From Candidatus Nomurabacteria bacterium (GTDB taxonomy: Bacteria > Patescibacteriota > Saccharimonadia > Saccharimonadales > Saccharimonadaceae), in the NCBI GenBank assembly GCA_031266275.1, contig JAISBI010000014.1:1-35602 (forward strand): a stretch of DNA of 35,602 nt, written 5' to 3'. Below, piece by piece: positions 1 to 35,602 of this stretch (positions within the stretch are counted from its first letter, which is position 1; each line of letters begins with the position of its first letter). The translations under genes were made by a program, and so were the position numbers. Below the pieces are notes generated by a model that had not been told where the DNA came from, did no database searches, and saw only the letters and a list, made by a program, of their open reading frames with translations.

Positions 1-157
1 TTTTTGGTAGGTGTAGCCTTGTTTGAGGCCTTGGGTGAAGGTTTGGGGGTTAGGATTAGGGTTAGAGAGTGGTGTGGGTGGGGTGTTGGGGGTTAGGTTC
101 TTTGAATGCCCCCCCCCCCCCCAGAGGGTTTTGATTAGTTGGGTTAGTGTATTTCAT
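1..157 (-). pseudogene. 5' end of a poly-G (G14) gene, out of frame as sequenced; runs off the window
   Basis: Reading leftward from the ATG at 157-155, the first residues are MKYTNPTNQNPL, followed by a run of 14 G. With G14 the frame ends at a stop about 17 codons past the tract, and with 15 G it stops even sooner. With 13 G (or 10, or 16) the frame stays open to the window edge and encodes a Pro/Asn/Thr-rich segment (HSKNLTPNTPP...). The start is supported by a promoter whose -10 box ends 7 nt before this ATG and matches the promoter of the FISUMP gene at 3449-4803. The layout (same promoter, short N-terminus, G tract) suggests a related phase-variable surface protein, but no FISUMP domain is visible in the fragment, so its product is unknown. 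An assembly error in the homopolymer would look the same. Confidence 0.5.
109..122 (-). repeat. Poly-G tract, 14 nt (C14 on + strand)
   Basis: Uninterrupted homopolymer about 12 codons after the predicted start codon. Thirteen G would give an open frame; fourteen are present. Tracts of this length are classic slipped-strand mispairing sites. Confidence 0.9.
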
Positions 158-164
158 GTTGGTT

Positions 165-193
165 AGTTTAGCATAAACAATACGGAAATACAA
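165..193 (-). promoter_or_regulatory. Leaderless extended -10 promoter of the poly-G gene
   Basis: On the minus strand: TTGTAT, 17 nt, TAAACT, with TGC directly before the -10. The ATG at 157 begins 8 nt past the hexamer (7-nt gap), so the transcript would start at or next to the start codon. TGCTAAACTAAC is shared with the promoter at 4810-4838. Confidence 0.65.
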
Positions 194-246
194 ATTATGG
201 TGAAATGGCATGTCACAATAGAGGTGAACCGGCTGTTCGATTGTCG

Positions 247-1068
247 TTATGGCGCGACATAATCTATTGCCTCCCTAGCTCTTTCATTGTATTTCCGGTC
301 CTCCTCAGCTTCATTGTCATAATATTCGTTTTTAAAAGCAATTCCATACCCCCTGTCCCAAGTTATCCTGGCTTTCTGTGTTAATTCGCCTTTAATTTTT
401 CCTTCATAAAGCTCGACATAGGCCAGCTTATCTTCTTGGGTTTTATTTGCTTTCAGAATCCTGCGGAGCTTAGTAGCACGTGGAGTATATTTTGCACTAT
501 TATCTTCCTCATCAAGCCATGAAGACGCGCAGGCAGCCAGACCCGTCCCTCTTGCTACCCGCACATCAAGACTTCCACGTCTAATCTCATATCGCAACAT
601 CAAGGCGAAGGCTCTTTTATCGTCAATTTTCATCGTTTTAAATAATTCTGGTGTCAATGTAGAAAATCGCAAGCGCTCACTGACGGGAGGATCGTCATAC
701 TCCGGGTATCTATCGACAATCTGTTCGGGCTCGGGCTCCTCCATATCTTCATCGTCTTCAAGGGCCTCTGGAGTTTCAATAATTTCAGTGGCTCCTGCGA
801 CCTCAGGAATTTCGGGGGCTTCACCGAATTCGCCCGCAACTCCCATTAAAATACTACCATCCATAGCTATCTGACCGGCTGGTAACTTAACTTTTTCCTC
901 TTCGACTTCTCTTTTTTCTCTAATTAGCTCGCTCCGCCCTTGTTCAACGCTAAGCGGGCCGACCCAGGTGGTTTTATTGTCAGGAAAAACATCGTGATAC
1001 GGCACTATATCACCGTCATCATTTATAGCATCATACCTGCCATCTTCTACATATACCTTTCCTACCAT
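247..1068 (-). CDS. Hypothetical acidic protein, 273 aa
   Basis: I do not recognise a family. The N-terminal part is soluble-looking. Residues about 85-130 form a strongly acidic, Pro/Glu-rich linker (EALEDDEDMEEPEPEQ), followed by a charged, probably helical C-terminal part rich in Lys, Arg and Glu. There is no signal peptide or membrane segment. The ATG at 1068 is supported by a strong promoter whose -10 ends 8 nt upstream; there is no Shine-Dalgarno sequence, so the mRNA is probably leaderless. It follows rpmH across a terminator and is therefore transcribed separately. The frame covers more than 800 nt without a stop, and the acidic linker looks like a real protein and not a shadow frame. 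Function unknown. Confidence 0.75.
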   Translation of the reverse strand: MVGKVYVEDGRYDAINDDGDIVPYHDVFPDNKTTWVGPLSVEQGRSELIREKREVEEEKVKLPAGQIAMDGSILMGVAGEFGEAPEIPEVAGATEIIETPEALEDDEDMEEPEPEQIVDRYPEYDDPPVSERLRFSTLTPELFKTMKIDDKRAFALMLRYEIRRGSLDVRVARGTGLAACASSWLDEEDNSAKYTPRATKLRRILKANKTQEDKLAYVELYEGKIKGELTQKARITWDRGYGIAFKNEYYDNEAEEDRKYNERAREAIDYVAP

Positions 1069-1076
1069 ACCCTTCT

Positions 1077-1105
1077 ATTATAGCACACTCAAGGTAAAAA
1101 GTCAA
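1077..1105 (-). promoter_or_regulatory. Promoter embedded in the rpmH terminator
   Basis: TTGACT, 17 nt, TATAAT with a TGC extended -10 on the minus strand. The -35 box lies inside the descending arm of the terminator at 1096-1121. The ATG of the 273-aa gene begins 8 nt after the -10. Confidence 0.75.
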
Positions 1106-1121
1106 GCAAAGCTTGACTTTT
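1096..1121 (-). terminator. Intrinsic terminator after rpsB-rpmH
   Basis: Perfect 11-bp stem (AAAAGTCAAGC / GCTTGACTTTT) with a 3-nt loop and a T run on the minus strand, 19 nt beyond the rpmH stop codon. Confidence 0.8.
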
Positions 1122-1139
1122 ACTCTGGGATTGAACAAA

Positions 1140-1292
1140 TTATTTATGCGTTTTGACCGACAATAATTTGCGGTTTTTATTGCGGCGACGCTTCAAAACT
1201 AGTCGACCGTTTTTGCTGCTCATGCGGGCGCGAAAACCGTGTTTGCGGGCGCGGCGGCGAACTTTTGGCTGATGGGTGCGTTTAGTGCTCAT
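1140..1292 (-). CDS. rpmH: 50S ribosomal protein L34
   Basis: A 50-residue, extremely basic protein beginning [20 protein letters not shown] and ending in LLSVKTHK. It carries the L34 signature in which the usual GFRxRM element appears as GFRARM, followed by a Lys/Arg-rich tail. L34 is a core protein of the large subunit near the exit-tunnel side. Its ATG overlaps the rpsB UGA as ATGA, so translation is probably coupled. L34 is normally next to rnpA and dnaA near the origin. Here it directly follows rpsB, with no rnpA nearby, so the gene has been relocated. The reading frame was translated by hand and is too short for many automatic gene callers. Confidence 0.93.
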
Positions 1293-1996
1293 TGCTTATC
1301 CTCCTTTTTGACTTTCGCGGCGCCGGTCTTGACGGCATCTGCCAAGTAGCCTAGTATTAGTTCTAATGATTTAATGGCATCGTCGTTGGCCGGAATGACA
1401 TAGTCGATTCCCTCTGGGTCGGCGTTGCTGTCGACGATGGCCACGACCGGTATGCCAAGTTTTTTGGCTTCTGACACAGCGATACCATCAGTCAAAACGT
1501 CGACTACGATGACAGCACCAGGCCGGCCTTTCATATCTTTGATACCACCGTATTTGATATTATCGGCGTCAATTTGTTCTTGGAACCGCTGCACTTCAAG
1601 CTTGTTGTAGCGATTAGCCAGCTCCCCTGTCGCCATGCGCTTTTCCAGCTGCTTTAGCTTCTTAATCTGCGTGCCAATCGTCGTATGATTGGTCAGCATG
1701 CCGCCCAGCCAGCGCTCGACCACATATGGTTGGCCGAGCTCATCAGCGACTTTGCGCACCAGCTCTTTGGCCTGCTTCTTGGTCCCGACGAATAAAACCT
1801 GCCGGCCAGCTTCCGCCACCCCAGTCAAAAACTCTTGCGCCGCCTCGATGCCCGCAGCAGTCTGTTCCAAATCCAAAACATGCGAATCCTGACGCTTGCT
1901 ATGGATATATTTTGCCATCTTCGGATTCCAGCGGCTGACTTTGTGGCCAAAATGCGCGCCCGAACCAAACAAGGCTTTGATATCTACTCCTGACAT
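1289..1996 (-). CDS. rpsB: 30S ribosomal protein S2
   Basis: A 235-aa S2 protein of normal length. Recognisable family segments are [15 protein letters not shown] at the N-terminus, the central [10 protein letters not shown] and [13 protein letters not shown], and [12 protein letters not shown] / [17 protein letters not shown] near the C-terminus. S2 binds the 30S subunit at the head-body junction and helps to recruit S1. The start ATG has a clear AAGGAG site 6-7 nt upstream. The usual partner tsf (EF-Ts) is not downstream; rpmH takes its place with a 4-nt overlap. A promoter and a structured leader of about 75 nt lie upstream, the latter possibly used for autoregulation. Confidence 0.97.
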
Positions 1997-2013
1997 TACA
2001 CTCCTTTTTCTTC

Positions 2014-2053
2014 GTTCGCCGCCCCGTTTTGACAGGAGTTTTCGCTGGCGAAC
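2014..2053 (-). promoter_or_regulatory. Stem in the rpsB 5' leader
   Basis: A perfect 7-bp inverted repeat (GTTCGCC / GGCGAAC, 26-nt loop) within the predicted rpsB leader, ending about 18 nt before the start codon and just upstream of the Shine-Dalgarno site. S2 autoregulates through its leader in other bacteria; whether this stem does so is not known. Confidence 0.4.
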
Positions 2054-2080
2054 TGTATCGTTAATTAATATTATGTTTGA

Positions 2081-2109
2081 ATTTTATCAAAAAACCCTTG
2101 CAAAGTCAA
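2081..2109 (-). promoter_or_regulatory. rpsB promoter
   Basis: TTGACT, 17 nt, TAAAAT with TGA as extended -10 on the minus strand. It overlaps, face to face, the plus-strand promoter at 2098-2126. Confidence 0.7.
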
Positions 2110-2126
2110 ACTTTATCTGCTAAAAT
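2098..2126 (+). promoter_or_regulatory. Promoter of the 385-aa membrane protein
   Basis: TTGCAA, 17 nt, TAAAAT with a TGC extended -10. Twelve bases are shared with the rpsB promoter on the other strand, so both cannot be occupied at once. Confidence 0.7.
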
Positions 2127-2163
2127 ATACTCATAAGCATTATAAAAAATAAGGAGAACAGAG

Positions 2164-3321
2164 GTGGGATTATTTAGCAAAAAACCAGCTGCGCCGGCCG
2201 AACCGTTTAATCCATTTGGTAGTGGAACAAATTTTACGACAACTGCGACGGCACAACCGGCAGCGGTAGCGCCCGTTGCCCCTGCGGCTGAACCTGAGAC
2301 GCCAGCGCCTGTAGCGACCGATGCCCCAGCGGTTCCTGTCACGCCAGACATAGCAGCACCGATGCCTGACATCGCCCCAGCGGCCGCTCCGGCGATAGAG
2401 CCGACCCCAATATTGGATACACCGGATACTCCAATAGTTGAAACTCCTGCCGAACCCGCAAGTGAACCGCCAGCACCTCTTGAAACTGAAGCTAGTCCTG
2501 CACCCACCGAATCCCCTGCTGTTGAAAACTCTATCGCCGAGGTCGAAACACCGCTGGCACCAGCGCCCGAATTAGATTTTACTGAACAATTAAGCGTCAT
2601 ACCACCAGAGCCAAACGCCAATGGCGACAATGTGACAGAAATCACTCCCGACACGACCGCGACCGAATCTGCGGCGCCAGCTCTAGAAACACCGACCGAA
2701 ACTCCCGTCGCCGAATCTGCACCAGAAACAATTGAGCCGACTGCCAATGAGCCAGCTCCCGAGGCTACCAACCCCGAAGTGATGAACAACGAGCCAACGA
2801 CACCAGCTGCGCTAGACGGTATTACCGCTCCGGTCGCACCCGATGAAGAGCCAGCGCTCGTCCCCGACGACGAACAACACCCAGCGGCAGCGGCCATCGA
2901 CAGTATGATTGCTAATGGTAATTCGTCCGTCGCCATAGTTGACGACAAAAAACTATTCAGCAAAAACAACCTCGTCCCATTAATCATCATCGCAGTAGTG
3001 ATCATAGGCTTGATAGGCGCTAGCCTCTTGCTCTACATCAAATGGCAAGGTGAAAAAACTGATGCACTGAACAAAGCTGAAGAAATCTACAGCATGAACC
3101 TATTAATCGAAAATATGGAAAAAGAGTCCACTGACACCACCGACCTCGAGAAAGAAAATTCCGACCTCAAAACAGAAGCCCAACAGCTGAACGACGACCT
3201 CGCGAAGTACAAAAAAGACCTCGAGACCATGAAAGAGCAAAACAATAAATTAACCACCGAAAACGAAAAGCTCCAAGCCGAGAGCAATAAAACCGCCGAC
3301 CCTGCCGCAAAGCCTCAATAG
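2164..3321 (+). CDS. Single-pass membrane protein with Pro/Ala/Glu-rich region and C-terminal coiled coil
   Basis: This 385-aa protein starts with GTG, 7 nt after an AAGGAG site. Residues 1-20 (MGLFSKKPAAPAEPFNPF) are followed by about 240 residues of low-complexity Pro/Ala/Thr/Glu sequence. One hydrophobic segment lies at about 270-293 (VPLIIIAVVIIGLIGASLLLY). After it comes a heptad-like coiled coil (about 300-375) rich in Glu, Lys and Leu. I recognise no enzyme domain. The likely topology is a long disordered tail on one side of the membrane and the coiled coil on the other, as in a stalk or scaffold protein. The minus-strand open frame across the same region is a low-complexity Ser/Gly/Ala shadow caused by the repetitive codons. 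Confidence 0.8.
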   Translation: MGLFSKKPAAPAEPFNPFGSGTNFTTTATAQPAAVAPVAPAAEPETPAPVATDAPAVPVTPDIAAPMPDIAPAAAPAIEPTPILDTPDTPIVETPAEPASEPPAPLETEASPAPTESPAVENSIAEVETPLAPAPELDFTEQLSVIPPEPNANGDNVTEITPDTTATESAAPALETPTETPVAESAPETIEPTANEPAPEATNPEVMNNEPTTPAALDGITAPVAPDEEPALVPDDEQHPAAAAIDSMIANGNSSVAIVDDKKLFSKNNLVPLIIIAVVIIGLIGASLLLYIKWQGEKTDALNKAEEIYSMNLLIENMEKESTDTTDLEKENSDLKTEAQQLNDDLAKYKKDLETMKEQNNKLTTENEKLQAESNKTADPAAKPQ

Positions 3322-3371
3322 ACACTTCAATATACCATGATTGTCATTCGTCAATCACTCTCTCACTGTCG

Positions 3372-3434
3372 TTCGCCGGCTCGACCGGCGAATTCACGAA
3401 GCCGCTAAAGATTCGCCGATTGGAGTCGGCGAAT
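3372..3434. terminator. Two GC-rich hairpins between convergent genes
   Basis: TTCGCCGG/CCGGCGAA (3372-3392) and ATTCGCCGA/TCGGCGAAT (3411-3434) lie between the convergent ends of the 385-aa gene and the FISUMP gene. They share the core TTCGCCG. Neither has a strong T run, so they may be weak bidirectional terminators or small palindromic repeats. Confidence 0.45.
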
Positions 3435-3448
3435 GATAGTATATGAGG

Positions 3449-4803
3449 CTAACTAACTAAACAACGAACCGCATATCCGTCGAGCCGAGTGTTGCTGCCC
3501 GCGCCCGGGCTGACGTAGCTACTGTGAAAGTGTGTGTAGTAAGCGTAGGCCGACAAATCGACCGACGAAGACCAATAGTCGCCGGCCGAACCCTGACCGT
3601 AGAGGCCTGAGTAGTAGCTGCCACTAAAAGCGCCCTGCCAAGCGCCCGCCGACAGCCACAGGGTTGCTAGTTGAGCCGGAGTGCCAGATTGATAGGCTCC
3701 TGTACCATCATATTTAGTATCAAGGTAGCCAAAGTCTCCACCAGCGTTTTGTCCACTGGGTAGTTTCCAGCCACTTGGACAAATGGACTGTTGAGCGATG
3801 TAGCCAGAACCTTTACCATTACTGTAATCGGCTTGGGCGGCTGAACCAGCCGTGGCCGTATAGTAGTTATATAGATAGCCACAGCCGGTTTTGGAGTTAG
3901 TATTGTAGGATATGCCGCCATTATCAGCATCTCCCGTGTTACTTATGCAGTTGGTGCTGTTGGACATACTTGAGTCGTTGGGGTTTACTTGGCGCCAGGC
4001 GTCATAGTTAGAAGAAGCTGAGGAACCGGTGCCACTACGGGTGAGATAGCCAGTCTTTACAAAGTTAGTAATATCATCATAGGTGCCTGAGGTGAAACTA
4101 CCCCATGCGAAGTCTATGGTTTTGGGTTCGGATGCAGGGACGTTGGTGGTGTCAGAGGTGAGGGCCATGCCTGGTTTTAGGGCTAGTTTGAGGTCATCTA
4201 TCATCCAACACTTGTTGTCTTTAAGCTTTCGTACTAAGTATAATTGATCATTCCTAGTATCTATCATAGTCATAGTACTAGCTGGGTCTGGGTCTGCTGC
4301 GTCATATACTGGTCTGGCTTGGCAGTCAGCTGAGGTGAAGGTTTGCATGGGTATGGGTAAGTTATCCTGCAATACATAAGCAATGGTGATGTTATAGTCT
4401 CCATTGGCTAGGTTATTATCTGCACATACTTCATATTGCGTGGTCTTTAGTTCGTTTGTGGTAGTGTTGGCTGTGTCTATAATGGTTAGTGGGTTATTTG
4501 AGTCTGTTGGTAGGTTATTAGAGTTTTGGGTGATTGTTATATTGTTACCTGCTGTATTGGTTCTTAGGTATACTTTCATGTTATAGCCTAGGGTATTCTT
4601 TGTGGTGGTTATGGTGTCTAGGGAAAAAGGAGTGCAAGAGTTGGGAGTGAGGGTGAGGGTTTGTTCTTGGTTTATGGTGAGGGTTATAGAATCGGCAGCG
4701 TTAGTGGTTTTATGGATTAGGCTAGTGAGTAGGGCTAGCAGTAGGAGGAGACATATAAGACCCCCCCCCAGGGGAGTTTGGTTTGGGATGGTTTTTTGAT
4801 CAT
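3449..4803 (-). pseudogene. FISUMP-domain surface protein, phase OFF (G9 tract)
   Basis: The body of this gene (downstream of 4759) encodes a signal/anchor helix, a region with SITLTINQEQ and LRTNTAGNN, and a C-terminal FISUMP domain with the usual order: MIDTRNDQLYLVRKLKDNKCWMIDDLKL, CPSGWKLPSG, GDYWSSS and a final GYAVRCLVS. The promoter and ATG at 4803 open a different frame, MIKKPSQTKLPWGG, which hits a stop after 22 codons because the tract has 9 G. One extra G joins both parts into a 451-aa protein with LPWGGGLICLLLLLALLTSL, nearly identical to the intact paralogue at 25623-26966 (447 aa). Starting at the internal ATG 4579 would remove the export signal. This looks like a reversible phase-OFF state and not decay, because the rest of the frame is intact. 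FISUMP proteins are secreted or surface-exposed; their ligand is unknown. A homopolymer assembly error cannot be excluded. Confidence 0.85.
4761..4769 (-). repeat. Poly-G tract, 9 nt (OFF)
   Basis: It is flanked on both sides by bases shared with the tract at 26911-26923. Ten G would be in frame; nine are present. Confidence 0.9.
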
Positions 4804-4809
4804 AGTGTT

Positions 4810-4838
4810 AGTTTAGCATAGAGGTTTTAATTTTACAA
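4810..4838 (-). promoter_or_regulatory. Leaderless extended -10 promoter of the FISUMP gene
   Basis: TTGTAA, 17 nt, TAAACT with a TGC extension on the minus strand; the ATG at 4803 follows after 6 nt. It has the same architecture and TGCTAAACTAAC core as the promoter at 165-193. Confidence 0.65.
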
Positions 4839-4874
4839 GGGTTTTTGTGGATTCGGTTCACTAAGCTAAAAAAC

Positions 4875-4903
4875 TTTACAACTCAACCATTTTTTGTTAT
4901 ACT
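4875..4903 (+). promoter_or_regulatory. Leaderless promoter of rpmE
   Basis: TTTACA, 17 nt, TATACT, then 7 nt to the ATG at 4911. No Shine-Dalgarno sequence is present between the -10 and the ATG. Confidence 0.75.
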
Positions 4904-4910
4904 GTCTCTC

Positions 4911-5249
4911 ATGAAGAAAGATTTACACCCCGAATATCACTATGTCGTGTTTCAAGACGAAGCTGCTGGCTTTGTGTTTTTGACTAAGTCCACAGCGACT
5001 TCAACAGAGACTATCAAATGGGAAGATGGCCAAGAATATCCACTGATCAAAGTGCATATTTCCAGTGCCAGCCACCCGTTTTTCACCGGCGAAGAAAAAA
5101 TCATCGACACCGAAGGCCGCGTCGACCGCTTCGCCGCCCGCATGAAAGCCGCCGCCGATGCTAAAGCCAAAAAGGCTGCCAAGCTAGCCGAGAAAAAGGT
5201 CGCGAAAAAGCCAGCCGCCAAGCCCGACGAAGAAAAAGTCGCTGAATAA
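4911..5249 (+). CDS. rpmE2: 50S ribosomal protein L31, type B, with basic tail
   Basis: It begins [16 protein letters not shown] and contains the type B L31 core ([27 protein letters not shown]), without the zinc-binding cysteines of type A. The protein has 112 residues, longer than the roughly 80 usual for type B, because of a C-terminal tail rich in Ala and Lys (residues about 80-112). L31 bridges the 50S and 30S subunits. The start at 4911 is preferred over an upstream in-frame ATG because a promoter ends 7 nt before it and MKKDLHP is the family N-terminus. A bidirectional terminator follows the stop. Confidence 0.92.
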
Positions 5250-5266
5250 AAAATTAGCAGATTTTT

Positions 5267-5292
5267 AAAAGCACCTCTCAATAGGTGCTTTT
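5267..5292. terminator. Bidirectional terminator, rpmE / MFS gene
   Basis: A perfect 10-bp stem AAAAGCACCT / AGGTGCTTTT with a 6-nt loop and T-rich flanks on both strands, between convergent genes. Confidence 0.85.
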
Positions 5293-5327
5293 ACTTTATT
5301 ATACTTACAAAAGCCGTCTTGTAAAAA

Positions 5328-6539
5328 TTATTTATTCAAGGCTCGGTATTTTTCGGTCATAGTGAGCAGTCCAGCCACGGCGGCTAGGCCGAAACCGACG
5401 GCGAAGGCCGTTATATCGCCGATGGTCAGGGCTACTATGAAGACTGTTAGCCAGGCTAGGAATTTGAACCAGCTGTCGAAATAGGCTACTACCGAGACGT
5501 AGGCCAGCCGAGTTTCGTCGTTATCGTCGGCTTCGTCGTAAAAGCCTTTGGAAATCGGGATGTGATTGGCGGCGCTGGCGGTTTCGTGGGCAATGTTGAG
5601 AAATAGCGCGCCCAGATATTGGCTGATAAAACCGCGGATGATGTAGAAAATCGACATCAGTATCGCGCCGCCGCGCAGCAAAACCCGGCCGAATTTTTTG
5701 TCAACCAGGTGGCCGATTAGAATGGCCGCTATAATGGCCGCCACCACTGATAACGATTGCAGAACTCCGACACCCATATACAAAGTGGTCGGCGTCAGGA
5801 TGGTGATGGCCACAAAAATCGGCCACAGCGGGCTGGCCATCGTCATTTCCACGCCGGAGCAGGCGTAGGCCAAGATGTTGCGGCGATATTTTCGAAAATC
5901 CAACTTACGCAGATTCAGCCGCCGACGCGTGGCTACCAATTCGCGCGACCGCAGCAGTGGTAGACCGGCCATAATCATTAAAATCAAACCGATTAGGAAA
6001 ATATATTTGCTACCAAAAATCACCGCCACCACGCCGCCAATTAGCGGCCCGACCACTGTGCCGATTTTTTCCACCGCGTGCAGATAAGCAATCTGCTTGC
6101 CTTCGCTATGAATATTGTGAATTTTGGAAAATTCGCCGTGCAGCGGCACCGCCACAAAACTGTGCGTCATACCGCCTACCATACCGAGCAGCCACAGCGG
6201 CCAAGCCACCATATCGGCCGAGAAAAACATCGTCTGATAAATCGCCGTAATCAAGAAACCAATCACCATGGTCTTTTTCGGGCCAATCCGCGCCATGATT
6301 TTGCCAACCAAAAAATCCAAACCAAACAGTCGCAGCACAAAATACCACACCATCATAAAACAAACATCGGTAAAAGAATGCGTAGTCTGCCAGATATAAA
6401 TCGGCCCAAACAAGCCAGTCATGGCGATTGACAGATTATGAATCATATTGGCGATGTAAATCCGCGCCATATCGTTCATTTTGATATGTTGCCAAAAATG
6501 CCGATGGGTATGACGTATGTGTTTCATTGCTATGCTCAT
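5328..6539 (-). CDS. Major facilitator superfamily transporter
   Basis: A 403-aa, very hydrophobic protein with about 11-12 predicted membrane helices separated by short charged loops, for example [12 protein letters not shown] after helix 2 (the MFS motif A position) and [12 protein letters not shown] in the second half. The length fits a 12-helix MFS carrier. The N-terminus is His-rich ([17 protein letters not shown]). The substrate cannot be read from the sequence. The ATG at 6539 is supported by a TACAAT box ending 7 nt upstream (leaderless). The gene is divergent from prfA and ends against rpmE across a shared terminator. Confidence 0.85.
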
Positions 6540-6546
6540 GGTATCT

Positions 6547-6555
6547 ATTGTAGCA
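6547..6555 (-). promoter_or_regulatory. Extended -10 of the MFS gene (leaderless)
   Basis: TGCTACAAT on the minus strand, followed after 7 nt by the ATG at 6539. I see no good -35 box. Confidence 0.6.
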
Positions 6556-6596
6556 TAGATAAAAAGATTGGTGCCACTTCGTACCTTTCGTCAATT

Positions 6597-6625
6597 TTGG
6601 CAATTTTCATCTGTTGTGATAGAAT
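6597..6625 (+). promoter_or_regulatory. Leaderless promoter of prfA-prmC
   Basis: TTGGCA, 17 nt, TAGAAT with a TGA extended -10, then 7 nt to the ATG at 6633. Confidence 0.78.
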
Positions 6626-6632
6626 GTTATTT

Positions 6633-7679
6633 ATGACTGAAGCATCTGAAATCGACAAATTGCAATCCGAGCGTGAGGCTTTGACGGACTTTTTGGCTCG
6701 TCCTGATGCTTATGCCGATACGGAATTTGCGGGAAAGCAGCGCCGCTTGAGCGAAGTAAGCGAGCTTTTGGATTTGATGTCGAAAAAAACCAGTTTGGAG
6801 AAAGATTTGGCGGACGCGCGGGGTGATGCTGCCCTGTCAAGTCTAATTCCTGATTTGGAAAATGAATTATCTGAGACTGAGCAAACATTGACCGACAAAT
6901 TGATTCCCAAAGACCCTAACGATGACAAAAACGCCATCGTGGAAATCAGGGCTGGCGCTGGCGGCGACGAAGCGTCGCTGTTCGCTGGCGAACTGCTCAA
7001 GATGTATTTGAAATATGCCGAAAATCACGGGCTAAAAACGGAGATTTTGGGGCAAAATATCAACGACGCTGGCGGATACAAGGAAGTGTCGTTTATGGTC
7101 AGGGGCGACCAGCCGTACGGCCAGTTGAAATTCGAATCAGGCGTGCACCGCGTGCAACGCGTGCCGGTGACAGAATCGCAAGGCCGTGTCCACACTTCGA
7201 CCGTCACCGTCGCCGTCATGCCTGAGGCCGAAGAAACCGACATCGAAATCAATCCCTCTGAATTGCGGGTCGATATTTACCGCTCATCCGGACATGGCGG
7301 ACAGTCCGTCAATACCACCGATTCGGCCGTGCGCATCACTCACTTGCCGACCGGAATTGTCGTGACCAACCAAGACGAAAAATCGCAAATCAAAAACCGC
7401 GACAAAGCAATGTCTGTGTTGCGTAGTCGTTTATTACAGATGAAAATCGACGCGGAAAATGCCAAACTGGCCGCTGAAAAGCGCGCGCTCATCGGCACCG
7501 GCGACCGCTCGGAAAAAATTCGGACTTATAACTTCCCGCAAGACCGCATTACCGACCATCGCATCGGCTATTCCCGCTCTAATATCCCAAGCGCCATGAA
7601 CGGCGACATCGATGATATCGAAGAGCAATTGCACCTCAAAGAGCGCGCATTAAATCTGGAAACTCCAGATGAAAATTAA
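6633..7679 (+). CDS. prfA: Peptide chain release factor 1
   Basis: RF1 recognises UAA and UAG and triggers peptidyl-tRNA hydrolysis. The catalytic GGQ is at residues 222-224 ([12 protein letters not shown]). The codon-recognition tripeptide is PVT at 178-180 ([14 protein letters not shown]), matching the RF1 PxT motif and not the RF2 SPF. Length is 348 aa. The frame is open upstream to 6438, but the start at 6633 ([10 protein letters not shown]) is chosen because the promoter ends 7 nt before it and homologous RF1 proteins start with such a short helix. prmC overlaps its end by 11 nt, so the enzyme and its substrate are made together. Confidence 0.96.
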
Positions 7680-8595
7680 AGATTGGCTCGACCAAACCAC
7701 CGATACGTTGAGAGATGCTGGTATTGAGTCGGCACGGTTGGACGCTGAATTATTGCTCTGTGATAATTCGCTTTTGCCGTCAGTTTATAATGATGATATT
7801 CCCGAAAGTCGCGAAGAAATCATCACTAAGTTAGACGATGAATTATCAGAAAGCACTATCGATAGCCTATCCCGATATGTCAGCCGTCGCGCTATGCACG
7901 AGCCACTAGCTTATGTTAACCGCCACAAAGAATTTTATGGCCGCAGTTTTCATGTTGATTACGACGTATTAATTCCTCGTCCAGAAACTGAAACTCTGAT
8001 TGAAATTGCGAAAAATCTGGCGCCCAAAAAACTGCTCGACGTCGGCACTGGTTCGGGCTGCATCGCTGTCACACTTGATTGCGAACTGCCAGAGGCAGAA
8101 GTGACAGCTTGCGACACTTCACGCAAAGCTCTAATTATCGCCCTGAAAAACTCTTTTATAATCGAGGGATTCAACTACGGCAGACCAAACAGCTCCCTTG
8201 AAGACTTTAGCCATGCTCTATCATTGCAGAGAAACCATAAAAAACCAGCGAATTTTTGTGGCATCAATTTTGTACAATCAGATTTGTTAGACAATATTGA
8301 CGGCGGTTTTGATTTAATCGTAGCAAACTTGCCCTATATCGACGCCAAAGACCCCGATTGGAAAATGTCTGAAGAGCTAAAATTTGAACCGCGCAGGGCA
8401 CTTTTTGCCGGAACGCACGGCACGGCGCTGATGCGCAAATTAATTCGCCAAGCGCCGAAAAACTTGGAGCGAAACGGCCATCTGCTGTTCGAAATGGACA
8501 CCCGCCAGCTCGACATGGTGTCAAAATACGCTAGTCAGCACGATTTCAAAGAAATCGAGCGCCAGCCTTTTGCGTTACTCTTACAGAGAGTTTGA
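7669..8595 (+). CDS. prmC: Release factor glutamine methyltransferase, variant NLPY motif
   Basis: PrmC methylates the Gln of the release-factor GGQ motif with S-adenosylmethionine. Visible are the N-terminal helical domain, [10 protein letters not shown] (101-110), the AdoMet-binding [15 protein letters not shown] (122-136) and the active-site motif at 220-223, here NLPY instead of the usual NPPY. Between the acidic loop (ACDTS) and the FVQSDLLD strand there is an extra segment (about 163-198, [20 protein letters not shown]...) not found in typical members, making the protein 308 aa against about 280. The gene starts inside prfA (11-nt overlap). The assignment is firm because of the neighbour; the motif change is unusual. 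Confidence 0.9.
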
Positions 8596-8600
8596 CGTTT

Positions 8601-9122
8601 TTATATTAAATAATAAGCTCTTCGCTTGTCCGACTTGTCTGGGTCTACTTCCGTTCTATCCAATTTTCCGCCATTTTTTTCAATTATACGACGGCTGGCC
8701 GTATTATCTTCATAAGCCCAAATCAAAATCGGCTCGTTATTTCGCTTCTTTAGCTCTGCAATTAGCAGTTTCAACGCTTCAGTACCAATACCGCAACCAC
8801 GATTTTTTGGTGCAATACCTCCCAGCCCGATGCGGCCATCGCAATCATTTTTAATTTCTTTTGGAAAAATCAGAAATTTACCCATACCCACAATTTCATC
8901 TTTTTGTTCAACCCAATAAATAAACGGTTTGGGGAAGCCTTTTTTCGGGTAGCCAGTCTGCATCACTCTACTAAATAAATATCCTTTAAAGGCTTCTTTC
9001 GTAACGATATCTTTTCTGTGGGCACTAAAAAATCCATTTTCATTCTCTGGGATACTCAGCAAGTATCGCCGCTCCTTTTCCCCATCATTGATACTAAGTT
9101 TTCTGATGGTGATTTTGCTCAT
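8601..9122 (-). CDS. GNAT-family N-acetyltransferase
   Basis: A 173-aa protein with the GNAT fold pattern: an N-terminal strand MSKITIRKLSINDGE, then FIYWVEQKDEIVGMGKF, GRIGLGGIAPKNRGCGIGTEAL, in which RGCGIG is the acetyl-CoA-binding motif A, and IIEKNGGKLD (motif B). Substrate unknown. It is the last gene of the thrS operon; its ATG overlaps the miaA stop as ATGA. Only 5 nt separate its stop from that of the convergent prmC, with no clear terminator between them. Confidence 0.85.
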   Translation of the reverse strand: MSKITIRKLSINDGEKERRYLLSIPENENGFFSAHRKDIVTKEAFKGYLFSRVMQTGYPKKGFPKPFIYWVEQKDEIVGMGKFLIFPKEIKNDCDGRIGLGGIAPKNRGCGIGTEALKLLIAELKKRNNEPILIWAYEDNTASRRIIEKNGGKLDRTEVDPDKSDKRRAYYLI

Positions 9123-9847
9123 AGTTTAAGCTCCTTCCTTAAATAATTTTCGGCTTCTTCAAGCGGCAGCCACTTTATCTGGTCGTGACCGTGATGGCGG
9201 AACCAAGTGCGCTGTTTTTTGGCCAGTTGCCAGTCGACGATTTTCGCCCGCTCCAAAAGCTCGGCGCGGGAAATCTCGCCACGCAGGTATTTTTGCATCT
9301 CGCCATATGAATTTCGCTTCAGCTGCGGAGTGTCGGCGTCGTATTTTTTGACCAATTTTTTGACTTCCGCTTCGAGTCCAGCGTCGAGCATTTGCTGGAA
9401 GCGACTCGCAATTCTCTCTTGCAAAACCTCTTTTTCGACTTCAAGCCCGACGGCGATACAATTCGGAATTAAATCGTCGCGCCGATTTTCCTCATCGAAA
9501 TCATAATTAAATAAAACCGCATACAAATACAGTCCTGATCCGCCGACCAAAAACGGTACCCGCCCACGCCCGCGAATTTCGTCAATGAGGCGTAAAGCCG
9601 CTTTTTTAAATTGATAAACTGTATATTTTTCACCCAGTTCAACCAAATCCAACATGTGATGCGGCACTAATCTCTGCTCTTCCTTAGTCGGCTTGGCCGT
9701 GCCAATATCCATGCCTTTATAAATCGTCCGCGAATCTGCGCAAATGATTTCGCCGTCGAACTCGCGCGCTAATTTCAAGGCCAACGCCGTTTTACCAGAA
9801 GCCGTCGGCCCCATGATAGCTACGAGCGGTCGGTCGGCCCGTTTCAT
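9119..9847 (-). CDS. miaA: tRNA dimethylallyltransferase
   Basis: MiaA transfers a dimethylallyl group to A37 of tRNAs that read codons starting with U. Motifs: P-loop GPTASGKT at 13-20, ICADSRTIYKGMDIGTAKP (substrate and Mg binding), VPHHMLDL, VGGSGLYLYAVLF and KRTWFRHH near the end. The start at 9847 (MKRADRPLVAIMG) is chosen because its ATG overlaps the UGA of the preceding HAD gene. The longer frame up to 9937 would run deep into that gene and adds an unrelated Cys/Arg-rich stretch. At 242 aa it is shorter than the roughly 300 aa of typical MiaA. Confidence 0.93.
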   Translation of the reverse strand: MKRADRPLVAIMGPTASGKTALALKLAREFDGEIICADSRTIYKGMDIGTAKPTKEEQRLVPHHMLDLVELGEKYTVYQFKKAALRLIDEIRGRGRVPFLVGGSGLYLYAVLFNYDFDEENRRDDLIPNCIAVGLEVEKEVLQERIASRFQQMLDAGLEAEVKKLVKKYDADTPQLKRNSYGEMQKYLRGEISRAELLERAKIVDWQLAKKQRTWFRHHGHDQIKWLPLEEAENYLRKELKL

Positions 9848-10407
9848 TTTTCGAAACTTTCCCGCACGGCTTGCCAGCCGACAGCATGTCGACGCTTGTT
9901 TTTCGACAATCCATTCCACCAACGTGGCGCGAACCATATCGCGTCGACGCCGCGATTTTTGCTGGAGCGATAGTGAGTAATATTGTTATCGATGATTTTA
10001 GCCGCACCAATTTCGGCCGCCAATTCGCCTTTGTCTTTGACGTCAAAAAACATTTCGGAAAAAATATCCGGAAACTTTTGCTCCAACCAAAACTCCGTAT
10101 CCGACCGGAGATATAGTTTGCGGCTGGTAGCAATTTTGAAATCATAGTCGTCTTTGAGGTCTTCCAACACCGCGAGAGAATCTTCCTGCACCGGCAGATT
10201 TCTATAAAAACCAGCGTCCTGCAAGCTTGCCTCAAACATATAACGCGGACCTCTGCGCCAATTTGACGGATGACTGGCTGCGCGAAACAGCTTCACGGCG
10301 TGTGCCGCGATGTCGCGCAGATAAGCTGGCGTAGTTTTCGCTAGAGTGTCATCGATATCTACTAAGACGATGTCTTTTTTACCTTGCTCTAGTTTTCGAT
10401 TCATCAA
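9844..10407 (-). CDS. HAD-superfamily phosphatase, 5'(3')-nucleotidase-like
   Basis: A 187-aa protein. The first HAD motif is IVLVDIDDTLAKTTPAY, with the nucleophile in DIDDT. Motif II is FKIATSRK, where SR replaces the more common SN or TG. A motif IV region is AAKIIDNNITHY. This matches the small class related to 5'(3')-deoxyribonucleotidases; the substrate is a guess. The first ATG overlaps thrS by 29 nt; a second ATG 3 nt downstream is also possible. The stop forms ATGA with miaA, so this is part of the thrS-HAD-miaA-GNAT operon. Confidence 0.78.
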   Translation of the reverse strand: MMNRKLEQGKKDIVLVDIDDTLAKTTPAYLRDIAAHAVKLFRAASHPSNWRRGPRYMFEASLQDAGFYRNLPVQEDSLAVLEDLKDDYDFKIATSRKLYLRSDTEFWLEQKFPDIFSEMFFDVKDKGELAAEIGAAKIIDNNITHYRSSKNRGVDAIWFAPRWWNGLSKNKRRHAVGWQAVRESFEK

Positions 10408-12175
10408 TTATCTTCTCGAGCAATTTGCTAAGTGTTAATTCTTCCGGCCCGCCCAAATCGGCCCGCACCCGCAGCGGTAATTTTTGGCCCATCACCTCTT
10501 TTTCACCCAAAACAACCGCGTACGGCACTTTCATATTTTCGCAATTGCGGATTTTTTTGCCGACGCTTTCGTTGCTTTCGTCCAGTTCGACGCGGATGCC
10601 GGCGGCTTTGATTTGACTATAAATATCGCGGGCAAACTTGGTCAAGTTTTTATCATCATTTTTCACCAAAATCAGTCGCAACTGTTCCGGCGCACACCAA
10701 ACTGGGAACTTGCCAGCCGTATGCTCGATGAAAATGCTCAGGAAACGCTCGATAGAGCCCAAAGTGGCATAGTGAATCATGACCGGACAAACCGCCGCGC
10801 CGCTGTCATCAATATATTCGAGGCCAAAGCGTTCCGGCTGGACAAAGTCCAACTGCACAGTGGAAACTTGGAACTCGCGCCCCAGCGCGTCCAGCGCCAT
10901 GAAGTCAATTTTCGGACCATAAAAAGCCGCTTCGCCCTCCGCCTCGAAATAATCCAGCCCGTTACTATCGGCAACTTTGCGAATTTGCTTTTGGGATTTT
11001 TCCCACAATTTAGCGTCGCCGAGATACTGGTCGGAGTCGTCGCGATAAGACAGTCGCGCCCGCAGCTTCATACCGATATTTTCGTACAATTCTTGTGTGA
11101 TGGCGACAATTTGCTTAAATTCCTGTTCAATTTGGTCGTGTCGGCAAAAAACGTGCGAATCGTCTTGGGTCAACGACCGCACGCGGCTCAACCCGCCCAG
11201 CTCGCCGGTTTTTTCGTCGCGATAATCCGTCGTAACTTCCATATAGCGAATCGGCAGCTCGCGATAAGTGCGCGGTTTGGATGCGAAAATCTGCGTATGG
11301 TGCGGACAATTCATCGGCTTCATCATGAAGCTATCGTGGCTAACCTGTCCCTCCACCATAAACCCCTCACCGAACTTGGCGTAGTGGCCGGACTTTTTAT
11401 AAAGGTCAATTTTGGTGATATGCGGCGTCCAAACCAGCTGAAAACCGGCTTTTTGACGCAATTCCACCGAATATTTCGCAAATTCGTCGCGCAAAACCGT
11501 ACCGCGCGGCGTAAACATCGGCAAACCGGCCCCGACCAAATCGGAAAAAGTGAACAAATCCAGTTCCTTGCCCAGTCGACGATGGTCGCGCTTTTTCGCC
11601 TCTTCCATCCGCACCAAATATTCGTTCAACTCCTCTTTCGTCGTAAAAGCCGCCCCATAAATCCGCTGCATCATCGGATTTTTCTCATCACCGCGCCAAT
11701 AAGCTCCCGAAATTCGAATTAACTTGAACGCGCCGACCGCGCCGGTATTCGCCACATGCGGCCCGCGACACAAATCGACGAAATCATCAATCGTATAAAA
11801 CGAAACTTCATCGACGCCATTTTCGGCAATATCGTCACCCGCCACCGCCGTCGTGCCTCTATTTTTCAAATCATTCAGCAATTCCGTTTTGTAGCTCTGC
11901 CCTGCTTTTTTCGCCCATTTAACCGCATCGTCAATCGGCATCTCACTGCGCACAATTTCGATTTTTTGGCCAATAATCCGGCGCATTTCTTTATCAATTT
12001 TCTTCAAATCAGCATCCGTAATCTTGGTCTCGCCGAAATCGATGTCATAATAAAATCCATTCTCCACGCTCGGCCCGACGCCAAATTTCACATTTTCATA
12101 CAGATGCGAAACCGCCGCCGCCATAATATGCGCCAAACTGTGACGCATCGCAAAAACTTTGTCCTCATTTTTCAT
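10379..12175 (-). CDS. thrS: Threonyl-tRNA synthetase without TGS domain
   Basis: The enzyme charges tRNA-Thr. Editing-domain motifs HSLAH (12-16) and CRGPH are present, as are class II core elements (MMKPMNCPHHTQIF, YRELPIRYMEVTTDYRDEKTG, GPKIDFMALDALGREFQVST) and the C-terminal anticodon domain ending in LLEKIIDES. The N-terminal TGS (N1) domain is missing: the protein begins directly at the editing domain. I choose ATG 12175 (MKNEDKVFAM, 598 aa) over the ATG at 12184, because the latter overlaps the -10 box (TAGAATG) and would not be transcribed. First gene of a four-gene operon. Confidence 0.95.
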   Translation of the reverse strand: MKNEDKVFAMRHSLAHIMAAAVSHLYENVKFGVGPSVENGFYYDIDFGETKITDADLKKIDKEMRRIIGQKIEIVRSEMPIDDAVKWAKKAGQSYKTELLNDLKNRGTTAVAGDDIAENGVDEVSFYTIDDFVDLCRGPHVANTGAVGAFKLIRISGAYWRGDEKNPMMQRIYGAAFTTKEELNEYLVRMEEAKKRDHRRLGKELDLFTFSDLVGAGLPMFTPRGTVLRDEFAKYSVELRQKAGFQLVWTPHITKIDLYKKSGHYAKFGEGFMVEGQVSHDSFMMKPMNCPHHTQIFASKPRTYRELPIRYMEVTTDYRDEKTGELGGLSRVRSLTQDDSHVFCRHDQIEQEFKQIVAITQELYENIGMKLRARLSYRDDSDQYLGDAKLWEKSQKQIRKVADSNGLDYFEAEGEAAFYGPKIDFMALDALGREFQVSTVQLDFVQPERFGLEYIDDSGAAVCPVMIHYATLGSIERFLSIFIEHTAGKFPVWCAPEQLRLILVKNDDKNLTKFARDIYSQIKAAGIRVELDESNESVGKKIRNCENMKVPYAVVLGEKEVMGQKLPLRVRADLGGPEELTLSKLLEKIIDESKTRAR

Positions 12176-12182
12176 AGTTTCC

Positions 12183-12191
12183 ATTCTAGCA
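12183..12191 (-). promoter_or_regulatory. Extended -10 of the thrS operon (leaderless)
   Basis: TGCTAGAAT on the minus strand, with ATG 12175 after 7 nt. I see no convincing -35 box. Confidence 0.65.
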
Positions 12192-12215
12192 CATTTTGTA
12201 GTACAATGATAGCAT

Positions 12216-12292
12216 GAGTCGGTAGCTCAGTTGGCTAGAGCGCGTCCTTGACGTGGACGAGGTCCGGGGTTCGAGCCCCTGTCGACTCACCA
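12216..12292 (+). tRNA. tRNA-Val (anticodon GAC), CCA encoded
   Basis: A full cloverleaf can be drawn. The acceptor stem is GAGTCGG / TCGACTC (one G-T pair), the D arm GCTC...GAGC, the anticodon arm CGTCC-TTGACGT-GGACG with anticodon GAC, a 5-nt variable loop AGGTC, and the T arm CGGGG-TTCGAGC-CCCTG. The 3' CCA is in the DNA (12290-12292). A TACAAT box 8 nt upstream (12202-12207) may be its -10; it lies between this gene and the divergent thrS. Confidence 0.95.
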
Positions 12293-12331
12293 GAAACATT
12301 ATTAGCAGTCATAGTAAAAGGAGGGACAAAT

Positions 12332-13120
12332 ATGAAAACCAAACCACCTACCACCGCGCGCCGAGAGAGAGAGAGAGAGAGAGAGAGAGCAGGTTTTGCT
12401 TCTCGTTTTCATTTAGGTAAACGAGTTGGTAAGTTAATTAATCATAAAGCTTGGTTCATTATAACGGCACTACTGGTTGGTGCTTCTTTTATAGTCGGTA
12501 TTAGTATTGGTAATAGCGCTAATAGCGCTAGTCCTAGTGGGACTAGTATGCCTATTAAGAAGGGTGGCACTGGTGCAACAAACGAACAAAATGCAATGCA
12601 AAACTTATTACCAGATTTTGCTAGTAATACTGGCAAGGTTTTGGGTTCGACTGGCACAGAAATTGGTTGAGTTGACCAAAACAACCCAGACATCCAAAGT
12701 TCAAATGATGTGGGTAAAGTCAAAGTCGACGACACCGACAAGACGATGACCACCAATGGTGAAATCGGCACAAACGGCTCAAGCAAGGTTTCGATAAATC
12801 GTCCTGATTTGTGGACGGCGAATGTTGAGTATGACTTTGGCAATGGTTTGTATGGGCAAAGATTTACAGGAACTATAACAGTTACAAAAACAAATTTGGC
12901 AGCAGTAAATCTTAATCTATCGGCATCGAAAATGATTAGTTCAGGCGGAGAATGGTTTGACGGCGTAAATTATCTATCCACTGATTATACAGACTTATCT
13001 TCAGGTATAGGCTGTGGATTTGTTAGAACGACAAGTGGTTATATTACCTTTTATTCCAGACTCAGGGATAACGACAGAGACAACGCTCCGTATGATATTT
13101 GGGTTATATATAAAAAATAA
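12332..13120 (+). pseudogene. Membrane-anchored tail-fibre-like protein, interrupted by one UGA
   Basis: A single frame of 263 codons, with a strong AAGGAGG site before ATG 12332, is broken only by TGA at 12668-12670. The first half has MKTKPPTTARRERERE from a (GA)13 repeat, a membrane helix (about 38-58, AWFIITALLVGASFIVGISI) and the motif PIKKGGTGATNEQNAMQNLL, which is typical of phage tail fibres. The stop falls in GTEIG-stop-VDQNNPD, exactly where tail-fibre-like proteins often have GWV, so a Trp TGG has probably changed to TGA. The second half (KVKVDDTDKTM ... YDIWVIYKK) keeps its frame and a natural end. It may be a recent pseudogene, a site of read-through, or a sequence error. It follows tRNA-Val without a terminator. 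Confidence 0.7.
12363..12389 (+). repeat. Dinucleotide repeat (GA)13G in a coding region
   Basis: 27 nt of perfect GA repeat, 10 codons after the ATG, translated as alternating Arg-Glu. The gain or loss of one unit would shift the frame. In the present state the tract is in frame with the membrane helix. Confidence 0.92.
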
Positions 13121-13195
13121 GTCTGTCGTTGATATTTTTGAGGGAAAGCAGTACGGTTATATCACACCTTATATAAATACAAGTTTAGAGCTATT

Positions 13196-14071
13196 TCACT
13201 CCCTCAACCGCCAATAAACAATCGTCTTAAATTCAAAAGCCCGCTCAAACTCGGTCGATAAATCGTCGGCAGCGGTTTGGATGGCAGCGACGGTGTATTT
13301 TTGATTCGGCGACAATTCTACAACGATAATTTTATCGCTAGGGCCGAAATCGTTGGTGACGATTGATTTTATATCGTTAAATTGGTCAAAACCGCTGGTG
13401 ATTTCCTCAATGCGCCGTCTGATATCGGTGTCGAGCGAATTGCCGAGCAATAAGCCAACATTTTCCTTGGCCGAAATAAAACCGTTGTAAATTATCAAGC
13501 CGGACACCAACAGGCCTATGATGGCGTCCACCGGCAGAGTGGTAATTTGCGATATGCCCAACGTAATTAGGGTCAACAACGTGATTACGGCGTCGAATAG
13601 GCAGTCCAATATGGTGGCTTTGATGGTGGCCGAGCGGACGGTTTTGTTCAATTTGTAAGAGTAGAGCGCCAGACCAAGTTTAGCAAAAATTGCCAAAATC
13701 GGCACTAAAATGATGAAAAAGTTTTCAATAATTATCGGTTCGGGCGTGATTAGCCGCTCAATAGAGGTTTTGATTAACAAAACGCCAGCCAGCAAAATCA
13801 CAACAGCAACGGCCAAACCGCTCAGATATTCCATACGGCCATAGCCGTTTGGGTGTTTTTTGTCTTTGGGTTTGGCGGAAAGCTGGAAACCGACGATGGT
13901 CAAAATCGCCGAAATCGTATCTGTCAAGTTGTTGATTGCGTCGGCCTGAATCGATACGCTGTTGCTCAAAATTCCGACGACGTATTTAAATCCAAACAAT
14001 ATCAAATTGCTAATCAGAATAACCACACCGCTTTTCCGGCCGAGCTTCTGCCGATTTTCTTTTGCTGTCAT
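13196..14071 (-). CDS. Cation diffusion facilitator transporter, Mn-type metal site
   Basis: A 291-aa CDF exporter with six predicted membrane helices and a C-terminal cytoplasmic domain (about 205-291). The helix II site is NNLTD (N47/D51, with D44 before it) and the helix V site is DCLFD (D156/D160). Zinc CDFs have HxxxD pairs; N/DxxxD with DxxxD is characteristic of manganese exporters such as MntE. I infer Mn(II) efflux. It is the second gene of an operon: the upstream MarR gene ends 6 nt before its ATG. Confidence 0.88.
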   Translation of the reverse strand: MTAKENRQKLGRKSGVVILISNLILFGFKYVVGILSNSVSIQADAINNLTDTISAILTIVGFQLSAKPKDKKHPNGYGRMEYLSGLAVAVVILLAGVLLIKTSIERLITPEPIIIENFFIILVPILAIFAKLGLALYSYKLNKTVRSATIKATILDCLFDAVITLLTLITLGISQITTLPVDAIIGLLVSGLIIYNGFISAKENVGLLLGNSLDTDIRRRIEEITSGFDQFNDIKSIVTNDFGPSDKIIVVELSPNQKYTVAAIQTAADDLSTEFERAFEFKTIVYWRLRE

Positions 14072-14077
14072 TGGGAT

Positions 14078-14557
14078 TTATCTTTCTTTCTTGTTGTCAT
14101 TTTTGTCGTCGTAAAAGTCGTTAAGGCCAAAATGACTGCCCCGAAAATGAAACCGTGAACGGCGGTCATCGTCGATATTGGTGTGCATTTTTTCCAAAAT
14201 TATCGCCAGTTGCTCTTTTTCGTCCTCCGTTAGCGAACCGAACATACGTTTTTCAAATTTGTCGTGGAACTTCTTATGGCCCTTGGCTAGTCTTTCGCCA
14301 TTTTTGGTCAGCGAAATGATATTGCTGCGTTTGTCGTCGGAACTGTTATCTCGTTTTATCAATCGGCGACGTTCTAGTTTTGACAAAGTTTCCGACAGCG
14401 ACGGCGCTTTGATATCGGCAATCTCCATCAGTTCACTTTGGGTCAGCGCGCCCTTTTCTAACAGCGTAGTCAAAATTTTCTCTTGCCCGAAAAGATGGTT
14501 CGAGTGACGATTTATGTGATGCATGTGATGAAAAAACATATTGCGAAAATTATTCAT
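14078..14557 (-). CDS. MarR-family regulator with His-rich N-terminus
   Basis: A 159-aa protein. The winged-helix region is TTLLEKGALTQSELMEIADIKAPSLSETLSKLERRRLIKR, with the wing DNSSDDKRSNIISLTKNG and C-terminal dimerisation helices. The first 25 residues hold six histidines (H10, 11, 13, 14, 18, 21; FFHHMHHINRHSNH), unusual for MarR proteins. Together with the CDF exporter behind it, this suggests a metal-responsive repressor, like the Zn sensors AdcR/ZitR of this family, but the metal is not known. The ATG has AAAGGAAACC upstream. A perfect palindrome at the promoter is its likely operator. Confidence 0.88.
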   Translation of the reverse strand: MNNFRNMFFHHMHHINRHSNHLFGQEKILTTLLEKGALTQSELMEIADIKAPSLSETLSKLERRRLIKRDNSSDDKRSNIISLTKNGERLAKGHKKFHDKFEKRMFGSLTEDEKEQLAIILEKMHTNIDDDRRSRFHFRGSHFGLNDFYDDKNDNKKER

Positions 14558-14581
14558 GGTTTCCTTTCTGATTAAAATTAG

Positions 14582-14608
14582 TTAGGTAGCTAATTATTAG
14601 CTACCTAA
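14582..14608. promoter_or_regulatory. Perfect 27-nt palindromic operator of the MarR-CDF operon
   Basis: TTAGGTAGCTAAT-T-ATTAGCTACCTAA: two perfect 13-nt arms around one base, directly downstream of the -10 box. Binding here would block transcription initiation. MarR dimers bind palindromes of this kind. Confidence 0.85.
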
Positions 14609-14637
14609 ATTATATTTCAAACAAATTAAAAAGTCAA
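14609..14637 (-). promoter_or_regulatory. Promoter of the MarR-CDF operon
   Basis: TTGACT, 17 nt, TATAAT on the minus strand. The start site falls inside the adjacent palindrome. Confidence 0.85.
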
Positions 14638-14664
14638 CGGTAGACTTTAATTCTCTTCTCCGTC

Positions 14665-14693
14665 TGGACTATTTAACACCGTTGTGCTATTAT
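14665..14693 (+). promoter_or_regulatory. Leaderless promoter of the PLD-like gene
   Basis: TGGACT, 17 nt, TATTAT with a TGC extended -10. The ATG at 14701 follows after 7 nt. The earlier in-frame ATG at 14692 overlaps the -10 itself. Confidence 0.65.
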
Positions 14694-14700
14694 GTCAAGT

Positions 14701-15909
14701 ATGGAGTTCCGAATTGAAACATATGAAGAAAATCTGTTGCGATTGACGAGAGAGTTGCAAAAAAATCAGCTGCGAGAGCTGTTGTTCAGCAGTATGATGC
14801 TTTTTGCGCGGCGCGGTTCGGTAATTTTTGGCTTTTTGTCGGCCGTGCTTGACGCGCATAATGAGCACAAGCCGGGCGACAGCTTTCAAGTGGTGCATGA
14901 CGAAAATTATACCAAAGGCATGACCGTGTTGCCGGACGGCCATTATACTTTTCGGCATAGCATTTGGGACCCGAAACTGTGGCATCATAAAATTGAGCCG
15001 CGCAAAATTGAGCGGCTGACGACTTCGCGCTTCGCGCCGATTTTGATTGACCTGCCGCCGCGCTTTTTCAAAATCAAAGCAGCTTGCGGGCCATTGCGCA
15101 AATTATTGTCACTGCACCTTTTGCAGCCGTTCTCTGCTTCGCATATCAAAGCCGGCGTGACGCGGCGCAAAAACGGCAAAATCTCGTCTATTATCTCGAC
15201 TGGCGAGCTGTCCAGCAGCTTGAGTCAAAACAATTTGACTCTGACCATCGACAACAATGAAAAATCATATCACTTCATAAAAAAAGTGCTCGATCCGCGC
15301 ACCAAACTCGACGGTCGTGGCTGGGACTCAATTGACATCGCGCCGAAGATTTCCATCGTGACAGATTATGGCAATTATGGCCGACCGTTGCAGCCACCAA
15401 AAATTCACGAACTGGCCGAGAATGCCATCGACCCCGCAGGCAGCGTCAGCCCGACTAAAGTTTTGTTCATTTCACAATACGTGCCTATCGGCCGAATGCT
15501 GCGCAGCTTGAACAACGCCGTCAGACCGAAATGCGACGGCGGTCACGGCGCGCGCGTCACGGTGACATTGGAGCCGAAAAAGGATTATCGCCGAGCAGAA
15601 ATCGGCTTCCGCATGCTGTTTTGGCAGTTTAAGCGCCATGTGCATCATGATATAAAGACACCTGAACTGTCGAAGCCGTCTCATATCAAGTGCCTGATTA
15701 TAAAATACAGCAACGGCACTATGTCGATGATGTTTGGCTCGGACAATTTCGACTCGACGGCCGATCATTTCTACCGTAACACCGAACTTTCACTGTTCAT
15801 CGACCACGTACGGCCAAAAGATGACGGCTGGAAAATTATAAATGAAACATTGAACAAATTAGTCGCCATCAAAGAAATCACTCCAGCCGAGCGGGCTGAG
15901 TTTGAATAA
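14701..15909 (+). CDS. Phospholipase D-like domain protein, degenerate HKD
   Basis: A 402-aa protein. Its C-terminal part has SHIKCLIIKYSNGTMSMMFGSDNFD, which matches the second half of the PLD active site (HxK, then GSxNF), followed by NTELSLFIDH. The Asp expected after HxK(x)4 is Lys here, and I cannot find a clear first HKD motif. The N-terminal half does contain the expected alternating strands (DSFQVVHDENYTKGM, PTKVLFISQYVPIGRML). Such proteins include cardiolipin synthases and nucleases; with a degraded motif this one may be inactive or have a different role. The start at 14701 is chosen from the promoter position. Confidence 0.7.
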   Translation: MEFRIETYEENLLRLTRELQKNQLRELLFSSMMLFARRGSVIFGFLSAVLDAHNEHKPGDSFQVVHDENYTKGMTVLPDGHYTFRHSIWDPKLWHHKIEPRKIERLTTSRFAPILIDLPPRFFKIKAACGPLRKLLSLHLLQPFSASHIKAGVTRRKNGKISSIISTGELSSSLSQNNLTLTIDNNEKSYHFIKKVLDPRTKLDGRGWDSIDIAPKISIVTDYGNYGRPLQPPKIHELAENAIDPAGSVSPTKVLFISQYVPIGRMLRSLNNAVRPKCDGGHGARVTVTLEPKKDYRRAEIGFRMLFWQFKRHVHHDIKTPELSKPSHIKCLIIKYSNGTMSMMFGSDNFDSTADHFYRNTELSLFIDHVRPKDDGWKIINETLNKLVAIKEITPAERAEFE

Positions 15910-15911
15910 AA

Positions 15912-17189
15912 TTATAGTTTGAATAACGTTTCCAGCTCGGATTGGTCTCTCACCGGCCCGACCGTCGCCAAATTCATACTTTCATTGACGAAGATTTCTT
16001 GAGCGACTTCTCGCACTTCTTCGGCGGTCACCTCTCGAATTTCTCTCGCATAGTCTTCGGGGCTTTTAATCACCTCGTCATGGAAAAGCTCTTGCAGTCC
16101 GTAGAATTCGCCCAAAACATTAGACGGTTCCAACCTCATGAATAAATTCCCGATGCCGTAATCTTTGGCTTTTCGCAATTCTTCTTCGGCAACTAATTCA
16201 GTTTTCAACTTGCGCACTTCGGATAAAAGGCCATCGATTGCTTCATCCAACCTGTCACTTGACACTCCGGCCGTCAAAACTATGCTGCCGTAATTGCGAG
16301 ACGGCACAACTATCGACTTGGTGTAATAACAGATACCCAATTCTTCGCGCATTTTTTGAAACAAACGCGAGCTCATGCCGCCGCCCAAAACAGCCGACAA
16401 CACCCTCAGCGCTGGAACTTTTTCATCATAGCGATTATAGGCGCGAAAACCAATCGCCAAATGAGTCTGGTCGGTGTCTTTTTCGAATGGTTTCACCTCG
16501 GGCTTGGTTTGATTTTCTACCACTTCCGGCAATGTTGCGGGCTCGCCTTTTGGCATCGCCTCGAACAATTTCTCTACCTGTTCTATAACTTTTTGTTCAT
16601 TTATGCGCCCACAAACCACGACTGTCGTAGCGCCGGCCGTGTAATGCTTCCGTTTATAATCGATGAAATCTTGCCGCGTCATCTTGCGGATATTTTCGCG
16701 AGTTCCGGCGATATTCCGTCCGGCCGCCTGCCCCGAATAGAGTAATTCTTCGAGCACATCGAGGACTTTGTCACTCGGGCTATCTTCATACATGTTGATT
16801 TCTTCGATGATGACGCCTTTTTCGCGTTCCATTTCTGCTTCCGGAAAAGTGGAATTGAGGAAAATATCCGAAACAATGTCTATCAGCTTCTCTGTTTTCG
16901 AATAGTGCGCCTTTGCAAAATAGCCGGTGTCTTCATTGTCGGTAAAGGCGTTCGACAATGAACCCATAGCATCTAATTCGTAATTGATAGTGGCTGACGA
17001 CGGACGATTTGTTGTGCCTTTGAAACACATGTGCTCCAAAAAATGCGAGATGCCATTGTTCGCTTTTTGCTCGTAATTCGAGCCGGCTTCCACCAAGACC
17101 ATCACTGTCGTAGTGTTGCTGTCGGCCATAGGCACGGTGACTATGCGCAGGCCGTTTTCTAATACTGTTTTCGTATAATTATCTTTCAT
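15912..17189 (-). CDS. M16-family zinc peptidase (pitrilysin/processing peptidase type)
   Basis: A 425-aa protein with the inverted zinc motif HFLEH at 49-53 (NGISHFLEHMCFKGT) and the third ligand region EKGVIIEEINMYEDSP. The C-terminal homologous half includes GGGMSSRLFQKMREELG and an FxxR-type segment. It is similar in length to the YmxG/MPP-beta subgroup, whose members cleave short peptides. No signal peptide is visible, so it is probably cytoplasmic. The ATG at 17189 (MKDNYTKTVLENG) is chosen over 17198, which overlaps the -10 (TAAAATG). It stands downstream of tuf, behind a terminator. Confidence 0.9.
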   Translation of the reverse strand: MKDNYTKTVLENGLRIVTVPMADSNTTTVMVLVEAGSNYEQKANNGISHFLEHMCFKGTTNRPSSATINYELDAMGSLSNAFTDNEDTGYFAKAHYSKTEKLIDIVSDIFLNSTFPEAEMEREKGVIIEEINMYEDSPSDKVLDVLEELLYSGQAAGRNIAGTRENIRKMTRQDFIDYKRKHYTAGATTVVVCGRINEQKVIEQVEKLFEAMPKGEPATLPEVVENQTKPEVKPFEKDTDQTHLAIGFRAYNRYDEKVPALRVLSAVLGGGMSSRLFQKMREELGICYYTKSIVVPSRNYGSIVLTAGVSSDRLDEAIDGLLSEVRKLKTELVAEEELRKAKDYGIGNLFMRLEPSNVLGEFYGLQELFHDEVIKSPEDYAREIREVTAEEVREVAQEIFVNESMNLATVGPVRDQSELETLFKL

Positions 17190-17196
17190 GTTATCC

Positions 17197-17224
17197 ATTT
17201 TACCACAAAAATCCCCTTTCTCAA
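17197..17224 (-). promoter_or_regulatory. Promoter of the M16 peptidase inside the tuf terminator
   Basis: TTGAGA, 16 nt, TAAAAT with TGG extension on the minus strand, then 7 nt to ATG 17189. The -35 box forms the loop of the tuf terminator hairpin. Confidence 0.7.
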
Positions 17225-17234
17225 GGGGATTTTT
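17207..17234 (-). terminator. tuf terminator
   Basis: A perfect 9-bp stem AAAATCCCC / GGGGATTTT with a T run on the minus strand, 18 nt after the tuf stop. Confidence 0.88.
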
Positions 17235-17251
17235 GCTCGCAAGTGTGAAAA

Positions 17252-18436
17252 TTATTTGATAATCTTCGTCACGACGCCTGCACCGACGGTGCGGCCGCCC
17301 TCGCGGATAGCCAAGCTTTGACCAGCATCCATCGCGATTGGCGCGCCCAGTTTGACTTTGAAAGTCACGGTGTCGCCCGGCATGACCATTTCTTTGTCAG
17401 CCGGCAATTCGACTTCGCCAGTCACGTCTGTGGTGCGGAAATAGAACTGCGGTTTATAGCCTTTAGTAAACGGCGTATGTCGTCCGCCCTCTTCTTTGGA
17501 AAGGACGTAAACTTCGGCCTCGAACTCCGTATGAGGCGTGATAGAACCCGGCTTGGCGATGACTTGACCGCGCTCAATGTCAGTTCGCTCGATACCGCGC
17601 AGCAAGATGCCAGCGTTGTCGCCAGCTTTGCCCTCATCGAGAGCTTTTTTGAAAGCCTCGACGCCGGTCACGACCGATTTTTGCGTCGGGCGAATGCCGA
17701 CGATTTCGATTTCATCGTTCAAATGGACGATGCCAGTTTCGATACGGCCAGTCGCCACAGTTCCACGACCTTTGATTGAAAATACGTCTTCAATCGGCAT
17801 CAGGAATGGTTTTTCGATATCGCGTTTCGGCTCTGGAATATATTCGTCCATCTTTTCCAACAACTCGACGATAGCTTTGACGTATTCTTCGTCGCCCTCG
17901 AGAGCTTTGACAGCAGAACCTTTGACGATTGGAGCGTCTTTGTCGAAGCCGTTTTTGCCCAGCAATTCGCGGATGTCGTCTTCGATTAATTCGACCAATT
18001 CCGCATCGGCGATGTCCATTTTGTTCAAAAAGACCAAAATTGACGGCACACCGACTTGTTTAGCCAGCAGCACGTGCTCGCGGGTCTGCGGCATCGGGCC
18101 GTCAGTGGCCGCAATGACCAAAATCGCACCATCGATTTGCGCCGCGCCGGTAATCATATTCTTGATATAATCGGCGTGACCCGGCATGTCAACATGCGCG
18201 TAGTGTCGATTCGGGGTTTCATATTCTTGATGAGAAGTCGCGATAGTGATACCACGATTCTTTTCTTCTGGAGCGTTGTCGATTTCATCAACACTCACAA
18301 ATTTATTGACCTCACTGGGCCATTTATCAGCGGTAACTTTTTTGATAGCCGCCGTCAAAGTCGTCTTACCATGATCAACGTGACCCATAGTACCGACGTT
18401 AACGTGCGGTTTACCGCCATAACTTGCATCTGCCAT
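17252..18436 (-). CDS. tuf: Elongation factor Tu
   Basis: A 394-aa EF-Tu with all GTPase motifs: GHVDHGKT at 18-25, DMPGH at 83-87 (Met replaces the common Cys), NKMD at 138-141 and GSAVKALEG. Domains 2 and 3 are complete, ending in [16 protein letters not shown]-Tu delivers aminoacyl-tRNA to the ribosome. The ATG follows an AAGGAG site. It is monocistronic here, without fusA or rpsL/rpsG, and has a structured leader of about 157 nt and a strong promoter. Confidence 0.98.
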
Positions 18437-18510
18437 AAATTTCTCCTTATGGTTGATTAATTTATATTATTTTCTCCTCTGGTCCGCCAACCGAAATCAG
18501 CAGTGTCCAG

Positions 18511-18595
18511 AAAAATCCAACGTCGCGCGGGCTTCTCGGGCCCTCCCTATTAACACACAAGGCACCAGCAAAAAGCGCACGGACGCCGACGTTGG
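18511..18595 (-). promoter_or_regulatory. Structured tuf leader, possible attenuator
   Basis: From the predicted start site the leader has CCAACGTCG (18595-18587), an inner hairpin GGGC...GCCC, then CGACGTTGG (18525-18517) followed directly by ATTTTTC. A long stem ending in a T run resembles a conditional terminator. Another short inverted pair TCTGG/CCAGA follows before the Shine-Dalgarno site. I cannot match it to a known leader family. Confidence 0.5.
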
Positions 18596-18600
18596 TGATA

Positions 18601-18629
18601 ATTGTAGCTGATTTTTTCAATTTAGTCAA
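18601..18629 (-). promoter_or_regulatory. tuf promoter
   Basis: TTGACT, 17 nt, TACAAT on the minus strand. Confidence 0.8.
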
Positions 18630-18668
18630 GTGGGTTGGGCGGATATTTTGTATTTTCATGGCATTCGC

Positions 18669-18697
18669 TTGACAAACCATGTTCGCTCTGCTATACT
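18669..18697 (+). promoter_or_regulatory. Strong promoter of a small RNA
   Basis: Consensus TTGACA, 17 nt, TATACT with TGC extended -10. A closely similar sequence is at 19250-19278. No reading frame of plausible size follows. Confidence 0.8.
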
Positions 18698-18703
18698 ACG
18701 TAG

Positions 18704-18775
18704 CAGATACAGCAACCGCCGTATCATAAGAAAGCTCGGCCCGTTGCTAAGACGCAACACTGCGGGGTTTTTCTT
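18704..18775 (+). ncRNA. Small RNA candidate of about 72 nt with terminator
   Basis: It lies between the promoter at 18669-18697 and an intrinsic terminator. It contains a hairpin GATAC...GTATC (10-nt loop), then CCCGTTGC...GCAAC...CGGG (18740-18766) followed by GTTTTTCTTTT. The loop AGCAAC can also pair with GTTGCT in the terminator stem, so two folds are possible. It points at the convergent gene at 18776-19183, and the terminator T run touches that gene's stop codon. No known RNA family recognised. Confidence 0.55.
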
Positions 18776-19183
18776 TTATCTATCTTTAGGAAATGATGAC
18801 ATCAAACGTTTATTGCCAGTGTTTTGGTTTTTTGATATTTGAACTATAAATTTTTGTCCATTGCCTGCTATGCCGTAAAGTCGATATAGAACTTCGCCTG
18901 ATTTCAATACTTTTTCGGTCGGCTTTTCAGTGGTGTTTTCAATTAAATCTATCGCGCAAGGGAAAAATTTTAGGCGGCGCAATCTATCGGCGCGCTTTTT
19001 CTGATTTTGGTGCGAAATATATTCACCGATAAATATCTTGCTATTCTCAAAAGCTTTACAACGGACAGATGGCCGGCGCTTAGTGCGCTGCTCTATGTCG
19101 TGAAATTCGCGTAGCATTTTTTTAGAGACTTCCTTTAAATTGCTGCCCGAAATCGGCCGTGTTTTTATTTTGAAGTAATTCAT
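18776..19183 (-). CDS. Small basic protein, possibly PBECR-like nuclease domain
   Basis: A 135-aa basic protein. The C-terminal half (FFPCAIDLIENT ... VLYRLYGIAGNGQKFIVQISKN ... NKRLMSSFPKD) has the strand pattern of the phage Barnase-EndoU-ColicinE5/D-RelE (PBECR) nuclease group: a short helix, Y-rich strand, a strand of the form KFIVQI, and a terminal xSxFP. Such domains occur in toxins and phage/ICE proteins. The N-terminal half is Lys/Arg-rich. There is no immunity gene that I can identify. The match is by eye only, so the function is uncertain. Confidence 0.5.
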   Translation of the reverse strand: MNYFKIKTRPISGSNLKEVSKKMLREFHDIEQRTKRRPSVRCKAFENSKIFIGEYISHQNQKKRADRLRRLKFFPCAIDLIENTTEKPTEKVLKSGEVLYRLYGIAGNGQKFIVQISKNQNTGNKRLMSSFPKDR

Positions 19184-19249
19184 GTGTAGATTATAGCATA
19201 CGTTTTGTGAGGGGCGATATACGTATAAGACTCAACCTTATGTATTTGC

Positions 19250-19278
19250 TTGACAGACCATGCCCGTTCCGTTACACT
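19250..19278 (+). promoter_or_regulatory. Promoter-like sequence, diverged copy of 18669-18697
   Basis: TTGACA, 17 nt, TACACT. From ATT(C/T)GCTTGACA to TA(C/T)ACT it matches the other copy nearly throughout. The sequence behind it (about 19285-19340) holds an imperfect TTCCC/GGGAA hairpin but no coding frame, so it may drive a second small RNA or be a remnant. The rest of 19184-19406 shows nothing clear. Confidence 0.5.
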
Positions 19279-19406
19279 GTAAACACAAATTCTTTCGGGA
19301 TGCTTCCCTCGCTCGTCGGGGGAATAACTATTTCAAAGTATTTTCAGCAGTATTATTAGTTTACAAATTTTGATACATAAAGCTATACAAGGTTCAACTT
19401 TATATA

Positions 19407-20816
19407 TCACTTAGCTAAACAACGAATCACATACCCAAGTAATCGAGAGTTTTCGCCCGTGCCAGGAAAAACTCTGTCGCTTACAAACCATCCGTCGTAA
19501 GCATCTGTCGCCGATACTATCGACGAGGACCAGTAGTAACCCCAGTTATTCTGACCACGAATACCACCTAAGAAGTCACCACTAAGAGCGCCTTGCCAAG
19601 CACCATCTCTCATCCACAAGGCTTGGGCATCGGGCTCGTCAAAATAATGGCTAGCGCCTGTGCCGCTCGGTTGATAAGCTAAATCTAAATTAGAAAAGTC
19701 ACCACCAACTTTTCCAGTTGGTAGTTTCCAGCCTGCTGGACAGATGGAGCCATCGGCATCGCCGCTGGTCTTGGTGTGGTCGGCCGTACCTGCGGCTGCT
19801 GTATAAAAATTATATAGATAACCGCAACCGGTTTTGGAGTTAGAGTTGTAGGTATTACCATTATTGGTCTGGCAGTTGGTGGTATTAGACATATTTGGGT
19901 CGTTAGGATTTGCTTGGCGCCAAGCGTTGGAGCTGGCGCCATCTGAACTACCGCCACTGCCGTTTACAGTTAGATAACCCGAAGTAGTGAATCTATTTGT
20001 TAGATTTGCAGCCGCTAGAGTAACTGTCGTATCTTCCGTTACGTCAGTATTGTCTGGCTCTAGAATTCCAGTGTCTTTAGTCGGGTCTGAGTCGGGTTTA
20101 CCCAGCTCCAACTTCAAATTATCAATCATCCAACACTTGTTGTCCTTTAGCTTTCGCACTAAGTATTCTTGGCCGTTTCTATTGTCTATCATTACTATGG
20201 TGCTGCCTTCGTTTGGGTAAGTTGGTAATGCACTACATGACTCATCTATGTTGGTTGTTTTGTCTTGGAAGTTGGCTCCGTTGATTACTTTGGCGTAGTT
20301 TTCGTGCAATACGTATGCAATGGTGGCGCTATATGCTCCATCAGCCATATTACTACCTGCACAAGCTTGATAGGTGGTTGTTTGCTTGTCTTTGGTGGCT
20401 GTGGTTGTGGTGGTTATTATTTCAGTAGGGTTGTTTGGATTGGTGGGTAGGTCTTCTGTAGTATCTTGTTGTTGTTTCTTGATGGTTATACCTTTGCTAT
20501 GAGTTTTGGTATAGGCTTTGATGGTATAGCCTGAGGAGTTATTAGTAGTTGTTATAGTATCTAGTGTAAAGGTAGTGCATTGACCTTTGGTTATGGTGAT
20601 TGTTTGGCCGTTGTTGGTGGGGCCGCCGTTGATTGTGAGGACGATATTGTCTTCAGCGTGAGTTAGAGAATAGTTTATGAAAATTAAAGAAAGGAAGACT
20701 AGAACGGCTCCGGAGAGGATTAATGGTCTAGGATGAGATTTGATAAAATCAGTGAGTTTTTTACTAGATTGCTTCGCTATGCTCGCAATGACGTTGGTTT
20801 TGGCTTTTTTAGTCAT
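19407..20816 (-). CDS. FISUMP-domain surface protein (no poly-G tract)
   Basis: A 469-aa intact paralogue. The N-terminus contains NVIASIAKQSSKK (from a palindromic repeat), then a signal/anchor helix (about 32-50, LILSGAVLVFLSLIFINYSL), a Thr-rich domain (EDNIVLTINGGPTNNGQTI...) and the FISUMP domain: MIDNRNGQEYLVRKLKDNKCWMIDNLKL, SICPAGWKLPTG, WGYYWSSS, YVIRCLAK. It shares the domain plan of the two poly-G paralogues, but its signal region is unrelated and has no homopolymer, so it should be constitutively in frame. The promoter is probably TTGACA at 20856-20851, directly after the T run of the small RNA upstream. Confidence 0.88.
   Translation of the reverse strand: MTKKAKTNVIASIAKQSSKKLTDFIKSHPRPLILSGAVLVFLSLIFINYSLTHAEDNIVLTINGGPTNNGQTITITKGQCTTFTLDTITTTNNSSGYTIKAYTKTHSKGITIKKQQQDTTEDLPTNPNNPTEIITTTTTATKDKQTTTYQACAGSNMADGAYSATIAYVLHENYAKVINGANFQDKTTNIDESCSALPTYPNEGSTIVMIDNRNGQEYLVRKLKDNKCWMIDNLKLELGKPDSDPTKDTGILEPDNTDVTEDTTVTLAAANLTNRFTTSGYLTVNGSGGSSDGASSNAWRQANPNDPNMSNTTNCQTNNGNTYNSNSKTGCGYLYNFYTAAAGTADHTKTSGDADGSICPAGWKLPTGKVGGDFSNLDLAYQPSGTGASHYFDEPDAQALWMRDGAWQGALSGDFLGGIRGQNNWGYYWSSSIVSATDAYDGWFVSDRVFPGTGENSRLLGYVIRCLAK
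20768..20789. repeat. Palindromic repeat inside a coding sequence (ATTGC...GCAAT)
   Basis: ATTGCttcgctatgctcGCAAT, followed by GACG. This matches the ATTGCTTCGC...GCAATGACG type of intergenic palindrome seen in many unrelated bacterial genomes. Here it lies within the FISUMP gene and is translated as IASIAKQS. Confidence 0.7.
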
Positions 20817-20854
20817 ATTGCCTACTTTCTTTATAAAGTTATTATTCCGGTGTC

Positions 20855-20972
20855 AAAAAAGGACACCGCGAGGTGTTCCATGACCATATACACAATAGAC
20901 GTCGATGTCTTTTGCTTACGCGATGTCCGTTTTAACATCGACACAAACAAATTTTTGAAATGTCATGGAACA
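20855..20972 (-). ncRNA. Structured small RNA candidate, about 115 nt
   Basis: The predicted transcript starts at about 20971 and ends in a terminator. Its two ends pair perfectly over 11 bp (TGTTCCATGAC 20972-20962 and GTCATGGAACA 20884-20874), enclosing a large internal loop and an 8-bp upper stem (GTCGATGT/ACATCGAC). A second ACATCG copy offers an alternative upper stem. The terminator ACACC-TCGC-GGTGT-CCTTTTTT (20877-20855) shares three bases with the closing stem. A long hairpin with a central bubble is the general plan of 6S RNA, but no specific conserved sequence supports that. A leader of the FISUMP gene is the alternative. Confidence 0.55.
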
Positions 20973-20977
20973 ATTTT

Positions 20978-21005
20978 ATTATACCATGACCAAGTAAGTT
21001 AACAA
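20978..21005 (-). promoter_or_regulatory. Promoter of the structured RNA
   Basis: TTGTTA, 16 nt, TATAAT with TGG extended -10 on the minus strand, just downstream of hisS. Initiation 7 nt later puts the first base at the foot of the 11-bp stem. Confidence 0.7.
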
Positions 21006-21015
21006 AATAAATTAC

Positions 21016-22269
21016 TTATGGCTTACTTTTCGACAGCTCTTTAATCTCATATTCGCCGGATTTGGCCTCTGTTTCGCCGAAAATAATCATTTTGCCAATG
21101 CCCTTTTTCTCGGCGGTCTTAAATTTCTTATCCAATTTGACATCGCGCGAATCGAGCTCGATGGGTCGGCCCTCGCCACGCAACTTCTCGGCCAGTTCAA
21201 AGGCTGCTTTGAAACAGTTTTGGTCGACCAGCGCGATATAAATGTCCGTTTCGTTTTTAAATTTCGGCAATAATTTGTGATTTTGCAAAAACAGTTCGGT
21301 CGTGGTGTAGCCGACGGCAAATCCCACTGCGCCGATTGGCTCCACGCCGAACAATCCGACCAATCCGTCGTAGCGGCCACCACCGAACATTGAGCGATTG
21401 TTGTTTTTGTCGAGGTCGAAAACTTCGAACACCACGCCGGTATAATAGTCCAGCCCGCGCATCAATGTGATGTCGAAAATCGCCGTTTCTACCCCTAATT
21501 CTTCCAATAATACGAACAAATCAAGTACTCGTTTGAACTCGGCGCTGTCCTGCACTTTTTGCGGTATCATGTCCAGCGTTTTGGCGTCGACCAAAGACCG
21601 AACGCGCGGCAAGATGCTGCCGGTCGCTTGCCCGAAAATAATTTCGGCTTGGCGGTTAAAATCGGCGTCTGAGATTTTATTTATTTTATCCAATAATTTC
21701 ATCAGCGACCGCGTTTTCCCGTCATCCAATCCCAAATATTCTTTCATGATGAAATCAATCAAGTGTCGGTCATTAATTCGTATTTCGAACATCGATTTGT
21801 CGGCACCAAATTTGCGCAAACTTTTGTCAGCCAAATAAACAATTTCTGCGTCAGCATAAATCGAATCGTCGCCAAACACATCGGCATTGACTTGCCAAAA
21901 TTCCCTTTCGCGTCCGCGCTGAGCTCTCTCATACCGCATGAAATTAGCAATCGAATAGAGCCGCGCCGGATAAGCCAGTTCTTGCCGGCGAGCCGCAATC
22001 AACCGCGACACACTGGGCGTCATTTCCGGACGAATGGCGAGGCGTCGCCCGCCTCTATCTTCGAAACTATAAGTTTGTTCATTGACGATTTCTTCGCCCG
22101 ACTTGGCCGCGAAAATATTCAACGGCTCGAGCAACGGCGTGGCATATTCGTCGAAGCCGAAACTCTCCAACATTTCCGACCATTTCGCGAAAATATATTT
22201 GCGCACTCGCAAATCTTCCGGATAGAAATCGCGCGTGCCCTTGTATGAATTTTTGTCTAACGTAATCAT
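21016..22269 (-). CDS. hisS: Histidyl-tRNA synthetase
   Basis: A 417-aa class II synthetase. Motifs: YKGTRDFYPEDLRVRKYIF, motif 2 with RPEMTPSVSRLIA and FMRYERAQRGREREFWQVNADVFG, the histidine-A signature MRGLDYYTGVVFEVF, and motif 3 MFGGGRYDGLVGLFG; the C-terminal anticodon domain ends in GEYEIKELSKSKP. It charges tRNA-His. The ATG at 22269 is supported by TGCTACAAT ending 6 nt upstream (leaderless). No aspS is downstream; a small RNA promoter follows. Confidence 0.97.
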   Translation of the reverse strand: MITLDKNSYKGTRDFYPEDLRVRKYIFAKWSEMLESFGFDEYATPLLEPLNIFAAKSGEEIVNEQTYSFEDRGGRRLAIRPEMTPSVSRLIAARRQELAYPARLYSIANFMRYERAQRGREREFWQVNADVFGDDSIYADAEIVYLADKSLRKFGADKSMFEIRINDRHLIDFIMKEYLGLDDGKTRSLMKLLDKINKISDADFNRQAEIIFGQATGSILPRVRSLVDAKTLDMIPQKVQDSAEFKRVLDLFVLLEELGVETAIFDITLMRGLDYYTGVVFEVFDLDKNNNRSMFGGGRYDGLVGLFGVEPIGAVGFAVGYTTTELFLQNHKLLPKFKNETDIYIALVDQNCFKAAFELAEKLRGEGRPIELDSRDVKLDKKFKTAEKKGIGKMIIFGETEAKSGEYEIKELSKSKP

Positions 22270-22275
22270 ATATTA

Positions 22276-22284
22276 ATTGTAGCA
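22276..22284 (-). promoter_or_regulatory. Extended -10 of hisS (leaderless)
   Basis: TGCTACAAT on the minus strand, then 6 nt to ATG 22269. No good -35 box. Confidence 0.6.
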
Positions 22285-22300
22285 CAAAATAATTGGTTTA

Positions 22301-22309
22301 TGGTATAAT
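22301..22309 (+). promoter_or_regulatory. Extended -10 of the DUF4282-like gene
   Basis: TGGTATAAT, with the ATG 29 nt downstream behind an AAGGAGGG site, so this mRNA has an ordinary leader, unlike divergent hisS. Confidence 0.65.
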
Positions 22310-22338
22310 GGAGTCATTATTAAATAATAAGGAGGGAT

Positions 22339-22782
22339 ATGTTTTTTGGAAAAACAAGTTCTAGCAGTCTGTATGACTACTCAGGTGGTTATGCTATATC
22401 TCCAAACGTCGCCGATGGTGTCGGGGTTTGGACAATTATCGCCATCGTTTTAGCGATTGTCGGCGGTATTTTAATTTATACGTTGTTTCTGACTAAGAGG
22501 AATGACGGCAAACTCAAAGGTTTTATGGCTTGGCTATATGATTTTCTGAAATTCAGGGTATTGACGATTGAAGTTATTTTGAAAGTTGTATACATTATTG
22601 GTGCTCTAGCCATCACGTTGTTAGCTTTCAATTATTTCGCCACTGGTGTTTGGTGGATGTTCTTCGTCCAAATCATCTTGGGCAATATTGTTTTGCGCGT
22701 TGTTTACGAATTAATTCTCATCACTATTTTGATGTGGCGCAATACTGAAGAAATCAAAAAGAGCTTGCAGCACAAAAAATAA
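22339..22782 (+). CDS. DUF4282-like membrane protein
   Basis: A 147-aa protein with three hydrophobic segments: about 28-50 (VWTIIAIVLAIVGGILIYTLF), 77-98 (VILKVVYIIGALAITLLAF) and 105-130 (WWMFFVQIILGNIVLRVVYELILI). The spacing and the RVVYELILITILMWRNTEEIK ending resemble DUF4282, a small family of unknown function often found in actinobacteria and CPR. The Shine-Dalgarno site AAGGAGG is strong. A bidirectional terminator separates it from convergent rpsH. Confidence 0.7.
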   Translation: MFFGKTSSSSLYDYSGGYAISPNVADGVGVWTIIAIVLAIVGGILIYTLFLTKRNDGKLKGFMAWLYDFLKFRVLTIEVILKVVYIIGALAITLLAFNYFATGVWWMFFVQIILGNIVLRVVYELILITILMWRNTEEIKKSLQHKK

Positions 22783-22808
22783 TTTTTTCAATTATTATTG
22801 AAACGAGA

Positions 22809-22842
22809 CAAAGTCCGGCCGTTCATCGCGAGTCGGACTTTG
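22809..22842. terminator. Bidirectional terminator between the DUF4282 gene and rpsH
   Basis: A 9-bp stem CAAAGTCCG / CGGACTTTG with a 16-nt loop, between converging genes. Confidence 0.7.
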
Positions 22843-22857
22843 CTATTTTGGCCGGTT

Positions 22858-23259
22858 TTAATAAACTTTGCAAATCAATTCGCCGCCGATGCGGGCGTTG
22901 ATTGCTTCGCGGCTGGTCATGACGCCTTTGGACGTCGACACGATGTAGAGGCCGCGACCGGATTTGACTTTGGGAATTTCGCTGGCTCCCGCATAGACGC
23001 GGCGGCCGGGTTTGGAAACTCGGGAAATTTCACTGATTTTGACGCTTTCGCCCTCTTGGTTGATGGTGATTATCAAGGTCGCGCGGGGTTGGCCTTTTTC
23101 TACTTTGACATCAGCCAAATAACCAGCGGCTTTCAGCACGCGAGCGACGGTTTCTTTTTGTTTGCTGGCCGGCAAGCGAATTTCGCGAGTGCCGACAGCG
23201 ATAGCGTTGCGGATTCTGGTCAGGAGATCTGCAACGGGGTCAGTTGATTGTAAACTCAT
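22858..23259 (-). CDS. rpsH: 30S ribosomal protein S8
   Basis: A 133-aa S8 of normal length: MSLQSTDPVADLLTRIRNAI at the start and the conserved C-terminal SRPGRRVYAG-like SKPGRRVYAGASEIPK, GLYIVSTSKGVMTSREA, GGELICKVY. S8 binds helix 21 of 16S rRNA and represses the spc operon in other bacteria. Here it is the last gene of the block; rplF, rplR and rpsE, which normally follow, are absent. Confidence 0.97.
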   Translation of the reverse strand: MSLQSTDPVADLLTRIRNAIAVGTREIRLPASKQKETVARVLKAAGYLADVKVEKGQPRATLIITINQEGESVKISEISRVSKPGRRVYAGASEIPKVKSGRGLYIVSTSKGVMTSREAINARIGGELICKVY

Positions 23260-23278
23260 TCTTTTCTCTCCTTTCCTT

Positions 23279-23548
23279 CTACCAACTTGACTTTGTTACT
23301 CCGGGAATTTCGCCTTTGGCGGCGTGCTCCCGAAAACTTATTCTGCTGAGGCCGAATTTGCGCATGTAAGCGCGCGGCCGGCCGGTTTCATTACAACGGT
23401 TTTTGCGTCGAGTCGGGCTGGAATTGCGTGGCAGTTTTTGCAGGCCCTCGTTGTCGCCAGCTGCTTTGAGCTCCGCGCGTTTGTCAGCATATTTTTCGTA
23501 CATTCTTTGCCGTTTAAGGTCACGCGCAACGATTGATTTTTTCGCCAT
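23279..23548 (-). CDS. rpsN: 30S ribosomal protein S14 (zinc-free type)
   Basis: An 89-aa protein of the long form without CxxC zinc ribbons: [58 protein letters not shown], ending GVTKSSW. Its ATG overlaps the rplE stop by one base (TAATG). S14 helps to assemble the 30S head. Confidence 0.96.
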
Positions 23549-24120
23549 TACTTTGCTCCTTTCTCTTTTTCAAACGGCAAGCCGAATTTTTCTAACAATT
23601 TTTGACTACCGGCTTTTGAACCATTTTTGATAGCAATGGTGATTTGTAGGCCGTGCAAGACAGAAGTATCTTCAAACGTCAATTCTGGAAAAATCGATTG
23701 TTCAATCACGCCGAAACTATAGTTGCCCTGCCCGTCAAAAGCATTGCGTTTAACACCGTGAAAATCGCGCGTACGCGGCAGCGCCACGTGGATAAACCTA
23801 TCCAAAAATTCGTACATTTTATCACCGCGCAAAGTCACGCTCAAACCGACTTTGTTCATGCCTTTGCGAATTTTGAAAGTCGCAATCGACTTCTTAGCCA
23901 TCCGCTCAATCGGCGCCTGACCAGTAATTTTGGTGATGGTATTTCGGACGACGCCCCAATAAGCTTTGTCGTCCTTGTTCTTGCCGATACCGCTGGCCAC
24001 GACGATTTTCTCGACCTGCGGCACTTCGTGAATATTCTTCAATTCCAATTCTTTTTGCAGTTCAGCGGCGTATTTATCTTTATAAAGTTGTTTCAATCGT
24101 GGAATTACTTTGTCAGCCAT
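23548..24120 (-). CDS. rplE: 50S ribosomal protein L5
   Basis: A 190-aa L5 with [71 protein letters not shown] and [15 protein letters not shown]5 binds 5S rRNA in the central protuberance. One-base overlaps with rplX and rpsN on either side suggest coupled translation. Confidence 0.97.
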
Positions 24121-24419
24121 TACTTTATCTCCTTTCCAGTTTTCCTCACCACGCGGACCTTTTTGCCGTCGGTGGTTTTGAATCCGACTTTGGCCGGTTT
24201 GCCATCGACCAGCAATACGACATTTGAAATGTCGATGCCGACGTGAATGTCTTTTTTGCCACCGCGTGGATTCAATTGGCTCGGTCGAATGTGGCGAGTT
24301 TTCAAATTAACTTTTTCGATGTAAACTTTGCCGTCTTTCACTTTGACAACTTTGCCGTCTTTGCCTTTCTGCCCGCCAGCCATGACTTTGACGATGTCGC
24401 CTGCCTTAATTTTACTCAT
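24120..24419 (-). CDS. rplX: 50S ribosomal protein L24
   Basis: A 99-aa L24 with the KOW motif at the start (KIKAGDIVKVMAGGQKGKDGKVVKV) and a C-terminal part KVGFKTTDGKKVRVVRKTGKEIK. It is an early assembly protein near the exit tunnel. It overlaps both neighbours by one base. Confidence 0.96.
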   Translation of the reverse strand: MSKIKAGDIVKVMAGGQKGKDGKVVKVKDGKVYIEKVNLKTRHIRPSQLNPRGGKKDIHVGIDISNVVLLVDGKPAKVGFKTTDGKKVRVVRKTGKEIK

Positions 24420-24787
24420 TATAATACCTCCGGCGCCAAAGACACAATTTTCGCATAACCTCTGTCGCGCAATTCTCGCGGAATCGGCCCGAAGACGCGC
24501 GTCGCGCGCGGCTCTTTTGCTTCGTCGATAATCACGGCCGCATTTTCGTCAAATTTAATGGTCGACCCATCTTTGCGTTGAATTTGGTCGCGCGTCCGCA
24601 CGATGACCGCTCGGACAACCGACTTCTTTTTGACCTGTCCAGTGGTCGAAGCGTCTTTGACGGTCGCCACGATGACGTCGCCCACGCGAGCATAGCGCCG
24701 GCGCGTCCCGCCCAGCACCCGAATGCACAAAATCTCTTTTGCGCCGCTGTTATCGGCTACTTTCACTCTTGACTCTTGCTGTATCAT
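24419..24787 (-). CDS. rplN: 50S ribosomal protein L14
   Basis: A 122-aa L14: [86 protein letters not shown]. It has the normal length and a normal position in the block; 2 nt separate it from rpsQ. Confidence 0.98.
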
Positions 24788-24789
24788 GG

Positions 24790-25170
24790 CTATTCTTCCT
24801 CGCTTTCCGAAACGTCGTCTTTTTTGCTCTCGGCGGCCTCTTTCTTCGCCTCAGCCTTAGCCTTGCGTTCAGCCGCTTTAGCCTCGATTTCCTCTTCGAC
24901 CTCAGTTTTTTTGACCGTCACAGTTTCGTGACTGCGCTCCAAAATCTGCGCCAATTCAAAGTGCACAGTTTTACTAATCGGCCGCGTCTCGACGATTTCC
25001 ACCCGATCGCCGACTTTGGCCTCATTGTTCTCGTCGTGCGCCGCAAATTTGCGATTTTTACTATATTTTTTGCCATACAGCGGGTGCGTCTCGCGCGTCG
25101 TCTGCGTGACGACGATAGTTTTGTCCTGAACATCAGAGGTCACAACCCCGATGATTTTCTGAGCTGCCAT
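24790..25170 (-). CDS. rpsQ: 30S ribosomal protein S17 with long charged tail
   Basis: Residues 1-80 are typical S17 ([57 protein letters not shown]). The protein then continues for about 45 residues of Glu/Lys/Ala-rich sequence ([15 protein letters not shown] ... DDVSESEEE), giving 126 aa against about 85 usual. The tail is probably a disordered or helical extension; its role is unknown. It overlaps rpmC by one base. Confidence 0.95.
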
Positions 25171-25379
25171 TATTTTTCCTCCTTTTTCTTCTCATTCAGG
25201 ATAGTTTTCGCCCGAGCAATCTCGCGCCGAGTCTTCGATATGACTCGCGGATTGGGCAAAGATTGATCGGCCAGCGACTTCTGGGCCGCCGTCAAATCTT
25301 TCTGCAAATCCGCAATCTGCGCCGTCAACTTCTCCGGCGTCATCTCGCGCAAATCTTTCACAGTTAGTGCTTTCGCCAT
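25170..25379 (-). CDS. rpmC: 50S ribosomal protein L29
   Basis: A 69-aa L29: KALTVKDLREMTPEKLTAQIADLQKDL, then NPRVISKTRREIARAKTILNEKKKEEK. L29 sits at the tunnel exit. It is the first gene of this block. The usual upstream partners rplP and rpsC are missing and a promoter stands about 105 nt upstream, so the operon starts here. The leader (25380-25475) has no obvious stem that I can support. Confidence 0.95.
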   Translation of the reverse strand: MAKALTVKDLREMTPEKLTAQIADLQKDLTAAQKSLADQSLPNPRVISKTRREIARAKTILNEKKKEEK

Positions 25380-25482
25380 AACTTCCTTCCTCTTATTATT
25401 ACATTAAAAATCTTTGCCGAATCGCCAGTATTTCCTCTCGAAAACTTAGCAACTTCGCCAAATTTGATTGATATTCCCCATC

Positions 25483-25511
25483 ATCATAGCACAGATTATT
25501 GAGAAAATCAA
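25483..25511 (-). promoter_or_regulatory. Promoter of the rpmC-rpsH ribosomal operon
   Basis: TTGATT, 17 nt, TATGAT with TGC extended -10 on the minus strand. Confidence 0.75.
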
Positions 25512-25574
25512 GCCCTAGAGCAAAATTCTCAACTTTCATCTATTTATTGTATTATACTATATTTTCTTCCATAT

Positions 25575-25587
25575 GGGGACAGTCCCC
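25575..25587. repeat. Short palindrome GGGGACAGTCCCC
   Basis: A 6-bp perfect arm pair around one base, 36 nt after the stop of the FISUMP gene. It could help to terminate that gene's transcript, but there is no T run next to it. Confidence 0.4.
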
Positions 25588-25622
25588 AAGTCTTCTCCAT
25601 TATAACCAGTAGCACAACAACA

Positions 25623-26966
25623 CTACCTAACTAAACAACGAACCGCAATTCCATCATGCCAATAGCTATACGTATTTGGAGTAAACGAGGTTCGGCTGCT
25701 TTGCACTATGTATGGAGCATACGTATACCACCCAGAGTGTAAAGTCGAAGTCCAATAATGCCCCACCTCACCAATTCCTCCACCATTATTAGTCATATAG
25801 GTAGCAAGTACGCCTCTCCATGCGCCTGATGACAACCACAATATGGTAATATTTTTGGTGTTATACTGGCCATTACCACCAGTACCACCATAGGCCTGGT
25901 CAAGAACAGCAAACTCACCACCGCTAGCCCCTCCAGTTGGCAATCGCCAACCGGCCGGGCATATTGACGCATTAGCGTTTCCACTACTTCTACTCCCGGC
26001 GGTGCTAGCCGACGCGGCCCAAAAATTATATAAGTAACCGCAGCCTGTCCTGGACCCATCAGTTGCTATGTAAGCCTCGCCATATGGGTATTGACAATAA
26101 TCTGTCCGTGAGGCAGAGATTGCGGGATCATATTGGCCCCAAACGTCCGAGTTATTGTCCACATAAGTGCCTCTACCATCACGTGTCATATATCCCGATG
26201 TAGTAAAATTATTTGTCCTATTGGGCAGTGGTGTACCACTTTCGGAGCCGTCTTGAGTAAAATAAACTGTCGTATCCTTAACTACATCGGTATATTCTGA
26301 AGTTAGAGTCATGCCATCGGTAAGCTCAAATTTTAGATTATCCAACATCCACGTTTTATTATCTTTTAGCTTACCGATGCAGTATTCTTGGTTATTTCTA
26401 ATGTCTGTAGCTATGCCAGAATCGCCTATGTTCCAATCGGTTACGTCTATGTTCTGCAGAGTGCCCACATCACCCCTAAACTGTGAGCTTGGGATGCAAG
26501 TTCTTGGGTAAGCCTTTAATATATAAGCCACGGTGACATTGTGCTGTCCATTAGCTATTGCATTATTTGTGCATGCCTCATACTCCGTAGTTTTTAGCTC
26601 ATTCGTTGCAGTTATAGTATCTATGTCTATGATGGTTAGTGGGTTGTTGGAATCTGCTGGTACCGTGTTAGAATTTTGGGTTATTGTTAGATTGCTTCCG
26701 GCCGTATTTGTTCGGAGATATACGCTTATGCCGTAACCCAGTGATTGAGTAGTACTGGTTATGGTGTCTAGGGAAAAGGGAGTGCAGGTGTTGGGAGAAA
26801 GAGTCAGGGTCTTTTCGTGGTTGATGGTTAAAGTAACACTGTCGGTAGCGTTAGTGGTTTTATGGATTAGGCTAGTGAGTAGGGCTAGCAGTAGGAGGAG
26901 ACATATAATGCCCCCCCCCCCCCAGGGGAGTTTCTGAACAAATTTAGTCTTCAACCTAGTTCTCAT
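25623..26966 (-). CDS. FISUMP-domain surface protein, phase ON (G13 tract)
   Basis: A 447-aa intact protein. MRTRLKTKFVQKLPW is followed by GGGG from the G13 tract and a signal/anchor helix IICLLLLLALLTSL ending at HKTTNA. A beta-rich domain (VTLTINHEKTLTLSP, VYLRTNTAGSNLTI) leads to the FISUMP domain: IRNNQEYCIGKLKDNKTWMLDNLKF, SICPAGWRLPTGG, GHYWTSTL, GIAVRCLVR. With 12 or 14 G the frame would be lost. Its ATG lies 11 nt inside the upstream 465-aa gene and I see no own promoter, so translation is probably coupled. The nucleotide sequence from 26847 to 26908 is identical to 4697-4758 in the OFF paralogue. Ligand or function unknown. Confidence 0.9.
   Translation of the reverse strand: MRTRLKTKFVQKLPWGGGGIICLLLLLALLTSLIHKTTNATDSVTLTINHEKTLTLSPNTCTPFSLDTITSTTQSLGYGISVYLRTNTAGSNLTITQNSNTVPADSNNPLTIIDIDTITATNELKTTEYEACTNNAIANGQHNVTVAYILKAYPRTCIPSSQFRGDVGTLQNIDVTDWNIGDSGIATDIRNNQEYCIGKLKDNKTWMLDNLKFELTDGMTLTSEYTDVVKDTTVYFTQDGSESGTPLPNRTNNFTTSGYMTRDGRGTYVDNNSDVWGQYDPAISASRTDYCQYPYGEAYIATDGSRTGCGYLYNFWAASASTAGSRSSGNANASICPAGWRLPTGGASGGEFAVLDQAYGGTGGNGQYNTKNITILWLSSGAWRGVLATYMTNNGGGIGEVGHYWTSTLHSGWYTYAPYIVQSSRTSFTPNTYSYWHDGIAVRCLVR
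26911..26923 (-). repeat. Poly-G tract, 13 nt (ON)
   Basis: Encodes four glycines before the signal helix. Thirteen equals ten modulo three, the same frame as a G10 variant of the paralogue at 4761. Confidence 0.92.
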
Positions 26967-28353
26967 ACCAATCTAGTTCGTAATTATAGTCATCTTCGTC
27001 GAAACCGATTTCTGACTCGTCGTAATTCGGGTCGATGGTGTAGTCGTAGTCGTAATCGTAGTCATAAATGCTGTTATAATTCGCGCCGCTCAGTTGACCG
27101 CCGAGCAAGCCGCTGAGCTTTTCCAGTACTTCGCCGATTGGTTTGGCATTCGTCGGAATCACCACATCGACAGCTACGTCAATACCGGAATTAATATTGA
27201 GCACGCCGGAAAAGTCATCTTGCTTGGCGCTAAATCTGAATGCCGTCAATTGATGGCCGAATTTTTTCGCCCAAATTTCAATCTCAGGGATCACGTCGGC
27301 GTCAGTATCGTCGTTGTTGGCACCATAGCTATTGCTAAAGTAATTATCCAAACCATAACCACAATCAGACAACTCCGTGAAAATCGTCGTGTCTTTCATC
27401 GCGTCGGCGAATTCTTTGGCAATTTCGCGATCAAAGCTAACTTTGTAGCCGACCGAGCCGGATTCGTCGCCAACTTTATCACCGACCGTGACAAAGCGAT
27501 GGGCTTTATAAACCTTAATCAGTTCGTCGCGCACCGTTTTATCGTTGCCATATCGATCGGCCAAGTCGCTACACTGCTCCGGCAATTGGATGCCCCCGGT
27601 AGAAGCCAAACTATTAATATCGTCGCTCGTAATCAGCAACCATTGGTCGTCAATTTCTGAAATGATTTGATCGAAATCTGCGCCGAGAGTCGCCATGTTG
27701 ACACTGCCGAACGCTGAACTGACCATCTCACGCAAACCGTTTATTTTCAGATACATGTCGCCCGATTCAGCGACAATTACTTCACCTGTCAAGCCCAAAT
27801 CGACATTGAGCGACGAAGTATCGGAGACGATGTTGACATCGACTTTGGCCTGCGAATTTGCGCCGTCACTGGCGCTATCAAATTTCATCGTCATCTTGAA
27901 ATTGTCCGATTCAATAGTTAAATCGCCACCCAAACCGAGCGTCTGGGCAGAAATCACGCTGGCTATGGCATCAGTCACGATTCTGTCTTTGTTCTGATAA
28001 AAAGCAAAGTACCAGACTGCTGCCACGATCAAAACTAGCGCCACGACACCGGCAATAATCAAGCCAATCAATTTCTTGTTGCTTTTGGGCTTCGGTGCAC
28101 TGTCTTTATTGATTGAAAAATCACCGCCCGACACCGTTCGTTGCGGCGTTACGGACGTTGGCGCGGCCGTGTCGGGCGGAGCCGGCACGGTTGGAGTTAT
28201 ACTTTCGGTTGGTTCGGACGTTACGTTCTCAGCCGGTTCCGTTGCTGAATCGTCTGTCGGAGCCGTGTCATCGACAGGCGTCACCGCATCATTAAAACCA
28301 TCACCGGTAGCGTCCGGCTGATTGGTCGGTTGGTTGTTATTATCGTCGTCCAT
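26956..28353 (-). CDS. Single-pass membrane protein with acidic ends
   Basis: A 465-aa protein. Residues 1-93 are a Asp/Pro/Thr/Glu-rich, probably disordered region; one membrane helix lies at about 95-115 (LIGLIIAGVVALVLIVAAVWY). The extracellular part (about 116-420) has many short strands (GGDLTIESDNFKMTMKFDS, GEVIVAESGDMYLKING), resembling bacterial lipoprotein-like beta folds, and ends in a Tyr/Asp repeat (YDYDYDYDYT) with a strongly acidic tail. I recognise no named family. It has a Shine-Dalgarno site (GGGGAGGG). Its end overlaps the start of the FISUMP gene by 11 nt, so the two products are probably made together at the surface. Confidence 0.8.
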   Translation of the reverse strand: MDDDNNNQPTNQPDATGDGFNDAVTPVDDTAPTDDSATEPAENVTSEPTESITPTVPAPPDTAAPTSVTPQRTVSGGDFSINKDSAPKPKSNKKLIGLIIAGVVALVLIVAAVWYFAFYQNKDRIVTDAIASVISAQTLGLGGDLTIESDNFKMTMKFDSASDGANSQAKVDVNIVSDTSSLNVDLGLTGEVIVAESGDMYLKINGLREMVSSAFGSVNMATLGADFDQIISEIDDQWLLITSDDINSLASTGGIQLPEQCSDLADRYGNDKTVRDELIKVYKAHRFVTVGDKVGDESGSVGYKVSFDREIAKEFADAMKDTTIFTELSDCGYGLDNYFSNSYGANNDDTDADVIPEIEIWAKKFGHQLTAFRFSAKQDDFSGVLNINSGIDVAVDVVIPTNAKPIGEVLEKLSGLLGGQLSGANYNSIYDYDYDYDYTIDPNYDESEIGFDEDDYNYELDWYEN

Positions 28354-28383
28354 AAGACCCTCCCCAAATTAGTTATTGCCTCA

Positions 28384-28392
28384 ATTATATCA
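28384..28392 (-). promoter_or_regulatory. Extended -10 for the 465-aa/FISUMP operon
   Basis: TGATATAAT on the minus strand, within the T-rich end of the preceding terminator; the -35 position falls in the terminator stem. The weak -35 (ATTCGG) leaves this tentative. Confidence 0.5.
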
Positions 28393-28403
28393 CAAAAATT
28401 AAA

Positions 28404-28447
28404 AATCCGAATGTTTTTTGCAAAGTTAATTGCGTAACATTCGGATT
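28404..28447 (-). terminator. Terminator of the 64-aa gene
   Basis: A perfect 12-bp stem AATCCGAATGTT / AACATTCGGATT with a 20-nt loop followed by TTTAATTTTT on the minus strand. Confidence 0.85.
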
Positions 28448-28462
28448 GGCCGATTTTATTGT

Positions 28463-28657
28463 CTATTTCTGCGCGCAATACGCGTCGACTTCATTATAGA
28501 CCCTATCCAACAGAACCTCGCTGGGTTCTTTGTCGTAATCTCTCACGACTTTGTCATAAAACTTTTCAGTCAGCTTAAGCCCGAAAGACGTTCCTTCCCT
28601 TTTGCTTCTGCTGATTACTCCGTCTATGACGTAGTGTTTTCTTTTATCTCTTGCCAT
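28463..28657 (-). CDS. Small basic hypothetical protein, 64 aa
   Basis: It starts MARDKRKHYVIDGVIS and ends DAYCAQK. I choose ATG 28657 because AAAGGAGG lies 6 nt before it; the frame is open further upstream, but those Met codons lack a ribosome site and are hydrophobic leftovers. It is Lys-rich with a predicted helix (TEKFYDKVVRDYDKEPSEVLLDRV split over two turns). No family recognised. It has its own strong promoter and terminator, so it is a monocistronic gene. Confidence 0.7.
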   Translation of the reverse strand: MARDKRKHYVIDGVISRSKREGTSFGLKLTEKFYDKVVRDYDKEPSEVLLDRVYNEVDAYCAQK

Positions 28658-28736
28658 TTTATCCTCCTTTGGTTTCTGTGGCATAATGGTTAATTCAAAA
28701 AATAAAAGCGTACACCAAAATGTACCCTCGCTATCT

Positions 28737-28765
28737 ATTGTAGCAAAAATATTTGTTTTTGTCAA
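28737..28765 (-). promoter_or_regulatory. Promoter of the 64-aa gene
   Basis: Consensus TTGACA, 17 nt, TACAAT with TGC extended -10 on the minus strand. The leader contains a small hairpin GTACA/TGTAC (28710-28725). Confidence 0.85.
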
Positions 28766-28835
28766 TAGTCGCGGGTGGATTCACCGGTCAAGCCGTCGAA
28801 TGACAGGGACGGGTATCCGGGAATGGCCGAAGCGG

Positions 28836-28965
28836 TGGAATGCCGGATACTTCTCTAAGAGAATTTCCACCTTTGATTTGCTCGGGAGATCCACTTCTCG
28901 CCTTTTGGCGAGAAGTTAGCTCACGAGAAATCAAGGGCTCTCTTAGAGAAGTATCCGGCATTCCA
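28836..28965. repeat. 130-nt near-perfect hairpin (27-bp perfect arms)
   Basis: The outer arms 28836-28862 and 28939-28965 are perfectly complementary over 27 bp. Inside follow CCTTTGATTT/AAATCAAGG (one bulge), CTCG/CGAG, GAG/CTC and a perfect 10-bp ACTTCTCGCC/GGCGAGAAGT with a TTTT loop. A third copy of the arm core, GTATCCGG at 28813-28820, could pair with CCGGATAC at 28843-28850 instead. It fills most of the gene-free stretch 28658-28981 between pyrG and the small gene. It could be a MITE-like element, a structured RNA or a transcript end; no T run adjoins it. Confidence 0.85.
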
Positions 28966-28981
28966 TATCAACAGCGACACG

Positions 28982-30574
28982 TCACTTCAAACTTCGAACA
29001 AACCCCACAAACAAAGGATGCGGGCGGTGCGGGCGGGAACGAAATTCCGGATGAGCTTGGGTCGCGACGAAGAATTTTCGGTCTGGTGCCTCGACAAATT
29101 CGACTAATTTGCCACTGGGCGAAGTACCGCTGACTACGAGGCCGCCTTTTTCTATCTCGGGCAAGAATTTCTGGTTAACTTCGTAGCGGTGACGGTGGCG
29201 CTCGACGACGTTCGACTGGCCATACAGCGCGGCAGTTCGACTGCCCGCCACCAATTTCGCCGGATAGTCACCCAGCCGCATGGTGCCACCAGTGGACTCG
29301 AGTCCCTTTTGGTCAGCCATAATATAAACTACATTTTCCGGAGTTGCGCCGTCTAATTCCTCAGTATTAGCGCGCTTCAGACCACCCAGTCGCGCGGCCG
29401 CCACCACTGCCATCTGCAAACCCAAACAGAGACCGAGATATGATTTATCATGCGTGAGCGCATATTCGGCGGCAGCGATTTTACCGTCGAGGCCGCGCGT
29501 GCCGAACCCGCCTGGCACTAGCAATCCGTCGACGCCAGCAAAATTCTCTTCCGCCGCCTGCTTCTCAGCGTCAATCCATTTGATATTCAATTTGACATTT
29601 TCCGCCCAAGCCGCCGCTTTCAGCGCCTCTGTCACCGAAATATACGTGTCAGTATTATCGACATATTTCGCCACCAGCCCGACCGTCACTTCCCGCTTCG
29701 GTTCGGCTTGGATTTTTTTGACCAAGCTCCGCCACTGTTTCATATCCGGCTGGCCGTGATCGACGTACCGGTCGAGTGGTTTCAAAGCGCCGGCCGTCAC
29801 CAAATTGAGCGGCACTTCATAAACACTGTCGGCGTTCGGCAATACCACGACGGCGTCTTCGGAAATTCCGCAAAACATCGCCAATTTTCGCGCTATGACC
29901 GGCGTGTTGGCCCGTTTGGCGTCGACGCGGGCCGCCACCATATCGGGAATAATCCCCGATTCACGCAAATCACGCAGGGCGTTCTGGGCCGGCTTGGTTT
30001 TATATTCGGACGAGGTAGACAAATACGGCACGAAAACCACGTGGGTGTAAAAACAATTTTCACGCCCCACAATCGAGGCAAATTCGCGAATCGCCTCGAT
30101 ATAATAGGCGCCCTCTAGATCGCCGACCGTACCGCCGATTTCCACAATATGAATATCGCTGCCAAATTTTTCGGCATTGTCCAAAAAAGTCTGTTTGACC
30201 AGATCCGTCACATGCGGCACTAATTGGACGGTACTGCCGCCGAATTTGCCAGCCCGTTCCGCGTCAATCAATCGTTTGTAAAGCTTGCCGGACGTCCAAA
30301 TACAGTCGCCGGTCATTTCCTCGTCCAAAAATCGTTCGTAATGTCCCAGATCTAGGTCGGTTTCCGCCCCGTCGCGCGTCACAAAACACTCGCCGTGTTC
30401 ACGCGGATTCAACAATCCGGCGTCCACGTTCAGGTACTGGTCGCATTTCTGGACCGACACCTTGAAACCCTTGGCTTTTAACACCGCGCCCATGCTGGCC
30501 GCCATAATTCCTTTGCCCACGCCAGAGATGACCCCACCAGTGACAAAAATATATTTGGTTTTTGTGTTTTTCAT
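28982..30574 (-). CDS. pyrG: CTP synthase
   Basis: A 530-aa protein that makes CTP from UTP with glutamine. The synthetase domain starts KYIFVTGGVISGVGKGIMAASMG (P-loop region) and includes DAGLLNPREHGECFVTRDGAETDLDLGHYERF. The glutamine amidotransferase domain has GLLVPGGFGTRG, the nucleophile in LGLCLGLQMAVV (Leu replaces the usual Ile/Met around Cys) and a catalytic HPEF near the end. There is a GAGGGG site upstream of the ATG and a TATAAT at 30609-30614. It is the only pyrimidine gene in the window. Confidence 0.96.
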   Translation of the reverse strand: MKNTKTKYIFVTGGVISGVGKGIMAASMGAVLKAKGFKVSVQKCDQYLNVDAGLLNPREHGECFVTRDGAETDLDLGHYERFLDEEMTGDCIWTSGKLYKRLIDAERAGKFGGSTVQLVPHVTDLVKQTFLDNAEKFGSDIHIVEIGGTVGDLEGAYYIEAIREFASIVGRENCFYTHVVFVPYLSTSSEYKTKPAQNALRDLRESGIIPDMVAARVDAKRANTPVIARKLAMFCGISEDAVVVLPNADSVYEVPLNLVTAGALKPLDRYVDHGQPDMKQWRSLVKKIQAEPKREVTVGLVAKYVDNTDTYISVTEALKAAAWAENVKLNIKWIDAEKQAAEENFAGVDGLLVPGGFGTRGLDGKIAAAEYALTHDKSYLGLCLGLQMAVVAAARLGGLKRANTEELDGATPENVVYIMADQKGLESTGGTMRLGDYPAKLVAGSRTAALYGQSNVVERHRHRYEVNQKFLPEIEKGGLVVSGTSPSGKLVEFVEAPDRKFFVATQAHPEFRSRPHRPHPLFVGFVRSLK

Positions 30575-30659
30575 AACATCGTCCCCTCAATTAACTTGTG
30601 TTGTCTCTATTATAACACTATTTTGCCGGTTTTTGCCTGTAAAATATACAACAAAAATG

Positions 30660-30684
30660 GCCGCCAGCGGTTTCGCATGGCGGC
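30660..30684 (-). terminator. Terminator of the 90-aa gene
   Basis: A 7-bp stem GCCGCCA / TGGCGGC followed by CATTTTTG on the minus strand, 16 nt after the gene. Confidence 0.75.
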
Positions 30685-30699
30685 TCTGGCACGCGGGTC

Positions 30700-30972
30700 C
30701 TACTCCCCCGCAACATATTTCGTATGGCTGCAATACTCCGAGAGTAGAAATTCGATGAAATCGTAGCTGGAATATTTTTCCAAGCCAATTTTTTGAGTCA
30801 AATAGTCAGGTCTGTCCAACCCATCGAACCGGCCGGCCAATCTGGCCGCCACATCTTCGACGAAGTTGGGACGATGCTTCATTTCATACTCTTCTCTGGC
30901 GGCTTGGATAAAGTTCGCGATTTCGCGGTCGCGTTTTCTGGTGCCTAATTGAATAACGTTTCGATTATCCAT
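30700..30972 (-). CDS. Small hypothetical protein, 90 aa
   Basis: It starts MDNRNVIQLGTRKRDREIANF after a good AAAGGAG site (6-7 nt). The sequence is charged and probably helical, with a segment LTQKIGLEKYSSYDFIEFLLSEY near the end. No cysteine pairs, signal peptide or membrane helix. I do not recognise a family. It stands alone between the HtrA gene and pyrG, with its own terminator. Confidence 0.72.
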   Translation of the reverse strand: MDNRNVIQLGTRKRDREIANFIQAAREEYEMKHRPNFVEDVAARLAGRFDGLDRPDYLTQKIGLEKYSSYDFIEFLLSEYCSHTKYVAGE

Positions 30973-31070
30973 TTTTCACTCCTTTGCTGTACTTTGCTGT
31001 AGCCCCGAAACTATCAATTATATAGAAATCTTAGCATAAAAGCGGGCCCGCTGAAAGCATGGGCGCTTCA

Positions 31071-32198
31071 TCATTGTTGCGCGTAAGGCTCGAGTGTCAA
31101 CTCAAGTGCCATCTCTTTGCCGTCGCGCAAAATCGTCAGAGTGATTTTGTCGCCAACTTGGAAACGACTCAGCACCGAGCTCAGAGGATGTTGTTCGTCG
31201 ACAGATTGGTCGTTGACTGCGGTGATGATGTCGCCGCTTTTGACACCGGCTTTGTCGGCCGGGCTGCCGGCGACGGTGGCCCTTTGATTATTGGCTCCGA
31301 CGTAGGCGCCATAGTCCACCGCCAAGTTTTTCTCTTTCGCCAAAGCTTTGGTAATCATGACATAATAAACGCCGAGATAGGCTTTTTCAATTTTGCCGTT
31401 TTTGATGACGCTGTTGATGGAGCTGGCCAGCGCGTCGGCCGGAATGGCGAAACCGATACCGTCAGCACTGGCAGCCACGGCGGTGTTCATGCCGACGACT
31501 TTGCCATCGTAAGTGATGAGCGGACCGCCGGAATTGCCGGAGTTGATAGCGGCGTCAGTTTGGATTAAATCAGACAAACTTTCCGCGCCCGCACCGCTGT
31601 TATCGCTGGCCGTGATAGAGCGATTTAACCCCGAGATAATGCCGGACGTCACAGTGTTTTGGAATTGGCCCAGCGCATTGCCGACCGCCAAAACTTTGGT
31701 GCCGATTTTCAACTCCGAACTGGCGCCGATTTCGGCCGCTGGCATATTTTTGACGTCGGCAATTTTGAGAAAAGCCACATCGTTAGTCGGGTCGCGGTCG
31801 ACCACTGTCACATCGTCAAACTCCGTGCCATCGGCCAACACCACCGTGACTTTCGACGTTTGCTCGTCCACTACGTGCTTGTTGGTCAAAATATAGCCGT
31901 CCGTGCTGACGATGATGCCAGTGCCAGCGCTCTGCGAGGTGTAATCTTGGCCGTAACTGAAAAAGCTGGTTGAAGTCGCCGTGCTCTCAGATATAATCGA
32001 GACCACGCTAGACGCAATTTTCTCGGCCGCTTTGGCGACAGCATCGCCCTCTGCCTCGATGATGGCCGTTTCGACGCGCGTATTTTCCGCGCCAAAAAAT
32101 TCGTTATAAATCGCGCTGCCGGCGCCGCCGCTCAAAATACCGATTACCGCCAAAAGAATATATATCTGGGCTTTAGTGACATGCTTTTTTTCTTCCAT
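31071..32198 (-). CDS. HtrA/DegP-type serine protease with one PDZ domain
   Basis: A 375-aa membrane-anchored protease. One N-terminal helix (about 11-30, QIYILLAVIGILSGGAGSAI) anchors it. The trypsin-like triad is H108 (TNKHVV), D140 (DPTNDVAFL) and S223 (INSGNSGGPL). One PDZ domain follows (about 285-365, AYLGVYYVMI, GSPADKAGVKSGDIITAVNDQ). Such proteases degrade misfolded exported proteins. The ATG follows AAAGGAGG; a TGTTACAAT box lies at 32223-32231. Confidence 0.94.
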   Translation of the reverse strand: MEEKKHVTKAQIYILLAVIGILSGGAGSAIYNEFFGAENTRVETAIIEAEGDAVAKAAEKIASSVVSIISESTATSTSFFSYGQDYTSQSAGTGIIVSTDGYILTNKHVVDEQTSKVTVVLADGTEFDDVTVVDRDPTNDVAFLKIADVKNMPAAEIGASSELKIGTKVLAVGNALGQFQNTVTSGIISGLNRSITASDNSGAGAESLSDLIQTDAAINSGNSGGPLITYDGKVVGMNTAVAASADGIGFAIPADALASSINSVIKNGKIEKAYLGVYYVMITKALAKEKNLAVDYGAYVGANNQRATVAGSPADKAGVKSGDIITAVNDQSVDEQHPLSSVLSRFQVGDKITLTILRDGKEMALELTLEPYAQQ

Positions 32199-32260
32199 TT
32201 TCCTCCTTTATTGTTCATGTTTATTGTAACACAAGAAAACTGAAAAATAGCTGAAAATCA

Positions 32261-32968
32261 CTATTTATCTAATTCGATGGTTGAATAGTCGTGGGTGCTT
32301 TGTATCGGTAAGTTACTGCCATGGAGCCAATAAGTCGGCCATTCCGTATGATCACAGGCTACATTGACAGATAGTCTGCCGCTAATTCTCATACTGACCA
32401 ATCTATTGACCGCATACGCCAAAGCCTCCGGAAATCGACCCTGCTGGTCAATGACGAGAGTGATGTGACTATTCCAATTTTCCTGCTGTCGAAACTCCTC
32501 TAACCCATCCATTAAATCACTTGGGTCAAGAAATATATCAGGCGGTTCTATGAATACTTCGCCCCGCAACATTTTTTGATAGTAATCGATTTGCTCAGCT
32601 TTAAGCTCAGCGAAAGTTGGCCTGTCTTCACCTAAATGGTCTATTTGCAGTCTGGCGCCAGTTTTGACTTCGATCGCCTCTGCGATGGCTGAAATCAAAT
32701 AACCTTCTGCGAATATGTGGCCCCCTTCTTTGAACTTTTCGACAATAACACTGGCCCTGGGAAAATCATCCAGCGTCAAATATATGCCAAGCGGTTGATC
32801 GCTATCTGGCTCGTATGGGTATTTGTCGCATAATTCTTGCAAAAACGCTTGACGAGCTGGCGCGTTTTGGCCATAAATAAAGCTGTGTCCACTTTCGATG
32901 ATGTTGATTTCGTGGGCTCGCTGCTTCCGATTAATCTCGCCATTTGCCACAGTTTCATGCGTTATCAT
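32261..32968 (-). CDS. Hypothetical protein, possibly a degenerate P-loop ATPase-like fold
   Basis: A 235-aa protein from ATG 32968 (MITHETVANGEINRKQ). The frame extends to 33025, but that ATG lies inside the dnaK terminator, whereas a TACTAT box ends 6 nt before 32968. The segments GHSFIYGQNAPARQAFLQELC (where a P-loop would stand but GK-S/T is missing) and ITLVIDQQGRFPEALAYAVNRLV (Walker B-like hydrophobic strand plus Asp) recall an ATPase that has lost nucleotide binding. This is a visual impression only. No signal peptide; function unknown. Confidence 0.68.
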   Translation of the reverse strand: MITHETVANGEINRKQRAHEINIIESGHSFIYGQNAPARQAFLQELCDKYPYEPDSDQPLGIYLTLDDFPRASVIVEKFKEGGHIFAEGYLISAIAEAIEVKTGARLQIDHLGEDRPTFAELKAEQIDYYQKMLRGEVFIEPPDIFLDPSDLMDGLEEFRQQENWNSHITLVIDQQGRFPEALAYAVNRLVSMRISGRLSVNVACDHTEWPTYWLHGSNLPIQSTHDYSTIELDK

Positions 32969-32974
32969 GACATC

Positions 32975-33003
32975 ATAGTAGACCTTTTCCGCCCCGCCTG
33001 CAA
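32975..33003 (-). promoter_or_regulatory. Promoter of the 235-aa gene (leaderless)
   Basis: TTGCAG, 17 nt, TACTAT on the minus strand, 8 nt past the dnaK terminator; the ATG follows after 6 nt. Confidence 0.5.
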
Positions 33004-33010
33004 GCACAAT

Positions 33011-33043
33011 CAAAACAGGCCGCATTTGGCGCGGCCTGTTTTG
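33011..33043 (-). terminator. dnaK terminator
   Basis: A perfect 13-bp stem CAAAACAGGCCGC / GCGGCCTGTTTTG with a 7-nt loop, 16 nt after the dnaK stop. Confidence 0.85.
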
Positions 33044-33058
33044 ATCAGTCAGCTCGGC

Positions 33059-34948
33059 CTACTTTTTGTCTTTATCGACCACCTCGCCCTCGACCGGCTC
33101 TTCCTCCAACTTCTCGTCTTCCGGCTTAACCGTATCGCTGTCGCCTTCTTTGGCTTCATATAACTTAGCACCGATTTTCTGCATCGTTTCGGACAATTCC
33201 TTAAATGCGGCATCGAGCTCTTCCTTATCTTCAGAATTCAGCTTTTCTTCAGCTTTCTTGGCGGCCTCTTCGACTTCCTTTTTATCATCATCGGAAATCT
33301 TATCTTTGAATTCTTCTGGCATTTTCTTAGCTTGGTAAATCGTATTTTCCAAGATGTTACGCACCTCGACTAGTTCCTTGCGCTTTTTGTCCTCGTCAGC
33401 GTGCGCTTCGGCGTCTTTTTGGGCCTTTTCAATATCATCTTTGGACAAATTACCGCTGTTTTGGATGGTGATATTGTTCTCTTTGCCGGTGCCTTTATCT
33501 TTAGCCGTGACATTTAGAATGCCGTTAGCGTCGATGTTGAAAGTCACTTCTATTTGCGGGATGCCACGCGGCGCCGGTGCAATGCCACTCAAGATAAAGT
33601 TGCCAAGCGATTTGTTATCAGCCGACATTTCGCGCTCGCCTTGCAATACGTTAATTTCGACTTGCGGCTGATTATCCGCGAAAGTACTGAAAACTTGCGA
33701 CTTCGACGTCGGCACAGTGGTATTTCTATCAATCATCGGTGTACGCACGCCGCCAGCCGTTTCGATGCCCAGCGTCAACGGAGTGACGTCGAGCAATAAG
33801 ACGTCCTTGACGTCACCGGCCAAAACGCCGCCTTGAATAGCTGCGCCGACCGCCACGACTTCGTCTGGATTGACGCCTTTGAGCGGATCCTTCCCGAAAA
33901 TGCTCTTAACTTTTGCCACGACCGCCGGCATTCGCGTCATGCCGCCGACCAAGATGACTTCGTTGATATCGGTCGGCTTCAAGCCAGCGTCTTTCAAAGC
34001 CTTTTCGCAAGGTTTAGCCGTCGCTTCGACTAAGTCTTTGACTAGGTCTTCTAATTTCGCTCGCGTTAATTTCGTTTCAAAATTAATCGGGTCGCCGCTG
34101 TCGGTTTGAGCGAGAAATGGCATGTTAATTTCGACTTCATTGACCGTCGACAACTCTTTCTTAGCCTTTTCCGCCTCGTCCTTAATGCGCTGCAAGGCGA
34201 CTTCGTTATCTTTCAAATTCACCTTGTGAACTTTTTCAACCTCGTCTAATAGATAGTTAACGATGCGATTGTCAAAGTCTTCGCCACCGAGGTGAGTGTC
34301 GCCATTGGTCGATTTAACCTCGAAAACGCCATCGCCTAGTTCCAAAATGGAAATGTCGAAAGTACCGCCACCAAGGTCGAAAACCGCGATTTTCTCTTCT
34401 TTTTTACTCTCGAGGCCATAAGCCAAAGCAGCCGCTGTCGGCTCGTTTATAATACGCTTAACGTCAAGCCCAGCAATCTTTCCAGCGTCTTTCGTAGCTT
34501 GGCGTTGAGAGTCGTCAAAATAAGCCGGCACAGTGATAACCGCTTCGGTGACTGGTTCGCCTAAGAAAGCCTCGGCGTCTGCCTTGAGCTTCGACAAAAT
34601 CATGGCCGAAATTTCCTCTGGAGTATAGTCTTTACCGTCCATTTTTACGCCAACACCTGCCTTAATTTCCTCAATCTTAAACGGACTGATTTTAGCGTCG
34701 TCTTGGACCTCTTGGTCCTTAAATTTGCGACCAATCAATCGCTTGATGCCGTAAATTGTGTTCTTTGGGTTAGTCACCCGCTGTTTCTGAGCATTCGCCC
34801 CGACCAATCGCTCGCCATTTTTAATAGCGACAACGCTTGGCGTAGTGCGGTTGCCCTCGGCGTTAGTGATGACTTCGGGCTTGCCAGCCACGAGATACGC
34901 CATAGCCGAGTTAGTTGTACCTAAGTCGATACCAATAATTTTACTCAT
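33059..34948 (-). CDS. dnaK: Chaperone DnaK (Hsp70)
   Basis: A 629-aa Hsp70. The ATPase domain has [61 protein letters not shown] and [12 protein letters not shown]; then come the linker [16 protein letters not shown], the substrate-binding domain ([19 protein letters not shown]) and a helical lid with an acidic tail. It folds nascent and heat-damaged proteins. AGGAGG lies before the ATG. It is controlled by CIRCE elements, the HrcA operator. grpE and dnaJ are not in this window, and a short frame of 49 codons precedes it in the same transcript. Confidence 0.98.
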
Positions 34949-34960
34949 ATATTTCCTCCT

Positions 34961-35110
34961 TTATTGCGTCTTTGGCTCAATCGTCTGCGCAACACTGCGT
35001 TGCCGGCCTGCGAGGCTCAACTCACCGTATGTCATACGGCTCGTTTCGCTTCTCGACCGCGCCTTGTCTTGCTTGACCCTTGAACCAAATGCTTTAGTTA
35101 TCTTTTCCAT
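34961..35110 (-). CDS. Possible 49-aa leader protein upstream of dnaK
   Basis: MEKITKAFGSRVKQDKARSR... ends in TAA directly before the dnaK AGGAGG site, 12 nt before the dnaK ATG. The ATG overlaps the last bases of the CIRCE arm. The frame is basic and Ser/Arg-rich. It lacks a clear Shine-Dalgarno site and may instead be non-coding leader: hairpins CCGTATG/CATACGG (35025-35039) and GCAAC/GTTGC lie within it and could serve as a regulatory structure. Low certainty. Confidence 0.35.
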   Translation of the reverse strand: MEKITKAFGSRVKQDKARSRSETSRMTYGELSLAGRQRSVAQTIEPKTQ

Positions 35111-35136
35111 TAGCACTCATTTCACACGAGTGCTAA
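35110..35136. promoter_or_regulatory. CIRCE operator (HrcA), perfect
   Basis: TTAGCACTC-N9-GAGTGCTAA, an exact consensus CIRCE, in the 5' part of the dnaK transcript. Confidence 0.96.
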
Positions 35137-35146
35137 TTACTCCCCT

Positions 35147-35184
35147 ATTGTAACAAATTAGCACTCAGCTGTCAAGAGTGCCAG
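35147..35184 (-). promoter_or_regulatory. dnaK promoter overlapped by a second, imperfect CIRCE
   Basis: TTGACA (35175-35170), 17 nt, TACAAT (35152-35147) on the minus strand. A second TTAGCACTC-N9-GAGTGCCAG (35158-35184, 7 of 9 in the right arm) covers the -35 and the spacer. Together with the perfect CIRCE behind the start site this gives double repression by HrcA. Confidence 0.9.
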
Positions 35185-35327
35185 CTCCCCTGTTAGATTG
35201 ATAAAATTTCAAAATCAGCTGGGATTTTTTAGCGAAAATCCGAGCAAGTTGTATTGTGATACTACTTGCTGAATTTGAGTGCGAAAAATTTCAGATGATG
35301 CAGAAATTTTGGCAAGATAATTGGGGG

Positions 35328-35361
35328 TTGGCACTTTTGACAGCTCGGTCAAGAGTGCCAA
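35328..35361. promoter_or_regulatory. CIRCE-like palindrome upstream of the dnaK promoter
   Basis: TTGGCACT ... AGTGCCAA with an inner TTGAC/GTCAA pair. Its GCACTCTTGAC half repeats the sequence around the second CIRCE. No -10 box is in a fitting position, so it may be a remnant of a duplicated promoter region or the terminator of the gene to the right. The stretch 35185-35413 is otherwise empty. Confidence 0.5.
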
Positions 35362-35413
35362 AACCCCTGTTAAAAGAATTTTCTATGTGCGTGAGATGTC
35401 AAATTTTCTTGTC

Positions 35414-35602
35414 TTAGCTTAATTGCCAATGAGAATCACCCTCGAAATTTAAGACTCTATCGGACCGGCCAAACTCGACAGTCCGCTGATTACGTAGATT
35501 TAGACTCCGGTCCTTTCCGTGTTTGCTGATGTCGGTATCGTAGCTCCAACTGGCAAAACCATCATTAGTCACGACCACCTCAGCGAGTCCAGTATCGGCC
35601 GC
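35414..35602 (-). CDS. C-terminal end of an unknown protein (partial)
   Basis: An open frame enters from the right edge and ends with TAA at 35414-35416. The 62 codons contain TGLAEVVVTNDGFASWSYDT and end in NFEGDSHWQLS. The codon pattern and composition look coding and no stop interrupts it. I do not recognise a family. It is transcribed in the same direction as dnaK and lies upstream of its promoter. Confidence 0.5.
   Translation of the reverse strand, partial: AADTGLAEVVVTNDGFASWSYDTDISKHGKDRSLNLRNQRTVEFGRSDRVLNFEGDSHWQLS

Follow-up and report, generated by a model that had tools for sequence, protein, structure and literature searches.

A run of thirteen guanines (G13) near the 5′ end of a FISUMP-domain gene probably serves as the on/off switch of a contingency locus that acts on translation, like that of pilC. 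The gene would be a 5′-truncated, promoterless copy that captured its start codon and is expressed by read-through. It encodes 447 aa (positions 25623-26966, minus strand; ORF and profile searches) and lies on contig C21, a stretch of 35,602 nucleotides hereafter called the window. This contig belongs to a 792-kb draft genome of Candidatus Nomurabacteria bacterium in 42 contigs (G000, the source genome).

The G13 tract and the predicted protein

The tract occupies positions 26911-26923 of the minus strand (thirteen C on the plus strand). It starts 43 nt past the A of the FISUMP ATG and spans codons 15-19. The minus strand from 26930 to 26902 reads CTCCCCT-G13-CATTATATG. As assembled, the phase is open in the 447-aa ORF (MRTRLKTKFVQKLPW-GGGG-IICLLLLLALLTSL), which corresponds to an ON state and confirms the long in-frame poly-G of the preliminary description. 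Frame translation of G12 or G14 at the same place leads to a stop 7 or 12 codons past the tract. Hence, gain or loss of one unit ends translation early, as looked for in contingency loci. In the window, G9 is matched 12 times (overlapping matches, from three tracts), against a mean of 0.06 in shuffled windows. On the other hand, the chance of being ON at any one locus is one in three, which weighs against reading a switch from the G13 phase itself. In a separate hairpin scan, the poly-G and the upstream CCCC were flagged as a terminator hairpin, which was judged to be a by-product of the tract.

We propose that slipped-strand copying during replication would add or remove one or a few Gs between the short leader and the hydrophobic export segment. 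With G10, G13 or G16, the full protein, composed of leader, Gly(n), hydrophobic segment, Ig-like region and FISUMP domain, would be made (ON). Any other tract length would leave a stub of about 25-31 residues (OFF).

The predicted protein begins with a short basic leader and a glycine run encoded by the tract, followed by a hydrophobic segment (residues 20-34), an Ig-like region (residues ~40-150) and the C-terminal FISUMP domain (residues 187-445). It reaches 42.7 bits against TIGR02145 (E 9.5e-11), over the cut-off of 41.65, and 20.7 bits against PF09603, under the cut-off of 33.9. The AlphaFold2 model is weak (mean pLDDT 63), its FISUMP part being too uncertain, and a Foldseek search with it returned weak FimA-like matches only (best E 1.3e-3). 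No sequence relatives of the 447-aa protein were found in the PDB. Overall, the hydrophobic export segment, the weak Ig/FimA-like region and the use of the domain as a scaffold in other systems (PMC4159848) suggest that the protein may be exposed on the surface, bind a host and play a role in attachment.

Poly-G leaders across the source genome

The source genome contains 32 FISUMP matches, the top count in our family survey. It also has 12 poly-G tracts of at least G9, nine of which stand behind a short ATG leader ahead of a frame. Seven of these nine leader genes are readable, their bodies spanning 92 codons or more. The tract is in frame in three of them (G10 on C12, G10 on C17 and the G13 studied here) and out of frame in four (G9 at C21:4761, G9 on C23, G11 on C20 and G13 on C7), which have intact bodies of 436-552 aa. 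ON and OFF lengths are thus found among intact homologous copies, in this case across paralogues of one genome, and the long intact OFF bodies argue for reversibility. The two other leader genes (G14 at window position 109 and G11 on C9) exit contig ends within 36 codons; both look OFF.

The preliminary description had given G13, as the second long tract, the same position as a tract in a paralogue. Such a paralogue is the one with G9 at 4761-4769 (minus strand, OFF; MIKKPSQTKLPWGGVLYVSSYC followed by a stop). Its intact body of 436 aa (3449-4759, minus strand) is 50% identical to the G13 protein and scores 39.2 bits against TIGR02145, slightly under 41.65. The paralogue is not the gene with G14 at 109-122 (minus strand, OFF), a third poly-G leader gene with its body off the contig; where that body begins, it is similar to a gene carrying an ALK/LTK glycine-rich domain.

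Tract lengths are unequal even between copies with like flanks, as in a G10/G11 pair (55/60 upstream bases equal) and a G14/G11 pair (55/60 upstream and 30/30 downstream). At the same leader position, other FISUMP genes of the source genome carry (CT)n or (GA)n, and many further (CT)n tracts occur in this genome. In our model, the G13 copy would be one member of a dispersed surface-gene set with poly-G or dinucleotide tracts at the leader position.

Tracts were also observed in other contexts. On C7, an open 552-aa frame coding for a glycine-rich ALK/LTK domain (PF12810, E 3e-24) has a G13 OFF leader in front of it (C7:1659-1671, L061); here the putative switch belongs to a second class of proteins. 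In the window, (GA)13.5 at 12363-12389 is in frame in the leader of a putative surface gene (12332-12670, plus strand; MKTKPPTTARRERERE...) which has an in-frame TGA at 12668-12670, after which the frame is open to about 13120. A 781-aa frame with no Pfam match has G9 in its signal-peptide region (C25:10667-10675, L068), out of frame as assembled. On C13 (L064; 2910-2923, minus strand), a secreted-protein gene (MKKLNIVAVSAFAVTLGLAVAATPIFAG...) is preceded by G14 set between TTGACA and TATACA, an arrangement that looks like a transcriptional, promoter-spacer switch. In addition, a dispersed repeat related to CATTGCGAGCAAAGCGAAGCAATCC (window 20766-20793, L239, L066, L080) occurs in FISUMP leaders and near a reverse transcriptase (RT) gene, and may be a mobile short element. 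Of the three RT genes of the source genome, the one at C41:9343 has the IGNLTSQ motif that is usual in RTs of diversity-generating retroelements.

Start codon, upstream gene and synteny

The FISUMP ATG (26964-26966, minus strand) is positioned inside the 3′ end of an ORF for a 465-aa membrane protein with a single TM (26956-28353, minus strand; TAG at 26956-26958). The resulting 11-nt overlap (26956-26966, minus strand) had been correctly described beforehand. A possible alternative TTG start in the FISUMP frame lies just past the membrane-protein stop (26952-26954, minus strand). The 5′ leader of the G13 copy (26924-26966, minus strand) reads ATG AGA ACT AGG TTG... Within this leader, homology to the paralogues is confined to the 10 nt next to the tract, and the remainder is unique and includes the end of the upstream gene. 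As DNA homology begins at 26933, the conserved part of the gene opens at the tract, and the site where it landed supplied the leader and start codon. We propose that a 5′-truncated FISUMP copy acquired a start codon within the 3′ end of a core membrane-protein gene to which it is unrelated.

Eight sister poly-G leader genes have a common promoter, TTGCAT-N16/17-TAAACT with an extended TG, that scores 11-13 of 13 in a simple match count for which shuffled sequences served as comparison. Its extended -10 TATGCTAAACT is found at 4810-4820 (minus strand) before the G9 paralogue and at 165-175 before the G14 gene. Because this promoter mostly stands about 6-10 nt before the ATG, the sister genes may make near-leaderless messages. 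The promoter scan did not find it before the G13 copy, where the best score is 9, a value reached by 26% of shuffles. The earlier statement that the gene has no promoter of its own therefore stands as regards the sisters' promoter. It has to be tempered by a lone TATAAT without -35 at 26983-26988 (minus strand), within the upstream coding end, which is a possible weak internal start site.

The membrane-protein gene is probably controlled by an extended -10 TGATATAAT (hexamer 28384-28389, minus strand) and a Shine-Dalgarno sequence GGGGAGGG (28358-28365, minus strand), both read from the sequence. These signals are a likely source of transcription for both genes. As the sisters' promoter is missing and homology starts so close to the tract, the G13 copy is probably expressed by read-through or reinitiation from the membrane-protein gene. 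Read-through would be the likeliest source, since the upstream gene has its own -10 and Shine-Dalgarno and nothing separates the two genes. Only the 11-nt overlap points to a possible translational coupling.

The same overlap, together with the common strand and the promoter-free junction, would suit a translationally coupled, functional surface pair, as supposed in the preliminary description. Because the tract is 32 nt downstream of the membrane-protein stop codon, it cannot touch the upstream product; slippage would hit the FISUMP product only, as had been predicted, toggling one component while the partner stays on. Such a pair is nevertheless quite unlikely in view of the synteny. The 465-aa protein has relatives in 90/151 family genomes, mostly with 24-33% identity, and none in a query against named genome contigs. 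Among the 28 relatives with downstream sequence, leuS comes next across an intergenic gap in 25 and another gene in 3. A FISUMP gene follows in none (0/28), so that the search for the same pair in other Saccharibacteria, which had been put forward as a check, gave a negative answer. The other FISUMP genes of the source genome stand alone with their own signals, and no Shine-Dalgarno-like sequence was found before the FISUMP ATG of the G13 copy. At the other end, the FISUMP gene is followed by L29, which has L16 directly before it in 18/18 other family genomes examined. In the source genome, L16 is followed by mnmA on C38, and leuS is found on C12 with other neighbours. We take the FISUMP gene to mark a lineage-specific rearrangement point, a double synteny break. 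The membrane-protein gene looks like a neighbour by history, a chance landlord and not a conserved partner.

It is also unlikely that the tract is a neutral glycine run or a decaying end in a silent, promoterless recombination donor for the paralogues. Loss of promoter and leader would agree with such a donor. Exchange between copies is suggested by a 62-bp segment at the start of the hydrophobic stretch (26847-26908, minus strand), identical in three gene copies and the longest exact repeat of the locus, and by the C17 copy, which is 96% identical over 150 nt. However, the 447-aa frame is intact, in phase and provided with a usable start, and the tract is long and pure, like those of the promoter-bearing sisters. 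An assembly artefact, either a misjoin of the membrane-protein end to a FISUMP body or a consensus error in tract length, is unlikely too. The draft is fragmented, with some contigs ending in such genes, the 62-bp repeat lies directly behind the tract and both synteny breaks fall at the FISUMP gene. On the other side, the leader, the tract and the next two bases are unique to this locus, and exact sharing upstream of the 62-mer covers only about 20 bp. Moreover, the other neighbours that flank L16 and leuS elsewhere in the genome are complete, so that at those places at least the genome is truly rearranged. A body swap behind the repeat is conceivable in a short-k assembly and would have left leader and tract unaffected. 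The in-frame statement survives because the leader and tract side is unique and all subfamily copies keep the frame behind the repeat; the identity of the body and its link to L29 are less certain. The split of the S10/spc ribosomal cluster between L16 and L29 is seen at G000:C38:7044-7430 and window 25188-25378.

Known systems and occurrence in the family

A slippage switch in a promoterless FISUMP copy, which we prefer, relies on a known mechanism. In Neisseria, poly-G phase variation near the 5′ end of pilC shifts the frame when the tract changes length and turns a surface protein on or off (summarised in PMC5320596). Here, poly-G is likewise near the 5′ end of a putative surface-protein gene and frame-shift switching is predicted from sequence; the host is a member of Saccharibacteria, FISUMP replaces PilC and the G13 copy has no promoter of its own. 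Campylobacter jejuni and Helicobacter canadensis are reported to have SSR contingency-locus genomes with many homopolymeric tracts and surface products (PMC6321876, PMC2823697). The source genome resembles them in having many such tracts in one small genome, and differs in that poly-G and (CT)/(GA) sit in leaders of one expanded FISUMP family and in that the host has a reduced genome of the candidate phyla radiation. Ca. Ornithobacterium hominis has up to 17 FISUMP/Fib_succ_major paralogues (TIGR02145, PF09603) with an Ig-like partner domain (PMC6421346). Domain, paralogue expansion and Ig-like partner are alike, but no tract is reported there, and neither 'phase' nor 'homopolymer' appears in the text of the paper. 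Fib_succ_major domains also occur in targets of diversity-generating retroelements, where the 3′ end undergoes templated mutation (PMC4159848). The domain is a scaffold for variation in both cases, but a template/variable-repeat pair was not found here: the three RT regions, compared with 26 FISUMP 3′ ends, showed no template repeat with adenine-only changes, and the G13 gene was rejected as a candidate target. Finally, a Gracilibacterium, also of the candidate phyla radiation, has a rapidly varying surface-protein gene, in which the hypervariability is synonymous variation in a 9-mer repeat (PMC6851277) and not a frame switch.

In a literature search that covered a minority of subscription journals, nothing was found that links FISUMP proteins or slippage switches to Saccharibacteria. 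As far as this literature goes, the lineage and the FISUMP family are new for such a switch, and so is a promoterless copy sitting behind a core gene. If present genome-wide on putative surface genes, slippage switches would offer a concrete account, testable at read level, of how tiny epibiotic bacteria that have almost no regulation fit their attachment to hosts. The G13 locus further asks whether promoterless switch copies can borrow their expression from core genes. More tentatively, and leaning slightly against it, we consider that this sub-megabase Saccharibacterium may possess a repertoire of FISUMP and other surface proteins that switch at random and in combination, based on poly-G and dinucleotide tracts in leaders and on poly-G in promoter spacers. 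New switch copies would arise, as here, when gene bodies that lack a promoter insert behind core genes and capture their transcripts. If so, each cell would show a different adhesin set to its bacterial host or to the surrounding animal.

A survey of 150 other family genomes found tracts of G11 or longer in 24, FISUMP in 41 and both in 17 (Fisher p = 1.3e-6, uncorrected for relatedness). In the relative G122, the leader ATGTCGCACAAT recurs at eight loci (within L199-L208), each time with exactly G11 behind it as assembled, mostly out of frame. Several of them are within about 1 kb upstream of FISUMP matches and some are ahead of FISUMP bodies. In an oral TM7 (HOT-351) single-cell genome, a 703-aa frame carries G12 (L304, 2031-2042) in its N-terminal part, in phase with an ATG upstream, and a sheep-gut genome has a FISUMP gene with G9, OFF.

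TTGACA-polyG sites like that of C13 were seen in G008, G009, G011 and G020; with poly-G as the spacer of -35-like and -10-like elements, the switch would be transcriptional. At L243 (3411-3420), G10 follows TTGACA upstream of a type IV pilin-like N terminus (RRGFTIVELLIVIVIIAILAAL) joined to a FISUMP domain. In two further genomes, G13 lies inside a reverse-transcriptase frame, just before the IGNLTSQ region (L230, G088:C17:7475-7487; L216, G103:C6:72912-72924), as if the RT, possibly of a diversity-generating retroelement, were itself switchable.
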